Shown: in pieces, positions 1-64,000 of the stretch | Numbering within the stretch: position 1 is the stretch's first letter | Layout: every line of letters begins with the position of its first letter | From: Arthonia radiata | Taxonomy: Eukaryota; Ascomycota; Arthoniomycetes; Arthoniales; Arthoniaceae | Direction of reading: 5' to 3' | DNA: 64,000 nucleotides | NCBI GenBank assembly: GCA_002989075.1 | Contig: PSQN01000012.1 | Location: 310,001 to 374,000 of the forward strand | The notes under the pieces: generated by a model | Databases searched by the model: none | The model's input: only the letters and a program-made list of their open reading frames with translations | What the model was told of the DNA's origin: nothing | Position numbers and translations under genes: made by a program

Positions 1-126
1 AGAGGAGGATCAACTGTTGAACTCTGCTTGTGGAGTTGAAGAAACTCGTAGAGTGATGTTGGTGTTTTGGGAGTCCGATTAGAGGAAAGAGTGGTTGAGG
101 AGCTTGAAGGGTTTTAGCTTCTCACC

Positions 127-166
127 TTGATTTGGAAGTCGCAACCTCGATTGGGAAGTCGCGACC
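127..166. repeat. Two-unit 20-bp tandem repeat
   Basis: Two adjacent 20-nt units (127-146 and 147-166) share the core GGAAGTCGC and differ at a few positions. They lie 3' of the reductase gene. No gene is visible in the first 300 bases. Confidence 0.5.
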
Positions 167-309
167 ACAACCCCTTTTGGGCAACGATCAGCGTGGCTCG
201 AACCACATGTCGAAGTGGTTGTTTGGTTACTTCGATCCTCACTACTCGCGTGCTCAAGACATCTCGTTTGCAGAGGGAAAGGCTAAGTCCAATGCCATTT
301 ATCTCGAAA

Positions 310-1362
310 CTACTGTGACACCCTCGTTGGCTCCACGGCGCAATCAACGATCAAAGACCCCACGCCAGTCAGCCCACCTTCATACTCCTTATGCGCGGCC
401 GGGACTTCCTTCAACTTCCACACCTTCCGGATGGGCACGATGATCTGACCCTGCAGGTGCATCTCGAACAGTTTCTCCAAGTTCGGCCGGAATGTCGATT
501 GATCGCGCGCGATGTAGTAGAAGCTCGTGCTTCTTGGGCATCCAATCATCATGTTCTTCGAGTAGAGCTTGAGGGTTGGCCAGATCACCGACCGCGTCTT
601 CTCATCGCCGGTCAGTCTGCCCTGGTTGCCAGCGTAGCCGATGAGGATGCTTTTCTCGTGATCATGCAAGATGGAGTAGGACTCGTCCCAGCTTTCGAAG
701 CCGAGGGGGTCAAACACCGCGTGCGCACTACCAACGTCTTTCATAGCCTGCATCCAGTCCTTGTTCTTGTACGTGAAGGGTTTGCCGCCTTCTTTGCGGA
801 TGGCATCGTGATTGCGTTCGCCAGCTGTACCGTAGACCTCTGCGCCCTGCAGCTGTGCGAGCTTCATAGTCGCGAATCCGACGGCGCCGGTCATGCCGTG
901 GATGAAGACTCGTTGGCCGGAGCTGACTTTGGCGGTCTGCATCACCATGCCGTACGCTGTGTTCCAGTCAAGGATGAGTGCGCAGGCTTGTTTGTGATCA
1001 AGGCCGTCCGGCACCGGCACGAGGTGCTTCTCTGGGATGTTTGCGCGCTCAGCCTCGCCGTCGTACACCGTCAGTGAGGCCACAACGTCGCCCCCTTTGA
1101 ACGCGCTGCAGCCCTGTCCGTTCTGCAGAACACGACCAACGATGCAATAGCCTGGTGTGAGCGGCGCGGCTTTCTGCATGGGATATGTGCCTTGGCGCAT
1201 ATTGATATCTGATCCGTTGAAGCCGGAGTAGGAGATCGCGACTTGGACGTGTTTGCTAGTAGGGGCTTCAAGTGCAAACGTCTCAAGTTCAACGTGGGAA
1301 GCGTCGCCGAATGACTTGATAGTGACCCTTTGAATCATGGTGGAATTGTTGATTGAAGACAT
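310..1362 (-). CDS. Medium-chain dehydrogenase/reductase, quinone oxidoreductase-like
   Basis: Single-exon 350-residue protein with the layout of zinc-independent medium-chain reductases (quinone oxidoreductase/VAT-1-like group). It has an N-terminal GroES-like fold with YSGFNGSDINMRQG near residues 45-60, then a Rossmann domain with the nucleotide-binding stretch VFIHGMTGAVGFATMKLAQ near 150-170. The catalytic zinc cysteine pattern of alcohol dehydrogenases is absent. The family reduces quinones or enones with NADPH in the cytosol; the substrate here cannot be told. Translation could start at 1362 or at the methionine at 1338 (MIQRVTIKSF), which fits family starts better. It is divergent from the Hir3-like gene across about 0.8 kb. 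Confidence 0.85.
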   Translation of the reverse strand: MSSINNSTMIQRVTIKSFGDASHVELETFALEAPTSKHVQVAISYSGFNGSDINMRQGTYPMQKAAPLTPGYCIVGRVLQNGQGCSAFKGGDVVASLTVYDGEAERANIPEKHLVPVPDGLDHKQACALILDWNTAYGMVMQTAKVSSGQRVFIHGMTGAVGFATMKLAQLQGAEVYGTAGERNHDAIRKEGGKPFTYKNKDWMQAMKDVGSAHAVFDPLGFESWDESYSILHDHEKSILIGYAGNQGRLTGDEKTRSVIWPTLKLYSKNMMIGCPRSTSFYYIARDQSTFRPNLEKLFEMHLQGQIIVPIRKVWKLKEVPAAHKEYEGGLTGVGSLIVDCAVEPTRVSQ

Positions 1363-2132
1363 GATAATTAACTGGGATGGGAAGAAATGGACGCGTTACT
1401 GAGCTTCGAAGAATGGTCCTTCTGCTGTCTTTCTATTTCATGGGGGAAAGCAGGGGTATGTGTGACGTGCGTGAAGCGTTGGATGAGAGTACTGATGATA
1501 TGCGAAGCGTTCAGTCAATATATATACAGCTCGCATGTGATAGCACGGCACCACGGATGAATCAAAACAGTAGCTGCTTCTGTACAAGTGTGGAGATGAA
1601 TGCCTGGAATCGGTAAAAGGTGTGACCCGTGGTCGACCAGCCGGCGGTGGTCAGCCATTGGGAATCCCATAGGCCGTCACGCGCGGCAGTCGGCGCAAGT
1701 CAGACGAGAAAAGAGAAAGGATGACGGCCCAGTTTCAGGCACCGTCTAGTTGGAAATACTTTGCGAGACAATGATGATGAGAGGCGGCCCGCCGGCGGAA
1801 GTCTGGAAAAAGGGACGACGGGGCTGGCGCAAAATGGAGTCCGAAGGCACGAAGGGTCCAATCTGTAGGGCTGCACGACGACAAGTACGCTAGAGTCGCT
1901 TTGGGGAAAGTCTCATATCGATTGCCAATGACTCGCGATTGCCTGCGGATTGCTTAGGCGGAGCATGAAGAAGCGCGTCCACTTGCTTGCAAGAGCTGCA
2001 AACGCACTCCTAACGAGAGCCGGACGCGCCCGGTGGTGTGCTCGCATGCCACAGCAGCTCACCCAATAAGCAGATTGCCTGTCAGCGCTCCAACAAAACA
2101 TTACTATAAAACCTCTCAGCAATCTGTAAACC
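1363..2132. other. Divergent intergenic region
   Basis: About 770 bp between the reductase (-) and the Hir3-like gene (+). It should hold both promoters. I see no further gene in it. Confidence 0.5.
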
Positions 2133-5100
2133 ATGGTATGTCATTGCAATCGAATCTGCCACCCTACTGCCTGACAAACCCACATGAGCTGGCAAAGCAT
2201 CAGCACCTGGCTAACCAATGTATAATAGGCGACCTTCAAAGCTCTCAACATCGAGTCCGACGATGATTCCGAAGACGAGATTGACAATACCAAAGAAATT
2301 CAGATTGAGGACGCTCTGAAACTTTATCAGACAGCTTTGAAATATCATGTGTCACAAAAGACCCTCGACAAAGCCGGCGATGCCTACACGGAGCTCTTCA
2401 GCTCGGACATCTTCAAGTTCCCAGAATCGCAATCTGAGTACAACCGTGTTGCGGCATACGAGTCTCAGCAGGATGCGGACAGCGGATTCATCGACGACTT
2501 TGAGGATGAAGTGGTAGTCGTACCGATCGCGACAGAGAACGCGCCAAGTACATTGCCTCAGATCCTACATCTGTCCTTCAAAAACCGAGCTGAATACTAC
2601 CTGGACGTCTTACGTGCGGAACATGAGGAGCAACATATCGGCGGGAACGCGCATACCGAGGCCAAGACCATCGAGCTTGCACAACGAGCACTCGATGACT
2701 TCGCGGAGGCTTTGGATAAGGACGAAGACAACGTTGACGTCTGGAGACGTGCTGCACGACTGGGCAAGGCGCTCAACAGTTGTCGCATCGCCCGCTTCTG
2801 CCTCGAGACTGCGCTTCAAGAAGATGAAGATGGTCCGGACGACGTACTGAGCCTACCCAATTTCGAGCGACAATTCGATGAGCAGGCCCTCAGCGCGGTG
2901 CAAGCACACGTTGAGGACGACCTGTCGCGATCATCTCAGGTTGAAGTCGATCATACCAGTCGACAAAAACAGACCTCCCGGCTGCAAAGAGCTACGAATC
3001 TGTACAATTTCTTGCCAGCGACGCCGTCACTCCAAGAATATGCCAAAGAACGTCAGTCAAAGACAGGGACGAGCAGAGAAAGAACAACAATACAGGTCGA
3101 AGAGCACACAATGGACGCTGTTGCTGAAGCATTGCTCAAGCAGCTGCAGAAACAAGAGGAAAACGGCTCTGATAAAACACGCTCCTCGGCGATCATGCTC
3201 ACCCTTCCTGCCGTTGGCCATGACGACCCATTCAAGCACAACTGGGACATGACAGGCATGCAGCGCAGCTCAGACAATGCAGTGACTTCGGCATCAAGTC
3301 ATCGACCTTCACAGACGCCTGTCAGCGAAGCGAGACCTGACAAGCCTCTATCTGAAACCTCTGGCCCACAAGAGCACCATGAGGAGAACCAGCAACTCTC
3401 CCCCATGAAGTCAGAGGCTCCCCGGAAACGCTCATCAGAAGCAGCGGGCTTGGCCGATGGCGCCGATGGCGAGCGTGGCAAAAGCAAGCGTATTCGAGCA
3501 CGGAAGTCAACTACTGCTGAGGGGCGATCCGCTGAGCCTAACACACTCGACTTGACACCAGGCGGTGATCCGCGACACGAGGTATATCTACAAGCCGATC
3601 GCTGGCTGTTTGACCTCATGCGAGATGTCCTGAGGCGCATGGAAGTTAGAATGATTTATGACGCTCATGACATTAGAAGGATTCTAGTACCCAATAGTCC
3701 TTATGGTCTGGTTGGCGGCCCCCGTCGTACAGGCATAGGCCGTGCCTGTCAAGACCTTTACACCGCCATGCTAGCCTGGAGTCCTGCAAAAACTGAGATG
3801 CTGACCACTTCAGCCGACCGACATCATGATTCCGAAGGACAGGAAGACAATGGATTGCTGGCTTTCCTCGATTCAGCTTCTGCTAAGGTGCACAAGAACG
3901 CATTAGCAGTCACCACTGAGGTCGATGATTATGTGCGATTCGTGAACGGTGCAAATCTAACCGTCGAGCAAGCGTGCGTACTCCTGTGTCAAACGCTGCT
4001 CTCAGAGAGACGGCCGCAGTCCAAGGATGCTCAGTGGACGGAGCCTCTCACCAGTCCTTACATCGCTAGAGTCTGGCCAGAGACTGTGAAACACACTGTT
4101 GAGCAAATATCAGAGGCGGTGAACGAAGACCTAGCGGACTTCATATCACTTAACATGCCGTCGCAGCTCGACGACACGAGCAAACAAAGGCATGTATTCG
4201 AACTTGTCCAAGCTATCTTTGAAATACGCTTGGACGCGTTGGCTCGATCCACAGCTCCAACGAGCGATGTTGATGCTGAAACCAAAGCAATGCGGAAGAT
4301 CCGCGCCGATCAGTGGTGCCACTTGGCCCGAGAGATACTTGCGATCGTATTGTACCAAGAGTCTGGCGATCTCAATTCTGATGCTCCCTCGTCGAATAGT
4401 CATCGCGCGTTGTTGCTGAGGCATCTCTGGGCGTCCGTGTTTCACCTCAAGGCGAGCGATGAAATCACAAGAGACCACCATGTGCAATGTATAAACGATC
4501 TCAAGCAACAAATTAGAGACGCTGCGTTACCGAGCGGCAAGATCACGCTGCCGAACAGTCTGGCAATGTCGGAGATCTCGATAGAGGCTGCTGATCGGGA
4601 GATCGTCAAGCTCGACACGATGGACTTCTTCCTATCTATCTTCCAGGAAGGACAACAGCATCCGGTGGATCTCATTGAGAAGCTCGAGCCAATCCTCATA
4701 CCAACGGCACAACCACCAGCACATGATGGCAGAGAGCGACGACGAGATCGCAAGTCACAGAACAACCCGACCACGAAGTCACGCCAAGAGATTCTATCAG
4801 AGTTTGTGACGAAAGCTGATACCTCATTACGGCTTACTCTGTGGTATCGTCTTCGCGACTCTTACAAGGCTATTGATTTTCCGTCAAAAGTACTGTTCGT
4901 CAATCTGCGCATCATGGAGGTCCTTCTCGGCGAAGTTCAATCGTTCGCTTATGCTCAGATCGACGCCGATGAGCGCGAGCGTATCCTTCTCAAGCGGCTT
5001 CATGATGTTCATGAGCTACTCGGCCAGACTTTGGTGATTGTTGAAACAAAGACTGCCAGCTTAGAGTGCCTGGAAATTACGCAGCTAAAGTCGTCGGCCC

Positions 5101-8100
5101 AGAACCTCGTCAGCCTCTTCACACTGCTCCATGCAGTCACTCTATTCGATGATCACAGCCAGGCAGTACAAAAAGGTCCGCTGCTGACGAACCCTTTCCG
5201 CACCTATGCGTCTGAATCGTTCCATCCTGCATCTATACAGCTGCACGAGATGCAGGTACGAACATACATCCTGATTTACAGAATGATGGCGGAAGCTGCA
5301 GCCCAGCTGCCTGGTAAAACTACGTTTGCTCAAGCCAACGTAGATCGATACGAGTATCTCCAATACGTTCACTACGCGCTTGGTGTCCGCCGACTGTGCA
5401 AAGCATCCGACAATCTCTTCTTGAAGTTTATGCGGGACGAACTCAATCAACTGCAGGGTCAGCCGATCACGAATGACGTCGCTCAAATTCTGTATGACAT
5501 GTATGATCTGAGATGCTTCACAGCTACGACAGAAAAACAAGATCACGGCTGCGAACCCGACTACCTGGATCGCAATACAGCCATTGAGCTGGTCGATTTC
5601 GTTCTTGAGCGCACAAGAGGTGCGAATATCAAGGATCTGGTCAAAGCCGATCTTGGCAAGTCAGTCGAGAAGTTGCAGGCCGCTTTGGGTGCACCGCCGT
5701 CTACCTTTGCTACTAATCGTAACAAGAGACTACTCAGTGCCTATATGAAGTCGCCCGTAAGCCCGATGGAGCTTTTCCGAAGCATGAAAGGCGTCAATGC
5801 TCTTTCAACGACAGCATGCGCGCCTGGGGATGCACCGACTGCATCAAAGGGCTGGTACTTCCTGATTGGCATGATCAATCTTGCCAAGCACAAGCGCACA
5901 CGAGACAGCGACAACTCCAAAGTCTCCGATGACGTTAACACGGCTGTGAAGTTCTTTATGCACGATCTAGAATACGATACGGACAAATGGGAGACCTGGT
6001 ACAGACTGGCCCATGCCTACGATTGGCTGCATGAGGAGGAATGCCTGTGGCAAGCTGACAAATTGAATTACAAGGAAGTCGTGCAGCTTCAACGAGCCGC
6101 TCTCCATGCTTACACTCAAGCCACAGCTCTCTCGCTACAGTTTGCAGACGACACTGAAGACACCAAGCAAAAGCTGGCAGCACTTAACCTTGAATTTGCG
6201 ATACGAGTGTACTCCTCGGCACGACCACCGTTTTCGATGCAAGCTTTCGGTCTCGACCACGCCGGCGAGCGCCTGCAGAGCGCAATGAACAGTGGCGGCA
6301 CCTATAGTCGTCCGTTGTTTGAGCCACTACATCCACAGCAAGCGATGCGTCTTGCGGCGACCCTGTGTCGGCGCGCGATCGCCTTCAGGCTAGGATACTG
6401 GATGTCTCATTTCATGCTCGGCAAGTGTCTGTGGAAAATATTCCTCTTCATAAGAAGTCGAGGCAATATTGATATCAAGCTTGCGGTAGACGCTCTCAAA
6501 AGCTTCCAGAGAGCCTGCCTAGTCCTCGAGCGGCGCCGCGATCCCAATCGTACGGAGCCCACGCTCGAGCCACTCTACAAGGTCGTGTTCATTGTCGACA
6601 AGCTGGTGACTAAGCAGGTCCTCAGCCCAGCCCAAGGCGTGCAAGAAATCATCGCCACCTGGAAGAACCAGAGCCATGTCGACACACTCCAGAAGCTTCC
6701 AGACATCGACGCCGACGAGTCGTTCAAGTCGTATGCCGTCAAGACGTTGATGAAGCTCCGAGCCGCAGACCGCCAAAAGTGGCACCATAGAGTGGTCTAC
6801 AAGATCGCACAGCTAACCTACGAATCCCTCCTCACCCCCGGCGACCCACCCACCGAAGCCTCCAAACAAGCCAAAGACTACCTCGACAAGCAAAACATGT
6901 ACTCCTCCAAGACCGCCGCCCTTGCCGTCTGGAAGCCCGAGCACGAGCGCCCCGGCCGCCACTGGGTCTACATGTCGCGGTACGCCCGCTTCCTCGTCAA
7001 ACTCCTCGACGAGACCGAGGACCTCGAGTTCCTGCAGCTCTTCGCGCGCCGCGTCCGCAGGAAGACGAATGAGTTTTACGAGCACACCGCCCTCTGGGAA
7101 TACGTGCTTGACAGCTACTTGCGCGTCCACCGCCGCAGCCAGCATATCGCTTACCATGCTTATTCCACCATTTTCGCCGACATGAACGTCGAGCAATTTC
7201 GACCCCACGCGGATGCCGTAGACATCTGGTCCTGTGACCCCGCGACCAAACACCCGCTCGTTGAACTCCTCAGAGAAATCGAAGACATCAAAAAGGTTAA
7301 CAACAAACTCGCACCTGACCAGGCGACCGACGACCTCATCTGCGACGTCTACGCGCAGATCTACGCAGGTCCAGGGAAAGACCTACCTATCGTCGAGCGG
7401 AAGGAGAGAGACAAGATCGACGCAAGCGCTGGCGTTACGCCCGCGGCTGGCACGCCTGAGCCTAACAATATTCCCACCCCAGAACGACCTAGAACGATGG
7501 CGCTGTCAAACCTCATGAACAGCGACGGTGCGGCCGATGGCCCTCCGAGTGCGATATGGCGGCCTCCAGTGGGTTTGTCGAACGCACCGCTGAACACGAA
7601 CCTGGACCCTGTGCCCCGCGCAAGGGCACCGAGGAGTGTGACGAGGAGGGATGTGATGAAACGCGCTAATGACGCGAGTGTGGTGAAGGTGACGAGCGCC
7701 AGGGAGCCGGAGAAGAAGGGGAGTGGGATTAAAATTGTTATTAATCTGAATCAGGGCAAGGGGGAGGGGGAGAGGAGTGCTGGTACGCCTAAGGAGGGTG
7801 GGGAAGGTGATGGGGGGAGGCAGGGTCGAGAGAGTGGGGAGGGTGGCGGAAGTGACGCGAGTAGTGAGCTGAGTGATCCGGATGAGAACGCGGATGATGA
7901 GATGGAGGTTGATGGGGATGAGGAGGAGGGGAGTGAAGGGGAAGGTGGTATGGGTGGTGAAGGGAAGGAACAGGTGAAGCTGGAGAGCCCGATTAAGTTT
8001 CCTGGACTTGCAGGACGGAGGAGTATTAGTAAAGCGGCGGAGGAGCGGGCGGAGTTTGAGAGGGGGAGGGATAAGGGGAAGGAGAAAGCGGGAGGGGATG

Positions 8101-8123
8101 ATGTGGTTATGGTGGATGACTGA
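2133..8123 (+). CDS. hir3: Hir3/CABIN1-like histone transcription regulator
   Basis: Predicted 1965-residue protein of the Hir3/calcineurin-binding CABIN1 family, the large TPR scaffold of the HIR histone chaperone complex (H3-H4 deposition and histone gene repression in the nucleus). Exon 1 is only the start codon (2133-2135). A 93-nt intron (2136-2228; donor GTATGT, branch CTAAC, acceptor TAG) joins it in phase 0 to an exon that is open to 8123. This gives the family-typical start MATFKALNIESDDDSEDEID, followed by TPR-like repeats with the EALKLYQ/AYxxLF pattern. The last 250 residues are low-complexity: Gly/Glu/Asp-rich acidic tracts ending in DDVVMVDD, encoded by purine-rich DNA. Without the first exon the reading frame lacks an ATG before the conserved block, so this start is preferred. 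Confidence 0.9.
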
Positions 8124-9370
8124 AAGTGTACGATGTGATTGAGTGTGAGATGAAAGGGAACGGAAACGTGCATTTGACGGCGTTTCGTGTGGGCTTTATG
8201 CATGTCACGATAATGTAAGATCAGTGTAGATATGATATGGCATTGACGTTACTACCTTGCAGGTGTACATCAGGCAGGCTTGCGGTACAGGATAGATCGC
8301 ATGTAAACGGTCAATCAGATTCCGCGGGTCTTTCACATGAACTAAGCTATGCACACGCTCGTGTTTCGGCCGCGTCGAAAAGACCGACAAAGCGCGCGCT
8401 GTACAGAACAGACTGTCGGTCCTTTTTCCAGTTCGAAATCTTGTAGTACGACGCGAGCTGATTGCCCGTCTTATAGGGGCCTGCCCTCATCCTCGAGTGT
8501 AAAGAACGGGTATAGACAAATGAGTGTTGTCGTAAACTTGTGCTCCAACAGAGGAGGTGTGGGGTAGACGTAAGTGTTGTCATTGAGACAGATGGCGCGA
8601 ATGGTCTCCTGTTCTGCCGGCTTCAGTGAGAGTACGTCCCACGAAAAGACTGGATGACAAGGAGTGATGTGGAAGCTGGCGGTGATAGCGGGTCAGTATC
8701 GACGTAGGTTCAGGTGATTAGATCCAGAGAGAGCGTTGCTGCTTCGGAGTATCTGTCTATGTGCAAACAAAAAGCTGACGTGCGGGCTTGAGAGGAAGTG
8801 GATAGACCAGAGGCATGCGGGGCGATCAGACTTTGAAAAGGAGGTCAGGTGAGAGGAAGCCAGGCGCAGCTGTAAGTAGGCATTGCTGTGGCGAAGTGGT
8901 GGGCGCTGGAAGAACCTGCGGGTCGGCGAGGTGCTGGAAATGGTGCGGCGTGACTAGTAGCTGGGTACCAGAGATGCTGGTACAATGGCTGTCAGCAGTG
9001 GCTGTCAAGAGTCGCCGGTGGAAGTATGCATGGTAACTCCAGTGCCATTTGTTGTAGGGCAACACCATGCAGATTCTGCTCATACACATTTGTGGGTGGT
9101 AAGACCTAGATCACACCGAACCATCGGCTGAGGTCATCATCATCTGTGTCACGGCGGGAGGGGGGCTACGGCTCCTTCTTCGCCATCGGAATATCCTCGT
9201 CTTTGAGTCCAGCTGCGCGCAGGCTTTGAACGCGCTTTTCAGCCCAGTCCAGTGCTTCCGGCAGCATCTCTTGTGATAGGCCGTATTCTTCTTCAGGCCT
9301 GCCTCGTTCGGATAGCGCCTTCTTAGAAACTGGAATGTGTTATCTTGCGGCTTGTCAATATACTCACGAA
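8124..9370. other. Convergent intergenic region
   Basis: About 1.25 kb between the 3' ends of the Hir3-like gene (+) and the NACHT gene (-). Only short overlapping open frames without recognisable sequence are seen. Confidence 0.5.
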
Positions 9371-12300
9371 TTACAGTGTGTGAACTCTGTGTTCTAAAGA
9401 TAGGCAATAGAGCCTGGTCAACATTCGGATCAGATATTCGTTCGCACTCCATCTGGCTTCAAATTCCTTAGCAAATTTTGTTTTGACAAACAATTCTTCT
9501 CCTGTGCAGGGCTTACCAGGTTCGAACAACGGTACTACCTTGAGTCGAGCTTGCTCCCCATAATCCTCATCTTCTTCCTCTTCCAAGAAACTATAATCCA
9601 TTGACATGCAATGCCACATTGCGTACGACGCTTCGTCATCCTCTGGTAATCCCCCGAATAACAAAACGACATCAATTAAATTCACGAGCTCCCAAACCGA
9701 TGCAAGGCGGAGCAGGGATGTCTGATAGGGCTTGTGTATGCTCTTCGCGCTACGCCACGTCCTCGCATTTAGCGATCCTGCACGGATGTCATCGCACACG
9801 ATTTCACTTAGCCGCGGCGAGGGCGATGGCCCAATAAGCATCGTCACAGCTATTGAACCTTGCGGACCATAATGGGATGGTTCCAGCATAGCTTGTAGGT
9901 CCGCTGATCTCTCCAGGCTCGACTCGAGGAATTTGACAATTTGCCAGAGAGCAGCAAGATGCGCATCCTGTGATATATGTTTAGTATACGACTTGGCGTA
10001 ACCTTCTTGGCCGATGGTTGTAAAGTATGAAATCTGAGCCAATCAATCAGGGAAGCTTACCGTCACGTCTACGACTGCATGCATACATAGATATGGCGCA
10101 GAAAATCTGTTAGTGTTACTCTGACCCAGATTTGTTGATCGTTTATAAAGCGCCAAGCAAAGTTGCAACGTGAAGCTGACAGGATCGAAAGAAGCTTCGT
10201 CGCTGGAGGTGCCGTGGCTGTCGTTCTCGGAGAGAAATTCGTGAATTGACTTGTGCAGAACATCGTATCCAAAGCCGAAGAGGTCGGCGGCTTGTTCTAT
10301 AGTGGGGCTTCCGTTCCCCCTGAATTTGAAGTCGGTCTCTACAAATAAGCCTTGCGTAATTGCAGCCAGCTGCCTAGAAGCTTGTTCGTAAAGAAGCAGG
10401 GCCTCTCCAGTTGACCAAGCTTTCTCGGGCGTGTCAACACCAAAACATTCGATATTGCGGACTTCCAGGAATTTGGTCGAGACCAGAAGGTCCGCATACG
10501 CTCTCACTTTGTAGATTGCAATTAGGCGGGCGAGTTTCTGATCGTATATTGGATCGATAGATTCTACGATCTTTCGGATCAATTCGCGGATTTCATTCGG
10601 CATGGCTCGCGGCCGACTCTGTAGTGTTTCTGGTGAATCTCCGTTCGACAAACCCGTACGAAGAGATCGCGTGACAAGAGTCGCCCACAGAAAGACGCCA
10701 TTGGCTTGGTCCGTAATTGCTCTTTCTAGATGATCAATAAGGTCGTGTTGCTCCGCTGATCGGCTGGTGACTTGCTGCGATGCGGTAAGAGTATCTTTGA
10801 CGTAATTGCGAATGTCTTCTTCAGTCAACTTCTGCACGCGTAGAGTCTTCGAGGGGTCTCGTCCGAAAGCATCCTTCATTTGGGTCCATTCGCGGCTAGC
10901 CAGACATGGCTTGATGTTGGAAAATTCACTCATCTAGATCGTGTCTTTAGTTAGTACAAGTAATCAGGAGCGATACCGACAGCTCGCACTAGATCCAAGG
11001 TAGGCCTTGAACAGCCATACATTCCTTTCTGTTGCTTCAAAAGCCCAACAACTAGCGCCCCGGCGTTGTCTCAAGAATGTCTTGTTTGGTATATCAACAA
11101 GCTCGAGCTGGGGCTGTGCTAATGTCTGGTTTTTAAGGTCTGGCATGAATGGCGACACAAGGTTTTCTCGGCGTGAGCAAAGCCTGACGACATACCTGCA
11201 AAAGTGTTTCAACAATTTCGAAAGGGTCACCTTCATATTCATCGACACCATCTATGAACAGACAATTCTTACAACCTTGATCCAGAAGTGCTTGCATGGC
11301 AGCATACAAAAGTTTGCGCAGAGTGGAGAGATTCCAGGAGTAGACTTTGGCCGGACCGCCAATGGAATGTTGTAAGCCTGTTCTGCCGAAGACTTTAGTC
11401 GTTAGAACTGGCCACTTCGTCAAAATTTGGTGAGCGAGTGAACGGAAGAGACCAAGCTGTGACTTCTGTAGCATGTTGCCCGGAGACCAAAAGAAGAACC
11501 TCAAAACAAGAATTTCATTGTTGCCGGCCCATTCATGTAGTAATGCCAGTGTCTTTTCGTGCTCGGCGAGGAACCTCATCAAGGTGGATTTCCCAGAGCC
11601 TGGATGCCCCGTGATCCAATAGATGCCATCCCCAGACTGCAGCCATTTGGCCAGATGAAGGTCGGGAAACTTGACTTCGGGTATCTCCAACGCCGAATTG
11701 AACGTGTTTGAATGAGCTTCAGCAACTGAGGATTCTCTTGCGTCGACCTCAGGGTAGTTCAAACTGTCCAGTAACCTATGGGTTGCTTGTGCTGACAATA
11801 TGTTTTTGCGGAGATCTTCAAGCCGACCTGCAACGTCTAGTGGGAGCTTGTCAAGATTGCCGCAGAGATCTGCTTGAAGGGAGGCAAGATCATGGCGGAT
11901 AGCAGGCTGTATGTTCTGAACAGAGTCTTGAAGTTCTGACTGTTGTATATTCAGGACCGCTGCAAGTCTTAGTGTGAGCCCAGAGCGCAGCTCTTGTAAT
12001 CTTCGGCGGTACTCTTCTAGCTCTTTCTCTTGCCATATGCTCTTCAATGCCTCCCAAACGCTTTTCAGAGCTCGATGCTTGCCGCTGACATTAAGCTTTT
12101 GTAGATTTGCTAGAAAAGATTGAGCGAGCACTTGCGAGCGAGTCGCAAGTTCACGAATAGCTTGCGCATCTTCTGTGGAAGCCGCTCGCGGTATTGCATC
12201 TTTCGAGGATCGAAGGCGTTCACTGATAGCTTGCAGATCTTGCGTGATGCATTCAAGTTCATCGTTGCTGTTCGTCAGCATGGATATGGCATGGTTCAAT

Positions 12301-12436
12301 GGTATGATGCTCACGACTCAGACACGCCCTCGACAGACTTGTATATGTCACGACTGTGCGTTGTAAGCCGAGTACCGTAGCCCACAAGCTGTACGACTGC
12401 GGCTGCAGCTCCCAGGATTGCGAGCGACTCCGCCAT
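9371..12436 (-). CDS. NACHT-domain STAND NTPase (fungal NLR-like)
   Basis: Four-exon model: 12436-12315, 12267-11196, 10933-10061 and 9967-9371. Introns are 47, 262 and 93 nt with donors GTGAGC, GTATGT and GTAAGC, and all joins keep frame, giving 887 residues. The N-terminus MAESLAILGAAAAVVQLVGY is the hydrophobic helix common in fungal STAND proteins. A helical linker follows, then a NACHT core with Walker A GHPGSGKST (about 261-269) and Walker B CLFIDGVDEYEG (about 376-387), then CLASREW and the winged-helix-like EEDIRNYV region. No WD40, ankyrin or TPR array follows, so the sensor half is either an unrecognised helical domain or missing. Such proteins act in non-self recognition and programmed cell death. 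The 262-nt intron is long for this window and could hide a further exon. Confidence 0.8.
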
Positions 12437-13141
12437 CAGCGGCAGGCGTAACGATGACGCATACACTGTTTTCTGGCTCTTGTCGTAAGGGAAGTCATGA
12501 AGGGGCGTCAGACTACTGAAATACAGCCTCATCCCCAGCCAATCTCACAAGGCTGCATGTACCTAGTACATCTGCTAGACCGTGCTGCAATTGGGTCGCA
12601 CATGCTGTTTGCATGTCAGGATGGGTTGCCGTTCCGACTGAACCGATGTCCAACATGTCGAACGCACCCACGAGCAACGCTTCGTCTTACGAAGTCGCGC
12701 ATGGACGGTAAAGGGCTGACGTGGAAGGCACACTACTATCATGGAGGCAATACTTGATCCTGGCGAAGGCTCTGCAGACAGCAATGTGAAGACGGCGGTC
12801 CAACTTGACACGGCAACATCAAGCGGAGTACGCATGATCAATCTCTCTGAAGCCGAAGCAGACTCACCAGCCAGAGTTCAGGTGACACAATACATAGCCT
12901 AGAGCGAACACTTCTGGATCGTTTTGGAAAAAAAGAGAACGAAGGCATGAAGGTAAGAAATGCTAGCGTTCACCGCATACCACAACGCCAAAAGCGGAAA
13001 TCAATCAACGTGCCATCGCTGATAGAACAGCCAATTCGGTGTCACCCATCAGAATACTTTCATCGTATCCAGAAAACCGGCGACATAACTCATACACATT
13101 CATACAAAGTGTCGAACCTACCACCCCACTCATACACTCGC
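12437..13141. other. Intergenic region
   Basis: About 700 bp upstream of the NACHT gene and downstream of the PHD gene, ending in a CA-rich stretch near 13100-13210. No gene seen. Confidence 0.45.
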
Positions 13142-14944
13142 TCACACCCCCTCTCTCCTTATCCAACCCCCTTTCACACCCACCTCCCCCGTCCCAGCCA
13201 CGTTCATCAGCCCCTCCACCACACCCGCATTTACAGGGCCGGTCTTTCCCTCGCCGTTCATCTGCATCCCGCTACTGCCATCATCGATACCTTCGGCACC
13301 GCCATCGTAGAAGTGCGAGAACACGCCGAATCCTTTCTCGTCGTCAACGAGCCAGCGCATGTCGTCTTCTCTTGTCGTCGGCTGAACTGCGATAGGTCCG
13401 TGGCCTGGTCGAGGGTATGTAGAGGGTGGGTCGTTCGTCGCGGCTGCGAGCGTGATGTCGGGGTAGGGGTCTTCGTCTTCTTTGCTCTGTTGCTGAGCGG
13501 CCTGCAGGTGATTGGTGGCAGAGATTAAAGGGTTGTGCGTAGGAGCTGTGTTCGTCGGTGGTGGAACAGGTGCAGGCGTACTCTCCTCAAGCGGCGTCAA
13601 AGCAGAGGACGTAGCAGTACCTTCAGTGCGATTTCTATCCGCACTTGCCTCCGAGGGTAGTCCCTCAATATTCCGCACCTCCGCAGCCTTACCGTCCCCT
13701 CTCGGCGGGAAAACAGGCGCATCAGGGTAACTCTTCAACGCCCTAAACATCAACGCCCTCAACATCTCCGCGCCCAACCCATCAAGATACTCCCTTCGCT
13801 CCTGCTCGCTCCACCCAATCCCACTCACCCTCGAATCCAGCGGACACTGCTCCTCCTCGCGCCTAGCCGCGCACTTCGAGCAGAACCACGCTTTATCCGC
13901 GACTTCTACCACGTCCCGCGTGATATGCGGGGCGTGACACCATTGATGCCAAGGGGTGTTGCAGCCATCGCAGAAGACGATGACGTTGCTTTCGGGGCTG
14001 TGGCCACGCAGGCACTTTGCGCAGAGAGCCAGTTGCGGGTCTTTGCGGGAGGCGGACTTGCGACCGCCGCGGCCGCGTGTGGATGTTGTGAAAGGGTTAG
14101 CATGGGTTTGAGATGCGGAGGTGGGTGTGCGGTTAGTGGTTGGTGATGCTTGTGTGACGACGGGCGTGTAGGACGACGGCTTCTGTACTGAACGCCCTGA
14201 CTTGGTGACTGTCGGCGCTTTGGGCGTCTCGGGGTCGTCGTCTTCGCCGGAAGATGAGCCTCCGCCGCCTTCGTCGTCGCTGTCTCGCTTTCGTTTTCTG
14301 CCACCTCTCCCTCTCGTGCCTCTGCTGCCCCGCGGTCGTCCGCCTCTGTTCTTTCCTCTCACGCTAGGGCTTCCGAGTGCGCCTTCTTCCGCCTTCACAG
14401 CCAAGTCTGCGCGCGTCGTCCCTCCATTGACGCCTAACCGCATGGTGTTCGGCGGTCTACCCCTCCCTCGCCCTCTTCCCCGCATTGACGCGTTCGTATA
14501 GTCCATACTAGCCCGCGGGCTATTCTCGTTTGGAGCTGCGGCCATCGACTCGAGAACCTGTCGGCGCGCGGCGAGATATTCGGGGGAGTCCGTCGCGATA
14601 TTGGGGGACATGCCGTGCCGTCTCAATATCTCCTGCGTAGAGGCGGAGAAGGAGGGCAGTTGCGGTGCCTCTTTTGCCTCTTTTGCCTCTTTTGCCTTTT
14701 CCACGTGATATAGCGCACCAGGTATAGTCATCGTCCGGATCTTGGTGGGGGCAGTGGTTGGCTGTACAGGTGGGATCGCAGTCGTCTCAGGATTTGGCTG
14801 CCAGTTCGGGTCTGCAGGGAAGGATACGTCGATGTCTTGTTCGGCGGGATAGGATCGATCCAGAGCTTGTTGTGCTGTCGCAATGGCGTCTTCGGTGGAA
14901 GTGGAAGTGTCTCGCGCATTTGCGCGAAAGGGCGGAAGGAACAT
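13142..14944 (-). CDS. PHD-finger protein with basic AT-hook-like tracts
   Basis: Single exon. Start chosen at 14944 (MFLPPFRANARD, 600 residues); an in-frame ATG at 14959 would add five residues. The order is: a disordered N-terminal third with a conserved-looking block LRRHGMSPNIATDSPEYLAA, GRGRGRGRPP and RGKNRGGRPRGSRG tracts like AT-hooks, an acidic patch, then a PHD finger (about residues 310-362) with the C4HC3 pattern CxxC...CxxC...H...CxxC starting CAKCLRGHSPES. The C-terminal half is disordered. PHD fingers read histone tails, so a nuclear chromatin-reader role is likely; the complex it belongs to cannot be told from sequence. Confidence 0.85.
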   Translation of the reverse strand: MFLPPFRANARDTSTSTEDAIATAQQALDRSYPAEQDIDVSFPADPNWQPNPETTAIPPVQPTTAPTKIRTMTIPGALYHVEKAKEAKEAKEAPQLPSFSASTQEILRRHGMSPNIATDSPEYLAARRQVLESMAAAPNENSPRASMDYTNASMRGRGRGRGRPPNTMRLGVNGGTTRADLAVKAEEGALGSPSVRGKNRGGRPRGSRGTRGRGGRKRKRDSDDEGGGGSSSGEDDDPETPKAPTVTKSGRSVQKPSSYTPVVTQASPTTNRTPTSASQTHANPFTTSTRGRGGRKSASRKDPQLALCAKCLRGHSPESNVIVFCDGCNTPWHQWCHAPHITRDVVEVADKAWFCSKCAARREEEQCPLDSRVSGIGWSEQERREYLDGLGAEMLRALMFRALKSYPDAPVFPPRGDGKAAEVRNIEGLPSEASADRNRTEGTATSSALTPLEESTPAPVPPPTNTAPTHNPLISATNHLQAAQQQSKEDEDPYPDITLAAATNDPPSTYPRPGHGPIAVQPTTREDDMRWLVDDEKGFGVFSHFYDGGAEGIDDGSSGMQMNGEGKTGPVNAGVVEGLMNVAGTGEVGVKGGWIRREGV

Positions 14945-14959
14945 TGTGCAGGCCGTCAA

Positions 14960-15361
14960 TGAGTGCAGTGTCGGAGAGGGTGGTGCATGCTAGATCTGAG
15001 CGATCACCTTATTGAGCTCGCAGACTCAAGTTGTCGTCTGGAGAAAAGCGCTGAGAGCTGCAGTGGCTGCCTAGATAAGACGAAAAGGCGCAGTTTCATC
15101 AGATCCAAAGCATTGGAGGTCGCTTTCGAGGTGAGCTATGCCGCTAAGCATTGAGCTTCAGATGTGTTAGGGTACAACCCTGGGCTGACCGGGTTTGTGT
15201 ACGAATGAGGTCGCCATCAGGACGTCTTCTTCTAAAAAACAAGATCAAGGTGTTTCTAAAACAAATAGAATGTCGGTAATGTTCATAACCGTCCCCTCAG
15301 ACTATAGAGGACCTATGTGTATCATAATGCTATCTTCATACATCATTAAATCCGTATATCG
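14960..15361. other. Short intergenic region
   Basis: About 400 bp between the start of the PHD gene and the 3' end of the MFS gene, both on the minus strand. Nothing recognisable. Confidence 0.45.
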
Positions 15362-17092
15362 TCAAGCAGGCCTCTCATGGCCTGCAGCTTCCAGAGCCTT
15401 TTCCGAATCCAAGTCCTTCTCAAAATCTGACGTTCTTGCATCTTCTGCTGGGATTGGGCTTACAGCCTTTTCCACGTCGTTGCTACCTTTGACCTTCTCT
15501 GCCTTCGCCAACCCCGACGGCGTTTCTACGGTCATCCCATCCCCTGAGTTCATATTACGCTTCTTGATGCTCCATCCTCCACCCCATCCAAACCATCCAG
15601 TCTCGTACGGCCCGCGTACAGTGTTGAGGATGAAAGCGGTCGCTAACAGAGCCACGCTCAAACTTCCGCTCGCAACCCAGCCGTGTTGCGCATACAGCTG
15701 GTTGCCCGCACTCGTGCCTGTTATTTGACCCAAGAATGTCATCACCATGAAGACCGTATTCACCCGATTTCTGCCTTTGGGCTCCACCGCATATATGGAG
15801 CTGCGATTCGCGATCTGCGTGATTTGCATGCCGGCGTCCAGACCAAGTGCTTGGATGATCGGTCCAGCAACGGTGAAGGTTCCTGTATATGTCCCGATAC
15901 ATACCCCGATGAGATCGACAACAAGACCAATATAGACAGACATGGCGGGGACAAACCGATCTATGAACATTTTCGCGTAGAGCGGGCTGAGGACAATTGC
16001 GGCGATACCGAGAAGGGCGAAGAGACCAATGACAAGCGTACTATACATGTAAGGTGGGCCAGCTAGGAGGAAGGTAAGCGTGGTCCAGAATGAAGTGAAG
16101 CAGGCCGATGCCGTGAAAGAGATGAGGCCCGCTTGCATAAGAATAGCGTGTTTCCGACACATGAGGATGATACTCCAGAGGGCCTTGAAATAGTTCATGC
16201 CATCGTTGGTACGTGGATAGTCAGGCATGAAAGCCCACAGCAGGAGGAAGATGGCATACTGAAGACCAAGAGCTAGCCAGTAGATGTTGCGCCAGGCGGT
16301 GTATTGAGTGACGATGCCGGAGAGGATGCGTGCGATTAGAATGCCGAGGAGGTTGCCGGCAGTGACGATGGAGAGGGCCATACCTCGGCGGTGCGGAGGT
16401 GCCAGATCCCCGACGAGTGGAAGCATGATCTGGGGGGTGACGGTGGTGATGGCGCACAGGAAGGATAGCATACGGAAGGCCGTGAAGTTGTTCGTAATGC
16501 ATAGTCCGATCCTACGCGTGCGGTGAGCTCACGATATGACCACGTTTGTATCAAGCGGCCCTTACCACAGAGTAGCAGAGAACAAGATGAGGCTCAGCAC
16601 AAATGGGCGACGTTTGATCAAGTCGCCTAACGGACAGAGGAAGAATAGCCCAATGGCATAGCCGACTTGCATTAGGGTGGGGACTTGAGAGACTTCATAG
16701 TTGGACGTATGAAAGTCACGAGCGAGGATGTCGAGGATGGGATGATTGTAGTACAGATTGGCGACTGTGAAAGCCCCAGCAAAGGCGAACAGGACGTTCC
16801 TAAATTACGCCAATAATGAGCACACAATCTGGCCGTTGGCGAGAAGGACGATAGTCTGTAGAGAACAAGCAGTGAGCCAAGAAGGTACGTACATCCACAT
16901 TGAGAAGCGTGGCGGGTGTCCATCTTTCCAGCGACACCATGGTGGCATCCAGGTCAAGATGTTGATAGCTCGGCGCCATCTCGAGAGCTCCGGTGGTGGC
17001 TTGTGATCCTCATTGGAAGCTGACGTAGAAGCCGGGGAATCTCGGCCATCTTCCAACGGCGGGCCTTTGCCGCCCGTTGCGTGTTCTGTCAT
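15362..17092 (-). CDS. Major facilitator superfamily transporter
   Basis: Three exons: 17092-16893, 16799-16566 and 16511-15362. Introns are 93 nt (GTACGT...TTAG) and 54 nt (GTAAGG...GTAG), both joined in frame, giving 527 residues. After a cytosolic N-terminus (MTEHATGGKG...) the first helix reads NVLFAFAGAFTVANLYYNHP. About twelve hydrophobic segments follow, with the MFS loop 2-3 signature GDLIKRRP and the second-domain LIARILSGIV and KGRNRVNTVFM regions. It resembles the group of fungal transporters related to bacterial YgaY-type drug/sugar-efflux carriers; the substrate is unknown. The C-terminal tail is charged and cytosolic. It shares a 1-kb divergent promoter with the membrane-protein gene at 18105. 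Confidence 0.88.
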
Positions 17093-17343
17093 AACACAGC
17101 AGTGACCATCATGGTGTCGCGGAGTATTGAGGCGGGGAGGAGAAGCGTCGAGGAGAGAGATTCGAAGTGCAGAGTGTGGGAGCAAAAGAAGCAGAGTAGA
17201 TGCGCGCGGACGATCTGCGAATGATTGTCATGGCGCCATGGAACGCTCCAAGACGCCGGCGACGATAGTGCAAGGTCCGACCCCGCTAGTCTCTTCTCGT
17301 CCAGGGTCTTTTCTGGCGTCCGTCTTGGCAGATTAGAAACACA

Positions 17344-17365
17344 TCACGTGCCGTAGTATCACGTG
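17344..17365. promoter_or_regulatory. Paired TCACGTG motifs
   Basis: TCACGTG occurs twice in direct repeat (17344-17350 and 17359-17365), each with a perfect CACGTG palindrome. They lie in the 1-kb divergent promoter between the MFS transporter and the membrane-protein gene. In yeasts TCACGTG is the Cbf1 site; other bHLH factors bind CACGTG too. Function here is inferred. Confidence 0.5.
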
Positions 17366-18104
17366 TGGGAGCCGTAGGGCTGTCGAACCGTGCTGAGACT
17401 TGCTGATGCTGCAAGCGACGGGATGTGCGGACACATGGACGGCTCGTCCTTAACACCCACGTTTCAAGATCTAAACTCTGATACTCATCTGCCCTGATCA
17501 GCAGCACTCACCTTCCGAGACGTCGGCCACGCTCATGCGCATGCATATGCACGAAAATCCCAAACACACCTTCACCGAGCTGGATATTGCCTTATACTGG
17601 CGCTGCTCTCGTAGCCTTGAAACACCTCCAGCACAGCATTTCAGCCTGTCAGGCATGGTTCCAGGCACACGCAGGCAAAGCTCCGTCTGTAAGCCAAGCG
17701 AGTCAAAGCACCCTCCCGCCGCACCCACTCTTGAATAAGCAGTCAAGACCGTAGCCGGATGCAGCCTACCTCTTTCCCAAACCACTCCACCCACAAGCCT
17801 CATCCAGTGCGTCCGTCGTCCATCTCCGCCCCTATGCACTGCCGGGGCCAATCGCGCGCAGTGGCTCCCAGCCTTCCCGCGTGGATCCCGCGCGCTCTGG
17901 TCGCCCTAGTCGCAAATCTGTCCTTTCTCACTCGCCTCCGGCATGTGATTTTCACGATCCGTAACAGCAAAGGCTCACTCGTGCCAGCCTGGCCGTCCTC
18001 TTGAAAAGATGCCGTCGCCCGCCGTGGGTGATCCTTTCTGCTCTCCTTGTTTCACACGCTCTCATCTCTGCTGCTCACTCTGACACACTTCCACGTGCGC
18101 GCGT

Positions 18105-18930
18105 ATGAGGCCCCCCGCCATGTCGTCGTTCGAGGAGTTGAGCAGCATGTCGCGCAAGCCTCCCACCAGAATGCAATGGGGCGTCATCACTGAGCGCATC
18201 GTGCTCGTCACGACCTGTCTCTGTTTGATCGTGGGCGTCATCAACGCCGTCTTCCAGTCGAACGCCTACAATAGTAAAGTCGGCTGGGAGCAGAGCAGCT
18301 TCGTTGTGTATGTTTCATACGGGGCCACGGGTTGATGAAAGAAGACTTGTGGAACATTCGATAGGATATTAACGCTGACACTACTGCCTCGTTAGCTGGA
18401 TCGTCTTCTACAACTTCACCATACCCATCGCAACCCTCATCTTCCAGAGCATCCTCGTCACGCTACACTGGAGTACTCGAGTGATCGCTGCAGTCGAGCT
18501 CGCCTCTGCCATAGCTGTGTCGGGATTCCTCGCACTTGGATGGCTCGGGCAGGTCATTCTGTGGACGATATGCACCGTCTCCATCTTCAACGGTGACACC
18601 ATGGGCGTATGCCTTCAGCCCAAGCTGCTGTCGGCCCACGATGACAACCGTCGGAACACGTTACTCTACCTATTCATGCCACAGCCTTTCATGATGACCT
18701 TCGGCGTCGTGATCATCGTTGAGTAAGTCACGCATGGGCTTTCATCGTCTTACTCGAGACTAATGCCAAGTAGATTGGTCTATTATATTGTTTGCGGTGC
18801 TGGCGCTATTACACAGGAGCGACGAAGGCAGTCGCGGAGAAGAGAAAGAGTATCGAAGATAACATGGGTCCCTGGCCACGAGAAGAACCCTTCCGCAAGT
18901 CGTTGGAGCGCATATTCTTCAGTCTTTTGA
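18105..18930 (+). CDS. Four-helix membrane protein of unknown function
   Basis: Three exons: 18105-18307, 18396-18722 and 18774-18930. Introns are 88 nt (GTATGT, branch GCTGAC) and 51 nt (GTAAGT), giving 228 residues; a second in-frame start at 18120 (MSSFEELSSM) would give 223. Four hydrophobic segments are seen: ERIVLVTTCLCLIVGVINAV, SFVVWIVFYNFTIPIATLIF, VELASAIAVSGFLALGWLGQ and MMTFGVVIIVELVYYIV. A basic tail RRRQSRRRERVSK follows the last helix. The four-helix layout is MARVEL-like in topology only; I do not recognise the family. All three joins keep frame, which supports a real gene. Confidence 0.75.
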
Positions 18931-19406
18931 GCATACTGGACACGGCAGCTGAATAATGAAACAAAGAGATATGATAGTCATACGACCGGCACTCTCACAC
19001 ACAATCCTCGCCTAGACGTTGCGTATACTGCGGTTTGTGACACGAGGCTTCCTTCAAGCTGCCTCATTTCGTAAGACTGCTGGAGCGTCATATTCGTTCA
19101 TCAACGCGCAGTTCCAGTATTGTGAAAGGCGGATACATGTACGCGAGATCGCTCGTGTGCCGACCCTTGAAGTGTTATTCAGGGTAGCCACGCGACGTGC
19201 AAGCCTGCCCAGTCCGGGGCTTGATGGGTCGAGAGCTGGGAGAGCAGATATCGGCGAGGTTGAGGCAGATGAAATGAAAGAATCTGATAAAGAGCGCTAA
19301 GGTCCACGCTAGCCGAGTTATATCTAGCCGCGCACTAGCACCCTGGCTGTCTCTTTCCATCTCGACAGAACGTTTCCCCATCGAGCACTCGCACCATCGA
19401 AGTAGG
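18931..19406. other. Intergenic region
   Basis: About 475 bp between two plus-strand genes. Nothing recognisable. Confidence 0.4.
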
Positions 19407-19751
19407 ATGGCAGACGGAGACCTTGAAGCGGCGCGCGCCCGCCTTCTTGAGTCGCTCGAAGGTCCCTCCGCTGATATCGCACCGCCCACAGCCGGAGCTA
19501 GTGCCACTGACGAGAGCGAAAGCCACAAGGACCTCAAACGCAAGCGTGAAGACGCAAAAGACACCACAATACCCATCCACACCGTTATTGAAGCCGATGA
19601 TAGCGCACAGCGGACGGGACAACCAATGACGCCACAGCAACTTTCAGATCTGGAGAGGCAGTTTGCCGGTGGACGCAAGAACGAGAATGGGGACATGGTG
19701 TACTTCAAGCGGAGCTTTATCGAGGATCCATGGGCGCATTTCCATGATTGA
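19407..19751 (+). CDS. Small conserved-looking protein, unknown function
   Basis: Single-exon 114-residue protein. The N-terminus MADGDLEAARARLLESL is helical and the middle is disordered with a basic KRKRED patch. A helical PMTPQQLSDLERQF segment precedes a compact tail, DMVYFKRSFIEDPW. The tail has the look of a short conserved motif in fungal nuclear proteins, but I cannot name the family. It is the last ordinary gene before the accessory island. Confidence 0.6.
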   Translation: MADGDLEAARARLLESLEGPSADIAPPTAGASATDESESHKDLKRKREDAKDTTIPIHTVIEADDSAQRTGQPMTPQQLSDLERQFAGGRKNENGDMVYFKRSFIEDPWAHFHD

Positions 19752-19903
19752 CGAACAAAGACACTTCAAGAGCTGATGATGAGGCCAGTGCGATCTCTAA
19801 GAAGAGTGCGTGACCCTCAAAATAGGTCAGACAGTATGGGGGAAGATACTGGGCATCCATGCCAGACATTCGTACGGAGTAAACCAGGAGCACGCTTCAG
19901 CTA

Positions 19904-20667
19904 TCATCCGATACTAAGCCCTCCGCCACCATCACCAGTGTTGACACTACTACTACTGTTCGAGTAGCTCTTTTGAGCTTTGTACATCAGCATGATCACA
20001 ATACCCGCCACCTGTAGTATTTATCAGCACGTCTCACAAACCAATACGTTACAGCTAGGCCAAATACTACTTACCAGCGCCTGGTCATAACCTGGCTGGA
20101 CCTTTACAGTCCAGTGTTTATACACCCAATGCGACGACTCCAGCGTTGCAACCACCTGACCGTTGCACTTGATGACCTGGTGCGTTCCTTTCCAACCTTC
20201 CCAGTGGATCTCCCAAGTCACCTGCTGCTCTTTGGAGCCCGCCTTACTCTCAAAGCTGACCTCGTACAGCTCTTCCTCTTGCACGTTGAAGTGCCAGTGC
20301 ACGTCCGTAAACTGGCCGTCTTTCGAGAGAAATATCCAAGGTCGTTGCCTAAATGGATGGCAAGGGTTGGGCCAATGCCATATACGCTTCACGTTGAAGA
20401 GTTCCTGCCCGCTATTCTCATGCAGAGCTTTAATGCTAGTACGTCAGCGATGCGCCGATCAGAAAGGGATCACACAGCCGACTTGCTGTAGGTGCGCGAC
20501 TTCTTAAGGTGTTTGCACTCAAGAAGTGGCTCTTTGCTCTTCTCGGTTTTCACTTTATAGAATTTGGGATGACCGCCGGCCAGCGCTAGGTCGTGAAAGT
20601 GAGCCTCGATCACGACTTCTTTATCTTCGATGAAGTGGTCGAACAGTCCGATCGGTGTGTGGGCCAT
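19904..20667 (-). CDS. LURP-one-related (Tubby-like) paralogue 1
   Basis: Three exons: 20667-20487, 20427-20075 and 20011-19904, giving 213 residues. The protein has the LOR/Tubby-C-terminal-like pattern: antiparallel strands, then HWTVKVQPGYDQAL running into a hydrophobic helix VAGIVIMLMYK. This matches the hallmark C-terminus of plant LURP-one and scramblase-like proteins. A Ser/Gly-rich tail follows. Intron 1 is best read as a GC-AG intron (donor GCAAGT, 59 nt), because that keeps the phase-1 join seen in all six sisters. A GT donor two bases downstream with an alternative acceptor is possible. Intron 2 (63 nt, GTAAGT) is phase 0 inside the conserved DQAL motif. TACGTGTCCT lies 151 bp upstream. 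Confidence 0.72.
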
Positions 20668-20817
20668 GACGACTACTATGCAGGCACACCAGGTGCTGCG
20701 CAATGGGGAATTTGAAAGCTTGTGTTTGTGGCAATTGTGTCACAGCTGCTCAAGTCACTAGTAAGCAAGTCACGCAGCACGCATCGAGCAAAAGCATCCA
20801 TTGAGCAAACCATGTCT

Positions 20818-20827
20818 TACGTGTCCT
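20818..20827. promoter_or_regulatory. TACGTGTC element upstream of LOR 1
   Basis: TACGTGTCCT (AGGACACGTA on the coding strand), 151 bp before the LOR 1 start codon. The same ten bases recur upstream of LOR 4 and LOR 5, with near-identical versions upstream of LOR 6 and LOR 7. A CGCAGCACGCA string at 20773-20783 is also found near the LOR 4 element. Confidence 0.5.
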
Positions 20828-20892
20828 GAAAGGCGCGCAGCGTCAGCATCTTACTTCAGGTGCAGGCTCATAGTATCACCAAACAAGCTGCC

Positions 20893-21099
20893 CTATGCTG
20901 TTGCGATGACTATTCCGGTTAGCGCGATGGAAGCGGAAAGCTGACCCACAACATGCCACACAGCCCCCATGAAACGCAGCGTATCCATGGTATATACTGT
21001 CGCATTTGGAAGCGGCCAGCCATAACACTCGTGCAGACGAGGCTTCAGCGCGTACCTTGATGCATTGGAGCCCAAAACGAGCTGACACACCGTATACAA
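20893..21099 (-). other. Short open frame with one hydrophobic segment
   Basis: A 68-codon frame between LOR 1 and LOR 2, ending with the hydrophobic stretch QLSASIALTGIVIATA. It could be a remnant of a membrane-protein gene or chance. No family recognised. Confidence 0.25.
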
Positions 21100-21206
21100 G
21101 AGGTCAGAGTGGCCTTCAACCCATCAGCCTCCGCATACATCCCATGCTTCATACGGCTTGGATCTTCGCAACAGAAGATGGTTGATCCGATTTCAGGCCG
21201 AGCCAT

Positions 21207-21944
21207 CTATATTTTCTCAGAACCAGTCTTATCGCTATTGGAAGGCCAGGTTTGTGCCGTCTTCCACATCAGCATTACAACAATTCCTGCAACCTCCGAT
21301 GACAGTCAGCAAATACAGAAATCCGTGGAGTCCGGTCTCAAGGTTCACCAGCGCCTGATCTACGCAAGGCTCAATTTTGACCTCCCAACGTTCACGTGCC
21401 CAGTCCGTCGATGTGATCGTCGCGAGTAACCGATCGTCCCATTTGATCAATTGCTGGGTCCCTATCAAGCCCTCCCAGTGTACGCTCCATGTCACATCCT
21501 GGTCTTCGCTCGCTCGGACACGACTGCGAAATTTGAGTTCATACACCTGCTTCTGTCGCAGCTGCAGATCCCAAGATGACTTTGTGATGAGGTTCCCCTC
21601 AGGATTCTTGGTCTCGAAGGGTAGTTGTGAGGAGTCTGCGGGGTTTGCATTGAGATGCAACGAGAACAGCGGGCCACCGCTGTTCTCACGGAAGTCTTGC
21701 AGGTCATAAGTATTTTGCCCTTGCTATTGGTCAAGCATCATTAAGGAGTTACGGACTCACCGTACGTGCACGAGTCCTGACGTGGTGTGCTCTTAATCAA
21801 TAGCAACGTCCCCATCGAGCGCGCTGTGGTTTTCTTCACAAGAGGTGGGTCGTTGGGTATGGTCGGCTCGGGTAGAAAAACCTGCAGAGTGACTTCTTCG
21901 TTCCTCGTCAGGTCCTCGAAGAGGCCGACTTTGAGGGTGCTCAT
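21207..21944 (-). CDS. LURP-one-related (Tubby-like) paralogue 2
   Basis: Exons 21944-21761, 21719-21349 and 21293-21207, giving 213 residues, the same length as LOR 1. Intron 1 is 41 nt (GTGAGT...GCAAG, phase 1), short even for a fungus. Intron 2 is 55 nt (GTGAAC, phase 0). The start MSTLKVGLFEDLTRNEEVTL aligns with the other members (GLF/Y-E-x-F/L). The barrel part contains QDVTWSVHWEGLIGTQQLIK, which is close to LOR 1's QQVTWEIHWEGWKGTHQVIK, so LOR 1 and LOR 2 look like the most recent duplicate pair. It ends DQAL-VAGIVVMLMWKTAQ plus a short polar tail. The TACGTGTC element is not found upstream, only a weak AGTACGTATTG near 22045. Confidence 0.75.
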
Positions 21945-22545
21945 CGTGCCGATAATTCGATCTGTGCCCTACACGGCCCTCGAACTTGGTGCCACACTAC
22001 GTCTCATACTTATTTCGAGTACACGATAGTCGCGGTATGAGAAGTACGTATTGCGTGGGAACGTGACGAGGCTGACTTGAAGGAGAAAGCTGGGCTAATT
22101 TAGGATGGAAGCTCGTCATCTTGCACCACCTCAAGATTGGCCCCACCACGGGGGGGTTTGAGTCCCTCTATCGCCGCTTTTGATGGAGGATTGCAGCGCT
22201 AAAAGAGCGGCCTTGGGGCGCATTGGCCCCAGAAGCCCCGCCAAAGGCTCAGCAATCTTCCCGTCACTCACCTGGACTCCTGCTCAGCCATCGTCTCGCC
22301 CAGCAACACTCTACCAATCGCCCCACCGTCGTCTTATTTCTGACAGGCAAAAATACACTGAGAGGTGTTGTTCTTCCTTACTTGTCGTCAGGCATGTCAC
22401 TAGACATTGAAAAGCTGATGTCCAATCGCGATGAAGCCATGCACAACACGAGCCAAACGCAAGCCAAACACTTCTCTGGAGCACTCGCCAGAATACATCC
22501 TCACTTGCATAGCCGTGAAGGTCGCAGCTACTCCCTAAAGCCATC
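21945..22545. other. Intergenic spacer in LOR array
   Basis: About 600 bp between LOR 2 and LOR 3. Nothing recognisable apart from likely promoter and 3' sequence. Confidence 0.4.
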
Positions 22546-23260
22546 TCAGCCACCGCCTCCATTCGGAGCACCACCAGGACCGCGCCGCCCACCGCGCTTG
22601 CGTACCCTCACCATATCCCACATGATCATCACTGCGATCGCCGCAATCTAAGATCATGTTAGTACCGACACAACTGTTTCAGACAACACTCAAAACGCAC
22701 GAAGTACTGGTTGTATCCCTTTGCAATATGCACATCCCAATGCGGCAGGTTCGCATTGGAGATATCTGCCACGTGTTCACCCTTACTTGTGTCCATCTTA
22801 ATCAAGCCACGGTTTTCTTTCTCCCAAGTATAGAACGCAACGTTGAGCCTGAGCAGCGCACCATCAGCGGTGTTGGGGAAGTCAATAGAGGGTTCCTGGG
22901 AGTGCTTGTATTTGTCGTCGAGCTGCGTAATGGTCTTGCCTTTCGAGTCTTCGAAGCGCTTCTGTTTGGAGAACCATGATTCCTTGAGCGAGAAGAGGTC
23001 CTGGCCGTTTTTGCGGAAGTCTGCAATCTGTAAGGGACGTTGTCATGTTGACGGTGACAGGTTGGCTTACACAGCCTGTGCTCGAAGGGACGCCAAGAAT
23101 GCTTGCACTCGAGGAACGTCTCTTCATTCAATCGCATTGGAAGTTCTTTGAGGATTCTCGGATGCCCTCCCCAAAACCCGAAGCTCTGCTTGGGTATTAC
23201 CAGGCGCGCCTCCTTGTCCTCTACGAAAATCGCCGACTGTCTGTCTTTGCTGTTGCTCAT
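22546..23260 (-). CDS. LURP-one-related (Tubby-like) paralogue 3
   Basis: Exons 23260-23071, 23020-22701 and 22647-22546, giving 203 residues. Introns are 50 nt (GTAAGC, phase 1) and 53 nt (GTGCGT, branch ACTAAC, phase 0). The middle exon has no ATG in frame and is only seen by splicing. It reads FRKNGQDLFSLKESWFSKQK, then HVADISNANLPHWDVHIAKG. The usual PG-x-DQAL becomes KGYNQYF, followed by the helix IAAIAVMIMWDMVRVRK and a Gly-rich tail. The N-terminal GLF motif is replaced by a shorter MSNSKDRQSAIFVEDKEA start, so the first strand may differ. It is the most divergent intact-looking member of this half of the array. Confidence 0.7.
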
Positions 23261-23870
23261 GTTGTGTTTTTCTATCTTATCGATTGTCTCTGATCCAGGG
23301 AGCATACAGTGCAAGTCAAGGCGTTTTAAAACATTCGAAAGGGTTTGAACGCCCTCAGAGCGATTGACGTGGCCTGCACTGCGTCGCCCTTCAGACCTCG
23401 TAAGTTGAAGGACTTCCACATCCGGTGCGATCAATCTGTAGTTAGGGGCCAATAGGTCGCTCAGCTTGAGTTTCAGAATGCTTACAACTTGTATTTAGGA
23501 TACGAGCACACGTCAGATGGCGCGGCGTATACTGTCTGTGGACAGATTCTCAGCAGCATACTTGGCAGCGAGTCAAGTGGTCACTCAATGACTCTGGGAA
23601 GTATCATGATAAGACTCAAATAAGAAGGTGTCTTATGGGCTCGACCACATCCGCTGAAGGGGACCCAGCACAACGTCTGAGTGTGGCTTTGCTTGTGTGG
23701 ATCTCCGGCTTCTGTAGACGCTTGCCTGACCAAGCTGAGCGTTTGACCGGGTCAAGATCGCGCGTTCCTCGCGAGCGACAAACACGTACCTATCTTACAG
23801 GCGCCAAAACTTAGCACCACAACAACAAATCTACCGTTCATGAATACGTCACCATCCTTACCAGACCAGC
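23261..23870. other. Intergenic spacer in LOR array
   Basis: About 610 bp between LOR 3 and LOR 4. An inverted variant of the shared element (CACACGTCAG, near 23497) is the only recognisable feature. Confidence 0.35.
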
Positions 23871-24599
23871 TTATTCGCCGCCTCCAACATCACCGCCAGC
23901 ATCATCGCCTGCACCACCGCCAGAGGGCAGCTTGATCCTGACACGGTCCCACATGGTCAAGACGACGATAGCAGCGACCTATGTAAGCATTAGTTCCGAC
24001 AAGCGTCGCATACAAATCCAACTCACCAAAAGCTGGTCCGTACCAGGTTGAACTTCAATCTTCCAGCGCCGGTACGGCCAAACCACGATATGGGTGATAG
24101 TTGCGCGCGTCTCGCCATTCATCTTGATAAACATGGTACCATCAGCCCAAGCTAGCCTGCTCTTTGCCTCGACGGTGACATGGACATTTCTACCGTCCCC
24201 AACAACGTTTTCAAAATGCATATCAAACTCCTTCTTGTTCGCAAACATACGATCCCGACGCATCTTGATCGTCGTCCCATTCTGCAGTTCGACCAGATGA
24301 CGTTGCAGAATGTGCGTCTTGTGGATCTTCAGCAACGGCTTTCCGTCAACAGGTTTGAACTCTACAGTTGGTATCAGCTGGAGCGTCATCGACCGAAGAA
24401 GGCTGGAACTACCTCGCTCATGCTTCAACCACTCAGCTTTGGGCTTGGACACGTCGACAAGCTTCTGCTCCCCGGCATGGTCCAGTACGTCAATGCTAGG
24501 ATTGCCGGCCCAAAACCAGAGAAAGCCGCAGTGGACGTGCAAGGTCTGCTTCTCATCTTTCGTAAACTCAGGGGTCACGCCTATTTTCTTGCTACTCAT
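23871..24599 (-). CDS. LURP-one-related (Tubby-like) paralogue 4
   Basis: Exons 24599-24413, 24361-24027 and 23978-23871, giving 209 residues. Introns are 51 nt (GTAGTT, phase 1) and 48 nt (GTGAGT, phase 0). The start MSSKKIGVTPEFTKDEKQTL was chosen over an upstream in-frame ATG at 24656 because it lines up with its sisters. The barrel part includes KPLLKIHKTHILQRHLVELQ and VHVTVEAKSRLAW. The C-terminal hallmark is RRWKIEVQPGTDQLL joined to VAAIVVLTMWDRVRIKL. The tail is Gly/Asp-rich and ends GGGE. It has the TACGTGTCCT element 125 bp upstream. Confidence 0.78.
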
Positions 24600-24723
24600 G
24601 GCTTCGGTGTGCAGTGTGGCGATAGCAATATGCGAAGACAGTTTCGCTGCCGACAAGCAGCAAAGTTATGTCTACTTCAGGAGTTCCTGGGTAGCCGCGC
24701 AGCACGCACTCCATGGAAGACTG

Positions 24724-24733
24724 TACGTGTCCT
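24724..24733. promoter_or_regulatory. TACGTGTC element upstream of LOR 4
   Basis: TACGTGTCCT, 125 bp before the LOR 4 start codon. CGCAGCACGCA at 24698-24708 is shared with the LOR 1 upstream region. Confidence 0.5.
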
Positions 24734-25376
24734 CGATTACCACCCCGGAATCAGCTCCTTCGCCTCTACAAGTGATTTGTCCTTGCGAGCGTGGTGTAGC
24801 CCGCATTAAGAAGACGACTGTCCATGTCCTCGGTCACCTCTGGCGTTAGCTTCTTGGCTTTCACACGTCGCATGTTCTTGGAACGAAATGCTGCATGCAT
24901 TAAAGAAAAGGCTAGGTGTTCCCTTTCAGTTGCAGCGTCAAAGTCTTACCTTTGGCATGCTGAAACTTGCTTCCGAGAAGGCGCGTGCCGTTGCGAAGAA
25001 CAAGTTGACTAGCGCGGTGGAAGGGCGTAAGCTGACCGGGGGTCACGGACCTGCTCGCACTCTCAATGTCAAGTCAGGGCTTGCCTGTAGAAAATGTCCG
25101 ACAATGCAAAACCCAGGACATATACGTCTACGACCTCACGCTCATTCAGCACTCGTGTAACCGCGGAGTAGCTGGCAGCTTGGCATGATGGAAGCGATGG
25201 CTCTTCCAAGCTTGGCTTCCAGGTTTGGGGCGGCTGATATCGGTAGACGCGGCCGTTGTGGTGGCAACTGGTCGCACATTGCACGATGCGCTGATCGCGC
25301 AGGCATGCGGTGTACTTGGTTGATCAATTAGTCTGTGCTAGTCCGCAACGGACGTCAGCATCGATGTCTCGACGTT

Positions 25377-25832
25377 TTATGAACTTGCCTGCGAGCAGCG
25401 AGACGACTCAGCGTCTATCTTTGAGTTCTTTGCAGCTTCTTGGGTAGCAGTGTTCAAGGCGATCTCTTGTCGAGGAACGAGGCCATGTATCAGTTGCCAC
25501 ATAGCAGTCGTGACCGTCCGGGAATCGCTATCCAACTTGAACGACGCGAACACCGCCGTTCCTTTCCTAACCGGTAGCACTCGGCTTATATCGGTCAGCA
25601 ACAAGGGCACCAAGATGATGGCCATCAAAGAAAAGATTCTCCCTGCTGCACGGCGCGAAGAAGGGTATCGTCGACAGCAAGAAGACCAGCGAAATCGCTC
25701 TTTCTGCGACTTGATAAGAAGGTTGCCTTTGGCGAGTTTAAGCGGGCAGTACCAGTAACACAAGGATGTGATTGCTAGATGAGCATCGAACAGAGGTCTT
25801 GAATCAGGGTATCTATCCACCACTTTGGCCAA
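25377..25832 (-). other. Open frame overlapping the LOR 5 stop, putative membrane-protein remnant
   Basis: A 150-codon frame (from a TTG; no upstream ATG) that overlaps the last codons of LOR 5 in another frame. It begins AKVVDRYPDSRPLFDAHLAI, matching AKVVDRYPGWRSGFGAYLAI in the frame after LOR 6. It has one clear hydrophobic stretch, IFSLMAIILVPLLLTDI. It looks like a copy of a second small membrane-protein family carried along with LOR duplications, possibly lacking its 5' exons. Confidence 0.35.
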
Positions 25833-26606
25833 AGATGCAGCCTAAGGGATTACAACCTCCTCCTCCTTCAACATCACCACCACCACTTGAGCCAAATATT
25901 CCTGAAGCCTCGACCATTTTGATCGTCACAAACCCTGCACACTGCGCACGCGATTAGCATGTCGCCTTTCTGAAAGTTTGACGGACCAAAACTCACGAGA
26001 GCCTGATCCTTGTTCGGCTCGACTTCCATCGTCCAGTGCCTGAACTTGCTGAAACACAAGGGTTTTTTTATCGTCGCCATTTTTTCCCCATCACATTCGA
26101 TTACCAGCCCATTAAAATTCTTTCCAATGTGCAAGGAATGCAAGCTCAACTTGAACTCGCGTCCTGCTTTGTTCTTTACCGTGACTGAGAGACCGGACCT
26201 GCCGATGGCCTTTGTCAACACCTCCTTTTCTCCCGTCTCGATGTCATGAAAGTAGTACGGATGCCTATCTTCCCATGTGCAAGGATTGTGCGGGCGCCTC
26301 ACGTCGTAGAGGTGCTTGTCGTCCTTTCCGATCTTGCCGTGGATTTCTTGAGCGAGATTAGCGAAGGGTTCGGTCTGTGAGAGATGCCGGTGGGACGACG
26401 TGCAACATACGCTGGGTGCGCGAGAACGGGTTCCATCCGCGTTCGCAGTAAACGCTTGTGTCCTGGGAACCGCTGACCTTCTCGAAAATTGGGTGTCCGT
26501 ATGGCAAGAAGAGGAAGCCAAACCAGAGACTCCAAGAGAAGTGGACTTTATACACTGCCTTCTTACTCTCGCTGAAGCCCTCGTATACCTCAACCTTACC
26601 ACTCAT
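25813..26606 (-). CDS. LURP-one-related (Tubby-like) paralogue 5
   Basis: Exons 26606-26411, 26346-25997 and 25941-25813, giving 224 residues. Introns are 64 nt (GTATGT, branch CTAAT, phase 1) and 55 nt (GTGAGT, phase 0). The start MSGKVEVYEGFSESKKAVYK is followed by a Trp/Phe-rich strand and later ATIKKPLCFSKFRHWTMEVE, then PNKDQAL. The final exon begins CAGFVTIKMVEASGIFG, so the helix is less hydrophobic than in its sisters. It ends in a Gly/Cys-containing tail. An alternative acceptor 5' of this one would change the frame and stop at once, so phase 0 is preferred. It has TACGTGTCCT 138 bp upstream. The last codons overlap an open frame of a second family. Confidence 0.7.
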
Positions 26607-26743
26607 GGTTGTAGCTAGTCGGGCACTCTAAAGCAACGGTGACGATGTGCCAAGTGCTCGTAGGCGTGCATTAGCGGTCGTATCCTAAAAAGTGCGAGAC
26701 TCTATGAGCAGTCCCGCAACCTACTGCACAGAACTGAAGACAC

Positions 26744-26753
26744 TACGTGTCCT
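26744..26753. promoter_or_regulatory. TACGTGTC element upstream of LOR 5
   Basis: TACGTGTCCT, 138 bp before the LOR 5 start codon, identical over ten bases to the LOR 1 and LOR 4 elements. Confidence 0.5.
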
Positions 26754-26857
26754 CTGCTATTCCTACTGTCAGGTCCGTACATTTGACACGTTGAAGCTCA
26801 GTGTTTGCAGCAAGTCAATTGAAATCGTGCGAACGGTTGGATAGGGTCCAAAGCCAG

Positions 26858-26896
26858 GCGGATCAAGTTGGACTTCAAGCGGATCAGGTCCGACTT
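26858..26896. repeat. Degenerate 18-bp direct repeat
   Basis: GCGGATCAAGTTGGACTT and GCGGATCAGGTCCGACTT (15 of 18 identical), with further GGATCAG strings near 26960. It lies in the 1.3-kb gap between LOR 5 and the open frame at 27915; otherwise that gap shows no gene. Confidence 0.4.
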
Positions 26897-27914
26897 AGGT
26901 GTATCAATCCTATCCCTGACTTAACCTGAACGAATCACCTCTTCCTTACTGGACCCGGATGGATCAGATTGGGTCAGAGTTTAGACCTAAAAATATAGTG
27001 AAATCGAACTGAGCACCGAAAGATAGTAACAGATCAAGCACATAAATCCCTCCCTGTTTCTGATCCGGAGATATCAGTCCATGGTGAAGGACTGATCCTT
27101 TTGACTCGTTGCCGACTCCTGAAGGAGCACGTGGCAGCCCCAGGTGATGCGAAGAATTTACGTACCCCACTTTATTCCTAGCGTCAGCATCTCGTTCCTA
27201 GAACATGCGAGGGAGATCGATGCTGTTGCAAAGTTACAGGCGGCTAAAGTGATGTCAGCTCAATGATGGTGCTACGAGCTCATCGCGCATAGTCTCCTGA
27301 TCGGGCAATAACTTGCGGTCCCACAGATGCACTGTAAGAGCTGCGTAGCTTTTCGCATCAACACGTGTAAGGAGCGCATCCGTCGCCGACAAATATGCAA
27401 GGCTGGGGGGCGAGAGTGTCTGAGCGCAGCGATGTTAGCATCCTTACCGATACTTGCTGACAGATCACAGTTTCAAGCTGCTTGGTAGCAGTCGAGGATG
27501 TGGAATCAGGATGAATGTATGCATCTGCTCTCTGCTCACATCCTTCTTGATAGAGAATTTCTCATAGATGTAACGCGGGCGAGGTGATCCTCAGGTCCTG
27601 AGAGACTGGTTGTTTTCGACCACGGACATCCTGTCACTCCATAAGGATTCAGGGGCCAGGTAAGGATCGCATGACTTAGCGGCACATGACTGCAGCCTGG
27701 ACGGCACGCCGACTGGCTATAAGAAGGCCTTGGTCGCCAAACCCTCCTTCAGGAATTCAGCATTCAGCATTCGGTACAATGCAATGCATTGATAACCTGT
27801 GTAAGTGATCGCTGAGGTTGAGATGCTTCGACGGCCGAACGCCTCGCAAGTGATCAAGCGCAGTAAATCGATAAAGCAAGTCTGGCCAATTTGTCTATCG
27901 AGGCTCCGTCACGA

Positions 27915-28178
27915 TCAGTCTACCCGCTCAACCGCTTCCGTCACCGCCGAAAGATACGCCGACGCCGTCATCACCGCCAGCAGTCGAGTCGCGAGAAGTA
28001 GAATAACATCGACAGCGAGAACACACATGAGAGCGAGCTTTTGGAAAGTCCAAACTTGATGCCAGCCTCGGAAGACGGCCTTTCGCAATGACCACAGCGG
28101 CAGTACCAGTAAACAAAATGCTGTGATCGCTAGATAGGCACCGAAACCAGATCTCCAACCAGGGTATCTATCCACCAC
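27915..28178 (-). other. Open frame after LOR 6, putative membrane-protein remnant
   Basis: An 87-codon frame starting MVDRYPGWRSGFGAYLAITA, with two or three hydrophobic stretches (AFCLLVLPLW; LALMCVLAVDVILLLATRLL). The frame extends upstream through AVVVVVAKV into the LOR 6 last exon. It is clearly homologous, also at nucleotide level (shared AGGGTATCTATCCACCACTT on the plus strand), to the frame at 25377-25832. It may be the 3' exon of a separate small membrane protein; no complete gene can be built. Confidence 0.4.
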
Positions 28179-28179
28179 T

Positions 28180-28945
28180 TTAGCTACTACAACAACAACT
28201 GCACGGATTCAAGAGATTGAGGCCTCCTCCTTGTCCATCGTCATTCCCCCCACTCCTGTTTTCGGGCCTTTGAGTATCCCACATCAACGACGCAGCGATC
28301 TCACTCATCTAGACAAGCGTTAGCAATAACAACAGCCTTACATCTTAGTCACAGATAACACTCACAAGCAAGCCATCAACACCACGCTCAGGCTTCACGG
28401 TCCAGTGCATCGTAGAAAGCACAGGATGATGGGTAATGACTGCCAACGTCTCCCCATTGGATTTATCCTTCACGTCTACCGTGCCCATACCCACAGCGTG
28501 CTCCTTCTCAATGATGCAGTGCAATTCCTTAACGCCATCCAGCTTGTTTTGGAAGTTTACATTGTATTCCTTCTTCGAAGGGCCTGGTTTGTGATGTTTG
28601 GTGATCTTAATGGTGTCTCCATTCTCTATGGCGATCTCGTGGTGGTGGACAATATGCGATACCTTCAGCTCGCACAACTTATTTCCACTTTTATCCGAGA
28701 TATCTGCAATTGTCGTCAACATACGCCTATCGGAGGATGCTTGGAGGCAATACTCAGTACTCACTCCGTATGTGCTTCCATTCAGCCAACGGTCCCCAAT
28801 TCTTCCTGACTTTTACTATTTTCTTGCCATCCTTCTTGATCGAGAAGTTACACAGTGGAGCGAAAAAAAAGCCGGGATGCACTGTCCAGGTCTCTCCTTC
28901 TTGTGCAACGTATTCCTTCCATATGCCTATTTGGCCTTTCGACAT
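28180..28945 (-). CDS. LURP-one-related (Tubby-like) paralogue 6
   Basis: Exons 28945-28765, 28703-28366 and 28308-28180, giving 215 residues. Introns are 61 nt (GTGAGT, phase 1) and 57 nt (GTGAGT, branch CTAAC, phase 0). The start MSKGQIGIWKEYVAQEGETW fits the family. The barrel contains NKLCELKVSHIVHHHEIAIE, which aligns with LOR 4's KPLLKIHKTHILQRHLVELQ. The hallmark reads HWTVKPERGVDGLL followed by MSEIAASLMWDTQRP. The tail has a CSCCCSS end, unlike the Gly/Asp ends of its sisters, and this reading overlaps the membrane-protein frame. A TACGTGTCTT element lies 187 bp upstream. Confidence 0.74.
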
Positions 28946-29864
28946 CTTGTTAAACTCGTATTTTACGTCAATAAGGGCTTAAAGGTCTGACACGAGCGTC
29001 TCCTGCAGGATCTGAGCAATACGAGGATTCACTAGCAACACGGGGATTCACTCAAGCAATACGAGGATCAGGCATTGGAGCGGCCCGCACTGCCAGCTGT
29101 TCCTCAGCTCTGCCAAGGACTGCTCCAAGCGTACGTGTCTTCGGCCCCCAAAATTTGCTATACGTATACAACGCAATGGCTTTGGACGTGCTCACCGCCA
29201 TGTTAGGGGCGCAATCACCGATTGTTGCATGGCGACCTCGGAACACTTGCAGAGGCGCACAGTGTCGCGTGCATTTTGATGGACCCCGCGGTTGAAGTGA
29301 TGTTGACACCTGGCCTCTTCTATCGCCCAATGTGTCGGGACGACCTGCAATGTCAGCAAGACAAGCGCAATAGTAACCCCGTTACAGGCTCGCAAGCTTT
29401 GCGCAAGGTGGATGAGCCCATGTGATGATGATTGGGGACGTACCGTCTGCCCTTGTCATACGGTTGTGGAGCTGCGTATTGCACCCATGCGCCTGCTCAC
29501 GTCGGGCAGACGCTGGCTAGGCATTGCATTCCCTTGCAGTTCGCTGCTCTGCAAGAACGACATGCAGTTTGGCAAGGCGTATCGCATCACCCCTGCAGGA
29601 CCGCATAACGTCGATGGTCACGATCCCTTCAACCGTACCTAAGTTGGCACGTGACTGCTTACATGAGGACTCTGAGCAGCTCGAGGCGACTGCTCACTTC
29701 GTCTCTTCTTGGTGATGGTGTTGAAGTGTTGCAGGCGCACAACAATTTCAACAGTAATGGCAAGCATCTCGACAGCCATGCGTCAAGTAGCTTCGACTAG
29801 GAGAAAACGGCGGTTGGTTAAAGCTTCAACCATCTACGGGTTCGTAATCGTCATCGTCATTATT
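28946..29864. other. Intergenic spacer in LOR array
   Basis: About 0.9 kb between LOR 6 and LOR 7. It holds a short direct repeat, GCAATACGAGGAT at 29016-29028 and 29056-29068, and the LOR 6 upstream element. No gene recognised. Confidence 0.4.
29132..29141. promoter_or_regulatory. TACGTGTC element upstream of LOR 6
   Basis: TACGTGTCTT, 187 bp before the LOR 6 start codon, one base different from the LOR 1/4/5 ten-mer. Confidence 0.45.
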
Positions 29865-30738
29865 CTAGTCGTCGTCGTCGTCGCCGTCGCCGCCGTCCTT
29901 CTTCTCATCGGGCTTGTCGCTCTCGAAACTGAGCCTGACTTTCGGCCACATTAGCATGACAGCGATCCCAGCGATCTCAGGGCTTGTCAGCAAACATTTC
30001 ACACCGTCGGCATTGGATTTACACGTACCAAAGACTGGTCGACGTTGGGCTGAATCTCGATCTTCCAAGACGGCCACCACGGACTGATCGCAGTGTGCTT
30101 CATCGTAGCCACGACCTTGCCCTTCCACCTCACTTCGATTTTGTGCGTCGCAAATTTGCGGAACAAATTCCAGTCCGACTCAGCCCAGTGGATGGTGAAC
30201 TTTACCTTCTTGCCCTTAGTCTCACCGATGCGGCTGACGAACTTCATTTTGCGCTTCATGTGATCGAAGTGCCACCGGTGGACGTTCTTCCACTTTGCTA
30301 TCCGGCTCCTTGAGGTGTACTTGAATTCCTGCTTGTCTTTGTCGATGCAAGGGAACGATGTGAACCACGGCCTCTTGATGTAGAAGAGTCGCGTACCGTC
30401 CAGCTTGCGGAGGTCTGTGACGGTCTTATTACTACGTTCGAGCGGATGACAGAGTGACAGCAGCAGCACAACCTACCATACTTATGCCCCAGTGTCAGCT
30501 GGTGCCTGACTTTGAGCAGTTGCTTTTCTTTGCCGTCGTCGGTGATCTTCATGACCTTAGGATAGAGAGCCGGGAACGCCATCCAGTGCGAGCGAAGCTT
30601 CAGCTTGACGATCTTGTTTTCGGTGAACTCCTCGTAAAGGCCTACTTTTGGGGGCTCCGGTGGTGGCTCTAATTCCGCTCCCAGTCCCGCCTCCAGCCCT
30701 TGCAGTCGCGCTTCCCATGGCGGCTTTTCGTCCTTCAT
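29865..30738 (-). CDS. LURP-one-related (Tubby-like) paralogue 7
   Basis: Exons 30738-30477, 30414-30029 and 29975-29865, giving 252 residues, the longest copy. The N-terminus has a 30-residue extension (MKDEKPPWEARLQGLEAGLG plus a Pro/Glu stretch) before the usual KVGLYEEFTENKIVKLKL. Introns are 62 nt (GTAGGT, phase 1) and 53 nt (GTACGT, phase 0). The barrel includes KKVKFTIHWAESDWNLFRKF. The hallmark is SWKIEIQPNVDQSL joined to IAGIAVMLMWPKVRLSF. The tail is acidic (DGGDGDDDDD) instead of Gly-rich. TACGTGTCCA lies 140 bp upstream. It is the first gene of the array in the direction of transcription and perhaps nearest the ancestral form. Confidence 0.78.
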
Positions 30739-30877
30739 CCTTCAGAAGGTGACGCGCCCTATGTAGGCGGCAGTAATATGTGAAATAAAGGATTCTGCTA
30801 GGGAGCGTCTGCAGGATGGAGTTGCAGAAGCGCTGAAGGAACAACTTGGAGCTTGCGGCGTTGAATCTGGCTCGCCA

Positions 30878-30887
30878 TACGTGTCCA
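30878..30887. promoter_or_regulatory. TACGTGTC element upstream of LOR 7
   Basis: TACGTGTCCA, 140 bp before the LOR 7 start codon. Confidence 0.45.
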
Positions 30888-30961
30888 GCGCGTATTCGTG
30901 CTTGACCGCACTGTTGTCCTCGCATAACTACCACTTGGGGCTGCCGTGCCGCGCATCTCGT

Positions 30962-31336
30962 TCAGTCATCATTATGCGAGCCTAGCGGGCCCGACATCAT
31001 TTGCGCGTACGCAAAGCCTGCTGTGTTGAGGGAAAAGTACTGGGCATGCGTAAGGATTGCCGACGACGTTAACTTTTTGTCTAATCGTTTAATCGTTGAA
31101 ACCGCATGCGGCAATACTATTGCCGCGTTATGTGCCAAATCCTCCGACGAGTTGTGAGGGGGCGCAGACGTTTGACACGTGTCTTCAAGTGTTTCAAAGT
31201 CAGAAGGCGGCACAAGCGGCTTTTTGAAGAGGTAGCTCCGCCGCGTCGTGACCAACCATGATATCACGCAACAATGCGCGTCAGTGAACTCATCTCGAGA
31301 TATTGGGTCCACATCCTGTGCGGATAGCGGATGCAT
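30962..31336 (-). other. Unassigned open frame
   Basis: A 124-codon frame in the 1-kb gap between LOR 7 and the secreted-protein family. No domain, signal peptide or family is seen. It may be chance or a relic. Confidence 0.25.
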
Positions 31337-31778
31337 AAGGATCGGAAGGCTTCAGGCGTGCCGTCTGTTCTGGCATTCTGGTGCACTCATCAGCAAAGAC
31401 GCTACTTACCACGGTCCACAGTATTGCACAGTCTGCTTTGAGGATCGCCAACAAGAATGAAACAGTTCAAGTATCTGATCCGTTGTAGTGCGCATATTGC
31501 GCTCGGTGGGCTTCGTAGATTCCCTGCTCGGCGTGCATACTGTACGGTTTGTTTGTCTCTCTGATTCGATGACGGTACCTATAAGGGCTGCCTACGCTTG
31601 CTACGTGCCGGAGGCAACACTTTGGTGCGCCACCGGGTCATACTAGGGACACTGCATGTTGAATCGTCCTTGGTGCATTGTGGCCTTCTGCGATTTCTTC
31701 AATCAGCACGGATCGAGCGCGCTTCCATACTTACTTTAGCTGTTTGGATAGCTCGCCCGCGAACCGTGCGGAGGCATG

Positions 31779-32457
31779 ATGCTCAAATACCATGTGTGTC
31801 GCTGCCAGATGACTCACTCGGCGCTCGAGCGCTCAAATTGACAGACACTGCAGCTCTCCATGATTCTGCCCCTCACAACTCTTGCACTGGCAGAGGGAGG
31901 GCCAGACTTCTTTTACACAGAATACTTCAGTCACGAGGCTTATGCCAAAACTTGTGCGACCGTCGGTGATTTCGCAGCCTACGTGGATGTGATTAATTAC
32001 GGCACCAAGAGACTGATAGATGGCTGTCACGACGTACCGTACGACATGACGGCCAACTACTTTTACACACAAACAGTGTGGTTTTATGCCAACATCACAT
32101 CTCTTTGAAGGCGAAGGCTGCCATGGCGACTGTACGTTGGAAGCGACGTTTGATGCACATCTTTGAGGCCCTTTGATGCTTACTGAAGTGATAGGGATCG
32201 AGGTCGAGACGAATGCACATCCTGACCCCAAGAACGCTGCGCCCCAAAATTGTCACTTTACAAGCAACTATCCACCGCATATAAGAGAACACAAACTCAA
32301 GGAGTATAGGAGTTTCAAGCCGATCGGACGAGGGACAGCAGCCTTGCCTTCGAAGTATTCGAAGCCTGGATGCGACGGTGGGGTTGGTAAGACGTCGCTG
32401 GAGGGAGCTTTCGAGATATATTCTTCGAGTATATCAACTGCCGAAAAGGTCCCTTGA
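31779..32457 (+). pseudogene. Small secreted protein family, copy 1 (decayed)
   Basis: Homologue of the secreted-protein family. It has a five-codon first exon (31779-31793), a 60-nt intron, a signal-peptide-like start LSMILPLTTLALA, the core LIDGCHDVP...HLFEGEGCHGD, a second intron (32132-32194, phase 1) and the family end YRSFKP. The copy appears broken, with about one break. It has a longer C-terminus than its relatives. Function of the family is unknown; the Cys pattern and signal peptide point to export. Confidence 0.55.
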
Positions 32458-32761
32458 CGTTTATGAGAGGGCGCTGCTGCAGCTCTTTTTATACGTTGCG
32501 ACTGTGATACGCTAGAAAAGGTTCGAGAGTGCAGAAGAGTTTCTCTACGCAAAAGCGGCGTTCTTTGATCCTCAGCAGACCTCAGAGCGTCGTATTAGAG
32601 AATGCCTTAAAACTTGTCGAAGAGCTAAGGCTTCAGTGACTGCGCAGAGACAGTCGGTGTGGCATCGTTTGTAACTTTTTCAGCTCGCTTATGTCAGCAT
32701 GTGTTATGACGAAGGACTATCCGTGTTTACTCTGCTCTCGATATTGACGTATCTTATAGCT

Positions 32762-33237
32762 GCTTGCTGCCCTTCCGTTTGCCATTCGAGCTTTTGCCGA
32801 CGAGCCAACGGTCTCATACGTTGGCTATCTTAGCCCGACTGGATGCTAGGGCGAGACTCCCCAGATTGTCCACGGGAACTTGGGCCTCTCAGATGAGTGC
32901 CAAGCAGTGCCGAACGACATGGGTCGCAACGCTTTCTACTGGATAACATCGGTCCAGACTCCAAGCTTCTTAGTTCATCTATTCGAAGGCAACTGCTGCC
33001 ACGGCGATTGTATGTGATCAAATAGATCAGTAGAATGTGTCCCGACTGACCTCAAGCGCAGGGGCGGAGGTTAAAATCAACCCCTACCCTCGTCCTGGGG
33101 ATCCGCGCACCCTTGAGATCAACGACTGCCAATTGTTGGAAGCGCTTCCAACCCATATCAGAGATCGGAAGTCCGGTGCGTCCAAAAGCTTCAAGCCCGA
33201 AAGCTTCAAGCCCGCAGGACTTGCTCCTCTTCAGTGA
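32762..33237 (+). pseudogene. Small secreted protein family, copy 2 (decayed)
   Basis: It carries a signal-peptide-like LLAALPFAIRAFA, the core DECQAVP...VHLFEGNCCHGD, an intron at the same phase-1 site as copy 1 (33010-33061), and an end with SKSFKPESFKP in which the terminal motif is doubled. It appears broken, with at least one break. No first exon could be assigned with confidence. Confidence 0.5.
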
Positions 33238-34149
33238 GGAAGCAGGAAACGGCAGGATGAGCGGGGCGAGGCGGAGATGAAACGAAATGGAAATTAGCGG
33301 GGCCTCATCAGAGGTATCGTGGCTCGTCATGACCCATGAGCACGCGTGAAAGATATGCCACTTTTTACTATCCCAGCATATTCTAAGAATATCTTCTATT
33401 AGCTGAGCCTGTTGTCAGCAACTTCTCTCGTGCATGCAATCGCGTTGCTTCAAGACTGATGATGTATTGCGAGACATATGGTCCGAACAGTCTGCAGCAT
33501 TTCCGGATTCTCAATGGATATGAAAGACATCTAAGAGCACCCTCAATGCCCTAGGTTTTCTCACCAGATGATGCCGTTAGAAGCCACGTAGGACCCATTC
33601 AACCCGGACATAAAGGACTATGCAGCAGCATATCAGAGCATCCTCGCTCACTGAGCTCGTGAGGTAGGTTTATATCAAGGGTGCAGGTCATGGCAACAGC
33701 TCCTAAACGAGGCGCACACCGTACGACCAAGGCATTATAGAGCTCCCTAATCTTCCTCTGCCGTGCTACAATACTGCCATGTGCAAGCATGAAGGCTGCT
33801 TGTGTCGGACTCGAGTCTTTCCAAGTAGTCAGCCCATCACCCTCACGGATTGGCCCTCACGGCTGGAGTGCTCGAGGCGTCTATAAATGGACCAGGCCGG
33901 CAGGCCGATTGCCTCCGTGGACGAGTGTCCACAGATGCGGTCCGCGCTCATGCTCCTCCCAAGGCTTCACTCTAAAAGCCATAAAGACGGTCGCTTACGC
34001 CGCTTTCCAGCACGAAGGAACTGTGCAGGGTTGGCATTGGACGTGCACCTCCAAAATACCCTCATTGGGCCTGCTTTCTGCCATCAAAAGACTGTCCAGA
34101 CTGGCTATCGCACTCATATCTCTGGACCCCTTATTAACCTTTCCCCAAG
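33238..34149. other. Intergenic spacer in secreted-protein cluster
   Basis: About 0.9 kb without a recognisable gene. A TATA-like CTATAAAT near 33890 lies about 260 bp before copy 3. Confidence 0.4.
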
Positions 34150-34609
34150 ATGTTTCTCAGCCACGTTCGTGAACTCATTTTCCGTATCCACAAGTGACCT
34201 AACAGCCAGCTCTAACAATAACTCCAGGCTTTCGCCACGCTCGTCTTTATCACGCTAGAATTCACCCAGATTCACCCAATCTATCTCCTACGTTGTCTAC
34301 GACGATGGCAGCGCGTGCATAGACCAACTCGAAAAAGCCGACATGGCCATCACGGATAATTGTCATAACTTGCCAACCTGCAAACCTGGCAGCGCGTACT
34401 TAGGATTGGGAACAACGGCCGAGAATTTCAAACTCCATCTCTTCGAAAGCGAAGACTGCCATGGCGATTGGGTTGAGCTTGACGCGGCTTTCAACAACAA
34501 TCCTTTTGGAGACTGGGTCGTAGCGTGCGTGGCGGTCCGAGACTATCCGACCAACCTCAACCCGCAAGTTCAACTGCAAAGATACAAAAGCTTCAAACCT
34601 GCTCAATGA
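34150..34609 (+). pseudogene. Small secreted protein family, copy 3 (probably decayed)
   Basis: A five-codon first exon (34150-34164, MFLSH), a 63-nt intron, then AFATLVFITLEFT like the signal peptides of the other copies, the core DNCHNLPTC...KLHLFESEDCHGDW and the end YKSFKPAQ. Unlike copies 1 and 2 it has no intron after CHGD. It appears broken, with about one break; otherwise it is the best preserved of the three decayed copies. Confidence 0.5.
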
Positions 34610-35511
34610 TGGATCGCTCAAGACTCCATTCATTCAGAGTCCGTGTGGATGACCTGCAGGGCTGGCTGATGCTTTTGCGACCGAAATGATGAACGGAAAA
34701 GCAGAGAGCGCGCTGCTTCCAAGTGTTCCAGCCAGTCGTGTCAGAACACTTTGCTTTCTTTCTATGCGATTTCCCTTTGGCTTCTTTGAGCAATCGAGCC
34801 GGCACATTATCAGCTGTCAATGACACGTGTCGCATCAAGGCATGCCTGCTAAATATTTCCAATGATCACTACCGCAAACCTAATCGGGAAAGAGGCCAAG
34901 CCGCACCTTTTTTACGACATCAGTCATATACAAATCAAAGCAGGTAACGTTTCTAGCGAGCGCCGCATATGCCCCAAGACGCTCTGTTGATGCAAATATG
35001 TGGTACTGCGGCTCATGCCATTACCCCATGATCCTAAACAGCCCAGTTCAGATCCATATAGGAGCCTAGAGGTGTTCAGGACGTTTGTTCAGGACCGCAA
35101 ACATCAATGCCCGCCATTTGACGCCATCAGTGCAAGAACGTGCAGCGACTGTTAGTGGTTTTCGAAGCGATTCTGGGCTGGCATTCCGGTCGCCAATTGT
35201 ACGATGTCCATAAACGTGTTCACAACTTCGTGTGTTTGTGTCCGTCTCAACGCATTTACTGAGGCCGTGGCACGAAAAAGGTGACAAGGCAACGTTGCAG
35301 TTTCCGATGGACCACTCGACGCTGATGCTGTCTGTCTGTAAGGTGTCCATTACCATGACGAGCTGTGAAAATCGAGGTTGTCGTGCTATAAGAGTATGCG
35401 CAGGCTCTGACACGTCAAAATATGGGTAATAAAGTCTCTCATTTTCTCCAGACATCAGTAAACTCACCGCTCACTCGCTCGCTCCCTCGCGTAACATCCC
35501 ACACGTTCAAA
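34610..35511. other. Intergenic spacer in secreted-protein cluster
   Basis: About 0.9 kb between copies 3 and 4. Nothing recognisable. Confidence 0.4.
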
Positions 35512-36034
35512 ATGATCGCCAAACTTGTAAGTACTTCCAGCTCGAGACGTGGCTTACATCAAAAAAACATAACGTACTTACCTTCTCAAGGCCATCGCCA
35601 CTCTCGCTCTAGCCATCAGTCTCGCTCCGCACATCAACGCAGCCGCCGTCGCCGCTTCCCCTGCACCCACCAGCCAATCAGCCACCCAAGACTTCATCCA
35701 CTACTTCAACTACCGCACCGACTCATGCACCGGCAACCCGTACGGCCAAGACAACCTGTACGCCACCAACACCTGCCACCCCACGCCGAGCGACAACAGC
35801 CCATGCAAGAGCTTCCAATGGCTTGTAGCCAGCACCAAGGAAATTCACATCCAGATCTTCGAGCAGCCCGACTGCCAAGGGGAGCACTCCGTGGATTTTC
35901 TGGCTACTCCCGACGGTATGAATGATATAGCGTGCAAGTCGGTCTCCGAGGAGTCTGAGCAGCGCTTTGGGACGTACAAGAGCTTCCGGGCTTATGTGCC
36001 TTGCGGAAAGGCGGGTGATGGGGTGCACTGTTGA
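35512..36034 (+). CDS. Small secreted cysteine-containing protein, copy 4
   Basis: Exon 1 is five codons (35512-35526, MIAKL). A 64-nt phase-0 intron (GTAAGT...CAAG) precedes exon 2 (35591-36034), giving 152 residues. A signal peptide spans the intron (MIAKL-AIATLALAISLAPHINA), with likely cleavage near residue 25. The mature part has seven cysteines: SC, TC, PC, DC, AC, PC and the C-terminal HC. The family core is NTCHPTPSDNSPC...IHIQIFEQPDCQGEH, then DIACKSVSEE and GTYKSFRAYV. The spacing of Cys, the I-x-x-F-E turn and the Y-K-S-F end is loosely like a two-Greek-key crystallin-type fold, but this is inference. No function can be given. It looks intact. Confidence 0.72.
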
Positions 36035-36780
36035 TGCTCTTTGAACTTGTGGCTGATTGGGCGTTGTTGCGATCGTCGCATAGGCTTCAACGTTTTTTCT
36101 TCAACGGTTTGGTACACGATGTTCGTGTTCTGCTTGTTCGTCATCGTCCTGCGTTAAATCAAGACACACTCATGGGGAATCAAAGCGTGTAATTCAGCTT
36201 GTGTCCCTCCTACGCGAGGCGTGGTGGCACCGAACCAGCCACGCTTGCATGCGATGGATGATGAGTTGAGCTAGTGCGTGTTAGTGAGCGGGGAGGCGTG
36301 ATAGCAAGAGTAGAAACACGAGATTACTAGATTGAAAGAGATGTGAACGTAGGCTTGCTGAATACGACTATGGACGTGACAGGTGTCGGCCTATGTTGAC
36401 GGTAAACGATGGCTAAGCAGAACAGCGGTGCTTGTAATATGCGGTCGAGTTGAAAGTGTGATGGTAGGTGCTTCCCCTGTTCTAACTTTACGACATACAT
36501 AGGTTCATTAAGTACACCCTGACGTCACGAGAAACCATGACAGACTGAGTCCTGGATCTTTACCACGCATGGCGTTCTCAGTGGTCATTTCACAGCAGAT
36601 GGCTGGTGTAAGACCCTGCGCATATTCTCCCATATCTTCTAGAGATGTCCGTAACATCCGCTTTGCAATACCGCGTTCGAAGGCAACAGGAATTGCGGAA
36701 CAGTGGAAGTACCCCATTCCTCAAGTCACACCCTCCAACTACCCAGCCATCCCCAACATCCAAAATGACACCATCTCCCA

Positions 36781-37227
36781 TCAGACAGCAAAGTCCACCA
36801 CGAAGCTCTGATACTGCTTAATTGGCTCCCTCGCAGCGTCTCGTACTGGGACGCATCCGTGCGCTTCTCCCGGTTTCAGCGTCTCTGTGAAGAGCTGCGC
36901 TTTGCTCTTGCAACCAGGCTCCTCGAAGAGAGCAATGTACAGGACGCCCGCCTTGGTAACTCCTGGGTGCTCGATCTCCCACCCGAAGAAATCGCACGGA
37001 ACGCGCTTGTAGACGTCCTGGCATGAGTCCCTGTTGATTACTGAGCCTTTGAAGGTCGGCTCGCCAGAGCATTGCGGGGATTGGTCGTGCGCGGCGTAGT
37101 TTCTGAAGAGGATTGATTGAGTCGAGGCGAAGGCGAGTAGAGGAATGAAGGCTAGCAACTGGGCTTTGTTAACGGCGCGGAATTGTATGCATCTGTGTTG
37201 ACGGATACTTACGGACTGAGTGAGCAT
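36781..37227 (-). CDS. Small secreted cysteine-containing protein, copy 5 (inverted)
   Basis: Exon 1 (37227-37213) encodes MLTQS. A 54-nt phase-0 intron (GTAAGT...CCCAG), which happens to be open in frame, precedes exon 2 (37158-36781), giving 130 residues. The signal peptide is LLAFIPLLAFASTQS. The core is NRDSCQDVYKRVPC...LYIALFEEPGCKSKA, then HGCVPVRDAA and the end QYQSFVVDFAV. It is the only copy on the minus strand and looks intact. The continuous reading through the intron would disrupt the signal peptide, so the spliced form is preferred. Confidence 0.7.
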   Translation of the reverse strand: MLTQSVSIRQHRCIQFRAVNKAQLLAFIPLLAFASTQSILFRNYAAHDQSPQCSGEPTFKGSVINRDSCQDVYKRVPCDFFGWEIEHPGVTKAGVLYIALFEEPGCKSKAQLFTETLKPGEAHGCVPVRDAAREPIKQYQSFVVDFAV

Positions 37228-38046
37228 GGCTGGTGAGGAATGAGATGTGCTCGCCTAGTTTCGATTCAAGAGAGGAGACCGTATATCAGTGGCTAACAAA
37301 TTGAAGAGGTGGTGCTGCACCTACTGCAATACGGCGGGGGAAAAGTAGTACTTATATTCGTCCAGAACAGCCTGACGAGTTGACAAAGACACCTGTCTGG
37401 CGCCTGGGAAAGGTTGCCGACGTGTCGATATGGTCTATGACGGGCCCCTTCTGCACCCGCTCATGACGTTTCACCGGCTAGTGTGGTGGTGATGCGGCGA
37501 TGCGGCGTTGTAGTGTGGCGGTCTGTTCTTTATCCTTGCAGAGATAGAGTGGCGGCTATGCTATGCCGCGAGCGGTTTATTATAGAGCTTTGACGTTCCG
37601 TAACTAAGCATATGCTTCACGTGTTTTGAATGCATTGCAGTCGAACTGTGCTCAGTCTCGTCTTCATTCACCGCAGGAGATCTTGAAGTATTACGTCAGG
37701 AGAGGCGGACGCTTCTGAGGCTACGCTTGTGTTAGCAATCGGTTTTCTGCAGATGATTGTTGTGCGGGACCAGTCTGAAGCTACCATACAGGCAACGAAG
37801 TCAGCAAGCTCAAGCAAATCTGGAAATGTTGTCTCTCCAGGAAAAAATGCAAAGGCAAGTCGGTCCATCGACGCGATGGTTACTAGTATAACACAGCCTC
37901 ATCCGAGACTCTACTCACTGAAATCAGCGCTACCTCCGCAGGTTCTTCAGCTGCCTCAGCTGCCAAGCACGCAGCAATTCCAATTGTTCCCGGTCCAGAT
38001 CGCTCAGCGCTAGCAATCTGTGAGGCATTCCCTCTTCGCCGCTCCG
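37228..38046. other. Intergenic region closing the accessory island
   Basis: About 0.8 kb between the inverted secreted-protein gene and the 3' end of nst1. Overlapping short frames on both strands near 37670-38010 show no recognisable sequence. Confidence 0.4.
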
Positions 38047-41000
38047 CTAAAACGGACGCCCAGAGTTTGGCATCGGACTCCCCAGTTCAGCACCTATGGC
38101 GTTGCCCCTCTGACTACCGTGCCTCAGATCTCGTTGCAGCCCCACTTTACCTTGCGGCTTCATCTCGAAGTTGCGGCCGCCGTTGTGCGCGTCGCCCTCG
38201 GTCTCAAGGATCATCTGCAGCTCGCTCATCTGCACAGGACCCTCCTGCCGCGGACGGTTGGCGTTGACGTGACTAAGGAGCTGAGCAATGTCAACATCGT
38301 CTTTCCGCATGCTGCTGAGCGCGTCGACAGCCAAGCGCCTGAGGAGGACCAGACGTGGTGCTCCGTGACGCTGTGGCGCTGCGCCTGAGAGATTTGCAGG
38401 GCCGCTCCAGCCGCTCCATCCGGAAGCACTAGTTGCGAGCGGCGATGTGAAGCCAGTATCCGCACGTGCAAAAGGTTGAGGATGCGAGCCGAAGGCACCC
38501 AGGCCAGGCGTACTAAGACCGGGTGTGGTGAGGCCGGGCGTTGTGACTGTGTTGATCTGCGGCGCAGTTTGTCGACGCTCCATACTGTCTGACTCAGACT
38601 CAGCCAGCAGAGCACTACTACCCAGGTAAGCATTAGGGTCAGGCTCATTGTTGGATTGCGGCATGGAAAGCGTGCGTGCTTGTCGCTCGGGCTTGGCGCT
38701 GTCTGGTCGTTGGATCGGAGCGGGACGACCAATGGGTTGTGGTGTCTGCGTGGCATCTGCAGGTGAGCTCTCAAAGGAGGACGAAGGCTGTCGAGAATGA
38801 CTCCCGATCGGCTGTGTAGCAGGAGGCGTCGGTCGAGGCGCGGATGTACCGTAGTTCTTAGAAGGATTGTACGCTGAAGTCGGTGACGGTCCGTCATGGC
38901 CAAACGACGGCGCTCCCCTCGCTCCTAAGCTGGGCATACCCGAACTCATCGTGTGCGGAAAATGAGGTTGTTGCTGTTGCGGACCCGGTCGAATGGGCAT
39001 GTTGAGCTGCGGGCCCATCGGGTAGCCGCCACGTCCAGCCCCAAACCCCTGATGCATGGCTGGCACACCCATTCCTGGAGGGAAACCGTTCATCCCATGG
39101 TGAGGCATGCCTGGAAAATTGGACTGAGAGGGGTAAGACATCCCAGGTGGTGGTGCCATTGAATGAGGCGAAGTCATTTGCGTAGGATACGAAGCTTGAG
39201 GTTGCCGGCTCGAAGCTCGCGTAGACCCGGCGGATGGTGGATGCGAAGTTGCAGGTCCAGATTGGTTCGGAGGCGTTGACTGCTTCGAGGAATGCGCAGT
39301 GTCTTGTTCTTGAGAGCTTGATGCTTGAGAAAGTGCTGCCGACGGTTGACGCAGTTGCGGAGTCGTGATTTTAGGTATCGCCGGCGTAGCAACTTTGATC
39401 TGGGGAGATGCCTGGCTGCCCGTCCCAGACTTCTGATGTTTCAGCGAGGGCGGTAATGCCACAGCAGGTAGCAGAGGCCTTCTCGTGTGCTCGGAGTGGA
39501 TAGCGGCGGATCGCGAAGCCTCTTCCTCCCTTCGTCTTCCCTCGACAGCTTCTTCGTCAGCTTTGGCCTTCTCTTCACGCTCGCGCTGCTCTTGATCCTG
39601 CTGTGCTTTACGTTCCCGCGCAGCGGCTGCTTTGGCATCTTTCTCTTCCTGCTGCTTCTTCCGCTCTTCGTCCTTTTTCCGCTTCTCGGCAGCCTTAGCC
39701 TCCCGAGCCTGTCGCTCTCTGTCCTGCTGCTTTGCTTTGAGCTCCTCTTGCTGGCGACGCTTGTCTTCTTCCCTCCGCCGACGCTCATCCTCCTGCGCCT
39801 TCTTCTCTGCTTCGCGCTTCCTCTTCTGCTCTTCTCGTTTCGCACGTTGCTCCTCCTGACGTTGGGCCTCGGCTTCTTTGGCCTGCCGCTCCGTCTCGAG
39901 CTTCTCAGCTTCGCGCTTTTGGTCCTTTTCAGCCTTTTCCTGTTTTTTGGCTTGCTTTTTCTGTTTCTTCTTCTCCGCCTCGCGAGCCTTCTTGGCCTCC
40001 CGTGCGACGTCGCCATATTTTTCAGCCTCTTCCTCCGCTATCAACTGTTCAGCTTTCTTCTTCGACACGTCTTCTCGATACGCGCCCAGAACGCGCTGTT
40101 CAAACATCCTGGCTGCAAATATCTGAAACATCCTTCGACCTTCGTTCATGCGCTGTTCGTTGGTCATCTGGTCCTGGAGGTTACATCAGCACCACGATCA
40201 GATACCACGCATCAAGGAAGGAAGCTGACCATCTCGTCATCCTCCTCATCATATTCATCAGCCAAGCTCTCTTCCTCATCGTAGTCATCGTCATCCTCAT
40301 ATTCATCCTCTTCGGGATAGTGATTCGGGTGGGTGTCGTGCAGATGTTGCTGATTGGTGTACGATGCGTAGGCCTCACTCTCCCGTCGCAAGCGCGCGTT
40401 GGCAAGCTCATCCATCATGTCGATGAAACGCTCCCCGTGATTACTCAGTAAGTCATCCGCCACTGTGAGAATGCCGCCTTTCACGGTCAGGTTGCGGCCA
40501 AATTTAAAGAAATTCTGCCTTGACTGCAAAGCCGATTCCATGTATCGTTGGTTCCGTGCATACTCTTCCGCGCTGTAGGAGTCAGCAGCATAGTCTTCGT
40601 CGTCATCATAACCTTCAGCGTCGTCGAGCACGTCTTCGTCCTCGTTGTCTTGCACCTCCCGTATGCGACCCCGAGACGGCAGCTTAGAATGAGCAAAATT
40701 ATGCAGTGTGCCAGCGTTCTGTGCATTTCCGTACGCAGCAATGGGCGAGGGCGCACGTCGCTCGCCGTCGGCAAGTTGTTCCAACTCGGCGTAATAAGCG
40801 TCGTAAAGCTGCTCGAGCTCTTCTTCAATAGCGGTCCTCTTACGACCACAAACAGTACAACTGCACGAATGTTTCTGCTGTTCCTTCATCTTGCGGAGTA
40901 CGGCATCTTTTTCAATGCGGACCAAATTTCGACGATCCTTCTCGGGCAATTTCAGCCAGAACTGGCGGATTCTATCCCGCTCTTCTCGCGTTGAAGTCTC

Positions 41001-41612
41001 CCATATGTCATCGTTGACCTTTTGTTCGACTGTCCGCAGCGCATCCTCAGTGATGGTCGGAGCCATTCGGTGACGAGGTGGCGGGGGATTGTAGTAGCTG
41101 GCGGGAGGTGGCTCCTGATAAGCAGTATCGTACTCGGAGCTTCTGACTTTCTTCTTTTTCTTCCGGCCCTTGCTCCCTTGTGCCGCGTCCCCAATAATGT
41201 CTTCATGCACACCATTCGGAGCAGGGTATGCGGGGTCATAGGGGTACTGTCCGTCCTCGTCGGAATAGGCGTAGCTGCCATTTGGATCCTGATACTGTGA
41301 CATGTCGTTTGGATAACGAGGATCATACTGCAATTGAGTTTGCTCTGATTGAGCGGTGGGAAATCCGCCTGGTGGAGCAAGGTTGGTGTCGTAAAGTTCA
41401 TCCGATGCGTAATCATCAGAAGCTCGATTCTGAACTTCTTCGTCCCGACGTGCCCGTTCCTTGGCCCTGCGCTTGGCTTTCTTCCGATTGACCACCGGTG
41501 CCGGAGGATCTGTGATGACGCCGTTGCTGGGACGCTTTGGAGGAGCAGCATTCCCCACGGGATTGCCGCCCTGAGATTTTGTAGAGGGTGCCATCATCTC
41601 ACTTGCAAACAT
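38047..41612 (-). CDS. nst1: Stress response protein Nst1
   Basis: Two exons, 41612-40230 and 40173-38047, with a 56-nt phase-0 intron (GTCAGC...CCAG) placed between YDEEDDEM and DQMTNEQRMNEGRRMFQIFA. Length is 1169 residues (an in-frame start at 41594, MAPSTKSQGG, is also plausible). The layout matches Nst1. It has a basic N-terminal KKAKRRAKERARRDEE, a block with CSCTVCGRKRTAIEEELEQL (possible metal-binding Cys pair), an acidic stretch and a conserved QIFAARMFEQRVL. A very long Lys/Glu/Arg-rich coiled coil (about residues 490-690) and a Pro/Gln/Ser-rich C-terminal third follow. Nst1 is a negative regulator of salt tolerance in yeast; its molecular activity is poorly known. It is divergent from rho2. 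Confidence 0.92.
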
Positions 41613-42423
41613 TGATCATATTATGTGAGGTTTTAGCTTGTACGCAAAGATACGTTAGCGCTTTTACGAAGATTGAGAGGTGCGGAGTGGGAGGTGCCGG
41701 AGTCTCAAATGGGCTGGCGTAGCCGCTGGAGCGTGATCGGGTCGAGACTGCGACTTGTCGGGGCTCTCAGCGTGCGTAGCGATGAGCAAGAGCGAGTCAG
41801 GAGACAGTGAGAATATCAGAGGAGGAAGGATGAGACAGGAAGATTGAAGATCAGATGTGTTGAAGCCCTTCCCTAGCTTGCTGCGTTTGGTGTCAAAGCC
41901 AAGCCCGGTATATTTCCGAATAAGGCAATGACGACCAGCGCAGTCGCCCAAAGAGAGTTTACGACACCCTTCTTCTGCTTGCTTCGGCTTTTCCTTGCTT
42001 GACCTCATAATGCATCTATACGCCCTTACGGCCGCCAGTAACATCTACAAATTCAAGACTCAAGTAGAGTGAGGTTCATTGCACATCAATTCCATTACCT
42101 TCCTATCGATAGCTCGCGCGGAAGCAGTTGCACGTCCGTGCTGAGGAGTGATATTTCGCTCAATACTCTTCAACAACACCTCCATTGGCCATCTTCAAGC
42201 CCTCCCTGTTCTTTCCGGCTACGAGGCGGTCCGTACCTCACCTTTCCGGGTCCAGCTGCCTGATTGTTCCGGTACCGCACCCTCTTCAGGGTAGCACGGA
42301 GCACAGGTGCTGTGCACCAACCCTCGTCCGAGCTCTCAGCCTCATGTACTTCGTCTCACTCCCCTGAGACTTGACAACTGTAGCACTTCTCGACACGACC
42401 ATCACTTCCGCGGTGTTGACCAA
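41613..42423. other. Divergent promoter region nst1/rho2
   Basis: About 0.8 kb holding both 5' regions. A small inverted repeat GCACAG-GTG-CTGTGC lies near 42303-42317. No gene is seen. Confidence 0.4.
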
Positions 42424-43198
42424 ATGGCAGCCGACGATGCGATTAGAAGGTAAGTTCAGCCAGCAACTCTACAGCTACCTCGTAATGCCTGCTGTTGTAC
42501 CCAGGAGTCTTCTTTCCAGTCGAAGGCGTTTCCTATCTCGCGCTCCCGAGCACCGCACTGACATCATGTTCCAGGAAGCTTGTCATCATTGGCGACGGAG
42601 CTTGCGGAAAGACAAGTCTACTCAGCGTCTTCACACTCGGCTACTTCCCCACAGTGAGCCAGTCGTAAACTCGAACCTCTAGCGGACGCATACTGATCTA
42701 TAATGACTACAGCGCTACGTGCCAACGGTGTTCGAGAATTATGTAACGGACTGCCGAGTAGATGGGAAGAACGTTCAATTGGCGCTGTGGGATACCGCAG
42801 GGCAGGAAGACTACGAGCGTCTGCGGCCGCTGGCTTACTCGAAAGCTCACGTCATCCTCATTGGCTTCTCCGTGGACACTCCAGACAGTCTGGATAACGT
42901 CAGTGCGAAATGGGCACCAGAGGCTCGAGAACGGTGCCCCGGAGTGCCCATCATTCTGGTCGGGCTGAAAAAGGATTTACGTGATGATCCCATCGCCGTG
43001 GAAGAGATGCGCAAGAAGAGTGTAAAGTTCACAAACCAAAAGGCAGGCAATGACATGAAAGAAGCGACTGGCGCCAAAAAATATCTCGAATGCTCAAGCC
43101 TGACAGGGGATGGAGTGGACGATGTATTTGAAGCCGCCACACGCGCAGCACTGACGACGTTCGAGGAAAGGGAGAGCGGTTGCTGTACAATCTTATGA
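42424..43198 (+). CDS. rho2: Rho2-type small GTPase
   Basis: Exons 42424-42449, 42575-42653 and 42713-43198, giving 196 residues. Introns are 125 nt (GTAAGT) and 59 nt (GTGAGC). The start MAADDAIRR is joined to [20 protein letters not shown] (P-loop GDGACGKT at 15-22), [11 protein letters not shown] (switch I), DTAGQED (62-68, switch II), LVGLKKDL (the usual NKxD/TKxD position) and [14 protein letters not shown]. The C-terminal CTIL box, preceded by another Cys, fits geranylgeranylation plus palmitoylation. Sequence is of the Rho2 class rather than Rho1 or Cdc42 ([10 protein letters not shown] and TDCRVDGK are Rho2-like). Rho2 acts at the plasma membrane in alpha-glucan synthesis and the cell-integrity MAP kinase pathway. 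Confidence 0.95.
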
Positions 43199-43748
43199 AG
43201 ACTGAGTTCGGCTCTCGGCAATCAGGCTTGGGCGTTCAGGTGCACGAAACCTTGGGCGGTTGACTGATTGTCATTCCACAGCGACTGTATAACGTGTAAT
43301 GATCGCGAAGACACTTAAGGAACGGGAGCACCAGCAGCAGATCAGTGTCGGTGAAAGAGACTGGCGGATATGAGCGTGCTGGGTAGGCTTTACGCTTAGG
43401 CGACGTAGCAGTGGAGACAGCGAAACAGCGAGCATTGACTGTCTCCACCGTCTTCGCTAATAGTCTTCAAGTGATGGTGCTGTCGCGACCACTGAGGATC
43501 GACTCTGACTGTTTCGGCGTCGACATCAAACGTCATTAGCAACACAACGCTGGGTGCTTGCACGGATGCTCCAGGACGTTGTTGGAGCCATGATAGAACT
43601 TCAGCCCTGGAAGGCGTCAATGTCGGTCTGCGCGAGTCGTGCGCGCTAGTGTGGTTAGTGTCAAATATTTGGCAGAACACGCGAAGATCTGCTCTGCCAG
43701 TCCATTCAACTTCCCTCTCCTCTCATTCCCATTCCTTCACCCGCCGTC
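43199..43748. other. Intergenic region
   Basis: About 550 bp between rho2 and the arginine methyltransferase gene, both on the plus strand. Nothing recognisable. Confidence 0.4.
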
Positions 43749-45078
<1,330 letters not shown>

Positions 45079-45414
45079 GTCGGGTGTCACCTTTGCGATA
45101 CTCCTGTTCAGCTCCGCTGACTTTGGTCACAGGTGTTGAGCGCTGTGGCACATGTACCAGCCAACTGAGCAGTCATGTATGATGTTATTTCCTCACTGGT
45201 TAATCTGCCTAAAAGCACACAAAAACTGCATAAGGCGCAGTGTTTCGTCGAACACGTCCTTGTGTCGGACGTAGAGGACACTCATGACAGCATCCATACT
45301 TCTACTTCTCGTTTCCATTCCTATTGGGATCGTCGATTGACGTGATGTGCATATTTAAACTTGCATTTGACACTTCTTCGGAAACAAGACTTTTGACATG
45401 TCCAGTCGAACCTT
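45079..45414. other. Convergent 3' region
   Basis: About 340 bp between the 3' ends of the arginine methyltransferase and homoserine dehydrogenase genes. Nothing recognisable. Confidence 0.4.
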
Positions 45415-46560
45415 TCAACGACACCTCTCCATGACTCGGATGAGGTCCGCGGTGACGCCCATGGCTGTCAGCTCACCGCCCGCTCCCGCGCCCTGGACAA
45501 CCAGTGGATCATGATATCTTCGCGTTTTGAAACTAATGATACTCGCAGCGCCCTTTAAGCCTCCAATTGGACTGCTGGGGTCATACTTTCTCAGACCAAC
45601 TTCGAGCTCACCTTTATGCAAATCCACACTGCCGACATAACGCAACACTTTACCTTCTGCTTCCGCTTCCTTCTTGACCTTGTCGATCTCATGGTCGAAG
45701 TCGGGGAGCCGAGTCATGAACTCATCACCACTCTTGCAACCCTCAAGCTGTTTGGGTATCAATGACTGTACTGCGAACGACGTCGGCGACTCTACTCGCA
45801 AACCACACAGACGTGCAACTATGGTCAATTTGCGAGCAACATCCAGACCGTTCAAATCATCGCGTGGGTCTGGCTCCGTGTAGCCCAAGTCCTTGGCTTT
45901 TTTCACTTCATCACTGAATTTCGCTCCATTGCTTGAGTGGTGACCAGCGGGCATGAAGGCGTTGAAAAGAAAGCTCATAGTGCCGGAGAAGACACCTTCG
46001 ACGCGCTCAACGATGTCACCCGTCTCAATCAAGTCTTGAAGGGTGCAGATAACAGGCAGACATGCTCCGACTGTCGACTCGTGGAAGACGTAGCCGGCCT
46101 TGGATGGATTCTCAGCCGTGCCATTTGCTGCGCTGCCGAAGATTGCATCCCACAAAGGCAGGTCGGCGCTGAAGGCCTTCTTGTTTGGTGTCACGACGCT
46201 GATGCCGTTCTGCAAATACAGCGGGTACGCCTCAGCAATCTCTTGCGACGACGTATTATCCACCACGACCGCCCGCCCGGGCGCCTTGGACAGTAGCTCT
46301 GCTAATTGTGTCGCCTGCAGCGGCGATGTAGTCGACGCAGCGAGCTCTGACTCGAGCGTCGAAAAGTGAATAGGGCTACTGTAGTCTCGCACGAGTGCCT
46401 TTGCCGAGCGGCTGGCATAGACGAGCGATAGCAGTGTCGCCTTGGCTGGCGGCAGGGATAATTGTTTGTGACTAAGCGCCTCCAGCTGGGAAATAAATTC
46501 TTTGCCAACGCCACCGGTGGCGCCTATGACGGCGATGTACAGTGTCTTTGATGTTGCCAT
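45415..46560 (-). CDS. hom6: Homoserine dehydrogenase
   Basis: Single-exon, 381 residues, about the length of yeast Hom6. It has an N-terminal Rossmann fold with IAVIGATGGVGKEF (9-22), VVVDNTSSQEIAEAYPLYL, then the catalytic/substrate region EGVFSGTMSFLFNAF and the family signature GYTEPDPRDDLNGLDVARKL. It reduces aspartate semialdehyde to homoserine in threonine, isoleucine and methionine synthesis (cytosol). The end VQGAGAGGELTAMGVTADLI closes the dinucleotide fold. It is divergent from the phosphoacetylglucosamine mutase gene across 1 kb. No clear Gcn4-type TGACTCA is seen upstream. Confidence 0.96.
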   Translation of the reverse strand: MATSKTLYIAVIGATGGVGKEFISQLEALSHKQLSLPPAKATLLSLVYASRSAKALVRDYSSPIHFSTLESELAASTTSPLQATQLAELLSKAPGRAVVVDNTSSQEIAEAYPLYLQNGISVVTPNKKAFSADLPLWDAIFGSAANGTAENPSKAGYVFHESTVGACLPVICTLQDLIETGDIVERVEGVFSGTMSFLFNAFMPAGHHSSNGAKFSDEVKKAKDLGYTEPDPRDDLNGLDVARKLTIVARLCGLRVESPTSFAVQSLIPKQLEGCKSGDEFMTRLPDFDHEIDKVKKEAEAEGKVLRYVGSVDLHKGELEVGLRKYDPSSPIGGLKGAASIISFKTRRYHDPLVVQGAGAGGELTAMGVTADLIRVMERCR

Positions 46561-47582
46561 GCTGTGCGGGAGTGACGCCGACTGATACGGGAACCGGCGG
46601 TGAGTGGCAGCTTCACTGATGCGTGAGGAGCGACGTTGCGGGCACCTATCAGGTGGAGGAATGCGAGGTGGCTTGTCGGTGATCGAACAATTGCCCTTTT
46701 CTGTCAGTGATCAGCTGCCAGAATTCCAGGCACTTGGAGTGTGGAAGAGATGTCGACCCCCTGATGCCGCCAAGCAACCGGGAGTGGGTAATACTTGAAA
46801 AGGTGCGCGGTGAGGAATTGTGCTCAGGGAAGAACGCCAAAAGAGGGGTCCACAGCTTATCGGGATGGCACTCTCTGACGTACCCAGCTGTCTGCTCGGT
46901 GCTCTCGTCTATGGGCCCGGAAATCGTAAGGGTAAGGAGATGACGCTACGCAAACGTTGTTCTTGACCATGTGACCAAGCAAACACAACTCTGACGGAGG
47001 TTTTCACCGCAACTCTGACCCAGGTCTTCGAAGCCACTGAAAGCAGCACGTTTTTGAGACTCAGTCCAACGCACACCTTGGTCGAAAGTGCGTTTCAGCC
47101 TTCCAGGGTCGTGCTTACGCCATGGGGCCGAAACAAAAAGATCGCCAGAATGCTATCGGATGTGCACCACGCTAGCGCACGTCCCCCGCAACATGCATGC
47201 AATGAGCCTTGAAGCGCTAAATCAACGATCGTATGGTCAAGGTCTTCCCAGAGCAGCTCTCATCTTCTCGATGAGCAAGCTGCATGAAGAAGGATGCCAT
47301 CGCGGCAGAAATGATATTGCTGGATACCCCGCATGAGGCTTAGCCCCCAGAAGCGCCGAACCATGGATTCCATTCTAAAGCCGCTAACGTTGTCGGGCTT
47401 AGCCTCTTCGATAGAAACCTTCGCGAAGCCTGTCATCTCTTCTGCCATCCTTCTTTATCTCCTTCGTCAAGCTTCAAACACTCTCTTGTCTGGCTAAGCT
47501 CTAGTGCTAAGTCCAACAATATTATATGTTCATCTTCCACACTCACTGAATCTCTTCTTCTCAGAACAATCCCGCTTTGAAC
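46561..47582. other. Divergent promoter region
   Basis: About 1 kb between homoserine dehydrogenase (-) and phosphoacetylglucosamine mutase (+). CAACTCTGAC is repeated at about 46985 and 47010. No gene recognised. Confidence 0.4.
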
Positions 47583-49465
47583 ATGTCCAACGACCAGAAA
47601 ATATTGGAGGCATCTGCCAAGCATCCACAGCCAGGCCTTGTCTTCCAGTATGGCACCGCTGGAGTATGTTGCTGACAAGGGAGTCTATATTGGTCGTCCC
47701 GCTAACGATTTCCTGTAGTTCCGTATGAATGCGTACGTGCAAATTTGCCCTTTTTTTTCTCGACTCTGCTTTCAGAGGCTCTTGGAAGACCTAAAGCAAG
47801 CCGGGGTTAACCTTGCCATTGTAGGGACCGCCTCGATTCGGTTGTCTTTCGTGTAGGCCTGCTTGCAGCCATTCGCTCCAGAAAGCTTGATGGTCATACC
47901 ATTGGGATCATGATCACTGCCAGTCACAATCCACCCGTCGACAACGGTGTCAAGCTCGTGGATCCCATGGTGAGTACCTTGAGGTTCTGCTGTGTAACCA
48001 AGCTTGTGCTGACGCTAGACGGGATAGGGCGAAATGCTCGAGGTACGCCTCAACTCCTCGCCAATCAAGTAATCCATTGCTAAATGCATTATAGTCATCC
48101 TGGGAACATTATGCTACTGAGCTTGCAAATGCTCACAGCGATCAGGACATGCTCAATGTCCACAGTCGACTGATGAGCGACCTCAAGGTCAAGCCGGACA
48201 GTCCAGCCAAGATTGTTTTTGCTCGCGATACTCGAGCTTCAGGACCTGGTCTCGTTGCTTCTCTTGTTGATGCGCTCAAGACCACAGGCGCCGAATACAG
48301 AGACGAAGGCTTTCTAACCACGCCGCAGCTTCACTACATGACGCGATGCCTCAATACAGAGGGTACTGACTACGCCTACGGACCTCCCACAGAAGAGGGC
48401 TACTACGCCAAACTATCTGACGCCTTCGTCCGCGCCATGAAGCACAAGAAAATCACCGGCGGCGTCACGGTTGATTGTGCCAATGGCGTCGGCGCACCAA
48501 AGCTCAAGGAGCTCATCAAGCGCCTTCCCAATGCCGCCAACGGTGGCATCGACATCAAGGTTGTCAACGACGACATCTCACGCCCAGATATGCTGAACGT
48601 TCAATGCGGTGCTGACTACGTCAAGACGCAGCAGCGTGCTCCGCCCTCGTCCAAGGCTGGCCAGATGGACCGCTGCGCCTCCCTCGACGGTGACGCAGAC
48701 CGACTGATGTATTACTTCCTCGACACAGACAACACCTTCAACATGCTCGACGGCGACCGGATCGCCACACTCGCCGCCGCTTTTCTCGCAGATCTCGGCC
48801 GCCAGTCCGGTCTCTCGGAGCACCTGAGGATCGGCATCGTTCAAACAGCCTACGCCAACGGCTCCTCCACGGATTTTGTCGAGAAGACCCTGAATCTCCC
48901 TGTTATATGCACAGCAACAGGTGTCAAGCATCTCCACCATGCCGCTACCCGCTTTGACATCGGCGTGTACTTCGAGGCCAACGGCCATGGCACCGTGCTC
49001 TTCTCGTCGAACGCTCAGCGCGCCATCGCAACACACGAGCCGAAGTCGCCAGGTCAGAAAGCAGCGGTCGACACGCTCGCCGCGCTTAACGACCTCATCA
49101 ATCAGACCGTCGGTGATGCTTTGTCAGATATGCTGCTCGTCGAAGTCGTGCTCGCGCACAAGAACTGGAGCCCGAAGGAGTGGGTGTCGACGTACAAAGA
49201 CTTGCCGAACCGGCTTGTCAAGGTCGAAGTCGCGAACAGAAACATGTTCAAGACGACGGACGCAGAGAGGAAGCTAGAAGCGCCCAAGGGGATCCAAGAT
49301 GACATCGATCAGCTGGTTGGGCGGTATAAGCAAGGTAGGAGTTTTGCTCGCGCCAGTGGAACGGAGGATGCGGTGCGGGTGTATGCTGAGGCGAGCAGTA
49401 AAGCCGAAGCGGACGATCTGGCGATGAAGGTGAAGGAGTTGGTGAGTCGGTATGGGTCCGCTTAA
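47583..49465 (+). CDS. pcm1: Phosphoacetylglucosamine mutase
   Basis: Five exons: 47583-47663, 47719-47732 (14 nt), 47825-47969, 48028-48042 (15 nt) and 48095-49465, giving 541 residues. Introns are 55, 92, 58 and 52 nt; all joins are in frame. The reconstructed N-terminus reads [30 protein letters not shown]. It has the active-site serine loop [12 protein letters not shown] (Ser65), GEMLE alone on the 15-nt exon, the metal-binding loop LDGDADR (about 282-288) and the phosphate-binding [12 protein letters not shown] (about 504-515). It interconverts GlcNAc-6-P and GlcNAc-1-P for UDP-GlcNAc, feeding chitin, GPI anchors and N-glycans. Length fits the family. Confidence 0.95.
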
Positions 49466-50683
49466 TGAAGAATAAGTGGACGAGCAAGAATCAATAACGA
49501 CAAAAAGTGAGCGCGCCCTCATTTGAGGTGCTGCCAAAAGCTTGGGCGGCATTCTAACGACATCTACGCAACAAAAAACGTGATGATCCTGCGCAAGACT
49601 GCGGGAAAAAGTATGTTTGAGTATGATAAAAGCAATGAACGAGCGCAGTCGTCGCCGTGAACCCCATTCCAAGCGTTGACATCTCTTTACCTCGCACACT
49701 AAGTGGGAACGGGATGAGATCACTACGCCGGTAAGCATCTCGTTATGCCATTGAGGGTTCTTCGCTAGAACAATGCAAGTTGCTTACACCAGACGAGACA
49801 ATATCTCAGCTCATTTTCCGCGGGTCCGTCAGCGATCTCATCTGTGCTCTTACATCTACTTCTCGCGAAATAGCGCAGGCGTCGTCTCTGCCTGCTACCT
49901 TGACCCCATGTCCACACACTCACCTCACCTTCCCATCTCCAACCCGCTCTCCTACACCAACGCCCTTCACGCACCTTTTCTCGCATTTTGACATACAATC
50001 AGGTTCGACGCACCCGCTGCGCTTCCCGCCTTACACCCACGGCCGTTGCAGTTGCTATTGACCAATATGCCCGCATCGCTTTGTTCGCTTTCTTCTGCGC
50101 CTTTGAGGTTCTCCTTTTATAGCCTCAACGCCACGTCGACTGTGCTCGAACAATCAGTAGCGTGCACTCTAACCACGAGCTCTGAAGCCCGCGAGATCTC
50201 ATTTGTGGTCTTGTAGCTGTGGAACGAGTATGTTTCCGGTATAGGTAAGAGACCGGGGGTCATGTGGTTCGACACCCGGGGCGAGTAGCGCTGTCGCTAC
50301 TTTGCTTGATGTGTGAATAGGTGAGGGTCATTGGTAGGATATAATAGCGGTAGTGATGTGCTAGGCCGGTGCTGCGGGTTCTGTGATTCTGCCGTGTCGC
50401 GGCCATACTGTCTAGTAAGGCTTTGGGAGCTGATCTTGTTTGCTCTCTGCGCTGGCTTGAGATGAATAGCGTGGGCTGTCTTCGGTATTAGTCGGCTCGA
50501 CTGGAGACATCAGACGCATGGAACAGGGAGCAGTAATGTATATTGGCTACACCAGCAAGAACAGGTGCATGGCGAGGACAGCCAAGTCTAATAGTAACGC
50601 CATTCCATGCATCTATGGATACAATACCTCACCGAGGCTCACATCCACGCCCTATTCCCGTCACACCACTCGCACACCCCAGC
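49466..50683. other. Convergent intergenic region
   Basis: About 1.2 kb between the 3' ends of pcm1 (+) and rpt5 (-). Short frames only, no recognisable gene. A GGTTCGACACC string at 50266 mimics a tRNA B box but no tRNA folds around it. Confidence 0.45.
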
Positions 50684-52175
50684 TCACGCATAGAAATTGA
50701 CCGTATCCTTCTTCTTCGCCGTCACCTCCGTAATCGCATCCACATAATGCTCATGCCCAATCTTGCTCATGCCCCCCCTCAACGCAATCATCCCCGCCTC
50801 CACACACACCGCCTTCAACTGCGCACCTCCAAACTCATCTGTACTCCGCGCCAACTCCGCCCAATTCACCCTGTTCTCATCAACCATCATCTTGCGACTG
50901 TGAATCTTCAGAATCTGCGCGCGGCTCTCCTCGTTCGGCAGGGGGAACTCGATTTTCCTGTCCAACCTACCCGACCGCAGCAGCGCCGGATCCAGCACAT
51001 CCACCCTGTTCGTGGCCGCCAACACCTTAATCCGCTCATCGCTCGCGAACCCATCCAGCTGATTGAGCAGCTCCAGCATCGTGCGCTGCACCTCCCTGTC
51101 CCCGCTCTTCTCGGAGTCAAACCGCTTCGTGCCGACCGCGTCCAGCTCGTCGATGAAGATTATAGCGGGCGCCTTCTCCTTGGCGAGGGCGAACGCGTCG
51201 CGCACCAGCTTCGCGCCGTCTCCTATGAACATTTGCACGAGCTGGGGTCCTGCTAACTTCAAGAAAGTCGCGTTGGTTTGGGCGGCGCACGCTCTCGCTA
51301 ACAGGGTCTTGCCCGTGCCGGGGGGTCCGTACATGAGCGCCCCTTTCGGTGCTTTGATACCGATGCGTTTGAAGCGCTCAGCCTCTTTCATCGGCCAGAC
51401 GACCGCTTCGACGAGCTCTTCGATCTGCTTGTCCAGGCCGCCGACGTCCGTGTACTTCTCCGTGGGCTTCTCGTCGACCTCCATCGCTTTGACGCGGTTG
51501 TCGTATTCAGCGGGGAGTGTGTCGAGGATGAGGTAGGAGTCCTTGTTGACGCCGATGAGATCGCCGGGTTTGAGTTTTTCGTGGTCGACCAGCCCGATGA
51601 GCGGGAGGAAGATGGTCTGGCGCGTGGAGGTCTTGATGACGGCGGATTTGCCGACGCGGGTTGCGTCGAGGTCGACGTTGGCGCCTTCGGAGGTGTCGGC
51701 TTCGTTGACTTCGAGGTCGAGGAGCTCGACTACGTTGCCGACGAGGTAGGGGAGTTGTCTAGTAGTGTTAGTGTGTATTTATGTTTGTGAAGGAAATACG
51801 GTGGAGATGGTAGAGGTGACAGAAAGCATACCGATTATTCTCAATCTTCTCCACATTATCCTTAATCTTCTCATTCATCGCGTTCTTCTCATGATTCAGC
51901 CGGCCGAACTCGCTCTTCATGATGCGCATGTCATTCTCCAGCAGCTTTCTTCGGTTATTGATGTCGCGTGTACTGCTGTTTAATATCTCTGAGTCGAGAG
52001 CGTCTTCTTCCTCTTCCTTCTCTGCGTCCTTCATCTCTGCGTCGCCGCCGCTGCCGGACGTGCCGTTTGCTGATGGCTTCTTGCCGTCTTTGTCGCCGTC
52101 GTCACCGTCCTTCTTGTCTTCGCCGTCTTCTTTGTTTTGGCGCTCCATGTCGTCGAGCTCTTCTAGGGACGCCAT
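50684..52175 (-). CDS. rpt5: 26S proteasome regulatory ATPase Rpt5 (subunit 6A)
   Basis: Two exons, 52175-51832 and 51758-50684, with a 73-nt phase-2 intron (GTATGC...CTAG), giving 472 residues. An acidic N-terminus with a long Asp/Lys/Gly-rich insert ([20 protein letters not shown]) precedes a coiled coil and an OB-fold region ([15 protein letters not shown]...). The AAA core has Walker A GPPGTGKT (about 259-266), Walker [12 protein letters not shown] (about 314-324), the second region of homology [19 protein letters not shown], and the C-terminal HbYX-type NFYA that docks into the alpha ring. It unfolds and translocates substrates into the 20S core. The acidic insert is longer than in yeast. 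Confidence 0.96.
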
Positions 52176-52754
52176 GATGGGCGGGTGGGATGGGTGAGGC
52201 GAAGGATGTGGTCAGCAGACGAGACGCGGCGATTGGTATTGTGGAGTGGAGGGTACTTGGTCGAGCTTAAAGGTGGAAAACAATTCAACTGCAAAGTTTT
52301 GAGAAGATGAGGTATTAGTAGAAGATACAGGCGAAGGCAGCTTCGCTGACGAACGCTTCAAGATGCACTAGTTGGAGAAGCGATGAAATTACCCCAGTGG
52401 AGTTATCGTGGCATGCTTAGATGGCCTCACAACTGGCGACAGCTGTCACGTTAGCTCCAGGCAGCACTTTTGGCTGGCTTTCTACCCACGATTCTCATCT
52501 CACAACTTCATGTCTCTCTTTCCTCGATTCTTTTACGCATAGCACGGTCGCTTTAATAATGCAAGCCATCTGCAACAGGCTGTCGCCAACTTGTCTCGGC
52601 CGTCGGAGCCGTGACAAAGTGCACACATGACCACTCACGAAGCTTTCTATAATGGCAAGACCACATTCCAAGAGCGGAATTCAAAGTTCGTATATTTTCT
52701 CACCATGGCTATACCACAGTCCTCCTTATGCTGGACGTATAAATCTAAAAGTCT
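52176..52754. other. Intergenic region upstream of rpt5
   Basis: About 580 bp between the rpt5 start and the 3' end of the phosphotransferase gene. GGTGGAAAA at 52272-52280 is one base from the yeast proteasome element GGTGGCAAA; this is weak evidence. Confidence 0.35.
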
Positions 52755-54038
52755 CTACTCAAGCTCAGGCACCTCCACACCCCCCTCCGCCGCCATCATC
52801 TCCCAAGCCTTCATCCAATCCCCGTTCACCTCCCCATCCAACTGCTCATAATCCTTCAACCCCTGCACCAAACTCGCCGCCTTCCCCATGATCCCCTCTC
52901 CAATCACTTTCCCATACCCCTTCACCCCATCAACATTCCTATCAACATCCCCATCAACCTCCCCAAGCATACCAACATACATCTCCACCCGCCCCTTCGT
53001 CCGCTCAATCCGCTCCAACGCCGCCGGCCGCGTCTCCACCCGTCCCGGAATCTCAAGCTGCAGCCCCGCCAACTCCGGCAGCTGCGCGAGCACCTCGAAC
53101 GGCGCAGCCATCACGCCGTCGAAGTCGATGAGGCCTGTGATGTTGAAGTGCGCGTCTACGAGGAGGTTGTGCGGGCCTAGGTCGCGGTTTGCGAGGCCGT
53201 AGGAGGAGCCGCCGTTATAGGAGCCAGTGGATTCGTCACCGCACCCGTAATGTTTGATCAAGGGCGGGAAGAGCTTGGGCAGGTGGAACGAGCGCGCGGC
53301 TTGCACCTCGGGCTCGGCGTCTTTCGCGGCGACGGAGTGTGCGTGTTCAGCCCAGTCGTGGTAGTACTCAGAGAGCGTGGTCCAGGGGCCTTTGCCTGTG
53401 ACGGGCTCGGGACCAAGGGTGAATGTGCCATTTGGCGACTCGTAGAGGGCGCCGATGCCAGGGAAGCGGAGGGCGGCGAGTTGCATTTGGATCTGCGCCA
53501 TTTGACGGAGGAAGTGACGGTCTTGCTCGGGGGATCCGAAACAGCCCGGTGGGCTGTCAGGATGCGGCGGCATCTCGGACGCTGCGATGCCTGGGAGACA
53601 GGACATGAGGATGTAGGGCGCGTCGACGGCTTCGGTGGCTGTGGTGGAGTGTGCGTATACCTCCGGCACGGGGATGCTGGTGTGGAGGCGGAGGTACTTC
53701 ATGGTCGCGATTTCGACCTCCATGATGCGCGCCGAGTCCAGCGCCTCACGATTGCCGAAGATTGAAGGGAGAGGGGGAAGACGCAGGCGAGCGGCCCATT
53801 TCACGCCGTCGTCGAAGGTGATTTGGCGGACCATGTTGGAGTGGCCGATCGCGAAGTTGGGCTCGAGGTGGCACGAAATGTTTGAGCATAAGCCTGTCGC
53901 GAGCGCTGTGAGTTGGTGCCAATCAAAGGCTTCGAGGAAAGTTGTGGCGCGAGTGTGGAGCTCATCGCCAGGGTCGTAGCAATCCGCGCCTGTCCAGTTG
54001 GCGCTGCTAAGCTGGGTGGGTGCGAGTGGTGCGGCCAT
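52755..54038 (-). CDS. APH-family phosphotransferase-like protein
   Basis: Single-exon, 427 residues, of the aminoglycoside phosphotransferase/choline kinase-like superfamily common in ascomycetes. An N-lobe strand region (SNMVRQITFDDGVKWAARLR) contains the likely ATP-lysine. A hinge YILMSCLPGI and the catalytic loop NRDLGPHNLLVD (284-295) follow, then the metal-binding IDFDGV (304-309). The loop keeps Asp286 and Asn291 but has Asn where APH enzymes usually have His, so activity may be altered. The substrate is unknown; family names from resistance enzymes should not be taken as function. A variable C-terminus rich in Gly/Val/Asp follows. Confidence 0.85.
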   Translation of the reverse strand: MAAPLAPTQLSSANWTGADCYDPGDELHTRATTFLEAFDWHQLTALATGLCSNISCHLEPNFAIGHSNMVRQITFDDGVKWAARLRLPPLPSIFGNREALDSARIMEVEIATMKYLRLHTSIPVPEVYAHSTTATEAVDAPYILMSCLPGIAASEMPPHPDSPPGCFGSPEQDRHFLRQMAQIQMQLAALRFPGIGALYESPNGTFTLGPEPVTGKGPWTTLSEYYHDWAEHAHSVAAKDAEPEVQAARSFHLPKLFPPLIKHYGCGDESTGSYNGGSSYGLANRDLGPHNLLVDAHFNITGLIDFDGVMAAPFEVLAQLPELAGLQLEIPGRVETRPAALERIERTKGRVEMYVGMLGEVDGDVDRNVDGVKGYGKVIGEGIMGKAASLVQGLKDYEQLDGEVNGDWMKAWEMMAAEGGVEVPELE

Positions 54039-54615
54039 TGCTGATCGTTGTTATTCGGTGAGTTGGGTCTCTAAATGAGATAAAGTGTGAAAACTGGTTG
54101 GTGTGCTGAAGGAAGTTTCTTTGTTCCTTGCGTTTTTCGTTGACGCGCGATGAGGTTGACTGAAGTGCTTACGTTGATTTCAGATTCGAAAACGAAAAAG
54201 CAAAATGACAAACAAAAAGGGTCAGATGGCGCTCTTGTGTACAAGCGCTCTACAGCGCACGCACTGTGCCTCGCACCCAGTTCACCTGTGGCATTTCACC
54301 CACGCGAGCAAACTGCTTGCACAATGTCGCCATTTGCTCATCTCACAAGCCGCCCGACACTGACACTCCCTTGCCACACCTCGTCCGCCACTGTGGGCGC
54401 ACCTCACCTCCACAGTTGGCGTATTCCCCTCCCACGTCCACCCTGACCATAAATAGCACCAGGGCCTCCCCTTACATGCCTATTCCCCAAGCTTCTGCAT
54501 TCGCACTCACATTCACACTCACACTTACTCTCCGAGCAACCAGGAAAGACTCACTCACAACACCAACAAAATTCACCAAACCAAACCAATCCAAGCCCAA
54601 GACATCCAAACAAAG
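54039..54615. promoter_or_regulatory. Divergent promoter with CT/CA-rich leader
   Basis: Between the phosphotransferase (-) and the small gene at 54616 (+). A TATA-like CATAAATAG lies near 54449, then a CA/CT-rich leader and CAAG before the ATG, as often seen in strongly expressed fungal genes. Confidence 0.45.
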
Positions 54616-54771
54616 ATGTTCAACACCACCACCCTCTCCGCCATGGTCAACCAGGCCAAGGAGACCATCGCTGCGCCGGTCAACTACTTGACCTACTGTG
54701 TGAGCTGCTGGAAATATGGCGCTTCCACGCCCAACCGTAGCTATCGTAAGTCATGCGGCGCGAAGAACTAA
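54616..54771 (+). CDS. Very small protein, unknown function
   Basis: A 51-residue frame with start MFNTTTLSAMVNQAKETIAA and end KSCGAKN. It follows a textbook fungal leader (TATA-like box, CA/CT-rich untranslated region, CAAAG before ATG). The GTGAGC inside the frame after TYC could be a donor, so a spliced version is possible. The opening resembles small stress- or glucose-repressed proteins in size and helix content only. No family recognised. Confidence 0.45.
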   Translation: MFNTTTLSAMVNQAKETIAAPVNYLTYCVSCWKYGASTPNRSYRKSCGAKN

Positions 54772-55397
54772 CCGGTTCAGCACCCAATCACCGCTTGTCG
54801 GTATGAGGTGTAAGCGACTCCCGAGCGCGAGTCTGATCGAGTGGATCTGAGAGGGTGAGATCAGGTGAGTAGAGATGACGGAGTGATGTACAAGTATGAT
54901 CAGACATGTACGACCAGCGCAAATATCATCAGCGCCAGCCGAGATAGATACCTAAAATAATAGAACATTCGCGTATCAGCCACTGTTCTTAACGTAACGG
55001 CCACTGTTCTTAACGTCTTCATCCCTACAGACACTTCTTACGATATTGCTGCTTTTGCTCGCAGTGTAGCCACCACGCCGTAATCTCCATACGTGGCTCA
55101 GCAGTAGTGTGCAAGGCCCGCGAGTTCATCCACGAATCCACATCGACATCATCGTGCACAAGCTACGAGTAAGCAGGCCAGGCCCCCTGACAGCGAAAGT
55201 CCAGTCTCATCTCTCGCACGTCTCCAGCCGAGAACCAGCAGCGCCACAGAGCCTGGTGCAGACAAGAACAGGAGCGTCTTGGTATTACACAGCAAATCTC
55301 GATGGGCGCCCACGCACTCAGCCCCTTAGGCGTCGTGACGTTGCAGATACGTCCAGCCCGCCCGCCCGCTCCACATTGCCAGCGCGGTGCCCTCCCC
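54772..55397. other. Intergenic region
   Basis: About 625 bp, convergent between the two very small genes. GCCACTGTTCTTAACGT occurs twice in tandem at about 54977-55013. Confidence 0.4.
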
Positions 55398-55771
55398 CTA
55401 CGCCTCGAGCGAGTCGACGATCGGCTCCGCGGGGTCCTTGCGCGCCGCCACGGTGAGCCCCGGCTTCGGAAGCCACTTGTCGCGGCGCGTGGGGTCCTCG
55501 TTCATGCTGAAGTACTGGCACAACACGGCCTCGTGTTTGTGGACGAAGTCGCAGAGCTAGGTGTGGTGGTGGTTGTGATAGAGGTAATGGGCGTGACGGA
55601 CTTTCTTGGGGGACGGGGTGAGTCGTTGTGATGGGAGGAGAGCGCGGTAGGGGCAAGTGCGGGGTACGAGGGTTGAGGGTGAAGAAGGGGCGTGCGACGT
55701 ACCCTGCGATCTTCGCGAGGTATAGGGGTTCCGGTGAAGCCGTCCTGCTCGGACTGGGGGGACACAGACAT
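55398..55771 (-). CDS. Small two-exon protein, unknown function
   Basis: Exons 55771-55703 and 55556-55398 join in phase 0 across a 146-nt intron (GTACGT...CCTAG), giving 75 residues. Exon 1 encodes MSVSPQSEQDGFTGTPIPRE. Exon 2 has no ATG near its start and reads LCDFVHKHEAVLCQYFSMNE, then DKWLPKPGLTVAARKDPAEP and a TAG stop. The codon bias is strongly GC3 and the peptide is well composed in this frame only, which supports it. No family is recognised. It is easily missed by annotation. Confidence 0.55.
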
Positions 55772-57270
55772 AGTTGCAGAGGAGGTTGCTAAATATGAGT
55801 TGATGGAAGGTGTTCTGCGTTTGTTGAATCGTCTGTGATATCCGGATATCCAAGGTTCTGCTTCGCAACTACAAGAGTGATGCAGGGCAGCTTTATATGT
55901 ACGCGAAAGACATGAATCAATTTGCTATTGCCGTCCGGGGTGTGGAAGCTGGTGGCCACGTTGCGACACCATCAAGTTAAAACATGCTGTCTGGCACACA
56001 ACGCCGGTCATGGTTTGGCAGTGGAGTAACTAGGATCTCGTTCGGTCGGTCAGGCCACGGTCACAAGATGGTTAAGGCAGACGCCGGATGAGAGTATGCG
56101 CACGCAATACGGGTGTCATCGAGTGGGACAGTGCCAGACTAGTGGGACGACGCATGGCTTGAGTTGTTTTAGCTTGGTTGATCTTGATCTAATCCACCGC
56201 AATTTGAATCCACCTTGATTTTGATCCACCATTTTGAAGCCACGTCATCTTGACCGACTACCATTCAATCCATTATAGCTCGGACCGGTCTATTGCATAA
56301 TTTGCCGCCACCTTGAGCGATGTTAATAATAGTCAAGAAAAGAGACGTCGTGTCTACCAGGTTCAGACGCAACGTTTCTTAATCGCATCTTCCTGTTTGA
56401 ATCAACCATTCTCGAGTACAGAGCACTGAAGTGCATATAGAGCCATACAGCCGCGACTAGATCCCAGTATAATAGAAGAAAAAGAAAGCGAACGCCGGAA
56501 AGCGGCTGGAGGCAGCAAACTCATGACATTCAATGCATCTCTGCAGTCTTTTGTCCACCGCTCAACGCTCATAAAGGTCATCATGATAGCAGATGTCAGT
56601 ACATTCAGCCCTCTCACGGCCGTCAGTCAACCCCGCCATGCCAGCTTAGTTGTACCATCCAGCACCCATGCATATCCACGCTCTCCCAAACAACATTAAA
56701 CAAGCACCGGGATCCAAAGCCCAGGCCAGCCAGCCCAGGCATAGATCGGTATCCCAGCGCCGCTGAATCGAACAAGAACAGATATCAAACTCATACCCGC
56801 CGATGAATGTGCGATAAAAACGCATTTTGTGTCGCTCGCGTTTTGCCATCCGTCGCGCCCCTTGCTGAATGTGCATGGAAATGCAAATTGGTAATCCCAC
56901 CGACGTCAATTGATTGGTATCCCGAACTCCGCCGTATCCATTTTGGTGTTCCCCAGCGCCAGTCGCTTTTTTTTTGTGAAATCGAAAATGCTTGAAGTCG
57001 TAGCGCATTTGGAAAAGAGTGTGAGCCTGTGAAGGTCGTGTTGTGTAAACGCAATCTGGTATCGAAACAATCGAGATGTAAATTCCAGGTAGACATAATA
57101 AAGAAGATTCGTAAAGACTCCAGGCTATGCGTGCAAGTGATAGGGTGTTTTCTCTGGTCGATTGGGTGCATCAGAAAGAAGGAATGAGTGAGGGTGAGCT
57201 GGTCCTTGAGGTACGGCGTGTGGTTAGGGCTGCAGAACCTAAAACTCCAAGTGCCGGTCAAAGCCACGCA
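55772..57270. other. Intergenic region with AT-rich degenerate repeats
   Basis: About 1.5 kb. At 56171-56245 the motif (A/G)ATCCACC recurs three times within TTGAT-rich sequence, like decayed repeat DNA. The rest shows no gene; 56.6-57.2 kb is probably 3' untranslated sequence of the cyclin gene. Confidence 0.4.
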
Positions 57271-58701
57271 TCAGGCCATGACGGCCTGGCTGAAGCGAGA
57301 ATGCATGTTGTTCTGGTATCGGCATGACTGACACTGGCAGTGAGCCCCATGGGTAGTCCAGGCACACTGACGGCGGAATGGAGGCAGCTGATACTCAGAC
57401 GGAGTGACCGAGGACTGGGGAGTGTACGATGGCGTCATGGCAGGATAGCCGTACTGAGAGGCGCGCGAGTACTGACTGAAGGGGCCCCATCCATAAGCAG
57501 AGCCGTTGAGGTACTCAGGCGTCTGAGGACCACTGTGAGACGCACTGCTGGGCGTGGACCGGTCAGCTGAGCGGTATCCGTACCAAGCCTCATACTGAGA
57601 GTAGCTTGGAGTGCCGTAGGCGCGGTCGGAGTAGTTATTGCCCATGGCATAATCGGTCGGGCTGGTCTTGCCGTGGTACAACGAGTAGTAGTTTCCAGAA
57701 GACAACGCTTGCATAGAGCGATTCCGCTTCAAGTTGGTGTCAATAGGCTGCAGAGCAGACATGCGCTGGTTGGCCTTAGCCTGAGCCTGAAATGTCTTCC
57801 ACTGCTGTTGAGCGGCATCGAAGCCGTCAACACGTGACGGTTTATGGTGGAGTCGGTGACCAAAGTCCATGAGCCAATCACGCTCGTCGGCGTTGAGCTC
57901 AACTACAGGAATGTTGCTGACTTCGGCCCACGACTTGTTCTGGAAGGTATTGTCATCGAGGAACTTGCTGCCGAGGATGAGTGCCGTGGTGATCATCTTG
58001 TAGAAGGATCGCTCAGAGGGCACGAAAGTGCCCGCTTCACTGTGCTGGCGAACCCGCATCGCAAGATACGACAGGCTCAGCAAGATCGTCGCCGAGGGGA
58101 GACGCGTCGCGTTGAGGACCTGAAGAACCCACTTGCGGAAGGCCGACGATACGGGGTGGCCGACTCTGATGCTTCGAAGAAGGTCAATATCTGCGATGCA
58201 GATGGGGGAGACAGAAAGCTCATACACTGCAACCGTAGTCTCGGACACAAAGTCCGTCATCTGCTCCATGTCATAGTCCAGCGTGGCAGATACGCCACCT
58301 GTAGTCTTCTCTTCCTTCGGGTAGGTAGGTTCAGGAACGGTTGCATAGCCTTGGACTTGCGAATACTCGCGTTGAGAAGGTACAATGCGTTCGTCGATAC
58401 GTAACGGCGGAATCATTGGGGCGCCCATGGGGTGGAGGCATGGGTGATCCGGATAGTAGTCGTCCGCTGGGAAAGGCGTAGCATGGTTGTACATGGCGGA
58501 CTGGGCTGGCTGGGTGTAGCCGTTCATCTGACCCGAATATGAGGGGCCGAGACTCTGAGAAGCAGCAGTGGAGTAGGCAGAATAGCCAGAGCCGTAGTGA
58601 GGGAAGTCTTCATAGATTGCATCCTTGTAGCCGCTGCTATGCAGCCCTAAAGGATTGGGTAATTGCACAGGTCCATGATCTCCAGGGTAGAACGCCGGCA
58701 T
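57271..58701 (-). CDS. Pho85-type (Pcl/Clg1-like) cyclin
   Basis: Single coding exon, 476 residues. A Tyr/Gly/Pro-rich N-terminus of about 130 residues precedes a cyclin fold (about 145-290). The fold carries SSAFRKWVLQVLNATRLPSA, ILLSLSYLAMRVRQ, TTALILGSKFLDDNTFQNKS and WAEVSNIPVVELNADERDWL, the helix pattern of the PHO80/Pcl group that binds Pho85-like kinases. The C-terminal third is disordered, Ser/Tyr-rich, with a terminal CxCxxC-like CQCQSC. It most resembles Clg1-like cyclins of filamentous fungi. A possible 63-nt intron lies in the leader (58751-58813; GTAAGC...TTTAG). The long leader suggests regulated translation. Confidence 0.85.
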   Translation of the reverse strand: MPAFYPGDHGPVQLPNPLGLHSSGYKDAIYEDFPHYGSGYSAYSTAASQSLGPSYSGQMNGYTQPAQSAMYNHATPFPADDYYPDHPCLHPMGAPMIPPLRIDERIVPSQREYSQVQGYATVPEPTYPKEEKTTGGVSATLDYDMEQMTDFVSETTVAVYELSVSPICIADIDLLRSIRVGHPVSSAFRKWVLQVLNATRLPSATILLSLSYLAMRVRQHSEAGTFVPSERSFYKMITTALILGSKFLDDNTFQNKSWAEVSNIPVVELNADERDWLMDFGHRLHHKPSRVDGFDAAQQQWKTFQAQAKANQRMSALQPIDTNLKRNRSMQALSSGNYYSLYHGKTSPTDYAMGNNYSDRAYGTPSYSQYEAWYGYRSADRSTPSSASHSGPQTPEYLNGSAYGWGPFSQYSRASQYGYPAMTPSYTPQSSVTPSEYQLPPFRRQCAWTTHGAHCQCQSCRYQNNMHSRFSQAVMA

Positions 58702-60281
58702 GCTTAGACCAACAGTGACAACGTGTAAGAGTGAGAGGCGAAGACTGATGCTAAATGAACCGCGATCGATGTCAGTCGATAGGACTGCGGCGTTGTTCTT
58801 GAGGTCGGCTTACCTTCACACTCTCTAGCGAGACGCACAAGGTCGAGAAGGTGGCTGGGTCCAAATGCCGTGAAGACTCACGAGCGTTTGGTGTTTGGTA
58901 GCGCTGATGCTAAAACAGACTGGCTCTCAAGATGAAGCAGATTGTTGAGTTGTTTGATGCAGAGGAACAATGTGTAAGGTCAAACGTAAAGTCGTCAAGG
59001 CCTTAGTGGATCGTGCAGATCTGGAGGCGGAGTATAGATCTCGCAAGCGACGGTCCTAAGTGAATAGTCGTCGCTCTGGAAGCGCAAGGTGAAGAAGTGA
59101 AGTGGGGCTCAACGCGGTCGATGCTGGACACTTGAGAAGTGGCTTTGATTGGCTCGTGCTCAGATGCTTCACTCTTGACACCGGCGATAGAGATGGCAAG
59201 TCCTCCAAAGTATACTGCCAAAGGGTATGTTGAGTGTGTATCCGCAAGACCAGGCGGCGCGTTGATGCAAGGTCGTGTAGGGAGCAGGTAGGGAGGCGCG
59301 AGAGGTCGGGATGGCAAGGGCGACTTGCTCCTTTGAGCTTTGTTGGTTGGGTGAAAAGCTGCAATGGAGGAGACAACACCTAGAATATCGGTGTTGACGT
59401 TGTTGAAGTCGCTCGTGATCTTGCGTCTTTGACCGGCCGGAGGTTTAAATTAGGGGAGTGGCTGCCGTGACCTGAAGAGAGCGTGTCAGTTGATGGCACG
59501 TGAAAGGGGCGTTGAAGAGGTCAAGGGAAGCGTACATTCATCAGTCCTCGCGACAACGTGGAAGGCGGACGGGGAGATGAAGGACAGAAGAGAGGGTGGG
59601 AAAGCGCAGTAAGGACGTGGCAGAAGAGTGGAGAGGTGTGTGTGGTCAGAAGAATCCGGTGATGGGTCCGGAGTGAGGGAGAGAATTTGCGCGAGTGCTG
59701 GCGAGGGCGAAGCAGCCAATCAGCGCTCACGGGAGAAACTATGTTCCGAGAACGTGCTCGGACCTCCTCCACCGCTTCAGTAATTTAACACGCATTCTCC
59801 CAAGCCGCCTTTTTATTTTAATCACCCTTTCCCCTTGAATATGTCTTACTTCAAGACGCACAGCTGGCCCAGATACTGTCCAGATTGCTTGTGAGCATAA
59901 GCATGATTGCGTAGGTGAGGTGCTGCCTGATCTCTCCTGTGTGGAAGCCTTGAGCATGGCCTCATTACTCAGCAGGCCTAAGGGTCCCACTACGTTTCTC
60001 ACGCCGAAAGTTGCCGCCCTTCATGCAGGACGCATCATAACGATGCAATTTTTGCTTCTACCCCTCACGACCCACAGCAGTTTGCTATATTCTTGGATGT
60101 TACTCACCGCCATAAAGCGTGTGATACTGGCGGCAATAGCAGCGGTTGCCACGGCTATTCTGAGCCCGAATGAGGAGAGTGTGATTCATGTGGCGACATG
60201 AGGTACGGTATCATGTACCTCCAGTCCACCTAGATAGTGAGTTGTATATATCCATCCAAACCAACTGCCTCTCCAGCTTGT
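58702..60281. other. Long 5' region of the cyclin gene
   Basis: About 1.6 kb between the cyclin start and the amidohydrolase stop (both minus). It holds a probable leader intron and CCAAT near 59718. No other gene is recognised. Confidence 0.4.
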
Positions 60282-61829
60282 TCACTCGATCATCGCATCT
60301 TTGGCCATTCCAAACATTCCAGCAATAGCATCCTCGTTGGCTTTGAAATCCGCTCCCTCCCTCCGCTTGAAGATGGATTTTCTGCTCTCTAGAATTTGCT
60401 TTGCAATTGTCGGCCAGGTAACCGTGCCCGTCTGCGGCAGGTGGTAAGCTGCCAGCGGCCCAGGTTGAACCTCGCCATCGAGTTGCACATCCTTCAGCTT
60501 GCCATCCCACTTCCTTACGTGGCCATCCACCATAACACCGTGCACGTCGCGCACACCTGAATGAAACACAACGGCAGCGACCGGGTCCGTCTCCGCAGCC
60601 GCAACCATGCCCGGTGATGATGCATCGAACATCACCAAATCGGCAGCGTAGCCCTCTTTGACCCTCCCGATTTTGTCCTCCAAGCCCACGGCGCGCGCAC
60701 CGCCAAGGGTCGCTGCATTGAAAGCCTGCTCCGCCGTTGGAAAGCCCTCGCCGGGTTTTGCAGAAGTCAATGCTCTACTCCACTTACCCTCCTTGTAGTT
60801 CTCGTGGTGCCTGTGCATCCGCGTGGCTGATAACAGTTCTCTCAACTGGCCAGGCATGAACGCCGAAACCATGCTGTGACAGTCTATACCGATACTACAG
60901 TACGGCGCGAGCGCAGCATCCGAAAGCGCAACGGGTAGCGGGTTCTCGAGCTTAGACATACCCATCTGCAGCTCTGAGGTGGGCGTGTTCGACAGCGAGA
61001 CGTTGTACTTCTCCAGGTCCGGCACAGCTTTCGCGTGAAGCCCATTCGGATGCGATATTAGCGTCTTCATCCTCGGATCTAGCAAGCCCATATCTTTAAG
61101 ATCATACAATTTGCCAGGTAAGTTGCCAAAGCTCGGTCCGGCGGTGTCATGGACGGTGTACAAGTGGGCCCCAGCATCGACGACATGTTTGAAGATTGGC
61201 TGCAGCATTTCCTTGGGCAGGAAGAGACCATCGAAGGCGAAGCCGAGTAGCACGCGACCATTTTCGAAAGGCGCGGCGGCGGCGAGCTCGTCAAATGTTT
61301 GCATGACCCACGGCGGGAAGATGTCGAAGTCGGCCTCGAACGGGCTGAGGCTTTTGGCGCGCGGCGTAGGGCAGTAGCCGAAGATAGAGCGGATGCCGGA
61401 GGCGAGCGTCGCGCTGATGGCAGCGTAGGAATGATCTGGTGAATAATTCACGTGGGCGTGGTCGACAAGAGTGGTGGTACCGCCGTCGAGGGCCTCGAGT
61501 GCGCCTGCGAGCTGGCCCCAGAAGACATCGTCGGCTGTGTAGAACAGAGAGCTGTAGTTGCCAGGCGCGAAGTACTGTAGAAGGGTGTGGTCGGCGTGCT
61601 GGCCCTTCAATTGTGTTTGCCAGACATGGTGATGAGTATCAACAAAGCCCGGACTGATGACCTTGTCCTTGCAGTCGAGGACTTGCGAGGCTTCGCTGTC
61701 AGAGATGTCGGCTGCGATACGGCTGATCTTAGAGTCTTTGATCAAGATGTCGGTCTTGGTTGGAGTGACGTGGTCATCGTCACCGTGGATGAGGGCTGTT
61801 CCGCCCTTAAGCAAGGTAGTGGTAGCCAT
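60282..61829 (-). CDS. Amidohydrolase-family protein (MTA/SAH deaminase-like)
   Basis: Single-exon, 515 residues, of the metallo-dependent amidohydrolase superfamily (ATZ/TRZ, 5-methylthioadenosine/S-adenosylhomocysteine deaminase-like, bacterial-type). An N-terminal beta-sandwich with ILIKDSKISRI leads to the metal site VDTHHHVWQTQLKG (His66 and His68), then GGTTTLVDHAHV. A likely metal His is in TLISHPNGLHAKA. SNTPTSELQMG and GIDCHSMVSAFM give the catalytic Asp. The end AATLGGARAVGLEDKIGRVKEGYAADLVMFD is typical. The substrate cannot be told. Frequent fungal paralogues are annotated as chlorohydrolase- or guanine-deaminase-like. Confidence 0.88.
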   Translation of the reverse strand: MATTTLLKGGTALIHGDDDHVTPTKTDILIKDSKISRIAADISDSEASQVLDCKDKVISPGFVDTHHHVWQTQLKGQHADHTLLQYFAPGNYSSLFYTADDVFWGQLAGALEALDGGTTTLVDHAHVNYSPDHSYAAISATLASGIRSIFGYCPTPRAKSLSPFEADFDIFPPWVMQTFDELAAAAPFENGRVLLGFAFDGLFLPKEMLQPIFKHVVDAGAHLYTVHDTAGPSFGNLPGKLYDLKDMGLLDPRMKTLISHPNGLHAKAVPDLEKYNVSLSNTPTSELQMGMSKLENPLPVALSDAALAPYCSIGIDCHSMVSAFMPGQLRELLSATRMHRHHENYKEGKWSRALTSAKPGEGFPTAEQAFNAATLGGARAVGLEDKIGRVKEGYAADLVMFDASSPGMVAAAETDPVAAVVFHSGVRDVHGVMVDGHVRKWDGKLKDVQLDGEVQPGPLAAYHLPQTGTVTWPTIAKQILESRKSIFKRREGADFKANEDAIAGMFGMAKDAMIE

Positions 61830-63157
61830 AATATATCCTATATCAACGCTCCCTACTACATGAAGGACTCAGCGTTCTCCTTATATTGCAATGCATATAA
61901 CACCCAGCGGCCCTTCCCGTTTGACTGCTCGCCTGTAACGGCTACACTTGAGGTACGGGGCCGAAGTAGTACTACATTCGGTAGCGGGTCGGTGCTCGCC
62001 CTCCGGCTTTACTTCGCACGCGCCAGATAAATGGCATCACCTGTCTTGTGCTGCGAAGAAAGCCTCATCCGTTGTCTAAGCAAGCTGTCTCTTATGATGG
62101 CGTTTGAGCTTGTGGGCGATGCTGCCACCAGAGCGGAGCTCAACACACACTTTCGGCTAGTACATTGCTCCCTACCGTCCTTACCTTATACCCACAACCT
62201 CCGCAAAAGCCGGTATAACGACCGCGCTTTCGCATGCCTGCTGGAGAAAGCCGTCGCGCTTGATCGGAGGTAAACTCACAATGCGGAGGGACCGAGCAGA
62301 CTAATCTCTCCTGGGATCGCAGGCATAGCTTGCGTGAAGACATGGCAGTCGCTCGAAGACGTCTCGCCACAAACTTTGATAGGACACGGCGATCACAGCA
62401 GCAGCCTCAAAGATTATCATAGCGATATATTCATTTTGTAAGAGCTGAGGCACCGCACATACTCATACTACCGATGTCGAATGAGAATGTCGTGCTAAGA
62501 GGAGGTTAGTCAGGTACTGAACGAGCTTATGTGCCGAGTCTGGAAGAGGTAATGGTTGGATCTTATTTGAACAGGCGGCCGGTATCGCGTGTGAAGCGCA
62601 GTTGTATGACGAGAAACACATTGTGGCTATCTGGAATTGACCAGACCATGCGAACGGACTCTTTACCCTTCAATGTTGCCTCTGCATGTTAATGGAAGTT
62701 CGCTTTTCATCGTGACGCGCCGCGCCGCGCTTCGCTACTCACTGTTTTTGTACTGCTCTATGGGATCACTCCAAAGGGCCGTGTTCCTGGGGGCAAGCAT
62801 TGGTAAGGTTGCTGTGAGCATTACTGACTCTCCGGTTCTGGTGCTCCATGGCTCAACCCGTGGAGCAGGTCACAGACCCAATAGCCTGTTCCGAGTCTGC
62901 GAAGGCTCGAGGTGCCTGTTCATCATGTGCTGCACGGATTCCGATTTTAGATATTAGATCTTAGGCGGGTAGACATATCGCCGGCGCATCGTATGAAGTG
63001 AGAAGCTTTCTGGGTCTTCCTGGGAGTTCACATAGATATGAACAGCTTTCAATGACATGAGCTTCAATGTTATGATGTGATTATGCATGCATCAGTCTTC
63101 GACGTCTGCGAACCTCGCCATCTTGCCAAACCTAGATCCAAAAGGCTGCGGTGACTT
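61830..63157. other. Intergenic region
   Basis: About 1.3 kb upstream of the amidohydrolase gene and downstream of the edge gene. Only short frames; nothing recognisable. Confidence 0.4.
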
Positions 63158-64000
63158 CTAGCCACCCGTAGTCATGCTAGCTATTCCAATCTTGGGCCGC
63201 CGGACGGCCGCGCTCTTTGTCCATATGTGTTGCCAATCGCCTTGCAACCTGCGTTCGCGAAGATAAGCCTCTCTAGCATCAGCCGGGAAGGTTGCGAGAA
63301 TGTCATCGGATATCGGCGGCGGCCCGTGAGGCAACAGGCCAGCATCTGCAATGTTGTCAAAGTCGTAATCATCCTCGCCATCTACCGATTCTTGTGGTGG
63401 GAAAGCCCTTTTGCGACGGTCTGGCGGTGCCCAAGCCGCGTGTTGCGGCGTGACAAGCTCAGTATCGACAATAAGGTAATTCCTCTCCAAAAACGCTGAA
63501 GGTTCGAGTAATCCATTGGGGGACGCTTGCTCTTGAACGTCTGGCATGTCTTGGTCGTCATGCACTCCATTTGTCAGCGCGGGAGTATGGCCGTTGACTT
63601 GCTCAATCTTTCTCTTCTTAGCTGGTGGAGTTTGAGACGGCTCCTCGACTTGCTCCCACACTGCATGAGTCGGCTGCATGATTTGGGGGAAGCACATCAG
63701 ATTCGTGTGAGGGTCGTAAACCCCGTCTTGCACGAGGTGTCGAGCTGATGCCAGGCTCGAGTTGAATCGGCTCGCTTCTCGCGCATGCTCATACATCCAG
63801 TTTGCGGAAGTGATCGCCACGCGCTTCTTGCCCGCCAAAGAGCCGACAGCAATAGGACCTATCGGTGCGTTCGTATGATAGACGCTACTGGCACCATGCC
63901 AAGCAACGTACTGGTTACGGTTGTACCCCTGGCCTTTGTCCGGCATCCGATCGTACGGATCAGCCAGCTCGCCCTCTATGTCGCCTCTCGCTCGTGCCTC
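63158..64000 (-). CDS. RSC7/SWP82-like chromatin-remodelling subunit (partial)
   Basis: The frame is open to the window edge, so the N-terminal part lies outside. At least 280 residues are seen. It contains NRNQYVAWHGASSVYHTNAP, then ANWMYEHAREASRFNSSLAS and GVYDPHTNLMCFPQIMQPTH, which look like the end of the Rsc7/Swp82 (CRC subunit) domain. A KKRKIE nuclear-type basic cluster, an acidic disordered stretch and a helical C-terminus (TFPADAREAYLRERRLQGDW) follow. This family belongs to RSC and SWI/SNF complexes. Assignment rests on the GVYDPHTN...QPTH block and is moderate. Confidence 0.6.
   Translation of the reverse strand, partial: EARARGDIEGELADPYDRMPDKGQGYNRNQYVAWHGASSVYHTNAPIGPIAVGSLAGKKRVAITSANWMYEHAREASRFNSSLASARHLVQDGVYDPHTNLMCFPQIMQPTHAVWEQVEEPSQTPPAKKRKIEQVNGHTPALTNGVHDDQDMPDVQEQASPNGLLEPSAFLERNYLIVDTELVTPQHAAWAPPDRRKRAFPPQESVDGEDDYDFDNIADAGLLPHGPPPISDDILATFPADAREAYLRERRLQGDWQHIWTKSAAVRRPKIGIASMTTGG

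Follow-up and report, generated by a model that had tools for sequence, protein, structure and literature searches.

The gene family of LURP-one-related (LOR) proteins is known mainly from plant defence and, to our knowledge, proteins with the LOR/Tubby fold are widespread and for the most part have no known biochemical function. LOR proteins in fungi have already been recorded (PMC10264818, in the excerpt available), and the accessible part of PMC4551469 has a 'DUF567 domain protein' of A. fumigatus on record. Yeast Slm35, according to the available portion of PMC12817334, is a fungal Tubby-fold protein without a membrane helix that acts in stress signalling, not in lipid scrambling. PLSCR1 has the superfamily fold, and its buried C-terminal helix and a Cys cluster matter for its antiviral role (PMC10371867, in extract). 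A fungal LOR array was not described among the matches listed in our literature search. The presence of LOR proteins in fungi is known, and a dense, diverged array of them is the unusual part.

In this paper we describe seven LOR genes in tandem in Arthonia radiata, within a window that is the whole stretch of DNA analysed (64,000 nucleotides of contig PSQN01000012.1). The LOR family (PF04525; At5g01750, PDB 1zxu/2q4m) is the array's best profile match, its best PDB sequence match (through a joint profile with C1, the canonical LOR gene of the genome) and its best structural match, and the array proteins share with the family the C-terminal W..(P/G)xxDxxL and a hydrophobic helix. They differ from it in falling below the Pfam cut-off, in their aromatic loops (LOR-A to LOR-E) and variable tails, and in standing seven in tandem in a fungus. 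Slm35, which is likened to them by its description, differs in being a mitochondrial (matrix) negative regulator of mitophagy in the same partial source (PMC12817334). What is new here is the element RGACACGTA, which precedes five of the seven array genes.

Organization of the array

The array occupies 19904-30738 on the minus strand and consists of seven intact genes, each of three exons, with products of 203-252 aa, as determined by splice-site enumeration and homology. The initial annotation had described seven three-exon genes on one strand with products of this size, and all seven models were rebuilt intact, each with a single terminal stop. The genes, all on the minus strand, are LOR-A (30738-29865, 252 aa; exons 30738-30477, 30414-30029, 29975-29865), LOR-B (28945-28180, 215 aa; exons 28945-28765, 28703-28366, 28308-28180), LOR-C (26606-25813, 224 aa; exons 26606-26411, 26346-25997, 25941-25813), LOR-D (24599-23871, 209 aa; exons 24599-24413, 24361-24027, 23978-23871), LOR-E (23260-22546, 203 aa; exons 23260-23071, 23020-22701, 22647-22546), LOR-F (21944-21207, 205 aa; exons 21944-21761, 21695-21349, 21293-21207) and LOR-G (20667-19904, 213 aa; exons 20667-20487, 20427-20075, 20011-19904). 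The introns of every gene have phases 1 and 0 and fall at the same two alignment columns (110 and 244), and intron 1 of LOR-G is the one GC-AG intron in the array.

The array is not a product of chance: the best match of one paralogue to another had a value of 7e-38, and among the genome's eight LOR proteins codon position 3 was the most diverged in every pair (28/28), which is the pattern of constrained coding sequence. With these eight proteins as tblastn queries, neither the window nor its 10 kb flanks yielded a convincing extra copy. A tblastn search of the intergenic gaps turned up no convincing remnant of a gene, the best value being E 0.018, to the left of the array.

Membership of the LOR/Tubby superfamily

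Taken singly, none of the seven proteins reaches the curated Pfam cut-off for LOR of 24.5 bits. LOR-A matches at 3.8e-4 (20.6 bits), LOR-G at 5e-4, LOR-D at 0.015 and LOR-F at 0.033, LOR being the only Pfam family listed for these four, and no LOR match was obtained for LOR-B, LOR-C or LOR-E. Homology is established by way of the canonical LOR gene (contig C1, 4671566-4672336; three exons), because its protein passes the cut-off (LOR, 1.9e-9) and is found by a profile of the seven array proteins at 1.2e-18. Both intron positions and phases of C1 are identical to those of the seven array genes. It differs from the array in lying on another contig, in exceeding the Pfam cut-off, and in having no promoter element within 1 kb of its start. 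In protein searches of the same genome, with six array proteins (all but LOR-F) and C1 as queries, C1 was the only further LOR locus among the matches listed, that is, there is at least one. An exon-by-exon search of the genome with PF04525 is uninformative, since it returned no match although the genome contains LOR genes. Neither C1 nor the shared promoter element had been noticed in the initial annotation.

A low-confidence model of LOR-D, compared with the PDB by VIA-align, gave an Arabidopsis LOR protein as the top match and then Tubby domains, with Tubby/TULP entries 1s31, 2fim and 3c5n in rows 2, 3 and 5. In the PDB, 1zxu was missed by the profile of the seven proteins and was recovered once C1 had been added to it. 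The LURP-one-related assignment made earlier therefore holds on the PF04525 search (LOR-A and LOR-G significant, LOR-D and LOR-F weak), the profile link to C1, the identical intron positions and the structural match, and we regard the LOR fold and ancestry of the array as practically certain.

Details of the motifs proposed earlier needed revision. In the W-x-V/I-x-x-x-P/G-x-x-D-Q-x-L hallmark the W is invariant, and D-Q is found in only five of the seven (D-G in LOR-B, N-Q in LOR-E); when C1 is included, the C-terminal W..(P/G)xxDxxL has W in 8/8, D in 7/8 and D-Q in 6/8 proteins. A hydrophobic segment follows this motif in seven of the eight, so that the C-terminal segment ascribed to all array proteins stands, except that it is weak in LOR-B. 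The GLF/Y-E-x-F start is clear in part of the set, best in LOR-A, LOR-F and LOR-G, and does not extend across all seven.

For the seven proteins and C1, neither Tub (PF01167) nor scramblase (PF03803) was listed as a match at a limit of E 10, most matches weaker than ~0.1 being filtered out by the program. The array is like the C-terminal domain of Tubby/TULP in its predicted barrel with a helix and unlike it in the missing PF01167 match, and it differs from PLSCR1 in having no listed scramblase profile and a Cys cluster in LOR-B alone. That the array encodes lipid movers of the phospholipid scramblase type is highly improbable: the superfamily is shared (quoted in the part of PMC12817334 available) and the C-terminal Cys cluster of LOR-B could be acylated, but the profile is missing and hydropathy revealed no hydrophobic segment of transmembrane length in the array proteins. 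By hydropathy only, a signal peptide of the kind expected in a secreted effector was likewise not indicated, the N-terminal 19-residue maximum being at most 1.00 in all seven. Judged by their sequences, the array proteins are divergent LOR/Tubby-fold proteins and not scramblases.

A shared promoter element

RGACACGTA is located 133-195 bp upstream of the start codons of five of the seven array genes, in one orientation throughout. The copies, all on the minus strand, are GGACACGTA at 30878-30886 (first base 148 bp before the LOR-A ATG), AGACACGTA at 29132-29140 (195 bp before that of LOR-B), and GGACACGTA at 26744-26752 (146 bp, LOR-C), 24724-24732 (133 bp, LOR-D) and 20818-20826 (159 bp, LOR-G). 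The element was picked post hoc as the best shared 8-mer in blind 8-mer counting; its binomial value of 1.7e-14 is uncorrected and becomes ~1e-9 when multiplied by 65,536 8-mers, the choice of window being uncounted. A blastn self-comparison of the array upstream regions gave no alignable similarity besides the element. In the window the 8-mer core is present only at the five LOR promoters. Outside it, there is one occurrence in the right-hand 10 kb flank and none in the left, one near C1 (~2.7 kb upstream of the start, on the other strand) and one ~1.3 kb upstream of a cytosolic-type HSP70 gene. The same element stands before five of seven genes, so that the array has the appearance of a single unit under joint regulation, and we think it likely, given the element, that the genes bearing it are regulated together. 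The common element would also provide a concrete cis handle on the controlling factor.

The reverse complement of the element is TACGTGTC, the yeast UPRE2 (Hac1 site), and reverse-strand TACGTGTC is present in five of the seven array promoters. The array might be a target of the unfolded protein response (UPR), in which the Hac1/HacA factor, a bZIP protein, binds UPRE2 and the LOR proteins help to manage ER or other membrane stress; we consider this rather unlikely. In its favour, the element emerged from a blind count, TACGTGTC is the sequence conserved among the yeast UPRE2 variants of a high-activity group (PMC11087760, in extract), and the UPRE2 consensus applied to U. maydis, CTACGTGTCT, encompasses it (PMC4836707, in the part available). 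Upstream of LOR-E, a gene without the element, GGCCACGT is located at ~-114, and the probable ERO1 gene has the same sequence at ~-235. However, TACGTGTC and the core ACGTGTC were found within 1 kb of none of the three probable UPR genes, BiP, ERO1 and LHS1 (0/3). The probable BiP gene has a match at ~-230 to what we take to be the Aspergillus-type UPRE consensus, so a different form may serve the UPR genes of this genome. The element could also bind other ACGT-core bZIP or bHLH factors, and in U. maydis, where 74 candidate effector genes have predicted UPREs, only two of these were UPR-dependent in their expression (PMC4836707, in part).

It is quite unlikely that the array is a locus of cell-autonomous immunity against mycoviruses, rival fungi or bacteria, in the manner of plant LURP1 and animal PLSCR1. 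Arabidopsis defence against an oomycete needs several LOR genes (PMC8624885, in part), and the barrel and C-terminal helix of PLSCR1 restrict virus independently of scrambling (PMC10371867, in part). The tandem copies are strongly diverged, and fragments of a gene for a NACHT-type receptor are found ~8 kb from the array, but no element ties that gene to it, the 8-mer in the window being confined to the LOR genes.

Divergence of the copies and a proposed role

The array copies are 19-35% identical, with LOR-F closest to LOR-G (35%), and this level of identity could reflect old divergence as well as the fast, lineage-specific evolution suggested in the initial annotation. RIP was considered as the source of the divergence and rejected, as dinucleotide indices in the array are similar to those in the rest of the window. 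Protein-collection searches with LOR-G, the seven-protein alignment and C1 found no homologue, and we take the collection to lack any close fungal sequence. The presumed beta1-beta2 loop is aromatic in LOR-A to LOR-E, the longest aromatic stretch being in LOR-C. Tails vary from acidic (LOR-A, Gly/Asp) through basic (LOR-E, Arg/Gly) and glycine-rich to Cys-rich (LOR-B, PCSCCCSS, at the C-terminus and the sole Cys cluster among the seven).

In the best explanation, the array and the C1 gene descend from one three-exon gene, as homology and introns show with the fold match in support, and five array genes are probably expressed jointly through the ACGT-core element RGACACGTA. The individual products are most likely soluble beta-barrels of the Tubby type that stay inside the cell, each barrel being closed by the protein's own hydrophobic helix at the C-terminus. 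A role as an adaptor docking on a membrane or a partner protein, rather than as an enzyme, is a tentative suggestion. Since the copies have diverged in the presumed loop and in the tails, one signal could yield several adaptors with different targets. Taken whole, a divergent LOR tandem family of co-regulated intracellular Tubby-barrel adaptors has, in our estimate, a somewhat better than even chance of being correct.

The wider proposal, that in fungi the Tubby/LOR barrel became a multi-gene module for stress or immunity, made of co-induced, diversified adaptors under one bZIP-type (possibly Hac1, ER-stress) element, is unlikely. If true, it would make fungi the third kingdom to draw on the Tubby/LOR fold for stress-induced defence of the cell, alongside plants with LURP1 and animals with PLSCR1. 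The array allows a direct test of the fold in stress or defence beyond plants and animals, and a tandem set with diverged loops and tails is a natural variant series of it.

Possible traces of turnover are seen between LOR-B and LOR-C. The 3' end of LOR-B carries an 86-bp stretch (28099-28184, minus strand) that is 81% identical to its LOR-C counterpart (25745-25829, minus strand), which overlaps the LOR-C stop; no third copy was found in the genome. As a candidate extra coding exon the stretch was rejected, a comparison by eye giving no clear coding pattern. A 22-nt LOR-B-like piece sits in the gap between the two genes. Both hint at turnover, and tandem pairs of LOR genes have formed in plants, with five stated for B. 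napus (PMC10264818, in part), as they would under neutral birth and death of redundant housekeeping duplicates kept without a specific joint function. We give this a low probability: every one of the seven reading frames is intact, the splice sites are conserved, divergence is greatest at third codon positions throughout, and the element is kept in five of seven promoters despite otherwise unalignable upstream regions.

In the tree of the eight LOR proteins the best resolved groups were LOR-F with LOR-G (94/94) and LOR-B with LOR-D (88/89), and no branch was starred. LOR-B pairs with LOR-D in protein comparison as well as in the tree.

Gene structure and constraint in the array

Seven intact three-exon genes of 203 to 252 codons, LOR-A (rightmost) to LOR-G (leftmost), occupy 19904-30738 on the minus strand, and the seven same-strand genes of this structure and length that the initial annotation had proposed are thus borne out, with their frames intact. 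Introns are 48-65 nt long and are bounded by GT-AG in 13 of 14 cases and by GC-AG in the remaining one. Each of the seven genes has a phase-1 first intron and a phase-0 second intron, and the intron positions fall in the same columns of the alignment. Amino-acid identity between pairs of array members, measured on a codon alignment, is 19-34%. When C1, the canonical LOR copy on another contig of the same genome, is included, the third codon position is the most divergent in every pairwise comparison of the eight LOR proteins (28/28). Because the genes are intact, have common introns, retain 19-34% identity and diverge most at position 3, LOR-A to LOR-G are real, constrained and strongly diverged paralogues. 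A tblastn search with the eight proteins over the window and 10 kb of flank on each side gave no convincing additional LOR copy.

Both introns of LOR-D (24362-24412 and 23979-24026; 51 and 48 nt) have lengths divisible by three. The first of these has no in-frame stop, so that the reading frame would be kept if the intron were retained.

A promoter element common to five array genes

Words in common were tallied in the 450 bp upstream of the seven start codons, with no motif given beforehand. The 8-mer GACACGTA was present upstream of five of the seven genes, and the whole 64 kb window contains exactly five copies of it, each one upstream of an array gene and in the orientation of that gene. 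With a leading A or G it forms the 9-mer RGACACGTA, which starts 148 bp before the ATG in LOR-A, 195 bp in LOR-B, 146 bp in LOR-C, 133 bp in LOR-D and 159 bp in LOR-G; the upstream regions of LOR-E and LOR-F do not carry it, nor does C1 within 1 kb of its start. In dinucleotide-preserving shuffles, four of seven regions shared a word in 9 of 1000 runs and five of seven in none of 1000, and among random stretches from outside the array (overlapping picks permitted) five was attained in 2 of 2000 sets. Genome-wide, RGACACGTA occurs 263 times, fewer than its reversed control (436). Since a blastn self-comparison detected no other alignable similarity among the array upstream regions, the retention of the element in five of the seven genes points to a function, as judged from sequence.

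One function to be weighed is control of the array by the unfolded-protein response (UPR) through a UPRE2-like element, UPRE2 being the Hac1 site. The reverse complement of the element, TACGTGTC, coincides with UPRE2 sequences of yeast and Ustilago maydis: among yeast UPRE2 variants it is the sequence conserved in the high-activity group (PMC11087760), and it is contained in CTACGTGTCT, the UPRE2 consensus applied in U. maydis (PMC4836707). In A. radiata itself, however, TACGTGTC was found within 1 kb of none of three UPR sentinel genes, probable BiP, ERO1 and LHS1, whose identities and starts were called by eye from translations and are for that reason given as probable. The sequence GGCCACGT, common to ERO1 and LOR-E, is a weak lead in favor of UPR control. 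Because the fungus's own UPR genes score 0/3 for TACGTGTC, we treat UPR control as a rival explanation rather than as the conclusion; the common promoter element in five of the seven array genes stands as a result in its own right.

In place of TACGTGTC, probable BiP has, at about -230, a match to the Aspergillus-type UPRE consensus. BiP customarily ends in HDEL or KDEL; the C-terminus of probable BiP (the ORF ending at 4297 of genome locus L037) is HSEL.

Protein class and a plausible adaptor role

The array proteins are of the LOR type. No scramblase profile and no Tub profile was listed for the seven proteins or C1 up to a limit of E 10. By hydropathy, none of the array proteins contains a segment of membrane-spanning hydrophobicity or a hydrophobic N-terminus. 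The presumed loop joining strands 1 and 2 is aromatic in LOR-A to LOR-E and non-aromatic in LOR-F and LOR-G, and the tails vary: that of A is acidic, that of E basic and that of B Cys-rich, and most are glycine-rich. The C-terminus of LOR-B (28180-28206) reads PCSCCCSS, a kind of Cys cluster found in no other array protein, and on its sequence it is a possible acylation site.

The array proteins would be soluble intracellular barrels, each closed by its own helix, and may act as adaptors. An adaptor role is plausible by analogy with two proteins: the antiviral role of PLSCR1 requires hydrophobic loops, the C-terminal helix and acylated cysteines, with scrambling dispensable (PMC10371867), and Slm35, a yeast Tubby-fold protein, is soluble and has a role in mitophagy and retrograde signalling (PMC12817334).

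Fungal LOR proteins are already on record, as are tandem LOR pairs in plants (both in PMC10264818). Other reports document a 'DUF567 domain protein' in A. fumigatus (PMC4551469) and include the Tubby C-terminal-like domain in fungal domain lists (PMC5415576). Full-text searches gave no fungal LOR array among the matches listed.

Neighboring receptor-gene pieces and possible traces of rearrangement

A fungal NOD-like receptor gene is represented by pieces at 10043-12317 on the minus strand, about 8 kb from the array. Their NPHP3_N match is far over its cut-off, and SesA, NACHT and DUF7791 are slightly under theirs. The promoter element of the array is not present at these pieces.

An 86-bp stretch with 81% identity is found behind LOR-B (28099-28184) and LOR-C (25745-25829), whereas the coding parts of these two genes are only about 20% identical. 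A genome search found the stretch at these two places only; a conserved 3' element or local conversion may account for it. A 26-nt inverted repeat (92%) pairs 24868-24893, in the gap between LOR-C and LOR-D, with 27185-27210, in the gap between LOR-B and LOR-C; the latter gap also holds a 22-nt piece resembling exon 1 of LOR-B (27539-27560). The repeat and the exon-like piece may be traces of rearrangement within the array.
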